From assembly GCF_035818615.1 (NCBI RefSeq), contig NZ_JAYKZY010000001.1:474501-538500 (forward strand): 64,000 nucleotides of DNA, in the 5' to 3' direction. Below the pieces are notes generated by a model, which was given only the letters and a program-made list of their open reading frames with translations, was not told the DNA's origin and made no database searches. Shown here one piece after another: positions 1 through 64,000 of this stretch. Position 1 is the first letter of the stretch, and each line of letters opens with the position of its first letter. Made by a program: the position numbers and the translations under genes. The DNA is from Sphingobium sp. CR2-8 (GTDB taxonomy: Bacteria; Pseudomonadota; Alphaproteobacteria; Sphingomonadales; Sphingomonadaceae).

Positions 1-338
1 ATCAGAAAATCGCGCAGCCGGTCGTGGCCGCTGCCCGGCGCAGCGGTTGCCGCGTCTGCGGCCTCCCGCAACATGGACAGGCCCCGGTTGACGCATTCGA
101 CCAGCACCTGCTCCTTATGGCCCAGATAATGATAGATGGTCGGCTTGCTGACGCCCAGGCTGGCCGCGACATCGTCAAGCGAGGTGGCATGATAGCCGCG
201 CGCATTGAACATGCGCACCGCCGCCAGCAGCACGGCCTCTCGCTTTTCCTCACGTTCGCGCGCCCGTTCCGCCTTGTTGCGGAACGGCGAAGGCGCGGCG
301 GCGCTGGGCGGCTCGGGGGCGGCGGCCGACTGGGGCAA
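1..338 (-). CDS. TetR/AcrR family transcriptional regulator (partial, C-terminus outside the window)
   Basis: The minus strand encodes a TetR-type helix-turn-helix: a segment reading MFNARGYHATSLDDVAASLG is followed by VSKPTIYHYLGHKEQVL. I chose a TTG start at 338 because AAGGAG lies 6 nt upstream (345-350). An ATG further upstream is in another frame and gives only a shadow protein. The ligand-binding domain is cut by the window edge. The gene is divergent from an acyl-CoA dehydrogenase operon, so it probably represses that operon and responds to an acyl-CoA or related ligand. That role is inferred from position. The family call is secure; the ligand is unknown. Confidence 0.88.
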   Translation of the reverse strand, partial: MPQSAAAPEPPSAAAPSPFRNKAERAREREEKREAVLLAAVRMFNARGYHATSLDDVAASLGVSKPTIYHYLGHKEQVLVECVNRGLSMLREAADAATAAPGSGHDRLRDFL

Positions 339-363
339 TACGATCTCCTTGTTCGGGCCAGCA

Positions 364-405
364 TTGACAAAAAACCGGATGATAATCAATATACCCATCA
401 GTATA
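364..405 (+). promoter_or_regulatory. Promoter and probable TetR operator upstream of the acyl-CoA dehydrogenase operon
   Basis: A consensus -35 hexamer TTGACA lies at 364-369. About 18 nt downstream is an AT-rich -10-like stretch (388-393). This overlaps a perfect inverted repeat, TATAC-N6-GTATA, at 390-405. A palindrome on the -10 region between a TetR gene and its divergent operon is the usual repressor arrangement. The sequence match is seen; binding is inferred. Confidence 0.5.
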
Positions 406-424
406 GAAAATACGAGTGCGTTAA

Positions 425-1549
425 ATGCTCACCGAGACCCAGGCTGCCATCCGCGACACCGTGCACGATTTCGCACAGGCACAGATTCGTCCGCATAGCG
501 CCCGCTTCGAATCCGAAGGTGGCTATCCGCCCGAACTGTTCCGCGAGATGGCGGGCCTTGGCCTCTGGGGCATGACTGCGCCCGAAGCCTTTGGCGGGGC
601 GGAAGCTGACGCGGTGTCCTATGCGCTGGCGCTGATGGAGATCGCGGCCGCCGACGGGGCGCTGTCCACCATCGTGTCGATCCAGAACTCGATCCTCGTG
701 TCCGGCCTGCTCAAGGATGGCAGTGACGCGCAGAAGGCGCGCTTCCTGCCCGACCTGATCGGCGGACATACGATCGGCGCCTTTGCGCTGACCGAAGCGG
801 ATGCAGGGTCCGACGCCTCGGCGGTCCGCACCCACGCCGTCAAAGTCGACGGCGGCTGGCGCATCACCGGGGCCAAGCAGTTCATCACGTCGGGCAAGAT
901 CGCCGGGCTGGTGATAGTCGTCGCCGTCACCGATCCGGACGCGGGCAAGAAGGGCCTGTCCGCCTTCATCGTGCCGACCGACCGGCCCGGCTATGGCGTG
1001 GACAAGGTCGAGCACAAGATGGGGCAGGGGGCGTCGGACACCTGTGCGCTGCGCTTCGATGATATGTTCGTGGAGGACGACCTGCTGATCGGCCAGCCCG
1101 GCCAGGGCTATCGCATAGCGCTCGCCAATCTGGAGACGGGCCGCATCGGCATCGCCGCCCAATGCGTCGGTATGGCGCAGGCCGCGCTCGATATCGCGAT
1201 CGCCTATGCCAAGGACCGCAGGAGTTTCGGCAAGGCGATCATCGATCATCAGGCGGTGGGCTTCCGCCTCGCCGACCTCGCCACCCGGCTGGAGGCGTCC
1301 CGGCAACTGGTCCTGCACGCGGCACGGACCAAGGATACGGGCCTCCCTTGTCTCGCCGAAGCCTCCATGGCCAAATTGTTCGCCTCCGAAGCGGCCGAAG
1401 CGATCGTGTCCGGCGCGCTACAGACGCTGGGCGGCTATGGCTATCTGGAGGAATATGGCGTCGCCAAAATCTACCGCGATGTCCGCGTCTGCCAGATTTA
1501 CGAAGGCACGTCGGACATCCAGCGCATGGTCATCGCGCGCAGCCTTTAA
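425..1549 (+). CDS. Acyl-CoA dehydrogenase
   Basis: This 374-residue protein has the normal length of a soluble FAD-dependent acyl-CoA dehydrogenase, which makes the alpha,beta double bond in acyl-CoA thioesters. It has the family motifs ALTEADAGSDASA (flavin and substrate site), ITGAKQFIT, and a C-terminal YEGTSDIQR in which Glu360 is the expected catalytic base. It is the first gene of an operon with a thiolase (14 nt downstream) and a short-chain dehydrogenase. The set fits beta-oxidation of a short or branched acyl-CoA, for example 2-methylbutyryl-CoA from isoleucine, but chain length cannot be read from sequence. The ATG at 425 has only a weak SD. Confidence 0.93.
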   Translation: MLTETQAAIRDTVHDFAQAQIRPHSARFESEGGYPPELFREMAGLGLWGMTAPEAFGGAEADAVSYALALMEIAAADGALSTIVSIQNSILVSGLLKDGSDAQKARFLPDLIGGHTIGAFALTEADAGSDASAVRTHAVKVDGGWRITGAKQFITSGKIAGLVIVVAVTDPDAGKKGLSAFIVPTDRPGYGVDKVEHKMGQGASDTCALRFDDMFVEDDLLIGQPGQGYRIALANLETGRIGIAAQCVGMAQAALDIAIAYAKDRRSFGKAIIDHQAVGFRLADLATRLEASRQLVLHAARTKDTGLPCLAEASMAKLFASEAAEAIVSGALQTLGGYGYLEEYGVAKIYRDVRVCQIYEGTSDIQRMVIARSL

Positions 1550-1563
1550 GCAGGAGTCACAAG

Positions 1564-2748
1564 ATGCAGGACGATCCCGTTATCATCGCCAGCTATGCCC
1601 GCACACCCATGGGCGGGTTTCAGGGCGCGCTGTCCTCGGTCAAGGCCACCGATCTCGGCGCGGCGGCGGTCAGGGCGGCTGTGGAGCGCGCGGGCGTGGC
1701 CGCCGATGCGGTCGATCGCATCTATATGGGCTGCGTCCTGCCTGCCGGACTGGGGCAGGCGCCCGCGCGGCAGGCAGCGCTGGGTGCGGGGCTTGGCCTC
1801 AACACCGAAGCGACCACGGTGAACAAGATGTGCGGTTCCGGCATGCAGGCAGCGATCATGGCGCATGAGGCGCTGAGCTGCGGCGCGGCGGACATCGTGA
1901 TCGCGGGCGGCATGGAAAGTATGAGCAACGCGCCCTATGCCCTGCCCAAGCATCGCTCCGGCGCGCGCATCGGCCATGACCGCATCGTCGACACGATGAT
2001 GATGGACGGCCTGGAGGACGCCTATGAACCCGGCAAGGCGATGGGTGTGTTCGCCGAAGACGTTGTGCGCGACTATCAGTTCACCCGCGAGGATCAGGAC
2101 GCCTATGCCATCCGCTCGCTCGAACGGGCCAATGCGGCGATCGGCAGCGGGGCGTTCGTGCGTGAGATCACGCCGGTCACGGTCAAGGGGCGCGGCGGCG
2201 ACACGATCGTCGACACCGACGAGCAGCCAGGCAAGTCCAAGCCGGACAAGATTCCTTTGCTCAAGCCCGCCTTCGCCAAGGACGGCACGATCACAGCGGC
2301 CAACGCCTCCTCCATCTCCGACGGTGCGGCGGCGTTGGTCATGACCCGCGCCAGCGTGGCGGCCAAGCTCGGCCTCAAGACGGTGGCACGGGTGGTCGCC
2401 ACGGCAGCACATGCGCATGAACCGTCCAAATTCACCACTGCGCCCGTCCCCGCTATCCGCAAGGCGTTGGACAAGGCGGGTTGGTCGGTCGCGGATGTCG
2501 ACCTGTTCGAGGTCAATGAGGCGTTCGCCGTCGTCGCCATGATCGCGGCGAAGGAACTGGGGATCCCGGACGAGCGGATCAACGTCAATGGCGGTGCGAC
2601 CGCGCTCGGCCATCCGATCGGCGCGTCGGGCGCGCGCATCCTGGCGACGCTGATCGCGGCGCTCGAAACACGCGGGCTGAAGCGCGGCGTCGCCAGCCTC
2701 TGCATCGGTGGGGGTGAAGCGACGGCGATGGCGATCGAATTGGTCTGA
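1564..2748 (+). CDS. Acetyl-CoA C-acyltransferase (thiolase)
   Basis: A complete 394-residue thiolase. It has the nucleophilic cysteine Cys90 in NKMCGSGMQA, the GHPIGASGAR motif with His350, and the second catalytic cysteine Cys380 in CIGGGEA. It cleaves 3-ketoacyl-CoA to acetyl-CoA and a shortened acyl-CoA, or condenses acetyl-CoA in reverse. It sits between an acyl-CoA dehydrogenase and an HSD10-like dehydrogenase. An enoyl-CoA hydratase is missing from this operon and must be encoded elsewhere. Whether it prefers acetoacetyl-CoA or 2-methylacetoacetyl-CoA is not decidable here. Confidence 0.95.
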   Translation: MQDDPVIIASYARTPMGGFQGALSSVKATDLGAAAVRAAVERAGVAADAVDRIYMGCVLPAGLGQAPARQAALGAGLGLNTEATTVNKMCGSGMQAAIMAHEALSCGAADIVIAGGMESMSNAPYALPKHRSGARIGHDRIVDTMMMDGLEDAYEPGKAMGVFAEDVVRDYQFTREDQDAYAIRSLERANAAIGSGAFVREITPVTVKGRGGDTIVDTDEQPGKSKPDKIPLLKPAFAKDGTITAANASSISDGAAALVMTRASVAAKLGLKTVARVVATAAHAHEPSKFTTAPVPAIRKALDKAGWSVADVDLFEVNEAFAVVAMIAAKELGIPDERINVNGGATALGHPIGASGARILATLIAALETRGLKRGVASLCIGGGEATAMAIELV

Positions 2749-2761
2749 AGGAGACAGCAAA

Positions 2762-3523
2762 ATGGACATCAAGAACATGGCGGCGATCGTCACCGGCGGC
2801 GCTTCGGGCCTGGGCAACGCGACCGCGACGATGCTGGCGGCGCAGGGTGCGAAGGTCGCGATCTTCGACCTGAACGAGGAGGCCGGACGAGCAACCGCGC
2901 AAGCGCTGGGAGGTGTCTATTTCGCTGTCAATGTCGCCGACGAAGCCAGCGTCACGACGGGGCTGGATGCAGCGGAAGCGGCGCATGGCGTTGCCCGTAT
3001 CCTGGTCAATTGCGCGGGCATCGCCCCGGCGGTCAAGACGGTGGGCAAGGAGAATGCGCCCCATCCGCTCGATAGCTTCGTCAAGACGGTGACGGTCAAC
3101 CTGATCGGCAGCTTCAACATGATCGCCAAATTTTCCGCCCGGCTCGCCGCAGCGGACGAGGTGGACGGCGAACGCGGCGTGATCGTCAACACGGCCTCTG
3201 TCGCGGCCTATGACGGGCAGATCGGGCAGGCGGCCTATAGCGCGTCCAAGGGCGGCGTCGTCGGCATGACCCTGCCGATCGCGCGCGATCTGGCTCAACA
3301 CAAGATCCGCGTGATGACGATCGCGCCTGGCATCTTCCTAACGCCGATGCTGGAAGCGTTCCCGCAGCAGGTGCAGGACGCGCTCGGCGCGCAGGTGCCG
3401 CACCCCAGCCGCCTGGGCAAACCGGCCGAATATGCGCAGCTGGTCGAAAGCATCATCCGCAATCCGATGCTGAACGGCGAGGTTATCCGGCTGGACGGCG
3501 CGATCCGCATGGCCCCGCGCTGA
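2762..3523 (+). CDS. SDR family 3-hydroxyacyl-CoA dehydrogenase (HSD10/type II like)
   Basis: A 253-residue classical short-chain dehydrogenase. The NAD-binding TGGASGLG is at 11-18, NCAG at 83-86, and the catalytic Ser146, Tyr159 and Lys163 (YSASK) are in place. The pattern and length match mitochondrial HSD10-type 3-hydroxy-2-methylbutyryl-CoA dehydrogenases. The start has a strong AAGGAG SD just after the thiolase stop. It would oxidise the 3-hydroxyacyl-CoA between hydration and thiolysis. HSD10 is best known from isoleucine degradation, which supports but does not prove that assignment. It is convergent with the glucosidase gene, 18 nt away. Confidence 0.9.
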   Translation: MDIKNMAAIVTGGASGLGNATATMLAAQGAKVAIFDLNEEAGRATAQALGGVYFAVNVADEASVTTGLDAAEAAHGVARILVNCAGIAPAVKTVGKENAPHPLDSFVKTVTVNLIGSFNMIAKFSARLAAADEVDGERGVIVNTASVAAYDGQIGQAAYSASKGGVVGMTLPIARDLAQHKIRVMTIAPGIFLTPMLEAFPQQVQDALGAQVPHPSRLGKPAEYAQLVESIIRNPMLNGEVIRLDGAIRMAPR

Positions 3524-3541
3524 TCACCGGACGGCGCGCGC

Positions 3542-5149
3542 TTACTCCTCCAGGATCAGCGCGCCGAACGGCGACAGGGTTCCGGGAACGGCGCCGTTCA
3601 CGCCGGACAGCAGTCTTGTGCCCGGCGCGATCGCCTCAGGCCAGACCGCGGGCTCGCCTGACAGGTTGAAGAGGCAGAGCAGAGATTGACCCTCGGCCTT
3701 GCGGCGGAAGACCAGACGCTGATCGTCCGCAATGATGATGTCCAGGCTGCCATGGCGGAGCGCCGGATGCGCCTTGCGCAGCGCCAGCATCGCGCGCGTA
3801 TGGTGGAGCAGCGACGCGGGATCGGCATCCTGCACGTCCACCGCGCGGGTGATATTATCGTCACCGACGGGAAGCCAGGGTTCGACGCTGGAAAAGCCCG
3901 CCTGCGCCGCATCGGCGGCCCAAGGCAGGGGCGTGCGCGCGCCGTCGCGCGACAGGGTGAGCGGCCAATTGGCGATCGCTTCGGGGTCTTGCAGCCGTTC
4001 GAACGGGATATCGACCTGGGTGATGCCCAACTCTTCCCCCTGATAGAGGATGGCGTTGCCGCGCAGCGCGACGAGCAGCATCGCCTTCAACCGCGCGAAG
4101 GCCGGACGATCCTGCGCTGCGCACCAACGGGACAGGGCGCGCGGCGCATCGTGATTTTCCAACGCCCAACTGGGCCAGCCAAGCCCCGGTTCATCGGGCC
4201 AGCGCGCGACTGTCTCCGCCACGAGCGCGGGGGTCAGCCGGTCGGCATAGAGGAAGGTGAAGCCATAGGCGCTGTTGAGATGGGTGTCGCCCGCCGTATA
4301 GGCCTTCATCTCGCTTTCGGCGAGGTCGCCGCCCACTTCCGCCACGGTGAAGATCGCGCCATAGGTGTCGCACAGGGCGCGGATGCGTTTGACGAAATCG
4401 ACGACGCCGCCATGCGACTGGCTGTAGGTCTTGGTCTGAAAATCGAAGGACCGGGTGCGCGGCTTGCCCGTGTCGGGCGCGGGCGGATTGTCGCGCAATG
4501 CAGGATCATGCATCGCATGGTTGAGCGCGTCCAAGCGGAAGCCGTCCACGCCCCGATCGAGCCAGAAACGCATCGCGTCGAGCAACGCATCCTGCACGGC
4601 GGGATTGTGGGCATTGAGCTGCGGCTGGCTGCTCAGAAACTGATGCATATAATATTGGCCGCGCCGCGCGTCCCAGGTCCAGGCCGGGCCACCGAACACC
4701 GACTGCCAGTTGTTGGGTGGAGTGCCATCGGCGCGCGGATCGACCCAGACGAACCAGTCGGCCTTGTCCCCGGTACGGCTGGCGCGGCTTTGCGCGAACC
4801 AGTCATGCAGGTCGGACGTATGCGCGAATACCTGATCGATCGTGACCTTGAGGCCCAACGCATGCGCGCGCGCAATCAGCGCGTCGAAATCGGCTAGCGT
4901 GCCGAAGATCGGATCGACATCGCAATAATCGGCAATGTCATAACCGAAATCGCGCATGGGCGAGGTGAAAAAGGGCGAAATCCAGATCGCGTCCGCGCCG
5001 AGCCGCGCGACATGGTCGAGCCGTGCGGTGATGCCGTTCAGATCACCGATGCCATCGCCATTGCTGTCCTGGAAACTGCGCGGATAGATTTGATAGATCA
5101 CCGCCCCCTTCCACCAGGGGAGGTCGGCTGGAGTCGCTGCAAGGTCCAT
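3542..5149 (-). CDS. Glycoside hydrolase family 13 alpha-glucosidase
   Basis: About 535 residues of an alpha-amylase (beta/alpha)8 fold. Near the N-terminus is WWKGAVIYQIYPRSF, typical of oligo-1,6-glucosidase or alpha-glucosidase. The catalytic residues are visible: nucleophile Asp207 in GFRLDALN, acid/base Glu271 in TVAEVGG, and Asp334 in ENHDAPR. There is no signal peptide if translation starts in the ATG triplet run at 5149-5155; GGAAGGAA at 5157-5164 best serves 5149 or 5152. It probably hydrolyses imported alpha-glucosides in the cytoplasm. There is no sugar transporter next to it. An inverted repeat lies about 70 bp upstream. Confidence 0.92.
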   Translation of the reverse strand: MDLAATPADLPWWKGAVIYQIYPRSFQDSNGDGIGDLNGITARLDHVARLGADAIWISPFFTSPMRDFGYDIADYCDVDPIFGTLADFDALIARAHALGLKVTIDQVFAHTSDLHDWFAQSRASRTGDKADWFVWVDPRADGTPPNNWQSVFGGPAWTWDARRGQYYMHQFLSSQPQLNAHNPAVQDALLDAMRFWLDRGVDGFRLDALNHAMHDPALRDNPPAPDTGKPRTRSFDFQTKTYSQSHGGVVDFVKRIRALCDTYGAIFTVAEVGGDLAESEMKAYTAGDTHLNSAYGFTFLYADRLTPALVAETVARWPDEPGLGWPSWALENHDAPRALSRWCAAQDRPAFARLKAMLLVALRGNAILYQGEELGITQVDIPFERLQDPEAIANWPLTLSRDGARTPLPWAADAAQAGFSSVEPWLPVGDDNITRAVDVQDADPASLLHHTRAMLALRKAHPALRHGSLDIIIADDQRLVFRRKAEGQSLLCLFNLSGEPAVWPEAIAPGTRLLSGVNGAVPGTLSPFGALILEE

Positions 5150-5216
5150 CATCATGTTCCTTCCGGTCGCGCAGGGCTTGGCCGACATGTGCATCGCCGA
5201 TGGTGTCGCCCGTGCA

Positions 5217-5229
5217 TGCAAATTTTGCA
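5217..5229. promoter_or_regulatory. Inverted repeat upstream of the GH13 gene (possible operator)
   Basis: TGCAAA-T-TTTGCA is a perfect 13-bp inverted repeat 68 nt upstream of the glucosidase start, between it and the upstream small gene. LacI-type sugar repressors often bind TTGCAA-like half sites, but the usual central CG is missing. The palindrome is seen; regulation is inferred. Confidence 0.3.
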
Positions 5230-5291
5230 ACCGCGAAAGAGCCGTTCGCACTTGCGGAAAAACGGAGCAAAGATCAAAAGGAACGGGCCTT

Positions 5292-5570
5292 TCAGGCATC
5301 CTCTCCTAAAACTTTACGGGCTGGTCTTCGGATCGGCCCTTTTTTTGTCTTCTTCGGGCGGCGAATTGTCCAGGCCCTGGGCATGCGCCATTCGACGCCC
5401 TCGTCCAGATAGGCTTCCAGTTCGCGCCAATGCCGGTCCCATCCCGAGCCGCGCCGCGCGGGCGGGACTTCCTGCTCCACCATCAACCGCGCGCGCCGGA
5501 CCGGATTGGACGGCCGCTGCTCCATCCGCACGACGATATCGCGCACATATTTGGGCTTGTCGCTGCTCAT
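5292..5570 (-). CDS. Small basic hypothetical protein
   Basis: A 92-residue protein beginning MSSDKPKYVRDIVVRMEQR. I chose the ATG at 5570 because GGAGG lies exactly 6 nt upstream; the ATG two codons earlier abuts that SD and is unlikely. The C-terminal third is very rich in Lys and Arg (RRPKKTKKGPIRRP), and the middle has WDRHWRELEAYL. I recognise no domain. It could bind nucleic acid or be a small conserved sphingomonad protein. It lies upstream of the glucosidase on the same strand with a 142-nt gap, so co-transcription is possible but not implied. Confidence 0.6.
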   Translation of the reverse strand: MSSDKPKYVRDIVVRMEQRPSNPVRRARLMVEQEVPPARRGSGWDRHWRELEAYLDEGVEWRMPRAWTIRRPKKTKKGPIRRPARKVLGEDA

Positions 5571-5699
5571 ACTCATCCTCCGCGCGGCACTGCGTCCTCG
5601 TCGTCGCCTTTGGCCCTTAAGTCGCGGATGTGGCAATGGCTTTGTCGCCTGCGACGGAACGAACATTGTCTAATCGTCATCCATCCGTCATAAAGCGTC

Positions 5700-6380
5700 A
5701 TGTCATTGCCTTCCGGCCAGTCGGCCCCACCCATATCGCGTATCCAGCAAAATCTTCTTGCCGTAGCGGAACGTCGCCTGCTCACCTGGCTGTGCGCTCA
5801 TATGCCGCCCTGGGTCACGCCCGACCTGTTGACGGGACTCGGGATGGTCGGGGCATTCGCCATTTTTGCCGGTTATGCCGCCAGCAACTGGGGCGTCGAG
5901 TGGCTGTGGCTCGCCATTGCAGGCTATGCCATCCAGTGGTTCGGCGATTCCATGGATGGCAGCCTGGCGCGCTATCGCCATATCGAGCGGCCATCCTATG
6001 GCTATTTCATCGACCATAGCTGCGACGGACTGGCCACGCTGCTGATCCTCGCCGGGATGGGTGCCAGCCCCTATATCCGCATGGATGTGGCGCTTATTGC
6101 GCTGGCCGGCTATCTGCTGTTGTCGATCCACGCCTATCTGTCGGCGCGGGTGCTGGGCGAATTCAAACTCTCCTATCTGGCGGCTGGTCCCACGGAATTG
6201 CGGTTGCTGCTGATCGGCTTGACGATCGCGATGATGCTGCTGGGCTACGCGCCCGGATGGTTCGGCGCGGTGTCAGGCTTCGATGTGTTCGTTGGGGTGG
6301 CAGGCGCGATCCTGGTCCTGCTGTTCATCAAGCAGACGCTGACGACGGCCAAGCGGCTGGCATTGTCCGAGCGACGGTGA
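5700..6380 (+). CDS. CDP-alcohol phosphatidyltransferase family membrane protein
   Basis: A 226-residue integral membrane protein with the family signature D-x2-DG-x2-AR, then G-x3-D-x3-D. Visible residues are Asp83, Asp86, Gly87, Ala90, Arg91, Gly101, Asp105 and Asp109. Hydrophobic segments at about 45-62, 68-82, 115-150, 165-185 and 195-215 suggest five or six membrane helices. The family swaps CMP on a CDP-linked lipid for an alcohol to form a phosphodiester head group. The acceptor (glycerol phosphate, inositol, serine or other) cannot be told. The start lacks a clear SD. It is flanked by unrelated small genes, so context gives no help. Confidence 0.85.
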   Translation: MSLPSGQSAPPISRIQQNLLAVAERRLLTWLCAHMPPWVTPDLLTGLGMVGAFAIFAGYAASNWGVEWLWLAIAGYAIQWFGDSMDGSLARYRHIERPSYGYFIDHSCDGLATLLILAGMGASPYIRMDVALIALAGYLLLSIHAYLSARVLGEFKLSYLAAGPTELRLLLIGLTIAMMLLGYAPGWFGAVSGFDVFVGVAGAILVLLFIKQTLTTAKRLALSERR

Positions 6381-6407
6381 CTCATCGCCACCCTGCGGCG
6401 CGTGGTA

Positions 6408-6554
6408 TCAGCTTTCAGGATGCGCGGGCCTAGTCGGGCGACGATGATCGCGCGCGCCGCAGCGCGATATCAGCTGGTTGAGGCGCACTTCGTCCTGCGC
6501 GCCGGACGCACAGAGTTGGCAAAGCCAATCCAGACACCGTGCCAGTAGCAGCAT
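6408..6554 (-). CDS. Possible small protein downstream of the efflux operon
   Basis: A 48-codon open frame beginning MLLLARCLDWLCQLC and ending in a basic tail. A GGGAGAG purine run lies about 5 nt upstream of the ATG. It has three cysteines in its first 15 residues and begins 76 nt after the efflux outer-membrane gene on the same strand. I recognise no family. The rest of 6381-6630 holds nothing else that I see. It could be a chance frame; conservation would decide. Confidence 0.35.
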   Translation of the reverse strand: MLLLARCLDWLCQLCASGAQDEVRLNQLISRCGARDHRRPTRPAHPES

Positions 6555-6630
6555 GGTTTCTCTCCCTCATTATCCGCCGATCATATCAGATTCGCGGCGG
6601 CCGGGAAGAGGGAGATTTGCCCGGCCAATG

Positions 6631-7998
6631 CTACTGATCCGCGCCGATCACGCGGTAGAGGCGAACCCGGTTGGTGACCAGCGCAAGGTCGGTGCCGATG
6701 GCCGACTGGCGCGCACCATAGAGCGAGCGCTGGCTGGTCAACGCGTTGAGAAACGTGTCGATGCCCGACCGGTAACGCTGATCCGCCAGATCATAGGCGC
6801 GCTGGCTGGCGATCACGAGCCGCCGCTGCGCCGCCTGCTGCGCGTCGATCGTGCCGTCGCGCGCCAGCGCATCGGCGACTTCGCGGAATGCGGTCTGCAC
6901 CGCCTTCTCATATTGCGCGACATACAGGTCGCTCTGCGCCTTGCTGAAATCCAGATTGCCGCGATTGGGACCGCCGAAGATCGGCAGGCTGGCGGACGGG
7001 CTGGCCGACCAGGCGAAGCCGTCGCCCGTGAACAGCGACGACAGCGCCGAACTGGCAACCCCGATCGCCGACGTCAGGCTGATCCGCGGGAACATCGCCG
7101 CGCGCGCCGCGCCGATATCGGCATTGGCGGCCTTGAGTTGATGTTCGGCCTGGAGCACATCGGGTCGTTCCAGCAGAACATCCGAAGACAGGCCAGCGGG
7201 CACCTTCGCCACGCCCGCGATCAGGCTGTCGAGCGACAGGGGCAGCAATGCCTGTTCGACCGGCGCGCCGACCAGCAGGTCGATGGCGTTGCGGTCCTGC
7301 GCCACCTGCGTGACATTGGCGGCGACGTCGGACGCCGCCTGCTCGACGGCGGTCTGCGCCTGATACACGTCCAACTTGCCGCTGAGGCCCGCGCCATTGA
7401 GCGATCGCGTCAGGTCCAGCGTACGCTGCGCGTTCGCCTGGGTCTGGCGGGACAGGGCCAGCAATTCCTGGTCCGCCGCCAAAGTCGCATAGGCCGTCGC
7501 GGTTTCGGCGATGAGCGTGATGCGCGTCGATCGCGCGCCTTCCTGCGTCGCCAGATAGGTTTCCAGCGCGGATTGCGTCAAATTGCGGACGCGGCCGAAC
7601 AGGTCGATCTCGAACGCGCTGAACCCGACATCGGCGCTGTAGCTGTTCTGGCGATTGTCATTCTGACGGCTGAAACTCGCCCCGCCGTCCACCGTGACGG
7701 TCGGCAGTTGGACGGCGCGTTGGACGCGATATTGCGCACGGGCGGCCTCGATATTCGCGATCGCGGCGCGCAGGTCGCGATTGTTCGCCAGCGCGCGTTC
7801 GATGACCGTGCGCAGCTTCGCGTCGCCGACCAACTGCGTCCAGGCAAGCCCTGCCTTCCGCCCGACCTGCACCGGCGCATAGGCCTCGCCACTGGGCAGC
7901 GCGAGAGGGACGGGCGCGGCCGGGCGCACATAGGTCGGCGCCATGTTGCAACCGGCCAGCGCCAGCGTCGCACCGACGGCCAGGATCATGCGGGTCAT
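6631..7998 (-). CDS. RND efflux outer membrane lipoprotein (NodT/OprM/CusC family)
   Basis: A 455-residue TolC-type channel. The signal peptide ends in lipobox LAGC with the lipidated Cys17 (NMAPTYVRP follows, as in OprM). Two outer-membrane efflux repeats with long helices are seen, for example ERPDVLQAEHQLKAANADIG in the second half. It forms the outer-membrane duct of the tripartite pump. It is the third gene of the operon adaptor-pump-channel, and its start overlaps the pump stop by 4 nt (ATGA), indicating translational coupling. Confidence 0.95.
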   Translation of the reverse strand: MTRMILAVGATLALAGCNMAPTYVRPAAPVPLALPSGEAYAPVQVGRKAGLAWTQLVGDAKLRTVIERALANNRDLRAAIANIEAARAQYRVQRAVQLPTVTVDGGASFSRQNDNRQNSYSADVGFSAFEIDLFGRVRNLTQSALETYLATQEGARSTRITLIAETATAYATLAADQELLALSRQTQANAQRTLDLTRSLNGAGLSGKLDVYQAQTAVEQAASDVAANVTQVAQDRNAIDLLVGAPVEQALLPLSLDSLIAGVAKVPAGLSSDVLLERPDVLQAEHQLKAANADIGAARAAMFPRISLTSAIGVASSALSSLFTGDGFAWSASPSASLPIFGGPNRGNLDFSKAQSDLYVAQYEKAVQTAFREVADALARDGTIDAQQAAQRRLVIASQRAYDLADQRYRSGIDTFLNALTSQRSLYGARQSAIGTDLALVTNRVRLYRVIGADQ

Positions 7999-10900
7999 GC
8001 CGGCACTCCTGCGTCGGGGGTTTGCGCAGGCGGCGGCGCCTTGGCTTTGGCCCTGTCGCTACCGAACAGGCTGGCGATGGTGACGAAGAACAGGGGCACG
8101 TAGAATATCGCCAGCACCGTTGCCGTCGTCATGCCGCCGATCACCGCCGTGCCGATCGCGACGCGGCTCTGCGCGCCTGCACCGGTCGCGATCGCCAGCG
8201 GAATGACACCGGCGATGAAGGCGAGCGAGGTCATCAGGATCGGGCGGAAGCGCAACCGTGCCGCCTCCAGCGCGGCCGACAGCGCATCCTTGCCCTGCTT
8301 GTGCGCCAGTTCGGCAAATTCCACGATCAGGATCGCATTCTTCGCCGCCAGACCCATGGTGGTGAGCAGTCCGACCTGGAAGAAGATGTTATTCTCCAGC
8401 CCGCGCGCCCACACCGCGATCACCGCGCCGATCAGGCCGAGCGGGATCACCAGCAGCACCGCCAGCGGGATCGACCAGCTTTCGTAGAGCGCGGCGAGGC
8501 ACAGGAAGACGACCACCACCGACAGCCCATAAAGCAAAGGCGCCTGTCCGCCCGACAATTGCTCCTGATAGGACAGGCCGCTCCAGGCATAGCCGGTGCC
8601 TGCGGGAAGCTGCTTCTGCAATGCCACCATCCGATCCATCGCGTCGCCCGAACTGGCGCCCGGGCCGGCCTGTCCCTGAAGCTCGAACGACGACAGGCCG
8701 TTGAAGCGCGCCACGGTGCTGGGCCCAACGGTCCAGTGCGTCGTTGCAAAGGCGGAAAAGGGCACCATCTGCCCGGTGCTGCTCGACCGCACCATCCAGT
8801 TGTCGATGTCGGTCGGCAGGGCGCGGTAGGGCGCGTCGGCCTGCATGAACACGCGCTTCACGCGGCCACGATCCAGGAAATCGTTGATATAGGTGCTACC
8901 CCAGGCGGAACTCAGCACATTGTCGACATCGCGCTGGGTCAGGCCCAGTACGGCCAGCTTTTCATTGTCGATATCGACCTTGAGCTGCGGCGTATCTTCC
9001 AGGGACGCGGCGCGCACGCCCGCCAGCATCGGGTCTTTGGATGCGGCGTCGATCAACTGGTTGCGCAGTTCCAGGAAGCGTGCGCGGCTGAGGCCGCCAT
9101 TGTTGAGCAGCTCGAAGGTGAAGCCGTTCGATTGGCCCAGACCGCGAATGGCAGGCGGCGTCATGCCCAGCACGCGCGCATCGCGGATGGCGGCGAGCTT
9201 TTTGGTCGCGCGTCCGGCGATGGCCACCGATGTGTTCACCGCGCCCTTGCGATCGTCCCACGGCGCCAAGTTGATGAAGCCCTGCCCGACATTTTCGCCC
9301 TGCCCCTGAAAACTGAAGCCGGTCATGATGAAGGCGAAGGCGACATTGTCCTTTTCATCGTTCAGGAAATAATTCTGCACCTGGTCGATCACCGCGCCGG
9401 TCCGGCTGGACTTGGCCCCGGCGGGTAGCGTCACCTGCACCATGACCTGCCCCTGGTCCTCGACCGGCAGGAAGCTGGAGGGCAGCCGCACGAACACCAG
9501 AATGAGGATCGCCAGAACCACGACGTAAAGGCCCCAGAATAGTTTGCGCCGCTCCAGCATCCGCCCTGTCTTGCGGACATAGCCATCGGTCATTCGCCCG
9601 AACCAGAGATTGAACTTGCCCGCCCATCCCTTGTCGCGATGCTCATGGCTCACGGGTTTCAGGAGCGTCGCGCACAGCGCCGGGGACAGGATCAGCGCGA
9701 CCACCACCGACAGCAGCATCGACGACACGATGGTGATCGAAAATTGCCGGTAGATGACGCCGGTAGACCCGCCGAAGAACGCCATGGGCAGCAGCACCGC
9801 GGACAGGACCAAGGCGATGCCCACCAGCGCGCTGCCGATCTCCGCCATCGACTTGATCGTCGCCTCGCGTGGGGACAGCCCCTCTTCCTCCATGATGCGT
9901 TCGACATTTTCCACGACGACGATCGCATCGTCCACCAGCAGGCCGATGGACAGCACCATCCCGAACAGGGTCAGCGTGTTGATCGAATAGCCGAACAGGG
10001 CAAGGATGCCGAACGTGCCCAGCAACACCACCGGCACGGCGATGGCGGGGATCAACGTCGCGCGCCAGCTCTGGAGGAAGACGAACATCACGACGACGAC
10101 AAGGCCGACCGCTTCGATCAGGGTCTTGACGACTTCTTCCACCGACAGCTTGATGAAGGGGGTGGTGTCGCGGGGATAGACGACCTTATAGCCATGCGGC
10201 AGGCTGGCCGATAATTCGGCGACCTTGGCCTTCACCAGTTCCGCGGTCTTGAGCGCGTCGGCGCCCGGCGCCAGTTGCAGCGCGACGCCCGACGCCGGAT
10301 GCCCGTTCAGCCGCGCTGCGGTGGTGTAGCTTTCGTTGCCCAGTTCGACGCGCGCGACGTCGGACAGATGCACGATCGACCCGTCCGTCTGGGTCTTGAC
10401 GATGATGTTGCGAAACTGTTCGGGGGTTTGCAGGCGCGCGCGCGACGTGACGGTCGCGTTGATCTGCTGCCCTGCGGGCGCGGGGTCAGCGCCGATCTGC
10501 CCCGCCGATATTTCGATATTCTGCGCGGCGATCGCGGTCTGGACGTCTGACGGCATCAGCTTGACGGCCGCCAGCTTATAGGGGTCCAGCCAGATGCGCA
10601 TGGCATATTGCGACCCGAAAATCTGGGTCGCACCGATGCCATCGATCCGCGCAATGGGGTCCTGGAAGTTATTGACCAGATAGTCGGCGATGTCCGCCTG
10701 CGTCGCCGTGTCGGTTTCGTCGTACAGGCCGACCAGCATCAGGAAGTCGGTCTGCTGTTTGGTGACGGACAGGCCTTGCTGCTGCACCTGGTTGGGCAGG
10801 CGACTGAGCGCCTGCTGCACCCGGTTCTGCACCTGCACCTGTGCGGTGTCGGGATCGGTGCCTTTCTGGAAGGTCACGGTGATCGACGCGCGCCCCGTCG

Positions 10901-11153
10901 CGGAGGACGAGGAGGAGAAATACATCAGCCCGTCGAGGCCGGTCAGCTGCTGCTCCAATATCTGCGTGACGCTGGATTCCACGGTTTCGGCCGACGCGCC
11001 GGGATAGGTCGCGCTGATCCCAACGCCAGGCGGCGCGATATCGGGATATTGCGCGATCGGCAGCGTCAGCATCGCGCCCAGACCCGCCAGCATGATGCCG
11101 ATGGCGATGACCCAGGCGAAAATCGGCCGTTCGATGAAATAGCGGCTGAGCAA
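7995..11153 (-). CDS. RND multidrug efflux pump inner membrane subunit (AcrB/MexB, HAE1 family)
   Basis: At 1052 residues it has the full length of an HAE1 proton-drug antiporter. It starts with the typical MLSRYFIERPIFAWVIAIGI helix. The proton relay is present: the Asp pair in GLLVDDAIVVVENVERIM (TM4) and the Lys in GLAAKNAILIVEFA (TM10). Two large periplasmic loops follow TM1 and TM7. It works with the adaptor upstream and the channel downstream. Substrates cannot be predicted, although HAE1 pumps usually export hydrophobic or amphiphilic drugs and solvents. The divergent two-component system is the likely regulator. Confidence 0.97.
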   Translation of the reverse strand: MLSRYFIERPIFAWVIAIGIMLAGLGAMLTLPIAQYPDIAPPGVGISATYPGASAETVESSVTQILEQQLTGLDGLMYFSSSSSATGRASITVTFQKGTDPDTAQVQVQNRVQQALSRLPNQVQQQGLSVTKQQTDFLMLVGLYDETDTATQADIADYLVNNFQDPIARIDGIGATQIFGSQYAMRIWLDPYKLAAVKLMPSDVQTAIAAQNIEISAGQIGADPAPAGQQINATVTSRARLQTPEQFRNIIVKTQTDGSIVHLSDVARVELGNESYTTAARLNGHPASGVALQLAPGADALKTAELVKAKVAELSASLPHGYKVVYPRDTTPFIKLSVEEVVKTLIEAVGLVVVVMFVFLQSWRATLIPAIAVPVVLLGTFGILALFGYSINTLTLFGMVLSIGLLVDDAIVVVENVERIMEEEGLSPREATIKSMAEIGSALVGIALVLSAVLLPMAFFGGSTGVIYRQFSITIVSSMLLSVVVALILSPALCATLLKPVSHEHRDKGWAGKFNLWFGRMTDGYVRKTGRMLERRKLFWGLYVVVLAILILVFVRLPSSFLPVEDQGQVMVQVTLPAGAKSSRTGAVIDQVQNYFLNDEKDNVAFAFIMTGFSFQGQGENVGQGFINLAPWDDRKGAVNTSVAIAGRATKKLAAIRDARVLGMTPPAIRGLGQSNGFTFELLNNGGLSRARFLELRNQLIDAASKDPMLAGVRAASLEDTPQLKVDIDNEKLAVLGLTQRDVDNVLSSAWGSTYINDFLDRGRVKRVFMQADAPYRALPTDIDNWMVRSSSTGQMVPFSAFATTHWTVGPSTVARFNGLSSFELQGQAGPGASSGDAMDRMVALQKQLPAGTGYAWSGLSYQEQLSGGQAPLLYGLSVVVVFLCLAALYESWSIPLAVLLVIPLGLIGAVIAVWARGLENNIFFQVGLLTTMGLAAKNAILIVEFAELAHKQGKDALSAALEAARLRFRPILMTSLAFIAGVIPLAIATGAGAQSRVAIGTAVIGGMTTATVLAIFYVPLFFVTIASLFGSDRAKAKAPPPAQTPDAGVPA

Positions 11154-11163
11154 GGGTCGGCTC

Positions 11164-12297
11164 CTACTGCGCGGACTTGACGGCGACGGGCTTTACGACA
11201 TCGTCGGGCTTGACCTTGTCCGTGCCCTCGACGATCAGGCGATCACCCGCCTTGAGGCCCGCGGTAATCAGCCATTTGTCGCCGATCGCCTGCCCCGCCG
11301 TCACGGTGCGTCGCTCGACCTTGTTCGCCTTGTTCACCACCAGCGCCGTGGCGTTGCCCTTGGGATCGCGGCTGATGCCCTGTTGCGGGGCGAGGATGGC
11401 GCCGGGCACCACCGATTGCGGCGCCACGACGCGCACGAACATGCCGGGCATCAAAAGGCCGTCGGGATTGGGGAAGCGGGCGCGCAGCGTCACCGTGCCG
11501 CTGTTGACGTCCACGATCGGTTCGGCGAACTCGATCCGCCCTTCCTGCGGATAATCGCTGCCGTCGTCCAGCTTCAGGCGGATGGTGGCGCTGGCCGCCA
11601 GCGTCTTGCCCGCCGCCAGCGACCGACGCAGCGCCAATATCTGCGAACTGGACTGGGTTACGTCGACATAGATGGGGTCGAGCTGCTGGATCGTGGTGAG
11701 CGGGTCGGCCTGGCTCGCGGTCACGAGCGCGCCCGGCGTGAACAGGGTGCGTCCGATACGACCGCTGATCGGCGCGCGGACCAGCGTGAATTCCAGATTG
11801 ACGTTGCTGGTCTGGAGGCTGGCGCGCGCCTGTTGCACGGCGGCACTGGCCTGCCGCGCGGTGGCGATCACATCATCCCGGTCTTGCGCGCTGACGGCTT
11901 CGGTGTCGCTCAGGCTGCGGTAACGCTGTGCCCGTGCCTGGGCCGCCACGGCCGTCGCCTGCGCGCTGGCGAGGTTGGCCTGCGCCTCGTCGCGCGACGC
12001 GCGGTACAGCCGTTGATCGATCTGGTAGAGCGGCTGCCCGGCGGTCACCATGGCGCCTTCGGTAAACAGCCGTTTCTGGACGATGCCCGCCACCTGCGGA
12101 CGGACTTCGGACATCATGGTCGACACGGTGCGGCCGGGCAGTTCGCTCGACACGGTGGTGTCCTTGGCGCTCAGCGTCACCACGCCGACTTCCACCGGGC
12201 CCTTTTGCGGCGGCTTTTGCTGCGCGCATGCGGCCAGTGCGATGCAGAGGGCGATCGGTGCGACCCGAAGGCGATGCAGAGGGATGGAAATGGGCAT
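11164..12297 (-). CDS. RND efflux periplasmic adaptor subunit (AcrA/MexA family)
   Basis: A 377-residue membrane fusion protein. The signal peptide has lipobox LAAC (Cys24), so it is probably an inner-membrane-anchored lipoprotein. Lipoyl-type, alpha-hairpin and beta-barrel regions follow, with RAPISGRIGRTLFTPGALVT as a typical lipoyl half motif. It bridges the RND pump and the outer-membrane channel. It is the first gene of the efflux operon, 10 nt before the pump. The SD at the ATG is weak. Its promoter must lie in 12298-12650, shared with the response regulator. Confidence 0.93.
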   Translation of the reverse strand: MPISIPLHRLRVAPIALCIALAACAQQKPPQKGPVEVGVVTLSAKDTTVSSELPGRTVSTMMSEVRPQVAGIVQKRLFTEGAMVTAGQPLYQIDQRLYRASRDEAQANLASAQATAVAAQARAQRYRSLSDTEAVSAQDRDDVIATARQASAAVQQARASLQTSNVNLEFTLVRAPISGRIGRTLFTPGALVTASQADPLTTIQQLDPIYVDVTQSSSQILALRRSLAAGKTLAASATIRLKLDDGSDYPQEGRIEFAEPIVDVNSGTVTLRARFPNPDGLLMPGMFVRVVAPQSVVPGAILAPQQGISRDPKGNATALVVNKANKVERRTVTAGQAIGDKWLITAGLKAGDRLIVEGTDKVKPDDVVKPVAVKSAQ

Positions 12298-12650
12298 GGG
12301 GCGACGCTTATCCTAAACGGCGTGCTGAACTGGTCCCTGCGATGCCCGTCGATGCAGCGGGACGACCGGGCCGGGCGCGCGCGCGGGAGGGAATGCGCGC
12401 GAACGGCTCGGCCCGCTGCGCCGGTTTTCCAGCCATGATGGCGGCATAGGGCATCGCAAGGACTCCGTTGCGTCGACAGGGGGAGCCGACCGCGCCCTCA
12501 TCGCGGCTTTGCCCGTCTCATGATAGAGCGACTGTTTTTCCGATTGCGACGGTGCGTCACGCGATCTCGCATCTGCGTATCGCTTTGTATCAGCCTGTAT
12601 CGCGCGCGAAGAAGCGCAGACTTTTCGCCTCTCTCGCGTTAGGACGGGGG
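12298..12650. other. 353-bp divergent intergenic region between efflux operon and two-component system
   Basis: No gene was found here. The interval separates the efflux adaptor (minus) from the response regulator (plus), so it must contain both promoters. Its right part is AT-richer and holds the phased GTATC repeats listed separately. The left half is GC-rich with an alternating CG stretch. Frames reading through it do not look like proteins. Confidence 0.7.
12577..12601 (+). promoter_or_regulatory. Three GTATC direct repeats at exact 10-bp spacing (candidate response regulator box)
   Basis: GTATC occurs at 12577, 12587 and 12597, one helical turn apart, about 50-75 nt upstream of the OmpR-type regulator start. 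A weaker GCATC lies 8 nt before the first copy. OmpR/PhoB-family dimers bind tandem half sites at 10-11 bp spacing on one DNA face. I infer an autoregulatory site that may also control the divergent efflux operon. Confidence 0.5.
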
Positions 12651-13382
12651 ATGGCCGATGCCCCATCCTTCCGTGCCGCCACCGTGCTGGTGGTCGATGA
12701 CGATGCCGATATTCGCGACCTGATCGTCGGCCAGTTGCGGCAGGAAAATTATCGCCTGCTCGCCGCCGCCAGCCTCACGCAATTGCGCCAGACGTTGCGC
12801 GACGATGTGGTGGACCTGATCGTCCTCGACCTCAACCTGCCCGATGGCGACGGCCTGATGCTATGCCGTGAGTTGCGGGCGGAAGGATCGGACGTACAGA
12901 TCATCATGGTGACCGCGCGCAGCAGCGCGATCGACCGGGTGCTGGGGCTGGAACTGGGCGCGGACGATTATCTGACCAAGCCGTTCGAACCGCGCGAACT
13001 GCTGGTGCGTATCCGCAACCTGCTCCGCCGTCCCCGCAGCGGCCCGCCGGCGCGACCCGCCGCCACGATGCGCTATGCCCATATCGGTCCCTGGCGCGTG
13101 GACATGGTGCAACGGCGTCTCGTTGCCCCGGACGACCGGCTGGTGATGCTGTCCTCCGCCGAATTTCGCCTGCTCAACCGGTTCATAGACGAACCCAATA
13201 TCGTTCTGGATCGCGAGACATTATTGCCCGAACGGCGCGCGACGGCCGCGTTCGACCGCTCGATCGACCTCCAGATCAGTCGGCTTCGGCAGAAGCTGTC
13301 GGCACTGCCGGGGGGCGAGGACCTGATCCTGACGGTGCGCGGCGAAGGCTATGTCCTAGCCTGTACGGTTGACCATTCATGA
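12651..13382 (+). CDS. OmpR-family response regulator
   Basis: A 243-residue regulator with an N-terminal receiver domain. It has the acidic triad from VVDDDADI, phospho-acceptor Asp60 in DLIVLDLNLPDGDG and Lys110 in YLTKPFEP. A C-terminal winged-helix DNA-binding domain covers about residues 140-240. I chose the ATG at 12651, where the receiver domain begins and a G-rich SD precedes; the frame continues upstream without protein-like sequence. The 3' end overlaps the histidine kinase start by 4 nt. The divergent RND efflux operon is its probable target. Confidence 0.94.
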   Translation: MADAPSFRAATVLVVDDDADIRDLIVGQLRQENYRLLAAASLTQLRQTLRDDVVDLIVLDLNLPDGDGLMLCRELRAEGSDVQIIMVTARSSAIDRVLGLELGADDYLTKPFEPRELLVRIRNLLRRPRSGPPARPAATMRYAHIGPWRVDMVQRRLVAPDDRLVMLSSAEFRLLNRFIDEPNIVLDRETLLPERRATAAFDRSIDLQISRLRQKLSALPGGEDLILTVRGEGYVLACTVDHS

Positions 13383-14746
13383 TCGCCAGGGCGGCTGGGC
13401 GCGCCCGCGCCTTCTTTCGATCGATGGCGGGACAGATTTTCCTGATCCTGACGCTCGGCATGTCGATCGCCGCGATCATCGCATTGCTGGTGGCGGAACA
13501 GACGCGCCAGCATGATTTCGATCGCGCCCGGCGCCAGCGCGTGGTGGCGAGCGCGACCGACATCATGGACAGGCTGCGGCACGATCCCGCGCGGATCGAA
13601 CCCATGCTGGCGGCGCGGCGCATCATGGGCGCTTATGTCGCACCCGAGGGCATAGCGCTGACCGAACAGGATGCGGCCATGGAGGGCATGCTAGCCGACC
13701 GGCTGGGCGCGTCCAGCGACCCGGAGGCCGGGCAGGTGCCTATAGGCCTGTGTTTCCCCAGCCATTCGGATGTCGAGCAGAAGGCCGCCGGCCTGATCGG
13801 CGCGCCGCGCCCGGACTGCTGGATCGTGCGGCTGACCGACGCGCATGGCCAGCGACGGTCCATGGCGCTCAGCTTTCCCCGCATCGCCAAGCCGCGCAGC
13901 ACGATATCCAACCCGCTCTACCTGATCGTCATCATCGCCGCGTCGGCGGGACTTGCCATCTTCGTCGCGCGGATCGTATCGACGCCCCTGCGGCGACTGG
14001 AACAGGCGGCCGAAGCCTTTTCGCTCTCGCTCGACCCGGAGGAAATCCCCGAGCGCGGACCGGAGGAAGTGCGCGCGGCGCTTTCCACCTTCAACCTGAT
14101 GCAGCGACGCGCGCGCGCGGGCTTTGCCGAACGCACGCAATTGCTCGCGGCGATCAGCCATGATCTCCAGACTCCGCTCACCCGGCTGCGGCTGCGGCTC
14201 GAACTGGTCGAAAATGCGGAGTTGCGCGCGCGGCTATTGCAGGACCACCAAGCGATGCAGACGCTGGTGCGCGAGGGGCTAGACCTCGCCAGCAGCATCG
14301 AAGCGCGCGAGCCATGGTCGTCGCTGGACATCGATTCCCTGCTCACCAGCATGGCGGAAGATGCCGAGGAACTGGGCGCGCCGGTGCGCTTCGTCACGGG
14401 CTGCGGCGGCACCGTGCGGGTCAAGCCGAATGCGCTGACGCGCTGCATCGCCAATCTGGTGGACAATGCCGTCAAATATGGCGGCAGCGCGGAAATCAGC
14501 TGCGCGCGCAGCGGTGGGCGCATGCTGATCCATGTGCGCGATTTCGGACCCGGCATTCCCGCCGACCAGCTCGACCAGATGTTCGAACCCTTTACCCGGG
14601 GCGCGAGCAGCCAGCCGGGCGGGCGGCATGGCACCGGCATCGGCCTGACGATCAGCCGGTCGCTGGCGATGAGTTTCGAAGCATCGGTGCGGCTGCGCAA
14701 CGCGGACGATGGCGGCCTGATCGCCACCATCGACATGAAGGGTTAG
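13379..14746 (+). CDS. Membrane sensor histidine kinase
   Basis: A 455-residue class I kinase. TM1 lies at about 18-38, followed by a periplasmic sensor of roughly 140 residues with two cysteines, TM2 at about 180-200, HAMP, then the kinase core. Phospho-acceptor His261 is in ISHDLQTPLTRL, Asn363 in the N box VDNAVKYGG, DFGPG at 388-392 and GTGIGL at 418-423. It is the cognate partner of the regulator it overlaps (ATGA). The stimulus is unknown; membrane stress or pump substrates are plausible given the efflux operon. Its 3' end overlaps the convergent small membrane gene by 4 nt. Confidence 0.95.
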   Translation: MIARAAGRARAFFRSMAGQIFLILTLGMSIAAIIALLVAEQTRQHDFDRARRQRVVASATDIMDRLRHDPARIEPMLAARRIMGAYVAPEGIALTEQDAAMEGMLADRLGASSDPEAGQVPIGLCFPSHSDVEQKAAGLIGAPRPDCWIVRLTDAHGQRRSMALSFPRIAKPRSTISNPLYLIVIIAASAGLAIFVARIVSTPLRRLEQAAEAFSLSLDPEEIPERGPEEVRAALSTFNLMQRRARAGFAERTQLLAAISHDLQTPLTRLRLRLELVENAELRARLLQDHQAMQTLVREGLDLASSIEAREPWSSLDIDSLLTSMAEDAEELGAPVRFVTGCGGTVRVKPNALTRCIANLVDNAVKYGGSAEISCARSGGRMLIHVRDFGPGIPADQLDQMFEPFTRGASSQPGGRHGTGIGLTISRSLAMSFEASVRLRNADDGGLIATIDMKG

Positions 14747-15063
14747 GCCAGCAACCCCGCGACCATCATCGCCGCCGCGACCGGTACGCCGATGCGCGGC
14801 AGGGCAGGGCGGTAGGTCATCCCCAGCATGATCGCGCCGCCCAGCAGCGGCATCAGGCCGATCCACGCGACCAGCGCCATGTCGACGTCCGCCCACAGCC
14901 ACAGGCTAAGGAGCGAGAGGCCCAGCAGCATCCACCCGGCAAGCGCCAGATGCGCGACGAACGGATGACGCTGCCACGCGTCCAACAACAGGGGCCGGTG
15001 ACGCTGCATCCGCGCGGCCAGCGCGAACAGCGCCAGATAAAGAAGGCCGGTGGTCAGCATCAT
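14743..15063 (-). CDS. DUF3325-like small membrane protein
   Basis: 106 residues with about four hydrophobic helices (5-20, 38-58, 62-80, 88-105). Length, composition and position directly after a PepSY membrane protein match the DUF3325 family that accompanies PepSY proteins in iron-acquisition loci. Its ATG overlaps the PepSY stop by 4 nt. The biochemical role is unknown. The family name is my recognition from context and was not searched. Confidence 0.7.
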   Translation of the reverse strand: MMLTTGLLYLALFALAARMQRHRPLLLDAWQRHPFVAHLALAGWMLLGLSLLSLWLWADVDMALVAWIGLMPLLGGAIMLGMTYRPALPRIGVPVAAAMMVAGLLA

Positions 15064-16568
15064 GCCGCCGCCATCCGACGACGTACCGGGGCGGGTGCGC
15101 TGCGGCGGCGTAGCTGCTTCCAGACCAGCAGGCCCAGCGCCACGGCCGTCGCGATCAACATCGCATCACCGGTCGCCACCACGACATCGCCTGCCCAGAT
15201 CGGCCCCAGCATCGCCGCCAAGGCGCACAGGACTGCCAACAGGCCCAGCAGCAACGGCCAGCCCAGTGCGGGCGGCAGGACCAGACCCAGCAGTAACGCC
15301 GCGCCCGCGCTCCATAGCGCGACCGAGACTTCGCTTTCCGCACGCGCCGCAAGATCGATAGGGAGCAAGCGGTTGGCGATCAGAAACGCCACCATGCCGA
15401 TCGGGACTCCCGCCAGACCGCCGACGTTCAAGCGTTCGAGCAGGCGGTTTCCGATCGACAGCGGCGCGCGTTCCCGGCGCTTCACGATCCACAGCACCAT
15501 GCCGCTCGCGATCGCCAAAGTCAGCATCGCGCCGCCCAGGAAATAGAGCCAGCGTGTCAGCAGGGGTGCGAAATGGGCCATGTGCAGGCCATAGACGGTC
15601 TGGTAGGCGCGCACGCCCGCGCGCTGTTCGGTCCACGCTTTCAACACCTTGCCGGTCGCGCCGTCGAAGCTGATTTCGGCGGGCAAATAGCCGATCGCGC
15701 GCGTTTCGACAGGATAGACTGTCACGACGGCGGCGCTGTCACCGGGATTGAAGATATAGGCCCGGGCAATCGGCGCGCCACCGAAATAGCGCTGTGCCTG
15801 CGCCAGCATGGGCGCGATCGGCGCCAGGGGCGCCTTGGTCCCGCTCGCTACCCGGCTGACCGCGCCGGGGGTCAGGTCGGTGTAGAGCGTCGTCACGTCC
15901 TTGCCATAACCGGCCGCGATGCCCCATGGCATGTTGAGCGACGCCAGCGTGAGCAGCCCGGTGAAGGTGATCATGATGTGGAAGGGCAGGGACAGGACGC
16001 CCAGCGCATTATGCCCGTCCAGCCACGACCTTTGGCCCTTGGCCGGGCGGAAAGTGAAGATGTCCTTGAAGAAGCGCTTGTGCGCGATGACCCCGGTCAC
16101 GATCGCCACCAGCATCAGCATCGCCGCCAGCGAGGCGAGCAGCCGCCCCCAGGGATAAGGCAATTCCAGTTCGAAATGCAGACGATAGAAAAATTCGCCG
16201 CCCAGCGTGTCGCGGGCGACCGGCGCACCGCTCAACGGATCGAGCGCCTGGCGCAGATAGGCGCCGCCGTTGTCATAGGTCGCTTCGACCACATTGGATC
16301 GCCCATCAGGGGCGGCCAGATACCAGCCCGCCGATCCCGTGGTGTTGTCCGACAACCAGTCGGTCGCCGCAGTGATGGCACGGGCCGGATCGGCCTGCCC
16401 GCTGACTTCCGGGCGCATCCAGCGACCGATTTCCGGCTTGAAGACGCTCAGCGTCCCGGCCAGGCAGATGATGAAGAGGATGTGCCCCAGCAACAGCCCG
16501 GTCCAGCCGTGCAGCCACGCCATCGCCTGCCGCGCGCCGTCGCGCACCATCTGCGTTCCCGCGCTCAT
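15060..16568 (-). CDS. PepSY-domain inner membrane protein
   Basis: A 502-residue PepSY-associated transmembrane protein. It opens with HGWTGLLLGHILFIICLAG followed by SVFKPEIGRWMRPE, the usual TM1 and start of the first periplasmic PepSY region. A second histidine-bearing helix is HNALGVLSLPFHIMITFTG. The C-terminal part has five or more hydrophobic segments. Such proteins are often next to siderophore receptors, and some act as ferric-siderophore reductases. I chose the ATG at 16568 because it overlaps the DUF3649 stop (ATGA); upstream codons in this frame are shadow sequence. It probably acts in iron uptake, but no receptor lies beside it here. Confidence 0.85.
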   Translation of the reverse strand: MSAGTQMVRDGARQAMAWLHGWTGLLLGHILFIICLAGTLSVFKPEIGRWMRPEVSGQADPARAITAATDWLSDNTTGSAGWYLAAPDGRSNVVEATYDNGGAYLRQALDPLSGAPVARDTLGGEFFYRLHFELELPYPWGRLLASLAAMLMLVAIVTGVIAHKRFFKDIFTFRPAKGQRSWLDGHNALGVLSLPFHIMITFTGLLTLASLNMPWGIAAGYGKDVTTLYTDLTPGAVSRVASGTKAPLAPIAPMLAQAQRYFGGAPIARAYIFNPGDSAAVVTVYPVETRAIGYLPAEISFDGATGKVLKAWTEQRAGVRAYQTVYGLHMAHFAPLLTRWLYFLGGAMLTLAIASGMVLWIVKRRERAPLSIGNRLLERLNVGGLAGVPIGMVAFLIANRLLPIDLAARAESEVSVALWSAGAALLLGLVLPPALGWPLLLGLLAVLCALAAMLGPIWAGDVVVATGDAMLIATAVALGLLVWKQLRRRSAPAPVRRRMAAA

Positions 16569-16882
16569 GCAGGCTGTCCCGCCATCCAGGCAAGGCCGCC
16601 CAGCGCGCATGCTGCGATCACGACGCCCGCGACCGCCCGCCATGGTCCCCGTGCCAGAAAGGCCCAGATGGTGACGCCGGGCGCGACCAGATAGGCGATC
16701 ATCGTCGCGATCGTCACGGCTTCCACCCGCGCCACCGGCAGGCTGCGCGCCAGCGCTGCGGCTGCGAGCGACGCAACGCCATAAGCGCCCACCGTTCCAG
16801 CCAGCGCACGCAGCCCGACATTGGCGCGATACCGCCACCCGGTACGCGCGCCGCGCCGATCCTTGGCGACCGGCGCGCTCAA
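16565..16882 (-). CDS. DUF3649-like small membrane protein
   Basis: The conserved part reads GWRYRANVGLRALAGTVGAY, then three membrane helices (roughly VASLAAAALA, IATMIAYLVAPGV and AVAGVVIAACALGG). This fits DUF3649, a common first gene before PepSY and DUF3325. No ATG is available in frame. The best start I see is TTG at 16882 (105 residues), which overlaps the stop of a short upstream frame. A TTG at 16981 would lie inside the palindromic operator and is unlikely. The start is uncertain; the gene is likely real. Confidence 0.65.
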   Translation of the reverse strand: MSAPVAKDRRGARTGWRYRANVGLRALAGTVGAYGVASLAAAALARSLPVARVEAVTIATMIAYLVAPGVTIWAFLARGPWRAVAGVVIAACALGGLAWMAGQPA

Positions 16883-16950
16883 CAGACGGGTCGCGCCAGA
16901 CCAGCAGGCAGGACGGGCGGTGTAGCGGCAATCATCGTGAAATCCTTCAT
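16879..16950 (-). CDS. Possible 23-residue leader peptide overlapping the DUF3649 start
   Basis: ATG at 16950 opens a 23-codon frame beginning MKDFTMIAATPPV, whose TGA (16879-16881) overlaps the TTG start at 16882 as TTGA. Coupling through the overlap could explain how a gene with a TTG start and no SD is translated. The ATG itself has no clear SD. It could equally be a chance frame or the trace of a frameshifted longer N-terminus. Confidence 0.25.
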   Translation of the reverse strand: MKDFTMIAATPPVLPAGLARPVC

Positions 16951-16979
16951 GGCACGACGTCCCGGTAAACGAGCGGCGC

Positions 16980-16998
16980 AATGCGAGTCAATCGCATT
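16980..16998. promoter_or_regulatory. 19-bp palindrome resembling a Fur-type iron box
   Basis: AATGCGA-N5-TCGCATT is a perfect inverted repeat with 7-bp arms just upstream of the DUF3649-PepSY-DUF3325 operon. Nineteen bp and an AATGNNA-type half site match the architecture of Fur boxes. The operon type (PepSY) is often iron-regulated, so Fur control is a reasonable inference. The rest of 16999-17280 shows a weak hairpin at 17194-17218 and no convincing gene. Confidence 0.45.
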
Positions 16999-17280
16999 AG
17001 CGAACTGACGCGGGTTGGTGTATCTTGTTTAAACCGCGCGTCTGATCTTCCAGCGAAGCGATATGTCACGGAAATGGGCGCGCCCATGGCACGGAACGGG
17101 CGTCGTCACCGATGGCCTGCGCATCGCTTTTAGGAGCCGTCGGGGAGTCTCAGTTAAGTTATTGCAAACCAATATCTTATACGAACGCTTATCGACCGGA
17201 CGCCGCACGCTTCCGGTCGGGAATGATATTCTTCCGTCACGCTGCATGTCGGTGCGGGGTGGTCGGCCGACCGAGCGAGT

Positions 17281-19602
17281 GTGCATGTGCTGTCGTTACC
17301 CTTCATACGTCTGACCGACTGGCTTCTCGACACGAAGACCAAGGTGCCGGCTACCATCGCGGATCAGCTGAAGAACGGCCTGTTTTCGTCGCTGCCGATC
17401 TTTCTGGGCGGTGTCCTGAACGCGACGGCCGTCGCATCGATTGCGGCCTGGCGGCATCCCACCGCGCCCTTTCTGGGATGGGTATTGTTCGAAATCGGCC
17501 TCAGCCTGGTCAGGATGGCCGTCCTCATCCACGGCAAGAGGCTGCTGGCGGCGCGCCAGACTCCGCCCAGAACGCTGTCCGCCCTGCTCTCCTGCCTGTG
17601 GGCGCTATCGGTCGGGGTGGGCACATCGCTCTGCATCCTGTCGGGCGACTGGATCATGGCGACGATCGCCTGCCTGTCCGCCGCCGCGATGGTCTGCGGA
17701 ACCTGTCTGCGCAACTTCGGCACGCCTCGCCTCGCCGCCACCATGGTCATCCTGTCGCTGGGGCCGTGCGCGGTCGTCGGTAGCCTGACCGCCGAACCGG
17801 TCCTGTCGGTCATCAGCGTCCAGCTTCCCATTTTCATGGGCGCCATTTTTTCCGCGTCCTTCGCGCTGCACAAGATGCTGGTGTCGTGGATGACCGCGCT
17901 CAGCGATCTGGAACGCAGCGAGTTGCTGACGGAGACGATCCTGCGCTCCAGCCCCGACCATATGCTGATCCTGGACGACGATTACAGGATCGTCTTTCAC
18001 AACCGGCCGGAAACCAGCCTTGTTACCGGCGGTCTGGTCGGAAAGAACTGGCTGGCCGAAATTGCCGAGGAGGATCGTCCCGCAGCGCAGATGGCGCTTG
18101 CGCAGGCCAAGGCCAACCAGCCTGCCACGTTGATCCTGGGTCTCGCCTCCGAAGCGGACGCGACCGGAGACGTCGGCAAGAAGCGCTGGTTCGATATCGC
18201 CATCAACAGGACGACCGACGCGTCGGGCAGGCTGATCATTGTCGCCCGGGATATCACGCACCAGAAAAAATCGGAGGAGAAAGCTGTCTGGATGGCGCAG
18301 CATGACGCGCTGACCGGCCTGCCCAACCGCGCCCTGCTGCAAGACCGTCTCGATGCGATATTGACCCATAGCGGGCGTGACATGGAGGCGGCGATGCTCA
18401 TCATCGACGTCGATAATTTCAAGGCGATCAACGACAGCGTGGGCCATGATGGCGGGGACGCGCTGCTGTGCGCCTTCGCCGAACGTTTGCGTGCGGCGGT
18501 GGCGGACGGCGATCTGGTCGCCAGGACTGGGGGCGACGAGTTTGCGCTGGTTATCGCCGCCCGGTCGAGCGAGGCGGTGGAGCAGGTCGCCCGCAACATC
18601 TACGACCAGTTGCGCACCCCGATCGATCATGGGGGCCGCCTGCTGGAATGCAGCGCCAGTATCGGCGCCAGCCTGATCCCGCGCGACGGCAGGTCCAGGT
18701 CGGAAATCATGAAGGCGGCCGACATTGCGCTCTATGCCGCAAAAACCGGCGGCAGGGCGCAATTGCGCATCTTCGAACCGGGCATGATGGTGGAGGTCGA
18801 ACGGCATCAGACGATGATCGCCCTGGCGCGCAAGGCGCTGACCCACGACAGGATCGTACCCCATTATCAGCCCAAGATCACGCTGCGCACGTCGCAGATT
18901 AACGGTTTTGAAGCGCTGCTGCGCTGGCGCGACCATGACGGCCAACTGCGAACGCCCGACATGGTAAAGGCAGCGTTCGACGATCCGGCGCTGGGATCAC
19001 TGCTGAGCGAACGGATGCTGCAAAAGGTTCTGGACGATATCCAGCATTGGCGGCGGACCGATGTGCCATTCGGCCATGTCGCCATCAATGTCGCGGGCGC
19101 GGATTTCAGGCAGGGCGGTTTTGCCGCCAAGATCATCCACAGTCTGGCGACGCGCGGCCTCCCGCCATCCTGCATCCAGATCGAAGTGACCGAAAACGTG
19201 TTCCTGGGCCACGGCGCGGGCGAGGTCGAACGCGAATTGCGGGCGCTGAGCGGACACGGTATCCGGATCGCGCTGGACGATTTCGGCACCGGCTATGCCT
19301 CGCTGTCGCATCTGACCCAGTTCCCGGTCGATCTGCTGAAAATCGACCGGTCCTTCATCCAGCGGATCGGGACCAGCACCGACGCCGAAGCCATCACCTC
19401 GACCGTCGTCAATCTGGGCCATTGCCTGGGGCTGGAAATCGTGGCGGAAGGCATAGAGACGGCGGCCCAGGCGGCCTATCTGTCCGACATCCATTGCGAT
19501 GTCGGACAGGGCTTTCTTTACGCCCGGGCGATGCCGGCCGAAGCCGTGCCTGCATGTGTAGCGGAAACCGGCCTCAGCTATCCCGTCGCGATCGCCACCT
19601 GA
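17281..19602 (+). CDS. Membrane diguanylate cyclase/phosphodiesterase (PAS-GGDEF-EAL)
   Basis: 773 residues. The N-terminal third has about six hydrophobic helices (35-60, 68-90, 98-122, 126-146, 152-172, 178-198). A PAS-like region follows (about 215-330), then GGDEF (GGDEF at 417-421, intact) and EAL (EAL at 544-546, intact). The EAL metal and loop motifs EVTENVF, DDFGTGYASL and KIDRSFI are present. Both c-di-GMP synthesis and hydrolysis are possible; one domain may be only regulatory. No RxxD inhibitory site is seen before GGDEF. The start is GTG at 17281 with a weak SD; GTG at 17287 is an alternative. It stands alone. Confidence 0.92.
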   Translation: MHVLSLPFIRLTDWLLDTKTKVPATIADQLKNGLFSSLPIFLGGVLNATAVASIAAWRHPTAPFLGWVLFEIGLSLVRMAVLIHGKRLLAARQTPPRTLSALLSCLWALSVGVGTSLCILSGDWIMATIACLSAAAMVCGTCLRNFGTPRLAATMVILSLGPCAVVGSLTAEPVLSVISVQLPIFMGAIFSASFALHKMLVSWMTALSDLERSELLTETILRSSPDHMLILDDDYRIVFHNRPETSLVTGGLVGKNWLAEIAEEDRPAAQMALAQAKANQPATLILGLASEADATGDVGKKRWFDIAINRTTDASGRLIIVARDITHQKKSEEKAVWMAQHDALTGLPNRALLQDRLDAILTHSGRDMEAAMLIIDVDNFKAINDSVGHDGGDALLCAFAERLRAAVADGDLVARTGGDEFALVIAARSSEAVEQVARNIYDQLRTPIDHGGRLLECSASIGASLIPRDGRSRSEIMKAADIALYAAKTGGRAQLRIFEPGMMVEVERHQTMIALARKALTHDRIVPHYQPKITLRTSQINGFEALLRWRDHDGQLRTPDMVKAAFDDPALGSLLSERMLQKVLDDIQHWRRTDVPFGHVAINVAGADFRQGGFAAKIIHSLATRGLPPSCIQIEVTENVFLGHGAGEVERELRALSGHGIRIALDDFGTGYASLSHLTQFPVDLLKIDRSFIQRIGTSTDAEAITSTVVNLGHCLGLEIVAEGIETAAQAAYLSDIHCDVGQGFLYARAMPAEAVPACVAETGLSYPVAIAT

Positions 19603-19789
19603 GGGTTCTCTTTGTCGGATATGCTTGTTGGGGGGCGGGCATACCCTGTGGCGCGATTGCCACAACTGTCCCGCTTTGCGATGGGTCGCTACGATCAGGA
19701 AATATTTGTCACAAGAAAGACATGATCGCTCCTTAGCCGCCCCATCCATGAAGGCCATGCGCCTTGCAACATGATTACGGGGAACGACC

Positions 19790-22078
19790 TTGTCCAAGAC
19801 CATCTTCACCCGGTCGGCGCTGATGCTGACCGCTGCCATCGGCGCCCTGACGACGGCCCATGCCGCCCATGCGCAGGAGGCCGCCAGCGCCGACCAGTTG
19901 GACGAGATCGTCGTCACGGCCGAGCGACGTTCGGAAAATCTGCAGAAGGTGCCGGTTTCGGTCGGCGTCGTGCAGGGCGATCAGTTGCGCGCCTTCCAGT
20001 CGGGCGGCGGCGACATATTGGAAATGGCGGCGCGCGTGCCCGGCCTTTATGCCGAAACCACGACCGGCCGCATCTTCCCGCGCTTCTATATCCGCGGGCT
20101 CGGCAATATCGACTTCTACCTCGGCGCCTCTCAGCCGGTATCGATCATCCAGGACGACGTCGTGCTTGAACATGTCGTGCTGAAATCCAATCCGGTATTC
20201 GACGTCAACCAGGTGGAAGTGTTGCGCGGTCCTCAGGGATCGTTGTTTGGCCGCAACACCACGGCAGGCATCATCAAGTTCGACACGATCCGCCCGACCA
20301 TGGACTGGCAGGGCCGTGCTTCGGCCAGCTATGGCAGCTATAACACCGTCACCTTCGACGGCGGCGTCGGTGGTCCGATCGTTGCGGACAAGCTGGCCGT
20401 TCGCGTATCCGCGCTCTACCAGCATCGCGACGACTGGGTCGACAATGTCTATTCCGGCCCCAGCGCCGATGGCACCGTTGCGCCGAAGAAGGACGCGATG
20501 GGCGGCTTCAACGAAAAGGATGTCCGCGTCCAGCTGCTGATGACGCCCAATGAAACGCTGTCGATGCTGACCAGCTTCCACGCGCGCGATTATGATGGCA
20601 CGTCGACCATCTTCCACCGCGCCGGTCTGAGAAAGGGGTCCAACAGCGTCGCTGCCGAACCGCGCAAGTCGATCGCCCTAGACGAAGCGCATAACAACCC
20701 GCAGGCCTACAAGACATATGGGGCGTCGGAAAATATCACGCTCGATTTCGGTCCGGTGACGCTGACGTCGATCACCGCCTACGAAACGACCAAGGGCTAT
20801 AGTCGTGGCGACACGGATGGTGGCGCGGGCGCCAATTATCCCGTCGGCGGCATTCCCAACGGCTTCGGCCAGAGCCAGGGCAATGTTCGCGATCTCGACC
20901 AACTCACCCAGGAAGTGCGCCTCGCCAGTAACGACAGCGGCGCGTTCAAATGGCAGGTCGGCGGCATGTATTTCGACAGCCGCGACACGACCGATTTCTA
21001 CCAGCGCGCCTATTTCCTGACCGGGGCGGCGAACAACCCGAACAACTGGGTCCGTCTGCGCAACAGGAATGAAAGCTGGGGGCTGTTCGGCCAGGCCAGC
21101 TACGAAGTCGTGCCCGGCCTTACCATCACGGCCGGCGGTCGCTATACCAAGGACATGAAGGAAACCCGGCTGGTCAAGACCACCGCCAATGCAGCCGGCG
21201 TCGCTACCTATGCCGGTCGCCGCTATGTGAAGCTGACCGGCAAGGAGCCGAGCTGGGACGTCAGCGCCCTCTATGAAGTCAGCCCGGAAGTCAGCCTCTA
21301 CGCCCGCGTCGCGCGCGGCTTCCGCGGTCCGACCATTCAGGGCCGTTCGGCCGTCTTCAACAGCGACTTCACCACGGCGGATTCCGAAACGATCCTGTCC
21401 TGGGAAGCGGGCGTGAAGACCAGCCTGTTCGACAACCGGGTGCGGTTCAACCTGTCTGGCTTCACCTATCGGGTGAAGGACATTCAGCTGAACGGCAACG
21501 ACGTCAACGGCAATGGCGTATTGTTCAACGCCGACAAGGCCGATGCCTATGGGCTGGAAGCGGAACTGGAAGCGCGGCCGTTCGAAAATCTCACCTTCTC
21601 GGCGGGCCTCAGCCTGCTCCACAGCGAGATCAAGGACAAGGCCGTCTATGCGCAGGTCTGCATCCTGAATGGCGTCGTCGTCTGCACGGTGCAGGATCCC
21701 ACGATCAGGGTCGGCGCCAACACCTTCGCACAGATCGATGGCAACAGCCTGCCCAACGCCCCCAAATATACTGCGAATATCGCGGCGCGTTACGACGTGC
21801 CGCTGGGCAACGGCGGCAAGCTGTTCGCGTCGACCGACTGGAATATTCAGGGCTACACCAACTTCGTTCTCTATCGTACGAAGGAGTTCTATTCGAAGGG
21901 CGATTTCGAAGGCGGTCTGAAGATCGGCTATACCGCGCCCGAGGGGCGATATGAAATCGCGGCATTTGCGCGCAACATCACCAACGAAAAGAACCTGAAG
22001 GGCGTGATCGAAAATTATATGGCAGCGGTCTTCAACGAACCGCGAGTTATCGGCGTGTCTGTCTCCGGCAAGATGTAA
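19790..22078 (+). CDS. TonB-dependent outer membrane receptor
   Basis: 762 residues. A signal peptide ends near AHAAHAQ, followed by TonB box DEIVVTAERR, a plug domain containing VEVLRGPQGSLFGRNTTAG, and a 22-strand barrel. The TTG start has GGGGA 6-7 nt upstream and directly begins the signal peptide. It would take up a substrate too large for porins. The plug (FYIRGLGNIDFYLG, PVSIIQDDVV) resembles the large sphingomonad receptor group without a defined ligand. The C-terminus is SVSGKM, ending in Met rather than the usual Phe. The 187-bp upstream gap holds its promoter but no motif I can name. Confidence 0.93.
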   Translation: MSKTIFTRSALMLTAAIGALTTAHAAHAQEAASADQLDEIVVTAERRSENLQKVPVSVGVVQGDQLRAFQSGGGDILEMAARVPGLYAETTTGRIFPRFYIRGLGNIDFYLGASQPVSIIQDDVVLEHVVLKSNPVFDVNQVEVLRGPQGSLFGRNTTAGIIKFDTIRPTMDWQGRASASYGSYNTVTFDGGVGGPIVADKLAVRVSALYQHRDDWVDNVYSGPSADGTVAPKKDAMGGFNEKDVRVQLLMTPNETLSMLTSFHARDYDGTSTIFHRAGLRKGSNSVAAEPRKSIALDEAHNNPQAYKTYGASENITLDFGPVTLTSITAYETTKGYSRGDTDGGAGANYPVGGIPNGFGQSQGNVRDLDQLTQEVRLASNDSGAFKWQVGGMYFDSRDTTDFYQRAYFLTGAANNPNNWVRLRNRNESWGLFGQASYEVVPGLTITAGGRYTKDMKETRLVKTTANAAGVATYAGRRYVKLTGKEPSWDVSALYEVSPEVSLYARVARGFRGPTIQGRSAVFNSDFTTADSETILSWEAGVKTSLFDNRVRFNLSGFTYRVKDIQLNGNDVNGNGVLFNADKADAYGLEAELEARPFENLTFSAGLSLLHSEIKDKAVYAQVCILNGVVVCTVQDPTIRVGANTFAQIDGNSLPNAPKYTANIAARYDVPLGNGGKLFASTDWNIQGYTNFVLYRTKEFYSKGDFEGGLKIGYTAPEGRYEIAAFARNITNEKNLKGVIENYMAAVFNEPRVIGVSVSGKM

Positions 22079-22084
22079 AGGGGC

Positions 22085-22113
22085 GCGGCGCGGTTACATC
22101 CGGACCGCGCCGC
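22085..22113 (+). terminator. Terminator-like hairpin after the TonB receptor
   Basis: GCGGCGCGGT and ACCGCGCCGC form a perfect 10-bp stem with a 9-nt loop, 7 nt after the receptor stop. There is no T-tract, as is common in high-GC genomes. It probably ends receptor transcription. Confidence 0.6.
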
Positions 22114-22181
22114 ATCACCAGACAATCTACGGATTTCACTTTATATTCAGGTGCGTGGAACTAGGCAGGCGAACCCCGCCC

Positions 22182-23744
22182 ATGTCCGGAGACATCAGAA
22201 TTTTGCTGAAATTTGCGCGAACGGCCTTTTCACTGTCATGCTTTCTGGCTGTCGCCCTTCCCGCCACAGCACAAGCCGCAACCTATTATTTCAACGCGAT
22301 CACGGGCGACGATCGTTTCAGCGGTGCGACCGAAACGCAGGCCTGGAAGTCGCTGTCGCGCATCCGGGACATGCCGCTCCAGCCCGGCGACCAGATATTG
22401 CTGGCGGCCGGATCGACATGGCGCGAGCCGCTGACCATCACGCGATCGGGGAAAGCGAATGCGCCGATCGTCGTCGCCGCCACGGGCGTCGGGCCACGGC
22501 CGCGGATCGACGTGGGCGGCGTATCGCCACATGCCGTGGGCGTGCTGAACGCCGAATATGTGCGCATCAGCGGTCTGGAAGTGACCAACGACGCCATCGC
22601 GCCATCCCAGCGTTTCGGCGTCTTGGTGTCGGCGCAGGACCGGGGCGTGACGCGCGGCATCCGTATTACCGACATGTATATCCACGACGTGCGCGGCCTC
22701 AACGATCGCAAGGATAATGGCGGCATCGTGTTCCAAGCCATCGGCAAGCGCCTGGCCACCCGCTTTCACGACCTGCGGATCGAACGCAATATCGTCTGGC
22801 GGGTCGATCGGTCGGGCATTGCGGGCATCAGCGACCGGGTGACGGCGCTGAACTGGTTCCCCAGCGACGACGTCGTCATTCGCGACAATTATCTGGAGGA
22901 TGTCGGCGGCGACGGCATCGTCCCGCGCGGCACGGACGGCGCGCTGATCGAACATAATATCGTGCGCTACGCCGGCAGCCGCGCGCCCGGCTATAATGCC
23001 GGCATCTGGCAGTGGAGCACCGACAACAGCCTGATCCAGCTGAACGAGGCGGCCTATACGAAGACCCGCTATGACGGGCAGGGTTTCGATTCCGATTTCA
23101 ATTCGCGCCGCACGACCCTTCTCTACAATTACAGCCACGACAATGCGGGCGTGTTCCTGCTCATCTGTTCCCCCAGATATGGCGGCGCGGACAATCTGGG
23201 CAATCGTGGCACGGTCGCCCGTTTCAACGTCAGCCGCAACGACGGCACGCGCATTTTCCAGCTGTCGGGCAATGTGTCCGACGCGCAGGTCGAACATAAT
23301 GTCGTCCATGTCGGCAAGGGGATGGATGTGCAGATGATCGTCGCCACCCAATGGGACGGGTGGGCGCGCGACGTCCGCTTCAACGATAATGTCTTCAAGG
23401 TCGCGGGCACGGCGCGCTATGGCAGCGAAGTGGGCCGGTCCGGTCCCAATTATCTGATCAAGCCGGGCTTCGACGCGGTCGAATCCCTCCGGTTCAAAGG
23501 CAACAGCTATATCGGCCGCCATGTCGATCCGCCGCAGGACGGTGTCGGCCAGCCCTACATCCCCTATGTCGAACAAACCGCCGATTGGCAGGTGCCGCTG
23601 TTCGATCCCGCCAAGCCCGATGGCTTTACCGACTTCATCATCCGGCACCGGGTCTGGATGGTGACGATGCTGGAACGCGAACTGCAAGCGAAGGTAGCAC
23701 TCAAGCAGCCGCGACGGACATCCATCTTCGATACGCGCCGATAA
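22182..23744 (+). CDS. Secreted right-handed parallel beta-helix protein
   Basis: 520 residues with a signal peptide (about 1-33, ending ATAQA). It then begins TYYFNAITGDDRFSGATETQ, the usual opening of pectate-lyase-superfamily beta-helix proteins. Repeated rungs follow with motifs such as VRISGLEVTN, IERNIVW, IRDNYLEDVGGDGI and IEHNIVRYAG. Proteins of this shape are often polysaccharide lyases or hydrolases, but no catalytic residues can be assigned by eye. I started at ATG 22182 because the signal peptide follows; an upstream GTG in frame adds nine implausible residues. It lies downstream of a TBDT, separated by a hairpin, so joint use of one glycan is possible but unproven. Confidence 0.8.
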   Translation: MSGDIRILLKFARTAFSLSCFLAVALPATAQAATYYFNAITGDDRFSGATETQAWKSLSRIRDMPLQPGDQILLAAGSTWREPLTITRSGKANAPIVVAATGVGPRPRIDVGGVSPHAVGVLNAEYVRISGLEVTNDAIAPSQRFGVLVSAQDRGVTRGIRITDMYIHDVRGLNDRKDNGGIVFQAIGKRLATRFHDLRIERNIVWRVDRSGIAGISDRVTALNWFPSDDVVIRDNYLEDVGGDGIVPRGTDGALIEHNIVRYAGSRAPGYNAGIWQWSTDNSLIQLNEAAYTKTRYDGQGFDSDFNSRRTTLLYNYSHDNAGVFLLICSPRYGGADNLGNRGTVARFNVSRNDGTRIFQLSGNVSDAQVEHNVVHVGKGMDVQMIVATQWDGWARDVRFNDNVFKVAGTARYGSEVGRSGPNYLIKPGFDAVESLRFKGNSYIGRHVDPPQDGVGQPYIPYVEQTADWQVPLFDPAKPDGFTDFIIRHRVWMVTMLERELQAKVALKQPRRTSIFDTRR

Positions 23745-23790
23745 GCGATCGGCCCTTGGCGCCGGGCCGCCCGACCGATATCCTGCCGGG

Positions 23791-24444
23791 ATGGAGACAG
23801 ATCACACCGCATTGGTCCTGCATGGCTATTGGCGCTCCGGCACCAGCTACCGTACGCGGATCGCGCTCAACGCGAAGGGGCTGACCTACGACCAGATGGG
23901 CCATGATCTGCGTGCCGGGGCGCAGCGCATGTCGGACTATCTGACGCTCAATCCGCAGGGCCTGGTGCCCGCGTTGGAGGCCGACGGCCATGTCCTCACC
24001 CAATCCAGCGCGATCATCGAATGGCTGGAGGAACGCTATCCTGATCCTCCGCTGCTGCCGGCAGGCGTGATGGACCGGGCCGTGGTGCGCGCCATGGCGA
24101 TGCTCGTCGCCTGCGATGTCCACCCGCTCAACAATATGCGCGTCCTCAACCGACTGCGTGACGAACTGGGGGCGGACCCGGAGGCGGTGAGGGCGTGGAT
24201 CGCACACTGGATTGCGCAGGGCTTCGGCGCGCTGGAACTGTTGGTGGCCCGCCATGGCGGCCGCTATTGTTTCGGCGACCGGCTCACCCTGGCGGATTGC
24301 CACATCGTGCCGCAATATTATTCGGCCGAACGATTCGCCGTCGATCTTTCGCCCTATCCGTGCCTGACCGACATCATATTGCGTGTGCGAGAAGACCCGG
24401 CCGTCGCGGCGGCGCATCCCGACAGGCAGCCGGACGCAGGCTGA
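23791..24444 (+). CDS. maiA: Glutathione S-transferase, maleylacetoacetate isomerase (zeta class) like
   Basis: 217 residues with a thioredoxin-fold N-terminal domain. WRSGTSYRTRIALN matches the zeta-class SSCxxRVRIAL active-site region, LNPQGLVPALE carries the cis-proline, and SSAIIEWLEE binds glutathione. The helical C-terminal domain has YCFGDRLTLADCHIVPQ. Zeta GSTs isomerise maleylacetoacetate to fumarylacetoacetate in tyrosine degradation, using glutathione. The usual neighbours (fumarylacetoacetase, homogentisate dioxygenase) are absent here, so another GST role is possible. Confidence 0.78.
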   Translation: METDHTALVLHGYWRSGTSYRTRIALNAKGLTYDQMGHDLRAGAQRMSDYLTLNPQGLVPALEADGHVLTQSSAIIEWLEERYPDPPLLPAGVMDRAVVRAMAMLVACDVHPLNNMRVLNRLRDELGADPEAVRAWIAHWIAQGFGALELLVARHGGRYCFGDRLTLADCHIVPQYYSAERFAVDLSPYPCLTDIILRVREDPAVAAAHPDRQPDAG

Positions 24445-24500
24445 CGGTCCGCCCCATCAATCGGATGCAGCCGCCGGGCAATCATGCTAGCCGTCCGGGC

Positions 24501-25106
24501 ATGAGCAGCAGATCGACCAACGCCCCCCAAGCCATTGTCCACAAATCGCGCGACGACGGTGCGGGCGATCGCCGCCGCGAGATATGGGCGATCGCCGCCC
24601 GGCTTTTCGCGCGCAAGGGGTATCGCGGCACATCCATGCGCGACATCGGCGAGGCGGCGGGGGTGCTGGGCGGATCGCTCTACCACCATATCAAGTCGAA
24701 GGATGCGCTGTTCGTCGCGTTGCACGACGCCGCGCTGGATGCCGCTGCCGCCCGGATCGACGCCGCGCTTGCGCCATTGCAGGACCCCTGGGCACGGCTG
24801 GAGCAGGCCTGCGAAACCCTGCTGGAAATCCAGCTCGATCCGCATTCGCTGACCCTGCCGATGATGAACGATTTTCGCGAAGTGCCCGATGCGGTGCGGG
24901 CTGACCTCATCGCGCGGCGGGACCGGTTCGAAACCCTGTTCCGGGACCTGGTCGCCGCGCTTCCGCTACCGCCGCATATCGACCGGTCCCTTTATCGCAA
25001 CCTGCTGCTATCCCAGCTGAATAGCGCAGCGGACTGGTATCGGCCAGGCCGCCTGTCCCCGCGCGACATCGCCCGGCAGATCGCCACCATCTTTCGGCAT
25101 GAATGA
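24501..25106 (+). CDS. TetR/AcrR family transcriptional regulator
   Basis: 201 residues. The HTH region is RGTSMRDIGEAAGVLGGSLY, followed by HHIKSKDALF, the TetR signature. The C-terminal ligand domain is unremarkable. It starts at ATG 24501, 56 nt after the GST gene, and precedes the acyl-CoA dehydrogenase gene on the same strand by 85 nt. The family pattern resembles regulators of fatty-acid degradation (FadR/PsrA type), so control of the downstream dehydrogenase is likely but inferred. Confidence 0.88.
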   Translation: MSSRSTNAPQAIVHKSRDDGAGDRRREIWAIAARLFARKGYRGTSMRDIGEAAGVLGGSLYHHIKSKDALFVALHDAALDAAAARIDAALAPLQDPWARLEQACETLLEIQLDPHSLTLPMMNDFREVPDAVRADLIARRDRFETLFRDLVAALPLPPHIDRSLYRNLLLSQLNSAADWYRPGRLSPRDIARQIATIFRHE

Positions 25107-25134
25107 AGCCGATCGGCAAAGCCCCTGAAATATT

Positions 25135-25161
25135 TTGACTGTAACAACTGTTTGGTATAGT
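25135..25161 (+). promoter_or_regulatory. Candidate promoter of the long acyl-CoA dehydrogenase gene
   Basis: TTGACT (25135-25140) and TATAGT (25156-25161) are separated by 15 nt, slightly short for a sigma-70 promoter, 30 nt upstream of the ATG. GTAAC occurs at 25141 and again at 25160, a direct repeat that could be part of a regulator site. Confidence 0.35.
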
Positions 25162-25191
25162 AACCCGGCAACGGATTTCAGGAGCGGATTC

Positions 25192-26931
25192 ATGCAAGGC
25201 TACACCCCCCCGATCGACGATTATCGTTTTCTCCTGAACGAGGTATTGGGCTTCGACGTGGCGATGGCCGAACTGGGTCAGGATGTGGACGCAGACCTGG
25301 CCGCCACGGTGCTGGAAGAAGCGGGCCGCCTGTGCGCCGACCGGCTCTATCCGATCAATCGGGAGGGCGATGAACATGGCAGTCAGTTGATCGATGGCGC
25401 GGTGCGTACGCCGCCCGGTTTCGCCGACGCCTATCGCGCGTTCGCCGATGCAGGCTGGGCGTCGCTGTCCGCCGATCCGGCGCATGGCGGTCAGGGCCTG
25501 CCGTTCATCCTGCAACTCTGGCTGGACGAAATGATGTCGGCCGCCAACCTCTCCTTCGGCCTGTTCCCGGGCCTGACCCGCGGGGCGTGCGAAGCGATCG
25601 CCGCCCATGCCGACGATGCACTGAAAGCGATCTGGCTGCCGCCGATGGTCAGCGGGGCCTGGACCGGCGCGATGGCGCTGACCGAAAGCGGCGCCGGCAC
25701 CGATCTCGCCCTGCTCAAGACCAAGGCCGTTCCGCAGGATGACGGCTATGCCATCACGGGTACGAAAATCTTCATTTCATCTGGCGACCATGATTTTGGC
25801 GGCAATATCGTCCACCTCGTCCTCGCCCGCCTGCCCGACGCCCCCGCCGGGGTGAAGGGCATCAGCCTGTTTCTGGTTCCCAAATTCCTGCCCGACGCAG
25901 GCGGCGATTTCACCGTCCGCAACGCCATGTCGGTCGGCGCGCTGGAAAAGAAGATGGGTATTCATGCCCAGCCCACCTGCGTCATGCATTATGACGGCGC
26001 GACCGGCTGGCTGGTGGGCGAAGCGCATCGCGGCCTGGCGGCGATGTTCACGATGATGAACGCCGAACGGCTGATGGTCGGGGTGCAGGGGCTGGGGATA
26101 GCAGGCGCCGCCTATCAGCAGGCCGCAGCCTATGCCCGCGACCGGCTCCAGGGGCGCAGCGCCGATGGTGCGCGCAGCCCGGTGGCGATCATCGACCATG
26201 CCGATGTGCGCCGCCTGTTGCTCAACGTCCGTGCCTTCGTGGAGGCGGGCCGCGCGCTGGCCGGATGGACCGCGCTCCAGTTCGACCGCGCACGCGCGCA
26301 TCCCGATGCAGGCGAGCGGGCCAAGTCGGATGCGCGGGTGGCGTTGCTGACCCCGGTCATCAAGGCGGCCTTCACCGATCTAGGTTTCGAAGGGGCGGTA
26401 CAGGCGCAACAAGTGTTCGGCGGCCATGGCTACATCCGCGAATGGGGCATGGAACAATATGTCCGCGATGCGCGGATCGCCCAGATCTACGAAGGCACCA
26501 ACGGCGTTCAGGCGATGGATCTGGTAGGGCGCAAGCTGACGCTGGGCGGTGGTGCGGTGGTGGAGGAATTTTTCGCCCTGATCGCCGCAGACCTGGACGC
26601 CGCCGCCACGCTGGACCTCATCATCGTCGATCGGACTCGCGATGCTCTTGCCCTGCTGAAGGAGGCGACCAACTCATTGCGGGGCGCAGATGGCGATGCG
26701 GCGGGCGCGGCGGCCGTCGACTATCTGCGCCTGTTCGCGCTGGTCGCGATGGGCTGGATGTGGGCGCGCATGGCGGCGGCGGCGGCGCGCGATGGATCGC
26801 CGTTGCATGCGGCCAAGCGGTCCGTCGCCGACTTCTTCGCCCAGCGCGTCCTGACCCAGGCGCAGGGGCTGTCGGCCAGCATCGCCGCAGGGGAAGGCGC
26901 GATCATGGCGCTGGCCGCTGACGATTTCTAG
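25192..26931 (+). CDS. Acyl-CoA dehydrogenase with C-terminal extension domain
   Basis: 579 residues, longer than the roughly 380 of the classic enzyme. It matches the FadE-like group that has an N-terminal extension and an extra C-terminal helical domain. Family motifs are ALTESGAGTDLALL, ITGTKIFISSGDHD and QIYEGTNGVQ with catalytic Glu434. AGGAG lies 7-8 nt before the ATG. These enzymes oxidise medium or long acyl-CoA (or arylpropionyl-type) substrates. It is monocistronic, preceded by a TetR gene on the same strand. Confidence 0.92.
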   Translation: MQGYTPPIDDYRFLLNEVLGFDVAMAELGQDVDADLAATVLEEAGRLCADRLYPINREGDEHGSQLIDGAVRTPPGFADAYRAFADAGWASLSADPAHGGQGLPFILQLWLDEMMSAANLSFGLFPGLTRGACEAIAAHADDALKAIWLPPMVSGAWTGAMALTESGAGTDLALLKTKAVPQDDGYAITGTKIFISSGDHDFGGNIVHLVLARLPDAPAGVKGISLFLVPKFLPDAGGDFTVRNAMSVGALEKKMGIHAQPTCVMHYDGATGWLVGEAHRGLAAMFTMMNAERLMVGVQGLGIAGAAYQQAAAYARDRLQGRSADGARSPVAIIDHADVRRLLLNVRAFVEAGRALAGWTALQFDRARAHPDAGERAKSDARVALLTPVIKAAFTDLGFEGAVQAQQVFGGHGYIREWGMEQYVRDARIAQIYEGTNGVQAMDLVGRKLTLGGGAVVEEFFALIAADLDAAATLDLIIVDRTRDALALLKEATNSLRGADGDAAGAAAVDYLRLFALVAMGWMWARMAAAAARDGSPLHAAKRSVADFFAQRVLTQAQGLSASIAAGEGAIMALAADDF

Positions 26932-27059
26932 TCGGCAATCGACGGTTAGCGCTCGCACTTATTGATGCAAATCAGGATCGCACAAGCTTGCGTCAGGAAC
27001 CTGCTTTCCTTGCAAAACAATCGCTAGCGATATGATCGCCATCGCTTTAGGCGGTGGGC

Positions 27060-30000
27060 ATGGCAATTGGCAAAACAGCTTCGGCGTCGCGTGCTTCCAT
27101 CTGGTCGGCTTTGGGTTTGCTCCTTGGCCTGGCCTTCTTCCTGGCCAGCGGCACGATAGCCTATCGCAATATCCAGACCCTGCGCGAAAGTGACCAGGCG
27201 GTCCGCCATACCCACGCCGTCCTGATCGCGTTGGACGACCTGCTGTCGGCTGCGCAGGACGCGGAAACCGGGCAGCGCGGCTATCTGCTCACCGGCAGCC
27301 AGGGTTATCTCGAACCCTATAACAGCGCGGTGGCGGGCTTTGGCCAGCGCCTGCAGGCGGTCGCGCAGCTGACGCAGGACAATCCTGCCCAACAGGCCAA
27401 TGTCGGCGTCCTCAAACGGCATGCCGACGCCAAGCTGGCGGAATTGCGCGAGACGGTCGAACTACGCCGCACCAGGGGCATCGCCGCCGCCCTGGACGTC
27501 GTGACGACCGATCGCGGCAAGATGGAAATGGACGCCATCCGCGCGCAACTCAACATAATGGCGCAGGAAGAACTGCGCCTGCGCGCCATCCGGCTGGAGG
27601 ATATGGCCATCGCGTCGCGCACCGCCATCACCACCGGCATCGTCACAAGCCTGATCGGTGCGGGCCTGACCATCGCCGTCTTCCTGCTCCTGCGCATCGC
27701 CAACCGCGCCCGCGTGCGGCAACAATGGCTCCAGGCCGGTCAGCTCGGCCTTGCCGCCGCCATGCGCGGCGAAAAATCGGTCGAGGAACTGGGCGAGTCG
27801 ATCCTCGCTTTCCTTGCCAATTATCTCGGCTTTCAGGGCGCAGCGCTGTTCAAGGGGAAGGGGGGCGCTTCCAGCGCGCCGCGACGATCGGCATACCGGC
27901 GGACGCGGACATTCCCGACGGCTTCATGGTCAAGGAAGGCCTGCTGGGACAGGTGGCGGCGCAGGCCGAGCCGTTGGTCCTGCACGACATTCCCGATGGC
28001 TATCTGACGATCGGATCGGCGCTGGGCCGCGATCGCCCCCGCCATCTGGTCATTATGCCTGCAAAGGCGGACGAGATCGTCAACGCCGTCCTGGAACTGG
28101 GCTTTTTCCAGCCGGTCGACCCCGCGACGCTGGAATTGCTGGACCATGCCGCCCCTGCGATCGGCATCGCCCTGCGTTCCGCCCGCTTCCGGGCGCGGTT
28201 GCAGGACGCGCTGGAGGAAACCCAGCGCCAGTCCGGCGAATTGCAGGCGCAGAGCGAAGAACTGCGCGTCTCCAACGAGGAACTGGAGGAGCAGGGCCGC
28301 GCGCTCAAGGAATCGCAGGTCCGGCTGGAACAGCAGCAGGTCGAACTGGAACAGACCAACAGCCAGTTGGAAGAACAGGCCCAGACGCTGGAAAACCAGC
28401 GCGACGAGCTGGAACGCGCCACCGGCACGCTGCAATTGAAGGCGCGTGAACTGGAGCAGGCGAGCCAGTATAAGTCCGATTTCCTCGCCAACATGTCGCA
28501 TGAATTGCGCACGCCGCTCAATTCGCTGCTGATCCTCTCGAAGCTGCTGGGCGACAATCCCGACGGCAACCTGTCGCACGATCAGGTCAAGTTCGCGCGC
28601 ACGATCGAATCCTCGGGCAATGACCTTCTCACCCTCATCAACGACATTCTCGACCTGTCGAAGATCGAGGCCGGGCATATCCAGATGCAGCCCGAAACCG
28701 TGCCCCTGCAACGGCTGACCGGCGATATCCGCCAGATGTTCCAGCCTGTCGCCGAAAGCCGGGGCCTGACGTTCGACATCGCCATCGCGGCCGATTGCCC
28801 CCGCGCGATCGAAACGGACCGGGTGCGGATCGAACAGATCATCAAGAACCTGCTGTCCAACGCGTTCAAGTTCACCGAGCAGGGGACCGTCGGCCTGACC
28901 CTGTCTTGCGTCGGCGACGACCGACTGGCGCTCGCGGTGCGCGACACCGGCATCGGCATGTCCCAGGAACAGCAGAGCCATATTTTCGAGGCGTTCCATC
29001 AGGCCGACGGGACCATCAGCCGCCGTTATGGCGGGACGGGCCTTGGCCTGTCGATTTCGCGCCAGCTCGCGCGCCTGCTGGGCGGCGCCATCACGCTGGA
29101 GAGCGAGCCGGGCCAGGGCAGCGCCTTCACCCTGACCGTGCCGCTTGTCTATGATCCCGCAGGGGTCGCGCCGCACGACGCTGCGCCACCGGCCCGCGCC
29201 GAACCCGCCGTCGCTCCTGCGCCACCGTCCAGCGCCGTGCCGTCCCGCAGGGCGCCGCAACCCGATTGGGTCATGGAGGATGATCGCGCCACGCTTGCGG
29301 AGGGTCGCCGCCTGCTGTTGGTGATCGAGGATGACCAGGTGTTCGCCTCGATCGTGTGCGACCTGTCGCGCGACATGGGCTTCCAGTGCATCGTCGCGGG
29401 CACGGCGGAAGAAGCGGTGAAGCTGGCGCGCGATTACAAGCCCAGCGCGGTCGTGCTCGACCTCGGCCTGCCCGACCAGTCGGGCCTCACCGTCCTCGAC
29501 CGGTTGAAGCATGACGACGCCACGCGGCACATCCCGATCCATGTCGTGTCTGCGTCCGACCATAGCCAGGCCGCCCTGTCGCTGGGCGCGGTGGGCTATC
29601 TGGTGAAGCCGGTGAAGCGCGAACAATTGGCCGAAGTGCTGGAAAGCCTGCATGCCAAGCTGGCGACGCGGGTGCGCCGCGTGCTGATCGTGGAGGATGA
29701 TCCGGTGCAGCGCGACGCCGTCGCCCGGCTGCTGCTGACCGACGAGGTTGAGACGGTCGGCGTCGGCACGGCGGCGGAATGCCTCGAACAGCTGCGCCAG
29801 CAGACGTTCGACTGCATGGTGTTGGACCTGACGCTGCCCGACACGTCCGGTTTCGCGCTGCTGGAGACGCTGAGCGAGGAGGGGGATCATGGCTTCCCGC
29901 CGGTCATCGTCTATACCGGCCACGACCTGTCGCCCGACGACGAGCAGCGCCTGCGCCGCTATTCCAGCTCCATCATCATCAAGGGCGCGAAATCGCCCGA

Positions 30001-30493
30001 GCGGCTGCTGGACGAAGTATCGCTGTTCCTGCACCAGGTGGTGTCCGAACTGCCGCCTGAGCAGCGCAAGATGATCCAGAAGGCACGTAACCGCGACGCC
30101 GCGCTGGAGGGCCGCCGCATCCTCATCGTGGAAGACGATGTCCGCAACGTCTATTCGTTGACCAGCGTCCTCGAACCGCGCGGGGCGTCCGTGCAGATTG
30201 CGCGCAACGGGCAGGAAGCGATCGATGCGCTGGCGGCGTCGGCGGACGATCCGGCGCAGGCCATCGACCTGGTGCTGATGGACGTGATGATGCCGGTGAT
30301 GGACGGCCTCACTGCCACCCGCGCGATCCGCGACGATATGCGCTGGGCGAATCTGCCGATCCTGATGCTGACGGCCAAGGCGATGCCCGACGATCAGCAG
30401 CGTTGTCTGGAGGCGGGCGCCAACGACTATATGGCAAAGCCCATCGACGTCGACAAACTCCTCTCGCTGGTGCGCGTATGGATGCCACGCTAG
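27060..30493 (+). pseudogene. Hybrid sensor histidine kinase CHASE3-GAF-HisKA-HATPase-REC-REC-REC, split by a one-base frameshift
   Basis: Frame one (27060 to a stop at 28005-28007) encodes TM1 (about 12-35), a CHASE3 sensor (about 40-175), TM2 (about 182-204) and the start of a GAF domain, then nonsense after residue 268. A second frame continues the GAF domain without loss, then a long Glu/Gln-rich coiled coil (about 385-460), HisKA with MSHELRTPLN (His near 481), HATPase (about 590-700) and three receivers starting near 750, 873 and 1019 (VVLDLGLPD, MVLDLTLPD, VLMDVMMPVMDG). One extra G in the six-G run at 27860-27865 restores 1144 residues. The cause may be a real mutation, phase variation, -1 frameshifting or a sequencing error. 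It is followed by cheR, cheB and a REC-kinase gene. Confidence 0.85.
27860..27865 (+). repeat. Six-G homopolymer at the frameshift site
   Basis: The run follows AAGGGGAA inside the GAF-coding region. In the zero frame it reads G GGG GGC, a permissible -1 slippery heptamer, and it is also a typical indel hotspot. One added G joins the two kinase frames exactly. Confidence 0.7.
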
Positions 30494-31329
30494 TGCAAGA
30501 CCAGGTGCAGAACGGCGTGGAGGATATAGAGATTCAGCTGCTGCTGGAGGCACTGTACCAGCGCTATCATTATGACTTCCGCCATTATGCGCGCGCCTCG
30601 ATCAAGCGTCGACTGTTGCAGGCGCGCGGGCAGCTGGGTTTCACCAGCTTCTCGGCGATGCAGGATCATCTGCTGCACGATCCCGCGACGCTGCCGCGCC
30701 TGCTCAACTATCTGACCGTACAGGTCAGCGAGATGTTTCGCGATCCATCCTATTTCCGCGCCTTGCGGGAAAAGGTGATTCCGCACCTGCGCACCTATCC
30801 CTCGCTCAAGGTCTGGGTCGCCGGATGCAGCAATGGCGAGGAACTTTATTCCCTCTCCATCCTCTTTCGCGAGGAGGGGCTGGACCAGCGCACGCTTTTC
30901 TACGCGACGGACATCAACCCCAATGCCCTGCGAGCGGCGGAGGCCGGGGTCTATCCGCTGGACCAGATCCGCAAATTCACCGAAAACCACCAGAAGTCGG
31001 GCGCACGCTCGTCGCTGTCGGACTATTATACCGCCGATTATGGCCGCGCCGTGTTCGACAAGAGTTTGCGCGCACAGGTCGTCTTTTCCGATCATAGTCT
31101 CGTGACCGATGCGGTGTTCGCGGAAATGCATCTCATTTCCTGTCGCAACGTCCTCATCTATTTCGACCGCGACCTTCAGGACCGGGCGCTCGGCCTGTTC
31201 AGCGAGTTGCTCGCGCGCAAGGGATTCCTGGGCCTGGGGTCGAAGGAAAGCCTGCGCTTTTCGAACCACGCCGCCGCCTTTGCGGACTTCGTGCGCGAAG
31301 AAAAAATCTACCAGAGGCAGCAGCCATGA
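30478..31329 (+). CDS. CheR-type protein-glutamate methyltransferase
   Basis: 283 residues. The N-terminal helical CheR domain includes YHYDFRHYARASIKRRL. The SAM-binding domain has WVAGCSNGEELYSL, YATDINPNAL and ISCRNVLIYF, all standard CheR motifs. CheR methylates glutamates on chemoreceptors using S-adenosylmethionine. Its ATG at 30478 lies inside the last codons of the hybrid kinase (16-nt overlap), and its stop overlaps cheB. No chemoreceptor, CheA or CheW is near, so its substrate is unclear; the glutamate-rich coiled coil of the upstream kinase is one candidate. Confidence 0.92.
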   Translation: MDATLVQDQVQNGVEDIEIQLLLEALYQRYHYDFRHYARASIKRRLLQARGQLGFTSFSAMQDHLLHDPATLPRLLNYLTVQVSEMFRDPSYFRALREKVIPHLRTYPSLKVWVAGCSNGEELYSLSILFREEGLDQRTLFYATDINPNALRAAEAGVYPLDQIRKFTENHQKSGARSSLSDYYTADYGRAVFDKSLRAQVVFSDHSLVTDAVFAEMHLISCRNVLIYFDRDLQDRALGLFSELLARKGFLGLGSKESLRFSNHAAAFADFVREEKIYQRQQP

Positions 31330-31901
31330 CGGCGCATCCCCTTCAAGCCATCGCCATCGGCGCGTCGGCAGGCGCGGTCCAGGCGCTCCTTCGGATATTG
31401 CCGGCGCTCCCCGCCGATTTTCCCCTGGCGGTGCTCATCGTCGTGCATGTCCCGCCCGATCGCGGCAATGCGCTGGTGTCGCTGTTCCAATCCAAATGTC
31501 CGTTGCCCGTCAAGGAGGCGGAGGATAAGGAGCGCATCGTCGGCGGCACCGTCTATTTCGCGCCATCGGACTATCATCTGCTGGTCGAGGCCGATCATGC
31601 ACTCGCCCTGTCCTGGGACGAGCCGGTGAACCACAGCCGCCCGGCGATCGACATATTGCTGGAAACGGCGGCGGATGCCTTTGGTCCGGCCTTGACCGGC
31701 ATCGTCCTGACCGGCGCCAATCATGACGGCGCGGCGGGCCTGGCGGCGGTCGCGGCGGCCGGTGGCGCCGCCATCGTGCAGGATTTCGCCGAAGCGCAAG
31801 TGCCCACCATGCCCCAAGCGGCTCTTGCGGCCTGTCCGGCCGCCCATATGATGACGCTGGACGCCATCATCCTCCATCTTCAAAAGCTGGCGACCCTATG
31901 A
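31326..31901 (+). CDS. CheB-type methylesterase domain protein without receiver domain
   Basis: 191 residues containing only the CheB catalytic domain. The triad is Ser14 (IGASAG), His41 (VVHVPPDR) and Asp134 (GANHDGAAG). Canonical CheB has an N-terminal receiver of about 130 residues that gates activity, and it is absent here. The enzyme would remove methyl groups from, or deamidate, Glu/Gln side chains. Overlaps of 4 nt with cheR and with the next kinase gene show tight co-translation. Regulation may come from the separate receivers in the adjacent kinases. Confidence 0.92.
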   Translation: MTAHPLQAIAIGASAGAVQALLRILPALPADFPLAVLIVVHVPPDRGNALVSLFQSKCPLPVKEAEDKERIVGGTVYFAPSDYHLLVEADHALALSWDEPVNHSRPAIDILLETAADAFGPALTGIVLTGANHDGAAGLAAVAAAGGAAIVQDFAEAQVPTMPQAALAACPAAHMMTLDAIILHLQKLATL

Positions 31902-33064
31902 CGATCGAAACGCAACCCATCCATTGCCTGCTGGTCGACGACCTTGAGGAGAATCTGCTCGCGCTCGAAGCGTTGCTGCGACGCGACGGCCTTGTCTGCC
32001 TGAAAGCGCGATCAGGCGAGGAAGCGCTTGAACTGTTGCTCGTCCATGACGTCGCCCTCGCTTTGCTCGACGTCCAGATGCCCGGCATGGACGGGTTCGA
32101 ACTGGCCGAATTCATGCGCGGCAACGAACGCGCCCGACATGTCCCCATCATCTTCGTGACCGCAGGCAGCGCCGATCGGCAACGGCGGTTCCGCGGGTAT
32201 GAAGCCGGCGCGGTGGACTTCATCCAGAAGCCGATCGAAGCCGACATCCTGCGGTCGAAGGCCGACATCTTCTTCCATCTCTACGATCAGCGGCGTCAGA
32301 TCATCGCCCAGCGCGACGAATTAGCGATGCTCGCCGCCGCCTTGAAGGCAGCGGACCAGCGCAAGAACGAATTTCTCGCGATCCTCGGCCATGAACTGCG
32401 CAATCCGATCGCGGCGCTGGGCGCGGGGCTGCACCTGCTGGAGCGACGCGAAGGGACGGACGCGGCGCGCGACATTCGCGGGCGCATGGACCGCCATGTC
32501 CAGCATCTCTCCCGTCTGGTCGAAGACATATTGGACATCGCCCGCATCGATCAGGGCAAGATTTCGCTTAAGACGCAACGCATCTCGCTGCAGGAGGTCC
32601 TATCCTTCGCGGTGGAGGCCAGCCAACCTACGATCGAGGCCGCGCAACACCGGCTCGTCCTCGACATCGTCGAGGAACCCGTCTTCCTCGACGCCGACTA
32701 TGCCCGCGTCGTCCAGATCACCAGCAACCTGCTCAACAATGCGGCGAAATATACGCCGCCGGGCGGCGACATTCGACTGACCGCGCGGGTGGTCGATGGC
32801 TGGGCGGAGATCGAGGTCGCCGACACCGGCATCGGCATCGCACCCGACATGCAGGCCCGCATTTTCGACCTGTTCGCGCAGGTGAAGAACCCGACCGGCG
32901 ATCCGCAGGAAGGGCTTGGCATCGGGCTGGCGCTCGTCCGGCAACTGGTCGCGTTGCATGGCGGCGCGCTGTCGCTCAAGCAGAGCATTCCCGGCGAAGG
33001 CAGCGTCTTCCAGGTCCGCCTCCCAACGGCCGAGGCCTTGGTATCGGACGCGGCGATTCTGTAG
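31898..33064 (+). CDS. Receiver-histidine kinase hybrid (REC-HisKA-HATPase)
   Basis: 388 residues, cytoplasmic. The N-terminal receiver has DDLEEN, phospho-acceptor Asp58 (ALLDVQMPGMDG) and Lys111 (FIQKP). A short coiled coil leads to HisKA with His165 in ILGHELRNPI, then an ATPase with NLLNNAAKYTPPGG, DTGIGIAP and GLGIGLALV. A kinase whose own receiver is N-terminal is typically controlled by phosphotransfer from another kinase, here plausibly the CHASE3 hybrid. It is the last gene of the four-gene operon. Confidence 0.93.
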   Translation: MTIETQPIHCLLVDDLEENLLALEALLRRDGLVCLKARSGEEALELLLVHDVALALLDVQMPGMDGFELAEFMRGNERARHVPIIFVTAGSADRQRRFRGYEAGAVDFIQKPIEADILRSKADIFFHLYDQRRQIIAQRDELAMLAAALKAADQRKNEFLAILGHELRNPIAALGAGLHLLERREGTDAARDIRGRMDRHVQHLSRLVEDILDIARIDQGKISLKTQRISLQEVLSFAVEASQPTIEAAQHRLVLDIVEEPVFLDADYARVVQITSNLLNNAAKYTPPGGDIRLTARVVDGWAEIEVADTGIGIAPDMQARIFDLFAQVKNPTGDPQEGLGIGLALVRQLVALHGGALSLKQSIPGEGSVFQVRLPTAEALVSDAAIL

Positions 33065-33133
33065 GATATGGCTTTCGCGAAAGACGGTATCCGGCGGCCC
33101 GTCTGTCCTACGCTACGCCTCCCTGCTACATCA

Positions 33134-33159
33134 GATGGCAGCGCCGCTGGCCTGCCATC
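33134..33159 (+). terminator. Terminator-like hairpin after the signalling operon
   Basis: GATGGCAG and CTGCCATC form a perfect 8-bp stem around a 10-nt loop that can pair further (GCC/GGC). It lies 70 nt after the last kinase gene and is followed by GTGTTTAA. The remainder of 33065-33320 shows no gene. Confidence 0.45.
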
Positions 33160-33320
33160 CGTGTTTAACGCCAATCCTATTATGTCCTATTTTTGTTCGA
33201 TAATGTCGCAATTGGCGGGAAATGTGCGAAGTTAAGGCGCCTGCTTCTCCCGTAAAGGAAAGTTGATAGCCGCCGTTTATTTGCGCTGCGTGACTTTCCT
33301 GCGCTATGGGCGTCCGTCCC

Positions 33321-34820
33321 TTATTTCATCGTCGGGATGACGAAGCTCTGGTCCACTACCGCGCCGCCGGTGGGCCAACGCTGTGTGACCTTCTTCGTCC
33401 GGGTGTAGAAACGCACGCCATCCTCGCCATATTGATCGAGATCGCCGAAGCCCGACCGCTTCCAGCCGCCGAAGCTGTGATAAGCGACCGGCACAGGGAT
33501 CGGCACGTTGATGCCGACCATGCCGACTTCCACCTGCGCGGCGAACTTGCGGGCATAGTCGCCGTTGCGGGTGAAGATGGCGACGCCATTGCCATATTGA
33601 TGCTTGCTCGGATAGCTCAGCGCCTCCTCGAACGTTTCGGCACGCAAAATCTGGAGCACGGGACCGAAAATCTCGTCCTGATAGCTTTTCATGTCCGGCG
33701 TGACCCGATCGATCAGCGTGGGCGCAAGGTAGAAGCCGTCCTCATAGCCCTGTAGCTGGAAACCGCGACCATCGACCACGATCTCCGCGCCTTCGTCGGC
33801 TGCCATCTGAATATAGGATTCGACCCGCGCCTTATGCTGGCCGGTGACGAGCGGGCCATATTGCGCGTCCGGATCGGTCGGGATGCCGGGACACAGTGTT
33901 TCGATCGCGGTCAGCAGCTTGGCGCGGAAGGCTTCGGCCGTCGCTTCGCCCACCGGCGTCACGACCGGCAACGCCATGCAACGTTCGCCGGCCGATCCAT
34001 AGGCCGCGCCGACGATGTCCGCGACCGCTTGGTCCATGTCCGCGTCGGGCAGGATGATGCCGTGATTCTTAGCTCCGCCCATGCACTGCGCGCGCTTGCC
34101 GTTGGCGGCGGCGCGTTGATAGACATAGTTGGCGATGTCGGACGATCCCACGAAGCTGACCGCCTTGATATCGGGATGGTCGAGGATGGCGTCGACGATT
34201 TCCTTGTCGCCATGAACGACGTTGAGGATGCCTTCAGGAAGTCCAGCCTCCAGCGCCAGTTCAGCCAGACGCACCGGAACCGACGGGTCGCGCTCGGAGG
34301 GTTTGAGGATGAAGGCGTTGCCGCAGGTGATCGCCATCGCGCTCATCCACAAGGGGATCATGGCGGGGAAGTTGAACGGCGTGATGCCTGCGACGATACC
34401 AAGCGGCTGGCGGATCGAATAGACGTCGATGCCGGGGCCTGCGCCTTCGGTATAGTCGCCCTTGAGCAGATGGGGAATGCCGCAGGCGAACTCCACGACC
34501 TCCAGGCCGCGCTGGATGTCCCCTTTTGCGTCCGCGATCACCTTACCATGTTCGGACGACAGGGTGCGGGCCAGATCCTCCAGATTGGCCTCGATCAGTT
34601 CCTTGAACCGGAACATCACGCGGGCGCGCCGCTGCGGGTTGGTCGCGGCCCAGTCGGGCTGCGCCGACAGCGCCGAGTCCATGGCTTTTTGCAGACCCGA
34701 TGGCGTGGCAAGTTCGACCTGCGCCTGGACCGTGCCGATGGACGGGTCCAGCACGTCGGACAGGCGTGCGCCGGGAAAGGATACGCTTTTCCCATGGATG
34801 AAATGGCTGATGGAACGCAT
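33321..34820 (-). CDS. mmsA: CoA-acylating methylmalonate-semialdehyde dehydrogenase
   Basis: 499 residues, the normal length. It matches MmsA across its whole length: GIVAGITPFNFPAMIPLWM, the NAD-site FVGSSDIANYVY, the family-specific GGAKNH in place of the ELGGK glutamate of other aldehyde dehydrogenases, and the catalytic Cys281 in GERCMALPV. It converts methylmalonate or malonate semialdehyde to propionyl- or acetyl-CoA in valine, inositol and beta-alanine catabolism. The divergent LysR gene and the leucine genes nearby favour valine catabolism, but 3-hydroxyisobutyrate dehydrogenase is not in the window. Confidence 0.95.
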   Translation of the reverse strand: MRSISHFIHGKSVSFPGARLSDVLDPSIGTVQAQVELATPSGLQKAMDSALSAQPDWAATNPQRRARVMFRFKELIEANLEDLARTLSSEHGKVIADAKGDIQRGLEVVEFACGIPHLLKGDYTEGAGPGIDVYSIRQPLGIVAGITPFNFPAMIPLWMSAMAITCGNAFILKPSERDPSVPVRLAELALEAGLPEGILNVVHGDKEIVDAILDHPDIKAVSFVGSSDIANYVYQRAAANGKRAQCMGGAKNHGIILPDADMDQAVADIVGAAYGSAGERCMALPVVTPVGEATAEAFRAKLLTAIETLCPGIPTDPDAQYGPLVTGQHKARVESYIQMAADEGAEIVVDGRGFQLQGYEDGFYLAPTLIDRVTPDMKSYQDEIFGPVLQILRAETFEEALSYPSKHQYGNGVAIFTRNGDYARKFAAQVEVGMVGINVPIPVPVAYHSFGGWKRSGFGDLDQYGEDGVRFYTRTKKVTQRWPTGGAVVDQSFVIPTMK

Positions 34821-34896
34821 GGCTGTTGGTCCTCTCCGAGCGTTTTGGTTCCGATGCTATAGACCCGTACGCTTTGCAGATATACAGAGGCGATAA

Positions 34897-34909
34897 CACA
34901 ATGATTGTG
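34897..34909. promoter_or_regulatory. Palindrome between mmsA and its divergent LysR gene
   Basis: CACAAT-G-ATTGTG is a perfect 13-bp inverted repeat ending 11 nt before the LysR start at 34921 and 77 nt from the mmsA start. The sequence TGCAGAT appears on both sides of it (34876 and 34908). Position and symmetry suggest a regulator site with autoregulation. Confidence 0.4.
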
Positions 34910-34920
34910 CAGATTTGCCT

Positions 34921-35805
34921 ATGCTGAATTCCGACGACCTGCGCCTGTTCCTGGCGGTGATGCGCGAAGGCAATATGCTGGCGGCTGCCCGTCGCGTCGG
35001 CGTGGACCATAGTACGGTCGCGCGGCGCATGACCCAGATGGAACGTACGCTGGGGGCGCGGCTGTTCGACCGATCGCCGCGCGGCGTGATGCCCACGCCT
35101 GCCGCCCATGCGCTGGTCGGTCATGCCGAACGGATCGAGAGCGAATTGCTGGCAGCGATCGGCAGCGTGGAGGGGCGCGATCGCGATGTCGAAGGAACGG
35201 TGCGGTTGGCCACACCCGAAGCCTGTGCTGCGCATCTGATTGCTCCCCATGTCGCCGCATTGCGCGCCCGTCATCCCCGATTGACGCTGGAACTGGCGTC
35301 CGAAAGCCGTGCGGCCAGCCTGTCCAAGCGCGAGGCGGACATTGCGATCATGCTCAATCCACCGCCCAAAGGGCGGCTGGTGACCCGCAAGCTGGCGGAC
35401 TATCGGCTGGCTCTCTATGGATCGCGGGACTATCTCGAACGGGAAGGGGAACCGACCACCCGTGCCGACCTCGCCCGCCATGGCTTCGTGTCCTATATCG
35501 AGGATCTGGCCGGTTTCCCTGAAATGATCGCCTTGGATGAGTTGTTGCCGGGTGCCGACATATGTTTCCGCGCCAGTTCCAGCGCCGCCCAGCATGCGGC
35601 GGTGGCAGCCGGTGTGGGACTGGGCATGCTGCATGTCTTTGCGTCGGCGCAGGACGAGCGGCTGGTCCGGATTCTGCCCGACGACATGGTGGTGCAGCGC
35701 AGCTATTGGCTGGTGATGCACGCCGATCTGGAGGGCTTGCCAAGGGTCCGGGCGGTGGTCGATTTTATGGACGAGCTCATGCGGACCCTGCGCGATCAAC
35801 TTTAG
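34921..35805 (+). CDS. LysR family transcriptional regulator
   Basis: 294 residues. The N-terminal winged HTH reads DLRLFLAVMREGNMLAAARR, then VDHSTVARRMTQMERTLGARLFDRS. This is slightly atypical, with ST-VARR where most LysR proteins have PSAVSR. The effector-binding domain follows from about residue 90. It is divergent from mmsA with a 100-bp gap containing a palindrome, so it likely regulates mmsA. The start at ATG 34921 has a weak SD; a TTG two codons upstream is possible. Its stop overlaps the convergent cysQ remnant. Confidence 0.9.
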   Translation: MLNSDDLRLFLAVMREGNMLAAARRVGVDHSTVARRMTQMERTLGARLFDRSPRGVMPTPAAHALVGHAERIESELLAAIGSVEGRDRDVEGTVRLATPEACAAHLIAPHVAALRARHPRLTLELASESRAASLSKREADIAIMLNPPPKGRLVTRKLADYRLALYGSRDYLEREGEPTTRADLARHGFVSYIEDLAGFPEMIALDELLPGADICFRASSSAAQHAAVAAGVGLGMLHVFASAQDERLVRILPDDMVVQRSYWLVMHADLEGLPRVRAVVDFMDELMRTLRDQL

Positions 35806-36200
35806 GCCCGATAGAGGTCGGCCACCAGGTCCAGCACCGTGCCCGCATGTTCGGGCCGACAGATCAGCAGGTCTGGGAGATAGACGTCGGCGCGATTATA
35901 GACCAGCGGCGACCCGTCGATCCGCGCACAATGCAGGCCATGCGCCTGTGCGACAGCAACGGGTGCCATCGAATCCCATTCATACTGGCCACCCGAATGG
36001 AGATAGATATCGGCCTGCCCCAGGATGATCGCCATCGCCTTCGCGCCTGCCGATCCCATGGACACCAGCGCCGCGTTCATCCCTTCCGCGACCGCGACGG
36101 CTTCCCGCAGGATATGGATGCTTTCGGCTTCCAGTCGCTCCCGATGAGTGAAGCTTTTCACGTCCATCACGCTTCCTCGCAATTTCCCTGTCCGTGTCAT
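35802..36200 (-). pseudogene. C-terminal remnant of a CysQ-type 3'(2'),5'-bisphosphate nucleotidase
   Basis: About 130 residues match only the C-terminal third of actinobacterial/alphaproteobacterial CysQ: LVSMGSAGAKAMAIILGQAD, then HSGGQYEWDSMAPVAVAQAHG and DLLICRPE. The N-terminal metal-binding half, with its DPLDGT-type motif, is missing. Directly upstream (36232 onward) lies an unrelated LysR gene on the same strand, so the missing part is not nearby in another frame. It is almost certainly a deletion remnant. A protein could still be made but would lack the inositol-monophosphatase-fold active site. Confidence 0.75.
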
Positions 36201-36231
36201 CGTGATGTTTTGCGGTAGAGGCAGCCGTGGT

Positions 36232-37107
36232 TCAGCGAAGGTTGGAAAGGCGCTCCTCTATCGCACGAAGCAAGGGCGGCATGTCGTTGAGCAGATATTC
36301 GGCGTCGGCGGTGCCCGCCCAGCCGATCGTGCGTTCGATCGAGAAGCCGGCCAGTCGCGGCCTGACGACGCCCGGGGCGCGATAGCAGGCGGGCATGACC
36401 GTCAAGCCCAGGCCTGCCGCGACCATATGCAACACCCGTTCGTCGTTGGTGGAGCGGAAGGCGAAATGGGGGCGTATGCCTCTTTCTGTGAAAAACCGGC
36501 TGGTGTCGGACAACGCCTCGCAATGACGTCGTACGATCATCACGTCCTGCGCCAATCGTTCCGGCGCGATCTCCCGCTCTGCTGCAAGCGGGTGGTTGGC
36601 TGACAGGGCCAGGCCATAGCCTTCGGTCATGACCGCGCGCTCCATGAAACGGTCGCCGCCACGCCCCACAAGCGTAAGCGCGCAGTCGATCCGTCCCTTC
36701 GCCAGATGGCCGGTCAGTTCCCGCTCGCTGCCGAACAGAAGTTCGAACCGATAGCCGTCCGTCGGACGGGTTTGCGCGATGCAGTCGGCGATGACATCTG
36801 CGGGTATGCTGGACAGGATGCCGATGCGCAGATTGGGATGCTCCATGTCGCCGCCGGACATGGATTGGAGCGCGTTGTTGAACTCCCGCTCGATCCGCCG
36901 GGCGTGGACCAGGAAGCGCGCGCCGGCATTCGTCAGCTCCACGCGCTGGCTGGAACGGATGAAGAGTTGGAGTTGAAGCGTCCGTTCCAGCTTGGCGATG
37001 CCGACCGACAAGGTAGGCTGGGACACATGGCAGTGCAGCGCCGCGCGCGAGAAATTGCCTTGGTCCACGACAGCCAGAAAGTAGCGGAGCAGATATCGAT
37101 CGAGCAT
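36232..37107 (-). CDS. LysR family transcriptional regulator (divergent from the leucine operon)
   Basis: 291 residues from ATG 37107. The HTH is LLRYFLAVVDQGNFSRAALH, then CHVSQPTLSVGIAKLERTLQ. A periplasmic-binding-protein-like effector domain follows. An in-frame TTG at 37125 has an SD too close to use, so I prefer the ATG. It is divergent from isovaleryl-CoA dehydrogenase with a LysR-type palindrome between them, so it probably controls leucine catabolism in response to a pathway intermediate. MerR-type LiuR does this job in gammaproteobacteria. Confidence 0.9.
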   Translation of the reverse strand: MLDRYLLRYFLAVVDQGNFSRAALHCHVSQPTLSVGIAKLERTLQLQLFIRSSQRVELTNAGARFLVHARRIEREFNNALQSMSGGDMEHPNLRIGILSSIPADVIADCIAQTRPTDGYRFELLFGSERELTGHLAKGRIDCALTLVGRGGDRFMERAVMTEGYGLALSANHPLAAEREIAPERLAQDVMIVRRHCEALSDTSRFFTERGIRPHFAFRSTNDERVLHMVAAGLGLTVMPACYRAPGVVRPRLAGFSIERTIGWAGTADAEYLLNDMPPLLRAIEERLSNLR

Positions 37108-37141
37108 GGCCTGATGAACCGTCAAGGCTCCACCGGCTGGA

Positions 37142-37160
37142 GCATAGACGTCATCTATGC
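37142..37160. promoter_or_regulatory. LysR-type operator between LysR gene and isovaleryl-CoA dehydrogenase
   Basis: GCATAGA-N5-TCTATGC is a perfect inverted repeat with 7-bp arms. Its core ATAG-N7-CTAT satisfies the T-N11-A LysR rule. It lies 34 nt from the LysR start and 71 nt from the dehydrogenase start. A second, weaker repeat GCTCCA-N5-TGGAGC lies just upstream (about 37127-37143). Confidence 0.55.
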
Positions 37161-37231
37161 CATCCTTAGCCGCAGTTCAATTTTTCTATCCCGATCGATT
37201 GCGGTAAGCAGAGGGTAGGAAGAGGATGATT

Positions 37232-38377
37232 ATGAGCGATTTCGATTTTGCCCTTGGCGACAATGCCGACATGATCCGCGACAGCGCCAGTCGGTTCGCA
37301 TCCGATCGGATCGCGCCGCTTGCGGCCGAGATCGATGCGAAGGACTGGTTCCCGGTGGAACTTTGGCCCGAAATGGGGGCGTTGGGCCTGCATGGCATCA
37401 CCATCGAAGAGGAATATGGCGGGCTTGGCCTGGGCTATCTGGAGCATGTCGTGGCGCAGGAGGAAGTCGCGCGCGCATCCGCGTCCATTGGTTTGAGCTA
37501 TGGCGCGCACTCCAATCTTTGCGTCAATCAGATCCGTCGCTGGGCAAGTCCGCAGCAGAAGGCGAAATATCTGCCCAAGTTGATTTCCGGCGAGCATGTC
37601 GGTTCGCTCGCCATGTCCGAAGCCGGGGCCGGTTCCGACGTCGTGTCGATGAAGCTGAGAGCGGACAAGAAGGGCGACCGCTATGTCCTGAACGGTACGA
37701 AGTTCTGGATCACCAACGCGGCCTATGCCGACACGCTGGTGGTTTATGCCAAGACCGGGGAAGGATCGCGCGGCATCACGACCTTCCTGATCGAGAAGGG
37801 GATGAAGGGTTTTTCGATCGGGCAGAAGATCGACAAGATGGGCATGCGCGGTTCGCCCACGGCGGAACTGGTGTTCGACGATTGCGAAGTGCCGCAAGAC
37901 AATGTGATGGGACCGCTGAACGGTGGCGTGGGCATCTTGATGTCGGGGCTGGACTATGAGCGCACGGTATTGTCGGGCATTCAACTGGGCATCATGCAGG
38001 CATGCCTGGACGTTGTGCTGCCCTATGTTCGGGAGCGCAAGCAGTTCGGCAAGCCGATCGGCGCGTTCCAGTTGATGCAAGCGAAGATCGCGGACATGTA
38101 TGTCGCGCTGAATTCGGCGCGGGCCTATGTCTATGCCGTCGCGCGGGCCTGCGACGCTGGCCGGACGACGCGCTTCGATGCTGCAGGCGCGATCCTTCTG
38201 GCGTCGGAAAATGCGATGAAGGTCGCGCTGGAGGCGGTGCAGGCGCTGGGCGGGGCGGGCTATACCAGGGATTGGCCCGTCGAGCGCTTCATGCGCGACG
38301 CCAAGCTGCTCGATATCGGGGCGGGCACCAACGAGGTGCGGCGGATGCTGATCGGGCGGGAGTTGATCGGGGTATGA
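37232..38377 (+). CDS. ivd: Isovaleryl-CoA dehydrogenase
   Basis: 381 residues. The decisive feature is the moved catalytic base. Glu243 lies in [10 protein letters not shown], as in human isovaleryl-CoA dehydrogenase, while the usual YEGT glutamate is replaced by Ala364 in [11 protein letters not shown]. Flavin motifs [14 protein letters not shown] and [17 protein letters not shown] are present. It oxidises isovaleryl-CoA to 3-methylcrotonyl-CoA in leucine breakdown. Start: GGAAGAGG is 6 nt before ATG 37232, whereas the ATG at 37226 abuts it. It is first in a five-gene operon and overlaps the carboxylase gene by 4 nt. Confidence 0.96.
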
Positions 38378-39975
38378 GCGCGCCCGTCATCGACAGCAAG
38401 CTGTTCACCGACAGTGCGGCATTTCGCGCCAACGCGGCGCATAATCGCGCTTTGGCAGGCGAGTTGCGCGCCAAGGTGGCGAAATCGGCCTTAGGCGGAT
38501 CGGAGGCTGCGCGGAACAAGCATGTCGCGCGGGGCAAGCTGCTGCCCCGCGACCGGGTGGAACGGTTGCTCGATCCCGGATCGCCTTTCCTGGAGATCGG
38601 TCAGTTGGCCGCGAACGGCCTGTATGGCGACGAAGTGCCGGGAGCGGGCATCATCGCCGGGATCGGCCGGGTGTCGGGGCGACAGGTGATGATCGCCTGC
38701 AACGACGCTACCGTGAAGGGTGGCACCTATTATCCGCTGACGGTGAAGAAGCATCTGCGCGCGCAGGAAATCGCGGCGGAAAACCGGCTGCCCTGCATCT
38801 ATCTAGTCGACAGCGGCGGGGCGAACCTGCCCAACCAGGCCGACGTCTTCCCCGACCGCGATCATTTCGGCCGCATATTCTTCAACCAAGCCAATATGAG
38901 CGCGCAGGCTATTCCGCAGATCGCTTGCGTGATGGGCAGTTGCACCGCAGGTGGCGCCTATGTGCCTGCGATGTCCGATGAAAGCGTGATCGTGCGGAAC
39001 CAGGGGACGATCTTCCTGGCGGGGCCACCACTGGTGCAGGCGGCGACGGGTGAGATCATCAGCGCGGAGGATCTGGGCGGCGGCGATTTGCATGGCCGCA
39101 AGTCGGGTGTTGTCGATCATGTCGCGGACAATGACGAACATGCGCTGACGATCGTGCGGGATATCGTGGCGACGTTGCAGCCGGATCGGATAGCGGACGG
39201 CAATCTGCGCGCGCCGGTCCCACCCCAATATGATCCCGCCGAACTCTATGGCATCATTCCACAAGACGTCCGCGCGCCCTATGACGTGCGCGAAGTGATC
39301 GCGCGGATCGTGGACGGCAGCGCATTGCATGAGTTCAAGGCGCTCTATGGCACGACGCTGGTCTGCGGCTTTGCGCATATTCATGGCATGCCCGTCGCCA
39401 TCCTGGCGAATAATGGCGTCCTGTTCAGCGAAAGCGCGATCAAGGGGGCGCATTTCATCGAACTGGCATGCCAGCGGCGCATACCCCTGCTGTTCCTCCA
39501 GAATATTTCCGGCTTCATGGTGGGCGGCAAATATGAGGCGGAAGGGATTGCCAAGAATGGGGCGAAGCTGGTCACGGCTGTCGCGACGGCTTCGGTCCCC
39601 AAAGTGACTGTGCTGATCGGCGGCAGTTTCGGCGCGGGCAATTATGGCATGTGCGGGCGCGCCTATCAGCCGCGCTTCCTGTTTACTTGGCCCAACGCCC
39701 GCATCTCCGTCATGGGAGGGGAGCAGGCGGCGAGCGTGCTGGCGACAGTTCATCGCGACGCCGCCAAATGGACGGTGGAAGAGGCCGAAGCCTTCAAGGC
39801 GCCGATCCGGCAGACATATGAGGATGAAGGCAATCCCTATTACGCCACCGCGCGCCTGTGGGACGATGGCATTATCGACCCGGCCCAGACCCGCGACGTG
39901 CTGGGGCTGGCCTTTGCCGCAACGCTGAACGCACCGATCGCCGATCGGGCGCAGTTCGGCGTGTTCAGGATGTAA
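38374..39975 (+). CDS. liuB: Methylcrotonyl-CoA carboxylase, carboxyltransferase (beta) subunit
   Basis: 533 residues, the usual length. It has two crotonase-like carboxyltransferase halves, with motifs [37 protein letters not shown] and [19 protein letters not shown], which are characteristic of the MCC beta subunit rather than the propionyl or acetyl enzymes. It transfers carboxyl from biotin to 3-methylcrotonyl-CoA to give 3-methylglutaconyl-CoA. The ATG overlaps the dehydrogenase stop (ATGA). The alpha subunit follows 5 nt downstream. Confidence 0.96.
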
Positions 39976-39980
39976 TCGCG

Positions 39981-41846
39981 ATGATCCAATCCCTTCTGAT
40001 CGCCAATCGCGGCGAAATCGCCTGCCGCGTCATCCGCACGGCGCGGCGCATGGGCATCCGCACCGTCGCCGTCTATTCGGACGCCGACGCCGACGCGCTG
40101 CATGTACGCGATGCGGACGTCGCCGTGCATATCGGTCCTTCGCCGGTGCGCGAGAGCTATCTGCTGGGCGATCGGATCATCGCCGCTGCGCTGGAGACGG
40201 GAGCGGAGGCGATCCATCCCGGTTATGGCTTCCTCTCGGAAAATGCCGAATTTGCTCAGGCGGTCATCGACGCAGGGCTGATCTGGGTCGGGCCCGACCC
40301 CGCCAGCATATTGGCGATGGGGTTGAAAGATGCAGCCAAGACACTGATGGCGAAGGCCGGCGTGCCGGTGACGCCCGGCTATATGGGCGAAATCCAGACG
40401 ACCGAGCATCTGAAGGCGCAAGCCGACGCGATCGGCTATCCCGTCCTCATCAAGGCGGTGGCGGGCGGCGGTGGCAAGGGGATGCGGCTGGTTGAGGCTT
40501 CGGCCGATTTCGCCGATGCCCTGGCATCCTGCCAGCGGGAGGCGGCGTCCTCCTTCGGCAATGCGCATGTGCTGATCGAGAAATACATCCAGCGCCCGCG
40601 CCATATTGAAGTGCAGGTGTTCGGTGACAAGCATGGCCATATCGTCCATCTGTTCGAGCGCGATTGTTCGCTACAGCGACGCCACCAGAAGGTGATCGAG
40701 GAAGCGCCGGCCCCCGGCATGACCGATTGCACGCGCGCCGCCATCTGCGACGCGGCGGTGCGGGCAGCGAAAGCGGTCAACTATGTCGGGGCAGGGACGA
40801 TCGAATTCATCGCCGACGGATCGGCCGGCTATGTCAGTCCCGACCGCATATGGTTCATGGAAATGAACACGCGGCTTCAGGTCGAGCATCCGGTGACCGA
40901 GGAGATCACAGGCGTCGATCTGGTCGAATGGCAATTGCGGATCGCAGCCGGCGAACCCTTGCCCAAGCAACAGCATGAATTGTCGATCAACGGCCATGCG
41001 ATGGAGGTGCGGCTTTATGCGGAAGACCCCGCCAAGGGCTTCCTGCCGTCGATCGGTCGGCTTGAACAGTTCGAACTGGATGGCAGCGTCCGCATCGACA
41101 AGGGCGTGTATCAGGGCGCGCGCATATCGCCCTATTACGACCCGATGATCGCCAAGATGATCGCGCATGCGAGCGATCGGGAAGCCGCGCGCGCAGATCT
41201 GGTCCACGCGCTGGACAGGAGCGTCATCTGGCCGGTCCGCACCAACGCCGCCTTCCTCATGAACCTGCTGGACCACCCCGATTTCGTGGCGGGATCGGTT
41301 GACACCGGCCTGATCGCGCGAGCGGGCGACACGCTGATGCCATCGCCGCTCCCGTCGGATGATTTGCTGTCGGATGCAGCCGCGCAATTTGGGCGTCAGG
41401 CCCTCGCCGGTTTCCGGCTGAATGCGGTGCCGCAGCAGGATATCATGCTGACCGTCAATGGGCAGGCGATGGCGGCCCATATGCCGATCTACGACTATGT
41501 CGAGCAGAAGGCGCTTGCCGGGCGGTTCGACGCGCCCGAAGCGTTGTGGTGGACGGAAAACGGCCAGACCTGGCGGATCGAGCCGTGCCGCGTTTCAGGC
41601 GAGGGCGGCGGGGCGGCCGCCGATGGCGCGATCCTTTCGCCCATGCCGGGGCGGATCATTGCGGTCGCGGTCGCCGCAGGTGAGACGGTGCTTAAAGGCC
41701 AGAAGCTGCTGACGCTGGAAGCCATGAAGATGGAGCATAGCCTAGTCGCGCCCTTTGATGGCACCATCGCGGAACTCAACGCGCAGGAGGGCGGGCAGGT
41801 GAGCGAAGGCGCGCTGCTGGTCAAGATCGAAGCCGCCGTCGATTGA
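39981..41846 (+). CDS. liuD: Methylcrotonyl-CoA carboxylase, biotin carboxylase/carrier (alpha) subunit
   Basis: 621 residues: a biotin carboxylase domain (1-450) opening SLLIANRGEIACRVIRTARR, with ATP-binding AGGGGKGMR and HIEVQVFGD, a linker that binds the beta subunit, and a C-terminal biotinyl domain with Lys583 in LEAMKMEHS as the biotin site. It carboxylates biotin with ATP and bicarbonate. Together with the preceding gene it forms the dodecameric carboxylase of leucine degradation. Confidence 0.96.
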   Translation: MIQSLLIANRGEIACRVIRTARRMGIRTVAVYSDADADALHVRDADVAVHIGPSPVRESYLLGDRIIAAALETGAEAIHPGYGFLSENAEFAQAVIDAGLIWVGPDPASILAMGLKDAAKTLMAKAGVPVTPGYMGEIQTTEHLKAQADAIGYPVLIKAVAGGGGKGMRLVEASADFADALASCQREAASSFGNAHVLIEKYIQRPRHIEVQVFGDKHGHIVHLFERDCSLQRRHQKVIEEAPAPGMTDCTRAAICDAAVRAAKAVNYVGAGTIEFIADGSAGYVSPDRIWFMEMNTRLQVEHPVTEEITGVDLVEWQLRIAAGEPLPKQQHELSINGHAMEVRLYAEDPAKGFLPSIGRLEQFELDGSVRIDKGVYQGARISPYYDPMIAKMIAHASDREAARADLVHALDRSVIWPVRTNAAFLMNLLDHPDFVAGSVDTGLIARAGDTLMPSPLPSDDLLSDAAAQFGRQALAGFRLNAVPQQDIMLTVNGQAMAAHMPIYDYVEQKALAGRFDAPEALWWTENGQTWRIEPCRVSGEGGGAAADGAILSPMPGRIIAVAVAAGETVLKGQKLLTLEAMKMEHSLVAPFDGTIAELNAQEGGQVSEGALLVKIEAAVD

Positions 41847-41877
41847 CGCGCGTGGATGGAAAAGGGTGCGAGACGAT

Positions 41878-42327
41878 ATGGCAGGACGATATTTCGACCA
41901 GTGGCAGGTGGGCGACCGCATCGAGCATGACATCAGGCGGACGGTGACGGAGACGGACAATCTGCTGTTCACGGTGATGACCCATAACAGCCAGCCGCTC
42001 CATCTGGACGCGGAGGCGGCGAAGGCGTCGGAGTTCGGGCAGATACTGGTCAACGGCACCTTCACTTTCGCACTGATGATCGGGCTTTCCATCACGGACA
42101 CGACGCTGGGCACGCTGATCGCCAATCTGGGCTATGACAAGCTGGTGCATCCCAAGCCTGTCGCGATCGGCGATACGATGCGCGGCACGACGGTGGTCGC
42201 GGACCTCAAGGAATCCAGGTCTCGACCCAATGCGGGGATCGTCACCTTTGCGCACGAACTGCTGAACCAGCGGGACGAGGTGGTGTGCCGGTGCCTGCGC
42301 ATGGCGTTGTTGAAGAAGGCGGGCTGA
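41878..42327 (+). CDS. MaoC-like hydratase in the leucine operon
   Basis: 149 residues, a single hot-dog domain. The hydratase motif usually reads SGDxNPLHxD. Here it is THNSQPLHLD, so the catalytic Asp position is Asn while the His is kept. This variant, together with TDTTLGTLIANLG, resembles MaoC proteins that pair with CitE-like lyases (itaconyl- or mesaconyl-CoA hydratase type). No LiuC-type methylglutaconyl-CoA hydratase is present, so it may hydrate 3-methylglutaconyl-CoA to HMG-CoA; that is inference. ATG 41878 has a weak SD; GTG at 41866 would add four residues. Confidence 0.85.
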   Translation: MAGRYFDQWQVGDRIEHDIRRTVTETDNLLFTVMTHNSQPLHLDAEAAKASEFGQILVNGTFTFALMIGLSITDTTLGTLIANLGYDKLVHPKPVAIGDTMRGTTVVADLKESRSRPNAGIVTFAHELLNQRDEVVCRCLRMALLKKAG

Positions 42328-43157
42328 TGCGGTTGCGTTCGCTGCTTTTCATGCCCGCCGATCGGCCCGAGCGGTTCACCAAGGCTGCGGCCAGCGGCGC
42401 CGACGCGCTGATCCTGGACCTGGAGGATTCGGTCGTGCCGGATCGGAAGGCGGCGGGGCGCGAGGCAGTGGCGCGGTGGCTGGCGGCGGACCGACACATC
42501 ACCACCTTTGTTCGGGTGAACCACCTGGGCAGCGAATGGACGGCCGACGACCTTCAGGCCGTGATGCCGGGGCAGCCCGATGGCATCATGCTGCCCAAGG
42601 CCGAAGGCGCGGCTAGCGTACGAGCGCTGATGGCGCTGATGGGCGGGGCATCGACACCCGTGCTGCCGATCGCGACGGAGACGCCGGCGGCGATCTTTGA
42701 ACTAGGGAGCTATGGCGCGGTCGGGGATCGGCTGGCGGGACTGACATGGGGGGCCGAAGACCTGCCCGCCGCGATCGGCGCGTCGACGGCCAGGGAAACG
42801 GACGGCCGCTACACGCCGCCCTATGAGATGGTGCGATCGCTGACATTATTTGCCGCGCATGCGGCCGGAACGCTGGCGATCGAAACCGTCTATCCCAAGG
42901 TCGACGATGCCGACGGACTGGCCGCCTATGTCGCGCGCGCCCGGCGGGACGGCTTCGTCGGGATGATGGCCATCCATCCCAGGCAGGTGGCGATCATCAA
43001 CGACGGCTTCACGCCGACAGCGGCGGACATGGCAGAAGCGCGCGCCATTATCGACGCCTTCGATGGCGCACCGGAGGCGGGTGCGCTGCTCCATAATGGT
43101 CGGATGATCGATCGGCCGCATCTGGTGCAGGCGCGGCGGATTTTGGGGCTTTCCTAG
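42327..43157 (+). CDS. CitE/HpcH-type CoA-ester lyase in the leucine operon
   Basis: 276 residues of the HpcH/HpaI aldolase or citrate-lyase-beta family. The TIM-barrel motifs RSLLFMPADRPERF, ALILDLEDSVVPDRK (Mg2+-binding Glu), MLPKAEG, LPIATETPAAIFEL and WGAEDLPAAIGA are present. Relatives are malyl-CoA, citramalyl-CoA and methylmalyl-CoA lyases. The ATG overlaps the MaoC stop (TGATG). No HMG-CoA lyase of the classic HMGL family is in the operon. This protein could perform that retro-Claisen step, HMG-CoA to acetyl-CoA plus acetoacetate. It could instead serve citramalyl- or malyl-CoA. Confidence 0.88.
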   Translation: MRLRSLLFMPADRPERFTKAAASGADALILDLEDSVVPDRKAAGREAVARWLAADRHITTFVRVNHLGSEWTADDLQAVMPGQPDGIMLPKAEGAASVRALMALMGGASTPVLPIATETPAAIFELGSYGAVGDRLAGLTWGAEDLPAAIGASTARETDGRYTPPYEMVRSLTLFAAHAAGTLAIETVYPKVDDADGLAAYVARARRDGFVGMMAIHPRQVAIINDGFTPTAADMAEARAIIDAFDGAPEAGALLHNGRMIDRPHLVQARRILGLS

Positions 43158-43310
43158 GACATACCAGCGCGAAAGAGACAGCGAGTTGGACAGTTGTGAG
43201 CATTTTTCGCATTCCGCACTATTTAACATAAGATATATTATCGAACTTACATTGAGGCGATTGGGACAGGGCTTTATCCAGGCGTAAGACCAAGTTGCAT
43301 TGGCCAGTTC

Positions 43311-43374
43311 TTCCCCAGCGTATTCCGGGGTCCAGTCCCGCGCTCAGAACTGGACCCCGGCCTTCGCCGAGGAA
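43311..43374. repeat. Imperfect palindromic intergenic repeat (REP-like)
   Basis: Two 26-nt arms, 43311-43336 and 43349-43374, match as inverted repeats at 21 of 26 positions; the inner 12 (CCGGGGTCCAGT/ACTGGACCCCGG) are perfect, with a 12-nt loop. The 'ctggaccccgg' core is familiar to me from dispersed sphingomonad intergenic repeats, though this window has no second copy I noticed. It lies between convergently unrelated genes and may also terminate the leucine operon. The remaining 43158-43484 holds no gene. Confidence 0.55.
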
Positions 43375-43484
43375 CCGCCTTATGGGTCAGCATCATCGCA
43401 TTATAGTATAGCAAGGCAACAGTAGCGTTGCTGATCGCATTGCCATAGAGGAGCCACGACATTCCCGCTCAATCAGGCAATCGC

Positions 43485-43823
43485 ATGGCGCGCAAACATT
43501 CAAGACATGGTCCCTATGAAGAGCCGCAGGGCGAGGACGAGGCCCCTGCCGTGGTGCCCGATTGCTGGCTGTGCGGCCGACCTACGGGAAAGACGATCCT
43601 GTGGCATCACCCGGTGCCAAAGAGTCGCGGCGGGCGCGATGTCGTACCCATGCATCCCATCTGTCAACAAACGCTGATCGGCAATTTCACCAATTCCGAA
43701 TTGCAGCGGCATGGCATGGATGTCGAGGGCCTTCTGGCCCACCCCAATGTCCGCAAATTCGTGGATTGGGTGGCGAACAAGGACCCCGACTTTACGGCCC
43801 CCATAGCCAAGAAGCAGCGCTGA
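43485..43823 (+). CDS. HNH endonuclease-like protein
   Basis: 112 residues. A zinc-finger CWLCG is followed by LWHHPVPKSRGGRDVVPMHP and ICQ, an HNH (ββα-metal) core with the spaced His and Cys residues. Proteins of this size occur singly in many alphaproteobacteria without a known restriction or homing role. There is no methylase, phage or intron neighbour. It ends directly against the convergent HxlR gene, with no base between the stop codons. Confidence 0.8.
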   Translation: MARKHSRHGPYEEPQGEDEAPAVVPDCWLCGRPTGKTILWHHPVPKSRGGRDVVPMHPICQQTLIGNFTNSELQRHGMDVEGLLAHPNVRKFVDWVANKDPDFTAPIAKKQR

Positions 43824-44207
43824 TCAGGCGGGACGCCGCGACGTCGGCCGACTGCCCAGTTGATCCAGCGCGTCGGCATTTTCACGTCCCCAGGCATAGA
43901 GCCATTCGATCGGCTCGACGAAGCGCAGGCCCAGCGGCGTCAGGCGATATTCGACCGCAGGCGGTATCGTGCCGTGGACGTGGCGCGTGACAAGCCCGAC
44001 AGCTTCCATGTCCCGCAACGTCTGGGTCAGCATCTTCTTGGAAATGCCGGGCAGGCTGCGGTGCAATACGCCCGTGCGGGCCACGCCATCCAGCCGTGCG
44101 TGCAGGACATGCAGGATCATGCTCGTCCATTTCGTTGCGAACAGTTCGAGCACGCGGCGCGGTGCGCAATCCTCCCGCCAGTGGTCGTCGATAGCGATCT
44201 TGTCCAT
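43824..44207 (-). CDS. HxlR family transcriptional regulator
   Basis: 127 residues with the HxlR winged helix: FATKWTSMILHVLHA, LHRSLPGISKKMLTQTLRDM and the wing HGTIPPAVEYRLTPLGL. It has an unusual N-terminal Cys in WREDCAPRRVLELF; a cysteine there is common in redox or electrophile-sensing HxlR proteins. It is divergent from a PRISE-type reductase gene with tandem AATGGTGCC-like repeats between them, so it probably represses that gene. Confidence 0.92.
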   Translation of the reverse strand: MDKIAIDDHWREDCAPRRVLELFATKWTSMILHVLHARLDGVARTGVLHRSLPGISKKMLTQTLRDMEAVGLVTRHVHGTIPPAVEYRLTPLGLRFVEPIEWLYAWGRENADALDQLGSRPTSRRPA

Positions 44208-44214
44208 GCCAAGT

Positions 44215-44250
44215 GGTTACCCAATGGTGCCTATGTCCCCAATTGGTGCC
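44215..44250. promoter_or_regulatory. Tandem repeats in the HxlR/reductase divergent region (candidate HxlR operator)
   Basis: CCAATGGTGCC (44221-44231) and CCAATTGGTGCC (44239-44250) are near-identical, about 18 bp apart, and the first is preceded by GGTTACC, making an imperfect palindrome. The pair covers the region between the two divergent starts (44207 and 44308). Confidence 0.45.
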
Positions 44251-44307
44251 GTCTAGCAGCATCGCCTGCCGCTGCCTAGCTAAGGGCGAACAGCAGGAGT
44301 TTTCGAT

Positions 44308-45372
44308 ATGGCCGGAACGGCATTGGTAGTGGGTGCGAGCGGCATCGTCGGCAGCGCGACGGCAGCGCTGCTTTTGGAACAGGGTTGGACGGTCACGGGC
44401 ATGGCCCGCCGCCCCGTCGAGCAGCGCGGGGTCGGACCGATCGCCGTCGACTTGCAGGATGCTGCCGCAACGGCGGCCGCGCTGGCGGGGCTGAACCCCG
44501 ATGCCGTGTTCATCACGACCTGGCTGCGGCAGGATAGCGAGGCGGAGAATATCCGCGTCAATGCCGCCATGGTCCGCAATCTGCTGGACGGTCTGCGCCG
44601 CGATGATGCCGGACCGCGCCATGTCGCGCTGGTGACTGGCCTTAAACATTATCTGGGGCCGTTCGAGGCCTATGGGAAGGGCGTGCTGCCGCAGACGCCC
44701 TTTCGCGAAGAACAGGGTCGGCTGGATGTCGAGAATTTCTATTATGCGCAGGAAGACGCGCTGTTCGCCGCCGCCGAGCGCGACGGCTTTAGCTGGAGCG
44801 TCCATCGCCCGCATACGGTGATCGGCAAGGCCGTGGGCAATGCCATGAATATGGGGACCACCCTTGCGGTCTATGCGACGCTTTGTAGGGAAACGGGGCG
44901 ACCGTTCCGCTTTCCCGGCTCACCGGCCCAGTGGCATGGCCTGACCGACATGACCGATGCGCGGCAGCTTGCTCGGCATTTGCTGTGGGCTGCGGAGACC
45001 CCGGCAGCCCGGAACGAAGCGTTTAATGTGGTCAATGGCGACATCTTCCGCTGGAGCTGGATGTGGGGCAGAATTGCCGACTGGTTCGGCCTGGAGCCTG
45101 CCCCGTTCGACGGCGACATCCAGCCCCTGGAGCAACAGATGGCGGATGACGGACCGATCTGGCGCGCCATCGCCGAGCGCGAAGGGCTGGCGGAGGCCGA
45201 TATCGATCGGCTCGCCTCACCCTGGCATAGCGACGCGGATCTGGGGCGGCCGATCGAGGTCGTGACCGACATGTCCAAAAGCCGCCAGCTTGGGTTCACG
45301 GCCTATCAGCCGACGGATCAGGCCTTTTTCGCCCTGTTCGAACAATTGCGGCAGGATCGCCTCATTCCGTGA
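44308..45372 (+). CDS. PRISE-type SDR reductase (progesterone 5-beta-reductase/iridoid synthase like)
   Basis: 354 residues with a Rossmann GASGIVG at 9-15 and, importantly, GLKHYLGPFE (Lys113) and NFYYAQED (Tyr145/Tyr146). These are the two signature motifs of plant progesterone 5-beta-reductases and iridoid synthases, in which Lys and Tyr replace the usual SDR YxxxK. The family reduces activated C=C bonds of enones with NADPH. AGGAG lies 8 nt before the ATG. The HxlR repressor upstream suggests induction by an electrophilic enone. The natural substrate is unknown. Confidence 0.9.
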   Translation: MAGTALVVGASGIVGSATAALLLEQGWTVTGMARRPVEQRGVGPIAVDLQDAAATAAALAGLNPDAVFITTWLRQDSEAENIRVNAAMVRNLLDGLRRDDAGPRHVALVTGLKHYLGPFEAYGKGVLPQTPFREEQGRLDVENFYYAQEDALFAAAERDGFSWSVHRPHTVIGKAVGNAMNMGTTLAVYATLCRETGRPFRFPGSPAQWHGLTDMTDARQLARHLLWAAETPAARNEAFNVVNGDIFRWSWMWGRIADWFGLEPAPFDGDIQPLEQQMADDGPIWRAIAEREGLAEADIDRLASPWHSDADLGRPIEVVTDMSKSRQLGFTAYQPTDQAFFALFEQLRQDRLIP

Positions 45373-45393
45373 GGGCGCCGCTTGAGGAACGGC

Positions 45394-46506
45394 TCAAGGC
45401 CGCAATCGACATCCTGCCTTGATACGGACCGGGCTGCATCGCGCCATGGCGGCGTCGGGCAATGTGACGGAGAAGCCCAGTTTCAGGGGATCGGGCGCGC
45501 CGGGATAATAGTCGGTGCTGACGGCCTGCGCCCCGCTCGCCATGGCCGCTTTCGCCTTGCTATAGTCCTGAGTCCGAGCTTCGACCGTATTGGCGTCCGT
45601 ACGGGTGCGCACGATCACGCCCTGCTCTACCCAGTCGCGAATTTTCTCGCCGTCTGTCAAAGGGTCCTGCACGATCTGGATGGCGGATTCCGGGTCGCCA
45701 TCGGGATACCAGCCGAACATCGGTCGCCCGGCGAGCGAGGGATGGCCTGCGCGATAGGCATCGGAGACGGCGCGCCGCACGTCGAGCAGGATGTAGATGC
45801 GTCCGCACGCGCGCTCCAGGCTGGGCCAGCCCTGGCCGCGTACCGCGTCGCGCAAGGTCGTCGCCCTGCCCCGAACCTCATCCGGCGTAATCAACCGCTT
45901 GCCCGGCAGGACGGAGCGGATCTCCGCATCCAGGGCATCGAGCAGGCCCTGGTCGTCCAAGGGGAGCGGATCGGTGATGCCAGGCCGGTTCGACGGCGTA
46001 TCCGCAGCATTGAGCGTGATCATGATCGGCAGATGTCGGGGATGCGCGCGCGACCATGTGTCGACGGCACGCAGGCATCGCACCAATGTCGCGCAACTGC
46101 TGAGATAATCGACATCGGGAATGTGAAAGGTCTTGAAGCCGGGCTTCATCATCGCCGCGCGATCGAAGCCGGTCTGTTCGCCCGCGGCGCGCGCCCATGT
46201 CTCGCCCTTCGGGTCGGCATAGCGCCCGCCCTGCGGATCGGCGAAGATATCCAGTTCAAGCTGGCGGACGCCAGCGTCCAGCTGCTGCGTCAGCGGCAGA
46301 TGATAATAATCGAGACCATCGGCCAGCTTCGGCTCCATCGCCCGGATCCTAGCCATGACGGCGGCGGGAATACGGGCCTTGAAGCTGTTGTGCGATCCTA
46401 TGACCTGGATGTCGTTCATCGCGCGGGGCCGGGACGCCGGGTCCGCCGCGCCGACCAGGGTCAGCGCGGCGGTGGCGATGGCGGTAGCGAGAAGGATCCT
46501 GCGCAT
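45394..46506 (-). CDS. Secreted Ca2+-dependent phosphoinositide phospholipase C-like protein
   Basis: 370 residues with a signal peptide (about 1-20). The motif IQVIGSHNSFK carries the first catalytic His39, and GVRQLELDIFAD carries a second catalytic/metal region, as in the PLC1-like Ca2+-dependent family. Later motifs are FKTFHIPDVDYLS and IYILLDVRR. It would hydrolyse a phosphodiester head group in the periplasm or outside the cell. It overlaps the upstream TBDT stop (TGATG), so the two are coupled and may cooperate: cleavage by the lipase, uptake by the receptor, or the reverse. Confidence 0.85.
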   Translation of the reverse strand: MRRILLATAIATAALTLVGAADPASRPRAMNDIQVIGSHNSFKARIPAAVMARIRAMEPKLADGLDYYHLPLTQQLDAGVRQLELDIFADPQGGRYADPKGETWARAAGEQTGFDRAAMMKPGFKTFHIPDVDYLSSCATLVRCLRAVDTWSRAHPRHLPIMITLNAADTPSNRPGITDPLPLDDQGLLDALDAEIRSVLPGKRLITPDEVRGRATTLRDAVRGQGWPSLERACGRIYILLDVRRAVSDAYRAGHPSLAGRPMFGWYPDGDPESAIQIVQDPLTDGEKIRDWVEQGVIVRTRTDANTVEARTQDYSKAKAAMASGAQAVSTDYYPGAPDPLKLGFSVTLPDAAMARCSPVRIKAGCRLRP

Positions 46507-49121
46507 CAGAATTCGGTCCGGACGCCGAACAGGATGGTACGGCCATAATATTGTATCTCGTTATAGCGCGCCTTGATCCCGTTATAGGAATAGGCCTTCG
46601 CGCCTGCGAGGTTGATCCCTTCGAGGCTTAGCAACGTCCTGGGCAGGATGCGGAAGGACAGATTGCCATCCAGCGAGCCGAACGGCGCGACATAGGCCTC
46701 CGTCTGGGTGGTGCTGCCGTTGCTCGACAGATAGCGGCCACGCCAGACATAGGACAGTCGCGCTGAAACAGGCCCCTTGTCGTAGAAGCCGACCAGATTG
46801 TAGCTGTTTTTCGACAGGCCGATCAGCTGGTTGACGATCGGGCGCGCGCCCGCCGTATAGTTGGAGCGGACCGATGTGTGCGTGTAGGACGCCTGGAAGC
46901 CCAGACCGTCGAAGGGTTCGGGCAGGAAGTCGAACACCTGATGATAGGCGGCCTCGATACCATAGACCTTGGCATCGCCGCCGTTGACCTGGGTGCTCAG
47001 CAACACGGTGCCGCGCCCCGGAATGTCGATATTGACGTTCTGGGCGGTGATATAGTCGTCCATCTTCTTGTAGAAGACCGCGCCCGTCAACGAAGCGGAC
47101 GGACGGAAATACCATTCGAGCGAGCCGTCGAACTGGGTCGCGAGGAACGGCTTCAAGTCGGGGTTGCCGCCGCTGGCGGTCGGCGCGTCGGTGGATACGC
47201 TGATCTGCGGCGCGGTCTGCGTCATGTTCGGGCGGGTCAGCACGCGGCTGGCGGCCAGACGGCCGATGAGGGTCGGCGTCAGTTCCGCGCGCAGGTTGAA
47301 GCTTGGCAGCCAATTGTTGAACTTCTGCGGGAAGCTGGCTGGCGTCGGCGTCGTGCCCAAAGTGAGCGTTCCGCTCGCCACCTGATCGGTGTGCACGTAG
47401 CGCACCCCGAAATTGCCGCTGATGTCGATCCCGCCGATCGGGAAGGCATAGTCGGCGCGCACATAGCCACCGAATATCTTTTCCGTGACGATATAGGATG
47501 CACGCAGGTCGCCGGCGCTGAGCGGCGCATTGGCGATCGCGTCGGTGAACAGTCGGTCGTAGAAGGCGCTGGTGATGGGCACCGCCCAGTTGCGGGGGAT
47601 GTTGCCGGACACGCCAGAGAGGAAATCGTCGAAGGGCAGCGCTTCATAACCGCCCGGCACGACCTGCGATATGGGCGGATTGCCGGCGACGTTCACGTTG
47701 AAGTCGCGACGGCGATAGTCGCGCTTGCGCCAGTGATATTCGCCACCCGCCTGGACTTTGGTGATGATGCCGTCCAGATCGCGACCCACGTCCAGTCGGG
47801 CGTAAGTGTCCCAGTCCTTGCTGTTCTTGGGCGCGATGTTGAACGGATAAAAGATATAGTTGGCAGGGTTGGTCACATCCGCAGGCGTGGTGATGGTCGG
47901 CGCGACCTTGTATCCGCCCGACGCATCATAGGTGAGCGGCGCGATAATCTGCATGCGGCTGCGCACCGTTCCTTGCGCATAGCTGGGATGGAAGCTGTGG
48001 GCGTAGGACCAGTTCACATTGGCCGACACATGCCAGTCGTCCGGGTTCCACACTTGCTTGAGGCCGACATTGATCAGGTCGTGGCGGTTGAGGCTATATT
48101 CCCGCGACGCCATGAAGCGGACATTGTTGATGGTCGCGCGGGTGACGGTGTCGCCGACGACGGTGAACGATCCCGGAACGATGCTGGTGCCCGGATCGTC
48201 GGGATAGATGTCGAGGCCGAATTCATCATATTCGACGTCGAGGCGCGTCAGCGACACGTCGAGCGTCGTTTCCAGTTCGGGCGACGGACGCCACTGCGCC
48301 GACAGGATGCCCGACAGGCGCTTGCGATCTTCGGTTTCCACGGTGGGACGGGTCCGCGTCGGCGTGTAGAAGCGGCCGCCCACGGTGCTGGCGAAGCGGG
48401 GGATGAGGTTCCAACCGGTATTGTAGAAGCGATCGTTGCGTACCGACTTGCCCCAATATTGTGCGCCGATGAGGAAGCCGAACTGGTCGTCCTGCGTCTT
48501 GAAGCTGCTCAGAACCGTGGCGTTGGGCTTCACCTTCTCGGTCATCGTCGTGTAGGTGCCGCGCAGGTTGAGCGTGGTCTTGTTGCCGACGTCGAGCGGG
48601 TGGAAGGTCTTGACGTCGATATTGCCGCCCAGGGCGCCTTCCGTCATGTCGGCGGTCGGCGTCTTGATGACGTCGATCTGCGAGACGAATTCGGCGGGCA
48701 GCATTTCGAAACGGAACTGACGCCCTGCTGCCCCACCATTTTCGATCAGGTCGTTGATCGCCACCGTGCGGCCGTTGACGAGCGTGCTCTGAAATTGCGG
48801 GCCAAGGCCCCTAACGCTGACATACAGCCCCTCGCCCCGGGGGCGGGTAATGGCGACGCCCGTGACCAGCTGCAAAGCTTCGGCGACATTCTGGGTCGGG
48901 AATTTGCCGATGTCGGTGGAATTGATCGAGTCCACGCCATAGGCCGCCTTGCGCTTGGTTTCCGTCGCTGCGGCCAGGCTGCGGGCATAGGTGCCGGTCA
49001 CGACGATCGCGTCGGACGCCTGTTCGTCGGCAGGCAGCTGGGATTGCGCGAAAACGGGCTGCGCCATTGCAAAAATGGCGAGCGGAAGCGGTGCGCAAAA
49101 CAGGCGCGAAGTGCGTGACAT
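46506..49121 (-). CDS. TonB-dependent receptor (Caulobacter-type), coupled to phospholipase C
   Basis: 871 residues. Signal peptide to about residue 25 (VFAQ), TonB box SDAIVVTG, and the plug sequence DIGKFPTQNVAEALQLVTGV with the long barrel typical of the large Caulobacter-type receptors. GGGGAG is 9 nt before the ATG. The C-terminus GRTILFGVRTEF ends in Phe as expected. The substrate is unknown; coupling to a phospholipase suggests a phosphorylated or inositol-containing compound. The upstream 49122-49289 interval holds its promoter and a 6-bp hairpin (49231-49251). Confidence 0.94.
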   Translation of the reverse strand: MSRTSRLFCAPLPLAIFAMAQPVFAQSQLPADEQASDAIVVTGTYARSLAAATETKRKAAYGVDSINSTDIGKFPTQNVAEALQLVTGVAITRPRGEGLYVSVRGLGPQFQSTLVNGRTVAINDLIENGGAAGRQFRFEMLPAEFVSQIDVIKTPTADMTEGALGGNIDVKTFHPLDVGNKTTLNLRGTYTTMTEKVKPNATVLSSFKTQDDQFGFLIGAQYWGKSVRNDRFYNTGWNLIPRFASTVGGRFYTPTRTRPTVETEDRKRLSGILSAQWRPSPELETTLDVSLTRLDVEYDEFGLDIYPDDPGTSIVPGSFTVVGDTVTRATINNVRFMASREYSLNRHDLINVGLKQVWNPDDWHVSANVNWSYAHSFHPSYAQGTVRSRMQIIAPLTYDASGGYKVAPTITTPADVTNPANYIFYPFNIAPKNSKDWDTYARLDVGRDLDGIITKVQAGGEYHWRKRDYRRRDFNVNVAGNPPISQVVPGGYEALPFDDFLSGVSGNIPRNWAVPITSAFYDRLFTDAIANAPLSAGDLRASYIVTEKIFGGYVRADYAFPIGGIDISGNFGVRYVHTDQVASGTLTLGTTPTPASFPQKFNNWLPSFNLRAELTPTLIGRLAASRVLTRPNMTQTAPQISVSTDAPTASGGNPDLKPFLATQFDGSLEWYFRPSASLTGAVFYKKMDDYITAQNVNIDIPGRGTVLLSTQVNGGDAKVYGIEAAYHQVFDFLPEPFDGLGFQASYTHTSVRSNYTAGARPIVNQLIGLSKNSYNLVGFYDKGPVSARLSYVWRGRYLSSNGSTTQTEAYVAPFGSLDGNLSFRILPRTLLSLEGINLAGAKAYSYNGIKARYNEIQYYGRTILFGVRTEF

Positions 49122-49289
49122 GTGGTGATCTCCCCGTTCGGCTTTGCGCCAATGGGGTGCGGTTAGGATGTTGCTATGACACTATTGTGGCGCGCATGTT
49201 GCGGAATGAATTTTTCGAATGGTGCCAGTCTGCCGGGAAAGGCGTCCGGCATGGCAATCGCACGAGGTGCGGACGATGTCCGAGGGATG

Positions 49290-50186
49290 TTACCCGAGCT
49301 TCCAGTCGTGATGATGCAGGCCTTTGGCGGATATCACGGCTTGTTTAGCGTCGAGTTGAAACAGCATGTCCACTCGATCCGGTAGATCAGCGAACATGTG
49401 GCGCGTGACGCGCTCATAATGACTGACGAAACGGGCCACGGCCTGATCGTCCATGATGCCGGGTGCATCCGGCGCGATCCGGCGCAGCTTCTGTTCCTGA
49501 AGCAGGCGGTTATCGAGGACATGCTCGAAAGAGGGCGGCTTCAACATCAGCAGATGATCGATGACGGAAAACCAGCGCCTATAGGATGTTCCCAGCGCAA
49601 GGTTCACATGATTGCGCCAGATGCCGTCCGGATCCTCCTGCATTTCTAGCCTATTGATCGGGGACGTGAGGCTCGCGGCGTCCTGCGGTCGCGCGCCGAC
49701 GCACCAGCCTTCGAACAGGATGACGTCGACCGGGCCGACATGGCGGGTCCAGTCGGCCTGCGGCAATTGGTCGTCCAGCGCCTTGCTGAAGCGTGGGATC
49801 GACGCATCCCGTCCCGCTGCAAGAGCGTCCAGCAGAGCGATGCCTGTATCGACATCATGCGTTCCGGGCACCCCGCGCGTGCGAAACAGCGGGTGCATGT
49901 CGCGCGCGAGCCGATCGCGCGCCGCCAATGGCAAATAGAGATCGTCCAGCGAAACGACGATGGCCGACAATCCCTGTTCGGGCAGCAGCGCCGCCTGGAG
50001 AAAACGGCAGACCGTGGACTTGCCGCTGCCTTGCGCGCCGTTGACGCCTACGATGATGGCGCGCCCCGCCGACGCATGCCATTGCGCGATCCGTCGGGCC
50101 AGCGGCCGCCACCAGCGATCGACCGTCGCTGCATAGGAGGCCGGGAGCCGCTCTTGCGCGATAAGGGCGTCGATCGTCGTTCGCAC
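49290..50186 (-). CDS. D-glycerate 3-kinase-like P-loop kinase
   Basis: 298 residues. Walker A GVNGAQGSGKST lies at 47-58, then SLDDLYLP, PGTHDVDTG, IPRFSKALDDQLP and VILFEGWCVGARP, all characteristic of plant-type glycerate kinase (GLYK). It phosphorylates D-glycerate to 3-phosphoglycerate with ATP. It begins with GTG at 50186, overlapping the stop of the hydroxyacid dehydrogenase (TAGTG). The pair would feed glycerate, made from tartronate semialdehyde or hydroxypyruvate, into glycolysis. It is the last gene of this minus-strand group. Confidence 0.9.
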   Translation of the reverse strand: MRTTIDALIAQERLPASYAATVDRWWRPLARRIAQWHASAGRAIIVGVNGAQGSGKSTVCRFLQAALLPEQGLSAIVVSLDDLYLPLAARDRLARDMHPLFRTRGVPGTHDVDTGIALLDALAAGRDASIPRFSKALDDQLPQADWTRHVGPVDVILFEGWCVGARPQDAASLTSPINRLEMQEDPDGIWRNHVNLALGTSYRRWFSVIDHLLMLKPPSFEHVLDNRLLQEQKLRRIAPDAPGIMDDQAVARFVSHYERVTRHMFADLPDRVDMLFQLDAKQAVISAKGLHHHDWKLG

Positions 50187-51157
50187 TATAGCCTGTCTCG
50201 CGGTGTGCGGCCTTCATGCCAGTCATCCAGATTGGCAAGGGCGCGCAGACCCATAGCCTCGCGCGTTTCCCGTGTCGCGCTGCCCAGATGCGGCAAGAGG
50301 ACCGTGTTCGGCGCGTCACGCAACCGTTGCGAGACATGCGGTTCGCCCGCGAAGACATCCAGGCCCGCGCCGCCGATCCGCCCCCTTTCCAGGGCATCGA
50401 CCAGGGCCGCTTCGTCGACCACATCGCCGCGCGCGGTGTTGATGAGGATCGCATGCGACGCCATGTGCGATAATATTGGTGCATCGATCATGTTGCGGGT
50501 GTCCGTGCCGCCGGGAATATGCAGCGACACGACATCGCATTGCGCCACCATCTGCGGCAGCGAAGGCACGTAGCGGGCGCCCAGGCGCTGTTCATCGTCC
50601 GGCGGGCCGGGTCGGCGGGAGAAATAGACGATGTCCATGCCAAAGCCGAAGCGCGCGCGTTCCGCCATGGCCTGCGCGATCCGGCCGAAACCCACCAGCC
50701 CCAGCGTCTTGCCGCGCAGGCTGGTGCCGAGCAGATGGGTCGGCCGCCAGCCGGTCCATTGTCCGGCGCGCAACTCGCGCTCGCCCTCGCCCGCGCGGCG
50801 CGCGGTCATCAGCATCAGGGTGATGGCGATGTCAGCGGTCGCGTCGGTTAGGACGCCCGGCGTATTGGTCACGATGATATCCGCGCCGCGCGCCGCCGCC
50901 AGATCGATATGATCGACGCCCGCGCCGTAATTGGCGATGATCTTCGCCCGGCGACCCTCCACACCCAATATAGCGGCATGTAGTTTATCGGTAATGGTGG
51001 AGCAGATGGCGTCATAATCTCGCATCGCCGCGGCCAAAGCCGCTTCCGTCAGGGGCGTGTCGTCAGCGTTGAACGTCGCGTCGTACCGCTCCGCGATCAG
51101 GGCCTCGACCCGCTCGGGCCATTTGCGCGTCACCAAAATTCGGGGTTTTCCGGTCAT
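50186..51157 (-). CDS. D-2-hydroxyacid dehydrogenase (glyoxylate/hydroxypyruvate reductase type)
   Basis: 323 residues. The NAD domain has GLVGFGRIAQ (153-162) and FSRRPGP, where Arg181 and Arg182 after the second strand suggest NADPH preference. The catalytic residues are Arg243 (NTARGDVVDE), Glu272 (AGEPHV) and His290 (LPHLGSAT). It reduces glyoxylate, hydroxypyruvate or a similar 2-oxoacid. Coupling to glycerate kinase suggests glycerate as the product. A GGCGGA SD precedes ATG 51157. A decayed dioxygenase gene lies immediately upstream. Confidence 0.93.
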   Translation of the reverse strand: MTGKPRILVTRKWPERVEALIAERYDATFNADDTPLTEAALAAAMRDYDAICSTITDKLHAAILGVEGRRAKIIANYGAGVDHIDLAAARGADIIVTNTPGVLTDATADIAITLMLMTARRAGEGERELRAGQWTGWRPTHLLGTSLRGKTLGLVGFGRIAQAMAERARFGFGMDIVYFSRRPGPPDDEQRLGARYVPSLPQMVAQCDVVSLHIPGGTDTRNMIDAPILSHMASHAILINTARGDVVDEAALVDALERGRIGGAGLDVFAGEPHVSQRLRDAPNTVLLPHLGSATRETREAMGLRALANLDDWHEGRTPRDRL

Positions 51158-51166
51158 GTATCCGCC

Positions 51167-51502
51167 TCAGCCGATGGGCGCCGAAGCGGCGAAACAGGCG
51201 ATGAGCGGATCGCCGGCATGCTCGGGCGGTTCGCCTTTACGCACGGTCGTCCGGCGCATGTCGCGCCGTTCTTTGCAGATGTCGAAGTCGGGGTGCATGG
51301 TCGCCAGATTATCCCAAATCACGATGTCGCCGGTTGATAGGCGATGCCCAAGATATATTCCGGTCGGGCCGCAAATTCGACCAGATATTTGATGAGCGCG
51401 CGTCTTTCCTTCCGGGGCAGACCCACGACGTCCGTCGCACGGCTGCCGACATAGAATATCCCCCGCAATGGCGTGCATGACGAAATGCGCCCCGCTGCCC
51501 AT
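51167..51502 (-). pseudogene. Decayed TauD/TfdA-family dioxygenase fragment
   Basis: One frame carries YVGSRATDVVGLPRKERRAL followed by YLVEFAARPEYIL. The adjacent frame carries the next family segment, STGDIVIWDNLATMHPDFD, then RRDMRRTTVRKGEPP. Together they match the C-terminal third of Fe(II)/2-oxoglutarate dioxygenases, including the distal His region. The switch of frame falls near 51340-51352. The N-terminal two thirds with the HxD motif are absent, because kdgD begins close upstream on the other strand. It is a non-functional remnant, 9 nt upstream of the hydroxyacid dehydrogenase. Confidence 0.72.
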
Positions 51503-51647
51503 CGGGATGCTGAGAAACGCGGCGATCTAGCCAAGGCGCGCATCGATCGTGCGCGCCTTTGGTTTGGACCCTCCCGCCATGGCCGGTTATCTCCGACCTC
51601 GAACAGGAAGGCCGGACCATTCCGACCCGGAGAGGAGATTATTCGCA

Positions 51648-52586
51648 ATGACCCACTTTAGCCCTAATGATATGGCACGGCAGTTGGGCCAAGGGCTTTT
51701 GTCGTTTCCCGTGACGCATTTCGATGCCGATGGCGTTTTTCAGGAGGCGCCCTATCGCGCCCATTGCGCCTGGATGCTGGAACATGAGCTGACGGGCCTG
51801 TTCGCAGCCGGGGGAACGGGCGAGTTCTTTTCGCTGACGCCCGATGAGGTCGCCACGGTCGTTGCGGCTGCGGTCGCCGAGACGGCAGGCAAGATTCCCG
51901 TCATTTCAGGCTGTGGTTATGGCACGGCTATCGCCACCGGCATCGCCCGCGACGCAGAGAAGGCGGGCGCGGACGGCCTGCTGTTGCTGCCCCCCTATCT
52001 GATGCATGCCAAGCAGGAAGGCTTGGCCGCCCATATCGAAGCGGTCTGCCGCGCGACGGGTCTGGGCGTGATCGTCTATAACCGCGACAACGCCATCGTG
52101 AACGACGAGACGCTGGCGCGCCTATGTGATCGCAACCCCAATCTGGTCGGTTTCAAGGACGGCGTGGGGGACATCGAACTGATGACCCGCATCTATGCCC
52201 GCATGGGCGACAGGCTGACCTATATCGGTGGATTGCCGACGGCCGAGACGTTCGCCACGCCGTATCTGACCATGGGCGTCACGACCTATTCGTCGGCGAT
52301 CTTCAACTTCATGCCCGAATGGGCATTGGCCTTCTACAAGGCGGTGCGCGCGGGCGACCAGGTCCATGTGATGGAGCAGCTGCGCCAGTTCGTGCTGCCC
52401 TATATCGCCTTGCGCAACAAAGGACAGGGCTATGCCGTGTCGATCGTGAAGTCGGGCATGAAGATCATCGGTCGTGACGCAGGCCCGGTCCGCTCGCCCC
52501 TCACCGACCTGTCGGCGGCCGAGGAAGCCGAACTGCGCGTGCTGATCGAAAAGGCGTCACCGGAACTTCTGTCCGCAGCGGCGTGA
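51648..52586 (+). CDS. kdgD: 5-dehydro-4-deoxyglucarate dehydratase
   Basis: 312 residues of the DHDPS/NAL superfamily. The Schiff-base Lys170 in [10 protein letters not shown] and catalytic Tyr144 in VIVYNRDNA are in place. [16 protein letters not shown] and [13 protein letters not shown] are typical of KdgD rather than DapA. It dehydrates and decarboxylates 5-keto-4-deoxyglucarate to 2-oxoglutarate semialdehyde in glucarate/galactarate and oxidative uronate pathways. The semialdehyde dehydrogenase that should follow is not in the window. GAGGAG is about 11 nt before the ATG. LysR and an esterase follow on the same strand. Confidence 0.93.
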
Positions 52587-52628
52587 TGCATGGAAGGTGA
52601 CTTGGGCGACGGGCGCGGATAGTCTGGC

Positions 52629-53522
52629 ATGATGTTCGAACTCAGCCAGCTCCGTTGCTTCGTCGCCGCCGCCGAAGAATTGCATTTCGGTCGCGCCGCC
52701 CAGCGCCTCAACATGACCCAGTCCCCGCTCAGTCGCCAGATACAGCTGCTGGAGCGGATATTGGATGTGCAATTGCTGGAACGGACCAGTCGGCAGGTCA
52801 GCCTGACGCCTGCCGGCAGTGTCTTCCTGATCGAAGCGCGACGGATCGTCCGGTTGGCGGATAGCGCCGCGCTGTCGGCGCGGCGCGTGGCGAAGGGCGA
52901 TGCCGGGCGAGTCGCGATCGGCTTTACGGCGGTGTCGGGTTATAATGTCGTGCCCCGTATCGTGGCGCAGGCGCGGGCGTCCCTGCCCAATATCCAGCTG
53001 GAATTGCGTGAAATGGTGTCGACCGAGCAGGTCGATGCGCTTCTGACCGGGCTGATCGACATCGGTTTCGTACGGCCCCCGGTCGACCGACACGAGTTCG
53101 AAACGAGCTGCGTGTTGAAGGAACCGCTGATCGCCGCCCTGCCCCCCGGCGATCCGCGCCAGTCCAAGGCGGTGTTGACGCCCGCCGATTTCGACGGCCA
53201 AACGCTCATCATGTATTCGCGGCAGGGGGCCAGCTATTTTCACAACATGCTGGTCAATTTGTTCGAAGAGGCGGAGGTCGCGCCGCTCTATGTCCAGCAT
53301 GTGACCCAGATTCATTCGATGCTGGGGCTGGTGCATGCGGGACTCGCCGCCGCGATCGTGCCGGAAAGTGCGACCGGCCTGCATATGATGGACGTGCAGT
53401 TCCGGCGGTTGATGATGCCGCAGGAGCGACCGGTGGAACTGCATATGGCGTGGCGGCGCGACAATCATAATCCGGCGCTGCCGACGATGCGGCAGCTCTG
53501 TTCGGAAAGCGCGGTGGGATGA
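52629..53522 (+). CDS. LysR family transcriptional regulator (sugar-acid locus)
   Basis: 297 residues; HTH LSQLRCFVAAAEELHFGRAA with TQSPLSRQIQLLERILDVQL. The effector domain contains IGFTAVSGYNVVPRIV and IGFVRPP. It is the BenM/CatM-like form often found beside kdgD and sugar-acid transporters. It lies 42 nt after kdgD and overlaps the esterase by 4 nt, so it is co-transcribed with its probable targets. Met1 and Met2 are both possible starts. Confidence 0.92.
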   Translation: MMFELSQLRCFVAAAEELHFGRAAQRLNMTQSPLSRQIQLLERILDVQLLERTSRQVSLTPAGSVFLIEARRIVRLADSAALSARRVAKGDAGRVAIGFTAVSGYNVVPRIVAQARASLPNIQLELREMVSTEQVDALLTGLIDIGFVRPPVDRHEFETSCVLKEPLIAALPPGDPRQSKAVLTPADFDGQTLIMYSRQGASYFHNMLVNLFEEAEVAPLYVQHVTQIHSMLGLVHAGLAAAIVPESATGLHMMDVQFRRLMMPQERPVELHMAWRRDNHNPALPTMRQLCSESAVG

Positions 53523-55075
53523 CGGACATGGATCGGCGCGTGCTTCTGGCCGGGCTGGCGGCGGCGGCGCTGCCGACACAGGTTTATGCGAAAGGCCGGG
53601 CCAGTCCGGTTGCATCGACCCGCTTCGGCAAGGTGCGCGGGACCATCGAGAAGGATGTCCTGGTGTTTCGCGGGGTGCGCTATGGCGCCGATACCGCGCC
53701 GCGCCGGTTTCGCCGCGCCCTGCCCCCGCAACCCTGGACGGGGATTGCCGACGCCACGCGCTATGGCGCAGCCGCACCGCAGACGAAGGCCGATGAACCG
53801 ACGAGCGAGGATTGCCTGTTCCTCAATGTCTGGACGCCCGCGCTGGATGCGGGGAAGCGCCCGGTCATGGTCTATCTGCACGGCGGGGCGCATGCCCATG
53901 GGTCGGGCAGCGATCCGCTCTATGATGGCGGCAACCTCGTTCGGCGGGGCGACGTCGTGGTGGTGACACTCAACCACCGGCTAGCGGGGTTGGGCTATGC
54001 CTATCTGGCGGGTCTGGGTGGTCCGGCGGAATCGGGCAATGTCGGCAATCTCGACATCGTGCTGGCGCTCCGGTGGGTGCGCGACAATATCGCCGGGTTC
54101 GGCGGCGACCCGAACCGGGTCATGCTGTTCGGACAGTCGGGCGGCGGGGCGAAGGTCGTGACGCTGATGGCGATGCCGGAGGCGCGCCCGCTGTTCCACG
54201 CCGCCGCCACGATGAGCGGCCAGCATGTCACCGCCGCCGGACCTATGCACGCCACAACGCGGGCGCGAGCATGGATGGCCAAGGCCGGCGCGCCAGACTT
54301 GGCCACGCTGATGACACTGCCGGTGGAGCGACTGGTCGAGGCCATGACCATGGTCGATCCGTTGGAGAATAAGGGGGAGATCAGCTTTACCTCCACGCTG
54401 GATCATGGCGTGCTACCGCGCCACCCCTTCGTGCCGGACGCGCCGCGCGAGGCGGCGCACATTCCCCTGATCGTGGGCAACACGCGTGACGAAACCGCGC
54501 TGTGGATCGAAAAGATGCTGCGCGCGGGCGACACGACATGGGATAATCTGCCCGAACGCTATGCGCGGGAAACGACCAAGGACATGGCGCCCGACCATGT
54601 GATCGCGCGCTATCGCGCCCTCTATCCCGACCGGACGCCGGGGCAGATATTGCTGGCGGCGACCACGGCCGGGCGATCCTGGCCGGGACATCTGATCCAG
54701 GCGGAAGAGCGCGCGAAGATCGGTGCGCCGACATGGATGTATCAACTGGATTTCCCCTGTCCCGAGGCGGGCGGCCTGTTGGGCGCTTTCCACACGCTCG
54801 ACATTCCGCTGGTGTTCGACAATGTCGATGCGCGCGGATCGCGGACGGGTGTCAGCGCCGATGCGCGGCGGCTGGCCGGGCAGATGGCCGACGCCTTCAT
54901 CGCCCTGGGCCGGACCGGCGATCCCAATGGCGGTGGTCGCCCGGCATGGCCGCATTATGACCTGACCCGGCGATCGACCATGATCTTCGACCGTAGGCTG
55001 CGGATCGAGGATGATCCGCGCCGGGAGGAGCGGCTGCTGTTCGCGGTCGCGCCCTATATCAAGCCGGGCGGCTGA
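53519..55075 (+). CDS. Secreted type-B carboxylesterase
   Basis: 518 residues, alpha/beta hydrolase. The N-terminus MDRRVLLAGLAAAALPTQVYA is a signal peptide with an RR pair, possibly Tat. The oxyanion-hole HGGAHAHGSG, SEDCLFLNVWTP, and nucleophile Ser207 in FGQSGGGAK are clear; the acidic residue is likely in NTRDETALW and the histidine in GAFHTLDIPL. It hydrolyses esters of unknown acids. In this locus it could de-esterify a plant polysaccharide or uronate ester. It overlaps the LysR stop by 4 nt. Confidence 0.9.
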   Translation: MTDMDRRVLLAGLAAAALPTQVYAKGRASPVASTRFGKVRGTIEKDVLVFRGVRYGADTAPRRFRRALPPQPWTGIADATRYGAAAPQTKADEPTSEDCLFLNVWTPALDAGKRPVMVYLHGGAHAHGSGSDPLYDGGNLVRRGDVVVVTLNHRLAGLGYAYLAGLGGPAESGNVGNLDIVLALRWVRDNIAGFGGDPNRVMLFGQSGGGAKVVTLMAMPEARPLFHAAATMSGQHVTAAGPMHATTRARAWMAKAGAPDLATLMTLPVERLVEAMTMVDPLENKGEISFTSTLDHGVLPRHPFVPDAPREAAHIPLIVGNTRDETALWIEKMLRAGDTTWDNLPERYARETTKDMAPDHVIARYRALYPDRTPGQILLAATTAGRSWPGHLIQAEERAKIGAPTWMYQLDFPCPEAGGLLGAFHTLDIPLVFDNVDARGSRTGVSADARRLAGQMADAFIALGRTGDPNGGGRPAWPHYDLTRRSTMIFDRRLRIEDDPRREERLLFAVAPYIKPGG

Positions 55076-55079
55076 TCGG

Positions 55080-56912
55080 TCAGACCCGGTTCCAGGGGAA
55101 ATCGAGCGTCGGGCGGTTGGCGTAGCGCGTCATCGCCAGCGTCAGCTGCGCGCCGCAGCCAGGGTCCAGCCGGATCGTGACATCGCGCCCGCCTGTCATG
55201 ACGGTGCACCCGTCCAGAGTTATGCTGTCGATCCGATGTTCGGCATAGGCCCCGCCCTGGATGGTCACGCTGCGCGCTTCGCGGGGGTTGAGGTTCACCA
55301 GAGCGACGCGCGTCGAGCGGTCGTCCATCGCCTGCACCAGGGCCGCCACATCGGACGGCACGCCAGCGCGGCGCGCCACCGGATCGAAATAGCGCAGACG
55401 GCAATGGAGCGGTACGCCCCCCTGCGGTGGCGACGTCTTGGACCAGGGCGGACGGGCGATATGCAGGCCGCCCGTCATGAGCTGCACCAGGCTGGTGACG
55501 CTGGCGGGGTTGATGCCGATCGGCCAGTCCGCCAGCCGCGTCTGCGGCGTGGTGGTGTCCATTTCGCGCGCCTTTACGCGTTCGGCCACGCGCGCGAGAT
55601 CCTTCGCAAGAGCCTGCTGCGGATAGGCGGGATTGCGTCCCTCCAGATAATCCAGCCACGGATGATCGCCCGCTGCGGCCCGATCGTCCGGGCGCTGCGA
55701 CATGTACCAGATTTCGAAACCATTGACGCGATAGGGGCCGGGTTTCCAGCCATACCAACCCTGTGCGCCATACATGGTTGGCACGGACGAAACCCCATCC
55801 GTCGCGCGCGCCTGCGCATTGATGCGCGCATTCTGCCGCCGCCACAGGTCTATATAGCCAAGGTCGCCGGTCATCACGACCGCACCCATGAAAGCCGTGA
55901 TCGACCGGGGCACGCGATTGCGATCTTCCCGCACCCCGGTTTGTGGGACGAGGGGAGAGAAGCCCCAGCCATAGGTGCCCTTCCACCAATCTTCGCCGAC
56001 CGTGCCGTCGGGTCGCACGAAGCTGGGCAGGATATCGCCATTCCTGGCCGCGCGTTCGACCCATGCGTCCAGATAGTCGAGCGCCCAGCGCCGATAGGCG
56101 TCCCCGCCGCCCAGCGCATAGGCGTTGAGGCCCAGCGTCGTGGATTGCAGGTTGAGCGGATTGTCGCCGATCACGTCGCCATATTCGGCATAATGATCGA
56201 GCGTTTCCCGGTAGCTGGTTTCGCCATGCTCCATGTGGAAGGGTTTGGGATCGAAGGGGTCGCCGGCCCAGTCCAGCGGCGTCGCCTGCCGCAGCATCGG
56301 TCCGCGACTGCCGTTCAGCAGGCTGCGCATCATCCGGCGAGCGGGGTCATAGTTTCGCACGGTCGGGTCGCGCCCGGTATAGAAATCGGCGTAGCGGCGT
56401 GTGCGATCCAGCAGCTTTGTGTCGCGCGGGCGGGACAGGCCCATGACGTTGAAGCTGGTCAGCCCCTCTGCATTGTGCTGCCAGTCCATCTGGACGGGAA
56501 ATTCGCGATAATACATGCCTTTACGCGCGATCGGGACGTCGACCGTGTGCGCGGCGGTAAATTGCTGGATATGCCCTTCCCAAAAGCGTGAGGCGAGCGT
56601 CGCGATCCGGTCGCTTGCGCCCAGCGCATGGAGCAGGAACCAGTCGTTGGTGGCTTCCGCCGCATCGTCCGGCCCGTCATTGGCGCCCCAGCGTTCGAAG
56701 ACTTTCAGCCGATCGCGGTCGTCCACATATTGGGCGTAGAAGGCCTCGCATGCCTGCACATTGGCGTCGAGCAATTGGCGCTGCATGACGGCCCAAGTCG
56801 GCGGGGCCATCGGTGTCGTCGCCACCAGTTGCGGGCGGGTATCGCGCGCCTGGGCGGGCGCTGCGATCGCCGCCGCGCCCGTCGCCAGGAAACGCCGCCG
56901 GTCGATCCGCAT
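55080..56912 (-). CDS. Tat-exported protein of no recognised family
   Basis: 610 residues with a twin-arginine signal (MRIDRRRFLATGAAAIAAPA). The mature part has many Trp and Tyr and helix-rich repeats, for example FWEGHIQQFTAAHTVDVP, YRRWALDYLDAWVERAA, DWWKGTYGWGFSPL and a C-terminal beta-rich part (about 500-610). The layout recalls an alpha/alpha-toroid enzyme with a beta-sandwich tail, as in several polysaccharide lyases and unsaturated-uronyl hydrolases. I cannot name a family or active site. It overlaps the transporter stop (TGATG), so it works with the sugar-acid transporter, perhaps releasing its substrate. Confidence 0.75.
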   Translation of the reverse strand: MRIDRRRFLATGAAAIAAPAQARDTRPQLVATTPMAPPTWAVMQRQLLDANVQACEAFYAQYVDDRDRLKVFERWGANDGPDDAAEATNDWFLLHALGASDRIATLASRFWEGHIQQFTAAHTVDVPIARKGMYYREFPVQMDWQHNAEGLTSFNVMGLSRPRDTKLLDRTRRYADFYTGRDPTVRNYDPARRMMRSLLNGSRGPMLRQATPLDWAGDPFDPKPFHMEHGETSYRETLDHYAEYGDVIGDNPLNLQSTTLGLNAYALGGGDAYRRWALDYLDAWVERAARNGDILPSFVRPDGTVGEDWWKGTYGWGFSPLVPQTGVREDRNRVPRSITAFMGAVVMTGDLGYIDLWRRQNARINAQARATDGVSSVPTMYGAQGWYGWKPGPYRVNGFEIWYMSQRPDDRAAAGDHPWLDYLEGRNPAYPQQALAKDLARVAERVKAREMDTTTPQTRLADWPIGINPASVTSLVQLMTGGLHIARPPWSKTSPPQGGVPLHCRLRYFDPVARRAGVPSDVAALVQAMDDRSTRVALVNLNPREARSVTIQGGAYAEHRIDSITLDGCTVMTGGRDVTIRLDPGCGAQLTLAMTRYANRPTLDFPWNRV

Positions 56913-58264
56913 CAGGCGATTTCCAGCCGCCGGATCGGCCCGGTGATGACGAGGAAGGAAAAGATGGTGAGCAGGCAATGCGCGCCCACGAACACCAGCG
57001 CCAGGTCGAACGATCCGGTCACGGCGACAATATAGCCCACGACGATCGGGGTCACGATGCCCGCGACATTGCCGAACATGTTGAAGACCCCGCCCGACAG
57101 CCCCGCCAGCGATTTGGGCGCGACGTCGGCCATGATCGCCCAGCCGAGCGACGCGATCCCCTTGCCGAAGAAGGCGACCGCCATCAGCGTGACGACGAGC
57201 CATTCTGCCTCCACCCAGACGCAGGCGATGATCGCGGTGGCGAGCAACATGCCGAACACCAGTGGCACCTTGCGCGCCAGATCCAGATTGCCGGTGCGCT
57301 TCAAGATGCGGTCCGACGCGAAACCGCCCAGCAGGCCGCCGGCGAAACCGCACAAGGCCGGGGCCGCCGCTGCGAAGCCAGCCTCCATGATATTAAGGCC
57401 GCGTTCCTTGACCAGATAGATGGGAAACCAGGTGACGAAGAAATAGGTCAACACATTGATGCAATATTGGCCAAGATAAATGCCCAGCATCATGCGGTTG
57501 GCAAGCAGTTGGCGGACGTTGTTCCAGGTGAAGGTCGAAGCCTTGGCCGCCTGCCCTGCGCCATCCTCCATATGGATGAGGCCCCCGCCCGCTTCGATAT
57601 GGGCCAGTTCGGCCGCGTTGATGGCCGGATGACGGGCGGGGCTGTGAATGAAGCGGATGAACATGGCGGTGGCGAGCAGGCCCAGCGCGCCCATGACCCA
57701 GAACACCGCGCGCCAGCCGAAATCATGGACCAGCCAGCCCATGAGCGGCGCGAAGGCCACGAGCGAGAAATATTGCGCACTGTTGAAGATCGCCGAGGCC
57801 GTGCCGCGTTCCGCGCCGGGAAACCAGGCGGCGACCAGCCGCGCATTGCCGGGAAAGGACGGGGCTTCGGCCACGCCGACCATGAAGCGCAGCGCAAACA
57901 ATGTCGCGACGACCGGCAGGCCGACGATCAGGCCGATCGTGCCCTGCACCGCCGTGAAGATGGACCAGATGGCGATGGCCCCGGCATAGATACGCTTCGT
58001 GCCGAAACGGTCGAGCAGCAGGCCGCCCGGTATCTGCCCCAGCACATAGGCCCATGCGAAGGCGGACAGGATGAAGCCTGTCTGCACCGGCGAAATCCCC
58101 AACTCTCCGGCGGCGGCGTTGCCCGCGATGGAGAAGGTTGACCGATCGGCATAGTTGATCGCGGTGATGAGGAAGATCAGCGCGATGATCCTGTAGCGCA
58201 CATGGGTCGGACGCTCGATCGGCGTTGCGGCTGGCACGGCGTCGGCAACGACAGTTTGGGTCAA
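56912..58264 (-). CDS. MFS transporter, anion:cation symporter (ACS) family
   Basis: 450 residues with 12 predicted membrane helices. YRIIALIFLITAINYADRST in TM1 is the ACS signature seen in glucarate, galactonate and hexuronate permeases (GudP, DgoT, ExuT). GGLLLDRFGTKR is the MFS loop 2-3 motif, and GVAEAPSFPGNARLVAAWFP is also typical. It imports a sugar acid by proton symport. It starts with TTG at 58264; AAGGAG lies 8 nt upstream and no better start exists. Together with kdgD it argues that the locus uses an aldarate or uronate. Confidence 0.93.
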   Translation of the reverse strand: MTQTVVADAVPAATPIERPTHVRYRIIALIFLITAINYADRSTFSIAGNAAAGELGISPVQTGFILSAFAWAYVLGQIPGGLLLDRFGTKRIYAGAIAIWSIFTAVQGTIGLIVGLPVVATLFALRFMVGVAEAPSFPGNARLVAAWFPGAERGTASAIFNSAQYFSLVAFAPLMGWLVHDFGWRAVFWVMGALGLLATAMFIRFIHSPARHPAINAAELAHIEAGGGLIHMEDGAGQAAKASTFTWNNVRQLLANRMMLGIYLGQYCINVLTYFFVTWFPIYLVKERGLNIMEAGFAAAAPALCGFAGGLLGGFASDRILKRTGNLDLARKVPLVFGMLLATAIIACVWVEAEWLVVTLMAVAFFGKGIASLGWAIMADVAPKSLAGLSGGVFNMFGNVAGIVTPIVVGYIVAVTGSFDLALVFVGAHCLLTIFSFLVITGPIRRLEIA

Positions 58265-58364
58265 AGAAGGCTCTCCTTATGGTCGCTGCCCGTCTGACGG
58301 GGCGGTCGATGCGCTGATGGATCAGGCTAGCGTCGCGATCCCATATGGTCCAAGTCCAAATGAG

Positions 58365-58476
58365 GCATGATCCAGCCATTTCCTGGCATGATTGGGGCAG
58401 GGATAAGCATCGCAATCGGCCATTAGTGCATGTCGCGCATCGATCCATGCCGGATTGGGAATGGCATATGCATGAT
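58365..58476. promoter_or_regulatory. Three GCATGAT direct repeats in the transporter/TBDT divergent region
   Basis: GCATGAT occurs at 58365-58371, 58386-58392 and 58470-58476; the spacings are 21 and 84 bp, both multiples of 21 (whole helical turns). The first two share the extended form GGCATGAT. The roughly 300-bp interval 58265-58563 contains no gene and must hold both divergent promoters. Confidence 0.4.
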
Positions 58477-58563
58477 ATCCGGGTCTATCGATTAAGGACC
58501 GACCCGGCGTCAAGGGCGGGCAACGATAGCGCACCGCGCATGCATTAGGGGAGTGATAAGGCC

Positions 58564-61368
58564 ATGAACGCCACCCGTAGATTCAAAACCATATTGAGCG
58601 TGTCGAGCGCGATCACCACGATCGCCTTGGCGCCCATCAGCCTGGCGCAGACCGATGCCGACGCTGCGTCGCCGCCCGCCACCGTTGCGCAGGACGGCAA
58701 TGTTGTGGCCGATATCGTCGTGACCGGCTTTCGTGCCAGCCTGAACAGCGCGCTGAACGTCAAGCGCAACGAAACCGCATCGATCGACGCGATCAAGGCG
58801 GAGGATATCGCCGAATTTCCCGACCTGAACCTGGCCGAATCGTTGCAACGCATTCCCGGCGTCGCCATCAGCCGCGTGAACGGTGAAGGTCGCAACGTGA
58901 CGGTCCGTGGCCTTGGCCCTGAATATACTCGCGTCCGCATCAATGGGATGGAAGCGATCGGCACGACCGGCGGCACCGACAATTCGGGCGGCGTCAATCG
59001 CGGTCGCGGCTTCGATTTCAACATCTTCTCGTCCGACCTGTTCAGCAACCTTTCGGTGCGCAAGACTGCGACGGCGGATGTCGAGGAAGGATCGCTGGGC
59101 GGCGTCGTGGATCTGCAAACCGCGCGTCCGCTCGATTATCGCAAGCCCACGGCGGTCCTTTCGGCGGCGGCGAGCTATAACGACCTGAGCGGCAAGACGA
59201 CGCCGCGCCTGTCGGGGCTGGTCGCGACGCAGACGGACGATGGCCGTTTCGGCGTGCTGCTGTCAGTCGCCTATGAGGAACGCCGGATCATCGAGGAAGG
59301 CGCGAACATCACCCGCTGGACCTATGGCGGGTTCAACAACGGGTTCAACGCTGCGTCCACCCTGCCCGGCAAGACGATTGGGCAAATCAACGATCCCAAT
59401 CCCAATACCGCCCTGTTCCACCCGCGTATCCCTGGCCTTGTCAGCTACGACATCGGGCAGAAGCGGTTGGGTGCGGCGGGATCGATCCAGTTCAAGCCGA
59501 CCGATCGCACCACCATTTCGATCGACAGCCTCTATTCGCGTCTGGACGGCACCCGCAAGGAAGCGCAGTTGCAGGCGATCAGCTTCAGCCGGTCGGGCAC
59601 CGGCAAGCCGCAGACCATCATCCGCGACGGCGTGGTGGACGAGAATAACAACATCATCAGCGGCCGGTTCGACAATGTCGATCTGCGCTCTCAGGCGCGC
59701 TACGACGTGCTGAAGACCGAATTCTACCAGGTCAACGGATCGATCGACCAGCAACTGGGCGACCGGGTGAAGATCAACGTGATGGGCGGTCGCGCCAAGT
59801 CGGAATTCCGCAACCCAATCCAGACCACGGTAACGATCGACGCGGCCAATACCGGCAATTTCCAATATGATTTCACGAGCCGGTTCCCGAATATTTCGCC
59901 GGGCGTCGATGTCGCCAATCCATCCACATGGAGCTTCATCAACGGCACGTCGGAAGTGCGCATACGGCCCCAGACCGTCGACAACACGTTCACCACGGCC
60001 AAGGGCTTCGTCGAATGGGAAGCCAATGACATGGTGACCCTGAAAGCCGGGGCGGACTGGCGCAAATTCGAATATTCCTCGACCGAACGCCGCCGCCTGT
60101 CGGGCGAAACCGTGGTCGTACCGCTGACATCGGCGCAGCTTGCGGGCAGCACGACCCTGTTCGACGGCTTCGGCAAGGGGCTGAACATCCCCACCGGCAC
60201 GCCGACCGCATGGATCATCCCCGATCTCGACGCCTTCATCAGTCAGGGCGGCATATATAGCAACCCGACCTACGCCACTGGCGGAATCGAAAATGCGACC
60301 GCGCGCGGTTCCTTCATCACCGTGACGGAAAAGGATCTGGGCGCATGGGGCATGGCCCAGTTCAACCTGGCCGACGCCGGGGTGCCGATCCGCGGTGATA
60401 TCGGCCTGCGCTATGTCAAGACCGACCAGTTTTCGACCGGCTATCGCAGCCAGGGGTCGCGGGTCGACCTGGTCACGGCGGATCGCACCTACAAGCGCTG
60501 GCTGCCTTCGATCAATCTGGTTGGCAACATCACCGACGACCTTCAGGTCCGCTTCGCCGCCGCCAAGACGCTGGCCCGCGCCGGCATTTCTTCGCTGACG
60601 CCGGGCGGTAACCTGAACGTGTCGGGTGGCAATCGCAGCTTCTCGTCCGGCAACCCGGACCTGAAACCGACATCGTCCAAGAATTTGGACGTGTCGATCG
60701 AATGGTATCCGACGCAGGGCGCGATCTATGCCCTGGCGGCGTTCCGCAAGGATATCGGCACGTTCGTCCAGACGTTGAGCGTGGGCGTGCCCTATGCAAA
60801 TCTTGGCTTGCCGGATTCGCTGCTGGTCGGCACGACGGCGTCGCCGAGCGATATCTTCATCGTCAGCCAGCCAGTCAATTCGTCGGGCGGCATCCTGAAA
60901 GGGTTCGAGGTCAATATCCAGCAGCCGCTCAGCTTCCTGCCCGGTTGGCTGTCCAACTTCGGCGTGCTGGCCAACTATACGTTCGTGAAGTCGGATATCG
61001 AGTATCTGACCGTTGCCGACGGCAGCGCATCGGTGACCGCGCCGCTGGTCGGGCTTTCGAGGCATGCCGCCAACGCGACGGTCTATTACGAGACCAAGAA
61101 GTTCGCGATCCGTGGTTCGGTGGCTTATCGATCCAAATATCTGACCGCTGTGCCGGGGACAGAGGGCAATGCCTATAACGGCACCAACCGCACTATCAAC
61201 GTCGATGCGCAGGCCAGCTATAATGTGACCGAAAAGCTGAAGCTGAGCATCGAAGGCATCAACCTGACCGACACGAAGAACGATCAGTTCGTTGACGAAA
61301 CCAACCGCCTGAGCGTGCTGACGCATAGCGGCCGTCAGTTCAATCTGGGCGTACGCTACGCCTTCTAA
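58564..61368 (+). CDS. Large TonB-dependent receptor of the sugar-acid locus
   Basis: 934 residues. Signal peptide (about 1-29, ISLAQ), TonB box ADIVVTGFRASL, plug with DIAEFPDLNLAESLQRIPGV and RGLGPEYTRVRINGMEA, then a long barrel ending GVRYAF with terminal Phe. This is the Caulobacter-type carbohydrate receptor pattern. It is divergent from the MFS transporter and probably imports the oligosaccharide across the outer membrane. An SD-like GGGGAG is upstream of the ATG. A strong hairpin follows the gene. Confidence 0.95.
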   Translation: MNATRRFKTILSVSSAITTIALAPISLAQTDADAASPPATVAQDGNVVADIVVTGFRASLNSALNVKRNETASIDAIKAEDIAEFPDLNLAESLQRIPGVAISRVNGEGRNVTVRGLGPEYTRVRINGMEAIGTTGGTDNSGGVNRGRGFDFNIFSSDLFSNLSVRKTATADVEEGSLGGVVDLQTARPLDYRKPTAVLSAAASYNDLSGKTTPRLSGLVATQTDDGRFGVLLSVAYEERRIIEEGANITRWTYGGFNNGFNAASTLPGKTIGQINDPNPNTALFHPRIPGLVSYDIGQKRLGAAGSIQFKPTDRTTISIDSLYSRLDGTRKEAQLQAISFSRSGTGKPQTIIRDGVVDENNNIISGRFDNVDLRSQARYDVLKTEFYQVNGSIDQQLGDRVKINVMGGRAKSEFRNPIQTTVTIDAANTGNFQYDFTSRFPNISPGVDVANPSTWSFINGTSEVRIRPQTVDNTFTTAKGFVEWEANDMVTLKAGADWRKFEYSSTERRRLSGETVVVPLTSAQLAGSTTLFDGFGKGLNIPTGTPTAWIIPDLDAFISQGGIYSNPTYATGGIENATARGSFITVTEKDLGAWGMAQFNLADAGVPIRGDIGLRYVKTDQFSTGYRSQGSRVDLVTADRTYKRWLPSINLVGNITDDLQVRFAAAKTLARAGISSLTPGGNLNVSGGNRSFSSGNPDLKPTSSKNLDVSIEWYPTQGAIYALAAFRKDIGTFVQTLSVGVPYANLGLPDSLLVGTTASPSDIFIVSQPVNSSGGILKGFEVNIQQPLSFLPGWLSNFGVLANYTFVKSDIEYLTVADGSASVTAPLVGLSRHAANATVYYETKKFAIRGSVAYRSKYLTAVPGTEGNAYNGTNRTINVDAQASYNVTEKLKLSIEGINLTDTKNDQFVDETNRLSVLTHSGRQFNLGVRYAF

Positions 61369-61414
61369 GGTCGGATTGGCTGCTTCCCGGTTATTGGGGC
61401 AGATGTAAATAAGG

Positions 61415-61449
61415 GGTGCGCGACCGACTGACCCAGTCGGCCGCGCACC
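61415..61449. terminator. Bidirectional terminator between TBDT and phoD
   Basis: Two 16-nt arms (61415-61430 and 61434-61449) pair with a single A-C mismatch around a 3-nt loop. The hairpin lies 46 nt after the receptor stop and touches the phoD stop codon, so it can serve both convergent genes. Confidence 0.7.
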
Positions 61450-63008
61450 TATAGTTTCCGGGATATGCGGCTGCCCGCCTCTATCCTAAATTGCGCCAGC
61501 GAGGACGGCGGACTGTCCACCCGGGTCAGATCCGCGATCGCCCGGAAATCCGCGTCGAGCGCATGGCGGCTGATGTCGATCAGGACATAACCGGCATGGC
61601 GGGTATCGCTGAAGCGGATATGCGGATTATGGGCTTTGACGTCGCCGAACCGGCCGGGTGGCGGCGAGGCGGCGGCGATTGCCGATGTGACGATTTCCGT
61701 GCCCACTGCTTTGCCGGACCCATCGTTCAGGTCGTTGCACCAGAAGCTGTGAACATCTCCGCTCAGCACCACGGCATTGCGCACCGCAGGCTGAGCCAGG
61801 CCGCCGAGCAGGCGGTCGCGATTGGCCGCATAGCCGTCCCACTGGTCGCTGAAACTGCTGCGATGTCCGCCATCCAGCCAGAGCGGGGCGAAGAAGACCT
61901 GTTGCGCGATTATGGTCCAGGGGCGTTGCTCGCGCGTCAGGCGTCCCGCCAGCCAGGACTCCTGCGCGGTGCCCATGATCGTGCGGTTTGGCGCCGACGC
62001 CTCCGCGCAATTAGTCAGTTCTCCATTGCGTGCGACATTGGCGGGCGCGCAGGGCGGCGTGCTGCGATATTGGCGCGTGTCCAGTATCGACAAGGACGCA
62101 AGTTCGGCCCAATCGACGGCGCGATAGAGGCGAGGCGCGCGTCTGCCGAGCCAGAGGCTGGGGCGGATCGGCATATGTTCGAAATAGGCCTGATAGGCTG
62201 CTGCGCGCCGGGGCGCGAATTGTTCGGGCGGCAAGCCTTCCCGGTTGGCGAGGTTGGCGTAATCGTTCAGGACTTCATGATCGTCCCATGTGACGATCCA
62301 CGGCGCGGCGCGATGGGCCGCCTGCAAATCGGGATCGGTCTTGTAGAGCGCATGGCGCAGGCGATAGCTGGCCAGATCGCGCGGTTCGGGCACGCCGAAA
62401 TCGCGGACCTTCGCCTGTCCGGCATAGCTTTGTTCGTAGATATAGTCGCCCACTTGCAGGATCAGGTCGGGCTGGGCCGCGACGATATCGCGATAGGCGC
62501 CGAAGCGGGCCTGTTCCCAATGCTGGCACGAGGTCAGCGCTAGGCGCAGCCGATCGGCCTGGCGCGGCACGGTGACGGCCCGGCCGACGGGACTTGTCGC
62601 GCCCAGGGCGTGGAAGCGATACCAATAGGGGCGTCCGGGGGACAGCCCCGTCACCTCGACATGCACGGCATGGGCGCGCTCGGGCCGGGCCAGCCCCTGC
62701 CCTGCCTTCACGATGTTGCGAAAGCCCTCGTCCGACGCGATTTCATAGCGGATCGCCACTGCATGGCCCGCGAGCCGCGCGGCATCGACGCCAACGAGGC
62801 GAGTCCAGAGGACGAATCCATCCCTGTCCGGATCACCCGACGCCACGCCCAGAGCGAAAGGATCGGCAAGACTGCGCGCATGCGCATCGAAGGACAATGG
62901 CGCAGCGACGGCAAAAGCCGCCATGGCCTGCATAAGGGCGCGGCGGTGCCAGAGAATATCGGGGAGGACATGGTGGTAGCCTCTACCGGCGGTTCGTGAC
63001 TGCTCCAT
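61449..63008 (-). CDS. phoD: PhoD-type alkaline phosphatase/phosphodiesterase
   Basis: About 519 residues. An RR-containing signal (HRRALMQAMAAFAVAA) suggests Tat export, usual for PhoD. An N-terminal fibronectin-like domain with FALGVASGDPDRDGFVLWTR is followed by the metallophosphoesterase core: TSCQHWEQARFGAYRDI, LILQVGDYIYEQ, TWDDHEVLNDYA and VLSGDVHSFW, with the Fe/Ca-binding Cys, Asp, Asn and His residues. It releases phosphate from mono- and diesters in the periplasm. The start is probably ATG 63008. It is divergent from a TBDT with Pho-box-like repeats between them. Confidence 0.94.
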   Translation of the reverse strand: MEQSRTAGRGYHHVLPDILWHRRALMQAMAAFAVAAPLSFDAHARSLADPFALGVASGDPDRDGFVLWTRLVGVDAARLAGHAVAIRYEIASDEGFRNIVKAGQGLARPERAHAVHVEVTGLSPGRPYWYRFHALGATSPVGRAVTVPRQADRLRLALTSCQHWEQARFGAYRDIVAAQPDLILQVGDYIYEQSYAGQAKVRDFGVPEPRDLASYRLRHALYKTDPDLQAAHRAAPWIVTWDDHEVLNDYANLANREGLPPEQFAPRRAAAYQAYFEHMPIRPSLWLGRRAPRLYRAVDWAELASLSILDTRQYRSTPPCAPANVARNGELTNCAEASAPNRTIMGTAQESWLAGRLTREQRPWTIIAQQVFFAPLWLDGGHRSSFSDQWDGYAANRDRLLGGLAQPAVRNAVVLSGDVHSFWCNDLNDGSGKAVGTEIVTSAIAAASPPPGRFGDVKAHNPHIRFSDTRHAGYVLIDISRHALDADFRAIADLTRVDSPPSSLAQFRIEAGSRISRKL

Positions 63009-63022
63009 GACGTTTCGGAGTC

Positions 63023-63062
63023 CTGTCTTCAAATTGCAACCAAACCGTAGCGTCACTGTCGC
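63023..63062. promoter_or_regulatory. Possible Pho box between phoD and a TBDT
   Basis: Four 7-mers recur with exact 11-bp period: CTGTCTT, TTGCAAC, CCGTAGC and CTGTCGC at 63023, 63034, 63045 and 63056. The outer two match the PhoB half-site CTGTCAT at five positions; the inner two match poorly. The first two 4-nt spacers are both CAAA. Weak but well-placed. Confidence 0.3.
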
Positions 63063-63115
63063 GCCGTGCGCGTAGCGGCGCACCACCGATCATCCAGATC
63101 GGGGGGAAATTTAGC

Positions 63116-64000
63116 ATGAAGTTCAGGACAATTCTGTCGACGTCCGCGACCTGCATCCTGCTGTTGAACGCAGCGGCGCAGGCCCAGACGTCTTCAGGAG
63201 AGGGCAATGCGCCCGCAGCCACCCCGGCAGAGGGCGACGCGGCGCAGGACGAAATCGTGGTCTATGGCCAGGGCAAGGTGCGGCAGGAACAGACGGTGTC
63301 GGCCAAGGCGATCGAGATACTCGCGCCGGGTAGTTCACCGCTGAAGGCTGTCGCGCGCCTGCCCGGCGTGGCGTTGCAGAGTTCCGATCCGTTCGGTTCC
63401 TATGAACTGGGCACGCGCCTGTCGGTCCGCGGCTTCAACCAGAGCCAGATGGGCTATACGCTGGATGGCGTGCCGCTGGGCGACATGTTCTACAACGGCC
63501 ATAACGGCCTGCATGTCAGCCGCGCGATCGCGGCGGAAAATATTGCGCGGGTGGATGTGTCGCAGGGCGCTGGCGCGCTGGGCATCGCGTCGACCAGCAA
63601 TCTGGGCGGCAATCTGGAATTCGTGTCGCGTGCGCCGTCGCAGGAGATGGGCGGGGAAATCGCCGCCACCTACGGCATGTACGATACCGCCCATATCTAT
63701 GCGCGTCTGGAAAGCGGCGAACTGCCAAGCGGCACGCTGATTTCGCTGTCGGGCGTCTATCATGACGCCGACAAGTGGAAGGGTTTCGGCAAGCAGACCG
63801 ATCGCAAGGTCAATGGCAAGGTCGTACAGAAGATCGGCGACGCGACGCTGACTGGCTGGGTCAATTATTCGCTGCACAAGGAACGCAATTATGCGGACCT
63901 GTCGCCCGCCACGCTCAACCGGATCGGCTATGATCTGGATTTCCTGGCGCCGGACTTCGACACGGCGGTGCGCATGTCGCAGGTGAACGCCAACCGCACG
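63116..64000 (+). CDS. TonB-dependent receptor (partial, runs off the window)
   Basis: The open frame from ATG 63116 continues without a stop to the window end (295 codons). It has a signal peptide (ATCILLLNAAAQAQ), TonB box DEIVVYGQGKV, and a plug with ARLPGVALQSSDPFGSYELG and SVRGFNQSQMGYTLDGVPLG. A GGGGGG-AAA SD lies upstream. It is divergent from phoD, so uptake of a phosphorylated compound or phosphate-limited expression is plausible. The barrel is outside the window. Confidence 0.92.
   Translation, partial: MKFRTILSTSATCILLLNAAAQAQTSSGEGNAPAATPAEGDAAQDEIVVYGQGKVRQEQTVSAKAIEILAPGSSPLKAVARLPGVALQSSDPFGSYELGTRLSVRGFNQSQMGYTLDGVPLGDMFYNGHNGLHVSRAIAAENIARVDVSQGAGALGIASTSNLGGNLEFVSRAPSQEMGGEIAATYGMYDTAHIYARLESGELPSGTLISLSGVYHDADKWKGFGKQTDRKVNGKVVQKIGDATLTGWVNYSLHKERNYADLSPATLNRIGYDLDFLAPDFDTAVRMSQVNANRT

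Follow-up and report, generated by a model that had tools for sequence, protein, structure and literature searches.

On which protein do a CheR methyltransferase and a CheB methylesterase act when their genes stand in one operon with histidine kinases? In chemoreceptors, adaptation through reversible methylation of Glu residues is known. The operon considered here lies in a stretch of 64,000 nt (hereafter referred to as the window) from Sphingobium sp. CR2-8 (GCF_035818615.1, NZ_JAYKZY010000001.1, positions 474,501-538,500 of the forward strand).

Organization of the operon and the break in the kinase frame

ORF and Pfam analyses placed, in the segment 27060-33064, genes for a hybrid kinase, a CheR, a CheB without a receiver and a REC-kinase, in this order, with overlaps of 16, 4 and 4 bases. 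They confirmed the overlapping four-gene order, CHASE3-GAF-kinase-REC3, CheR, receiver-less CheB and REC-kinase, that had been described in an earlier, sequence-only reading. The features are as follows.

27060..27857, + strand: N-terminal part of the hybrid kinase, with CHASE3 and the start of the GAF region (frame 27054-28007; PF05227, E 1.3e-42)
27855..27866, + strand: G-rich run at which the kinase frame is lost in the present assembly (ORFs; relatives with uninterrupted copies)
27866..30493, + strand: C-terminal part of the hybrid kinase, with the remaining GAF, the coil, HisKA, HATPase_c and three REC domains (frame 27725-30493)
28184..28474, + strand: Glu/Gln-rich coil from GAF to the phospho-acceptor His (His codon 28499-28501)
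28214..28282, + strand: candidate methylation tract in the coil (near-invariant Glu in 74 gap-free coils; putative modification)
30478..31329, + strand: CheR-type methyltransferase of the kinase-linked clade, starting with ATG (Pfam PF03705 (CheR_N) and PF01739 (CheR); tree)
31326..31901, + strand: receiver-less CheB methylesterase domain, Ser-His-Asp retained (Pfam PF01339, E 6.8e-54)
31898..33064, + strand: REC-HisKA-HATPase_c protein, in the position of cfcD (Pfam)

The Pfam matches in frame 27725-30493 were GAF_2, HisKA, HATPase_c and, in three stretches, Response_reg. A counterpart of the REC-HisKA-HATPase_c protein is also next in order in nine family orthologues and in L041.

The domains of the CHASE3-GAF-kinase-REC3 protein were found as previously read, but not in a single intact frame: in the window assembly the kinase occupies two frames, with the switch near the G-rich run at 27855-27866. 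The ten relatives compared (the nine orthologues and L041) have an unbroken kinase of 1140-1282 aa, and the more distant relatives L228 and L263 have a kinase that is likewise split. If the gene were truly frame-shifted, the module would be inactive in the window strain. The break in the assembly is what this reading has in its favor; we consider it unlikely, given that the sequence is conserved on either side of the break, that the remaining three genes are intact, and that CheA in the che cluster of the genome shows a similar split within the same assembly, a pattern expected for indel errors. Because CheA is also split, we regard an error of the assembly as more probable than a defunct kinase gene.

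Conservation of the kinase-CheR linkage and of the coil

The operon is widespread, with related gene sets in many bacteria. In 152 of 170 loci, a coil/GAF kinase was encoded on the same strand as CheR and within 4 kb upstream of it; the loci are not independent, because several of them come from one genome. The other 18 loci had too little upstream DNA (nine), no such kinase (eight) or no CheR of the operon type (one). Four CheR residues were kept in 170 of 175 loci. CheB was missing within 1.5 kb in 42 of the 175, some of which are contig ends or broken frames. Where CheB was scored, its Ser-His-Asp triad was kept in 130 of 133 loci, so that reversal by CheB, and with it adaptation, may be possible in operons of the window type.

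The sequence of the coil is strongly conserved. Its mean identity between the window and the nine orthologues was 86%, higher than that of HATPase (68%) or CheR (77%); against Sphingobium cupriresistens (L229), all 92 residues of the part encoded by 28190-28465 were identical, with 29 codons changed synonymously. Within the tract, Glu codons at 28214-28219, 28238-28240, 28256-28261 and 28277-28282 recur at a spacing of seven residues and correspond to heptad positions b and c in a register set with Leu at d. Glu pairs with this spacing were nearly invariant among 74 gap-free coils, position c of four successive heptads being Glu in 69, 71, 73 and 71 of the 74 rows. The eight b/c columns of the tract had a mean entropy of 0.45 bits, and the 12 at 38-74 one of 1.97 bits, in a set of rows chosen by a filter that itself constrained columns 30-34 (N, then E/D/Q, any, L/F, E/Q). 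The window tract has Gly instead of Glu at one b position, so that its own heptad run is two.

We then compared kinases for runs of two or more [EQ]E-[LMT] heptads, after 136 of 387 kinase-domain matches had been dropped (no H-box, a short upstream part, or identical). Such runs were present in 140 of 156 CheR-linked kinases, a class that takes in eight kinases with CheR 1.5 to 5 kb distant, and were found in 9% of shuffled coils of the 148 nearest linked kinases, in 1 of 86 other kinases and in 4 of 15 unlinked kinases of the subfamily (2/9 and 2/6 in two sets); the profile that picked the kinases for this comparison itself includes the coil. A Fisher test of 140/156 linked against 2/9 unlinked kinases gave p 1.3e-5, with kinship ignored and a small unlinked group. 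The possibility that the tract is exclusive to CheR-linked kinases was rejected, since the four unlinked kinases with such a run have no CheR on the same strand in their loci. The sole run of three among the unlinked kinases (L163) comes from G609, a genome in which a linked pair is present as well, and L092, one of the nine unlinked kinases, with a run of one, has a CheR adjoining on the opposite strand.

The coil had also been likened to the methylated helices of MCPs. A Glu/Gln-rich coil before HisKA and Glu pairs spaced by seven are indeed present, but the likeness does not extend to the classic MCP methylation consensus, [ASTGC]2xx[EQ]2xx[ASTGC]2, which matched none of 148 linked kinase coils. 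This comparison is a weak one because just one of the genome's own five MCPs matches the consensus.

The coil might instead be a purely mechanical signaling helix, with CheR and CheB modifying the kinase elsewhere, the REC-kinase or another partner. Unlinked sister kinases, which also have a HisKA-adjacent coil and retain one or two Glu pairs, are compatible with this explanation, as is the REC-kinase gene often seen, though not counted, next to CheR. We nevertheless judge it improbable: the tract is proximal to GAF, and within this coil its b and c positions vary far less than the b and c positions outside the tract. In addition, no CheR was present in the fetched loci of three subfamily kinases in which something else replaces the coil (L169, L171 and L172), and RsbM is reported to methylate the signaling helix of RsbK (PMC4574943).

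Relation to chemotaxis

No MCP, CheA or CheW ORF was found in the 64 kb window with the genome's own MCP, CheA and CheW genes as seeds. The earlier statement that these genes are missing holds for the window but not for the genome, which has five MCP, two CheR, two CheB and two CheW-domain matches in total, and a separate che cluster (L022) on another contig with its own CheR and REC-CheB. Among 75 genomes tested that carry a CheR of the operon type, 71 also had MCPs. The remaining four (G248, G356, G295 and G693) gave no MCPsignal or CheW-domain match. A survey of gene order in genomes that lack chemotaxis genes had been suggested as a check; in these four the kinase-CheR pair was present, and in three of them CheB adjoined it. 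An MCP-like ORF was seen in 8 of the 170 loci, in some of them near the operon. In L054 it lies upstream of the kinase at a distance of ~0.9 kb, and it is also close in L092, L097, L108 and L110; Pfam confirmed MCPsignal in both loci scanned, L054 and L110.

A further six of 241 class-sample genomes were CheB-positive and MCP-negative, as picked by comparing two lists by eye. The fetched CheB loci of these genomes contained no kinase operon: CheB-CheR was in long ORFs in G055, G152 and G155, and CheB with or without a receiver was found in G005, G120 and G104, the last of which has CheR, CheB and CheA-like genes together. These six genomes are therefore without relevance to the kinase operon.

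We examined the relationships of CheR in a tree of 66 sequences, from which two fragments (from L023 and L258) had been removed beforehand and in which long rows were present and B. cereus RsbM was absent. One side of a branch with an SH-aLRT of 98 (a quick method) held 43 operon CheRs, six Bacillota CheRs, three CheB-CheR fusions of ~560 aa and the long-branch row L129; the other side held seven chemotaxis CheRs and six CheRs from other fusions. The window CheR thereby falls together with that of L249, a Bacillota sigB cluster of RsbK-RsbM layout, which encodes REC-SpoIIE, kinase, CheR, REC-HK-REC, STAS, HATPase_c_2 and a sigma factor; REC-SpoIIE was also seen in L244.

That the operon enzymes are a second adaptation pair for the genome's chemoreceptors, linked to the kinase by co-regulation only, accords with the five MCPs, with the MCPs of the 71 genomes and with the few loci having an MCP-like gene nearby, but is very unlikely in view of the four kinase-CheR genomes without MCP and CheW-domain matches, the separate che cluster with its own enzymes, the position of the operon CheRs apart from chemotaxis CheRs, and the statement in PMC4951495, citing another study, that involvement of CfcB/CfcC in chemotaxis has been ruled out in P. 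putida.

Known relatives and a proposed mechanism

The window operon belongs to a known type, that of RsbKM and of the Pseudomonas cfc/bmsA cluster. The substrate idea is likewise already published, in that a CheR relative is reported to methylate a CHASE3-GAF hybrid kinase (PMC4574943; PMC4951495 and PMC8175716 for the cluster). According to PMC4574943 and PMC12848376, RsbK is a hybrid kinase with CHASE3, HAMP, GAF, a signaling helix, HisKA and one REC, its output in the Bacillus cereus sigB cluster, RsbK-RsbM(-RsbY), is REC-SpoIIE/sigB, and RsbM is called an orphan with no cognate methylesterase, deletion of the sole CheB being said (data not shown) to leave sigB unaffected. The window shares with this system a CHASE3-GAF-coil-HisKA-REC hybrid kinase, albeit frame-broken as assembled, upstream of a stand-alone CheR. 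It differs in having three REC domains and a dedicated CheB, and no sigB partner or REC-SpoIIE gene was recognized beside it in the list of neighboring ORFs.

In Pseudomonas, the cluster is known as cfcABCDE of P. putida (PMC4951495) and bmsA/3082 (PMC8175716). It has the window's order of CHASE3/GAF hybrid kinase, CheR, CheB and second kinase, and our Pseudomonas loci L187-L192, including P. putida L191, showed the window architecture. The P. putida cluster, however, is described as comprising five genes and as having the diguanylate cyclase CfcR as its output, and no partner of this kind was noticed beside the window operon. According to unpublished results mentioned in PMC4951495, P. putida mutants of the other cfc genes still show the crinkle phenotype, for which CfcA is required. 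The open-licence literature yielded no report of CheB acting on a kinase in such a cluster, and the available parts of PMC6849547 and PMC12471899 held nothing further on methylation. Canonical chemotaxis adaptation (CheR, REC-CheB, MCP) uses the same enzyme families and catalytic residues, whereas the window module has no MCP, a CheB without receiver, a CheR across the tree and a coil without the classic consensus. Single-chain CheB-CheR-kinase fusions also join the two enzymes with signaling domains outside a che cluster, but in one long chain and with a CheR across the tree from that of the window.

The proposal that the kinase itself is the substrate is well supported, though indirectly, by the linkage in 152 of 170 loci, the four MCP-less genomes, the grouping with the sigB-cluster CheR and the RsbM precedent (PMC4574943). 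Since related gene sets are also present in a few genomes that yielded no chemoreceptor gene, the pair most likely tunes the kinase, by analogy with RsbM. The coil is the likely site, because the RsbM/RsbK precedent and the MCP-less genomes are joined by the nearly invariant Glu pairs and by the heptad runs that accompany CheR linkage.

We therefore favor, as the probable reading, a self-contained sensory kinase module with a coil that CheR would methylate at Glu residues and CheB would demethylate. CHASE3 and GAF would sense the signal, and the HisKA/HATPase core would phosphorylate its own REC domains and probably also the REC of the fourth gene product and outputs elsewhere. The dedicated CheR would methylate Glu residues in the coil between GAF and HisKA, for which the pairs encoded by 28214-28282 are the best candidates. 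Methylation may alter coil packing and bias the kinase towards off, as suggested by the action of RsbM on RsbK. The dedicated CheB would strip the methyl groups and make the setting reversible; having no receiver, it would not be switched by phosphorylation of its own. Gene content, gene order and their conservation, the presence in genomes without an MCP or CheW-domain match, the catalytic residues and the conservation of the coil are directly seen; we infer which Glu residues are involved, in which direction methylation shifts the kinase of the window, and what CheB does.

A broader reading, which we put forward tentatively and hold to be somewhat doubtful, is that of a portable device that gives histidine kinases methylation-based adaptation, distributed across many phyla and present on conjugative plasmids. 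CheR and a CheB independent of phosphorylation would here write and erase methyl groups on a tract of Glu pairs, four heptads long, in the coil of the kinase itself, and sensory adaptation would need neither receptor arrays nor feedback from CheA to CheB. For RsbK, methylation of a kinase is reported without a dedicated eraser (PMC4574943). If the CheB of these operons does reverse methylation, a large group of hybrid kinases, including some that govern biofilm, c-di-GMP or stress responses, would have receptor-style adaptation built in. For testing this, the genomes with no MCP or CheW-domain match are a clean background, and the conserved Glu pairs name the residues to target.

The operon and the chemotaxis genes of its genome

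Analysis of open reading frames (ORFs) and Pfam domains bore out the domain assignments of the sequence-only reading and gave the following features:

27060-33064, + strand: operon of four genes with overlapping ends
First gene of the operon, + strand: hybrid kinase with CHASE3, GAF, a long coil, HisKA, HATPase_c and three REC domains
Near 27855-27866, + strand: loss of frame in the kinase gene at a G-rich run in this assembly
ATG at 30478, + strand: CheR methyltransferase
Third gene of the operon, after CheR, + strand: CheB catalytic domain without a receiver
Last gene of the operon, + strand: REC-HisKA-HATPase protein (the second kinase)

The operon itself proved to be real, but the kinase could not be retained as a single frame, being split at the G-rich run. 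The CheA gene of the genome's own che cluster (locus L022, 10773-13138, on contig C2 of G000, the window's own genome) is likewise broken, into pieces of 401 and 502 aa in two frames, so the assembly appears to contain indel errors. Nine other orthologues and, at a greater distance, locus L041 carry the four genes in this order with an uninterrupted kinase frame; L228 and L263, which are also farther away, have a split kinase too. The absence of a chemoreceptor, claimed at first for the operon, holds for the module but not for the genome: a genome search returned five MCP, two CheR, two CheB and two CheW-domain matches, and the che cluster (MCP, CheR, REC-CheB, CheY, CheW and CheA) lies on a separate contig.

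Distribution and plasmid carriage

In 10 of 149 family genomes, the window's own included, a CheB shares 60% or more identity with that of the operon; neither of the two further genus members sampled has one at this level, and the next family matches reached at most 43% identity among those listed. Of the plasmid records, 388 gave a CheR match at 1e-20, with identity reaching 60% or more in 73, and each of the four regions opened belongs to a plasmid of conjugative type. The annotation of Rhizorhabdus wittichii RW1 plasmid pSWIT01 includes the whole operon, that of the Neorhizobium and Pararhizobium plasmids its first three genes followed by one further gene. On pTK1 of Sphingobium sp. TKS (L182), an IS3-family transposase gene occupies the expected place of cheB (9135-10498). 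The operon looks portable. An ORF at 22155-23744, which ends 3.3 kb before the window operon, shares 60% identity over 490 residues with a right-handed beta-helix protein whose gene lies near the operon on pTK1 (L182, 549-2099).

At E ≤1e-40, the operon-CheR profile matched 108 of 398 phylum genomes, and no score fell between 219 and 182 bits, which divides the matches into high and low. The low-scoring matches, taken as a group rather than singly, lie nearly all within long ORFs, which fits CheB-CheR-kinase fusions. Among 103 listed high-scoring places, two were already in the set, 78 were fetched and 23 were left out; the 78, with two low-scoring loci, make 80 phylum-sample loci. A scan of species genomes contributed 80 named loci, the best of at least 588 relatives (at least 593 stretches), which include Pseudomonas putida, Xanthomonas, Caulobacter, Rhizobium, Clostridium and Paenibacillus as well as Verrucomicrobiota, Planctomycetota, Acidobacteria, Bacteroidota, Cyanobacteria and Myxococcota. 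With ten further loci (the nine orthologues and L041), the total was 170.

A kinase with coil and GAF lies on the same strand within 4 kb upstream of CheR in 152 of these 170 loci, those sharing a genome not being independent; the other 18 have too little upstream DNA (nine), no such kinase (eight) or no CheR of the operon type (one). CheB lies within 1.5 kb of CheR in 133 of 176 sequences (175 loci and the window), 42 lack it, some of them at contig ends or with broken frames, and one has no CheR of the operon type.

The glutamate tract of the kinase coil

For the coil that joins GAF to HisKA, identity to the nine orthologues averages 86%, above HATPase (68%), REC1 (72%) and CheR (77%) and near HisKA (91%) in the same comparison. 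Against Sphingobium cupriresistens (L229), 92 of 92 coil residues are identical although 29 codons differ, all synonymously. With the heptad register set by Leu at d, four heptads in a row have Glu at c in 69, 71, 73 and 71 of 74 gap-free rows (73 of 148 linked kinases, i.e. those with a same-strand CheR, and the window); columns 30-34 were constrained in choosing the rows, which accounts for part of their constancy. The preceding position b is usually Glu too, the window having Gly at one b. Mean entropy, worked out by hand, was 0.45 bits over the eight b/c columns of the tract (window 28214-28282), versus 1.97 over twelve b/c columns at 38-74.

We compared 251 kinase domains, 136 others being dropped. 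Two or more [EQ]E-[LMT] heptads in succession were present in 140 of 156 linked kinases of the subfamily, but in only 2 of 9 unlinked ones and 1 of 86 other kinases; shuffling the coils of the 148 nearest-linked kinases left such runs in 9%. Of six additional unlinked members of the subfamily, all plasmid-encoded, two had them. The long Glu tract thus accompanies CheR, whereas one or two pairs can persist in its absence. The classic MCP methylation consensus was found in 0 of 148 linked coils, and in only one of the window genome's own five MCPs. On plasmid p1 of Streptomyces fungicidicus (L270), a HAMP-containing kinase of this subfamily adjoins SpoIIE and STAS genes, in a locus with no CheR match.

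Candidate substrates and the proposed role of CheB

MCPs are present in 71 of 75 genomes with an operon-type CheR (12 further such genomes were left out). The remaining four (G248, G356, G295 and G693), for which the tool gives a completeness of 99 or 100%, have no MCP and no CheW-domain match in a search that returned the two of the window genome. An MCP therefore cannot be the CheR substrate there, unless one was missed. Three of these four (G248, G356 and G295; loci L032, L035 and L041) encode the kinase, CheR, CheB and second kinase. G693 (L070) has kinase and CheR without CheB, as does an additional pair in G248 (L162). MCP-like ORFs occur in 8 of 170 loci, close to the operon in L054, L092, L097, L108 and L110; the two scanned (L054 and L110) are both MCPsignal by Pfam. 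In L054, L097, L108 and L110, such a gene is possibly a receptor partner in those lineages. Its place in L097, L108 and L110 is after the second kinase and a small ORF of REC or CheB-like type.

Ser-His-Asp is kept in 130 of 133 CheBs, and 170 of 175 CheRs have Arg/Asp/Asn/Tyr (positions from the alignments), residues that we take to be catalytic or binding; the operon CheR and CheB thus look active. The CheRs of L059, L070, L240 and L255, all loci without CheB, have Glu for Asp in the ATDIN motif. In a tree of 66 CheRs, one branch (SH-aLRT 98 by a quick method, a support less safe with long rows present) separates the operon CheRs, six Bacillota CheRs, three CheB-CheR fusions of ~560 aa and the long-branch row L129 from seven chemotaxis CheRs and another six that belong to other fusions. 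Five of the Bacillota CheRs share the layout of L249 (Bacillus sp. FJAT-27264), a sigB cluster of REC-SpoIIE, kinase, CheR, REC-kinase-REC, STAS, anti-sigma type ATPase and sigma factor (SpoIIE verified for L249 and L244); the sixth, L261, has a single-REC kinase and no recognised sigB genes.

Bacillus cereus RsbK is a hybrid kinase with CHASE3, HAMP and GAF; the CheR-type RsbM is reported to methylate its signalling helix and to hold the pathway off, with no known cognate CheB, and 127 RsbK-like kinases are mentioned from 10 phyla (PMC4574943; PMC12848376). Both systems pair a CheR-type enzyme with a hybrid kinase; the window operon has a dedicated CheB. The equivalent cluster of P. putida is cfcABCDE (PMC4951495), and a like cluster is mentioned as adjoining a bmsA orthologue (PMC8175716). 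The arrangement, and the methylation chemistry on such a kinase, is already known for relatives.

The proposal that CheR and CheB modify the kinase itself, giving adaptation outside chemotaxis, was a good guess as to the substrate. By analogy with RsbK and from coil conservation, CheR most likely methylates the Glu tract; the methylated coil would pack differently and bias the kinase, probably towards off as in RsbK. The gene neighbourhood and the kept catalytic residues suggest that CheB removes the methyl groups. Without a receiver, it would receive no phosphorylation feedback from the kinase, so that adaptation would have to arise from substrate conformation or enzyme levels. The dedicated CheB may turn kinase methylation into an adaptation system. 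In eight loci (L121, L123-L128 and L130), CheB and CheR form one protein of about 560-620 aa between the two kinases, and several kinase coils of this branch contain 21-residue repeats rich in Gln/Glu.
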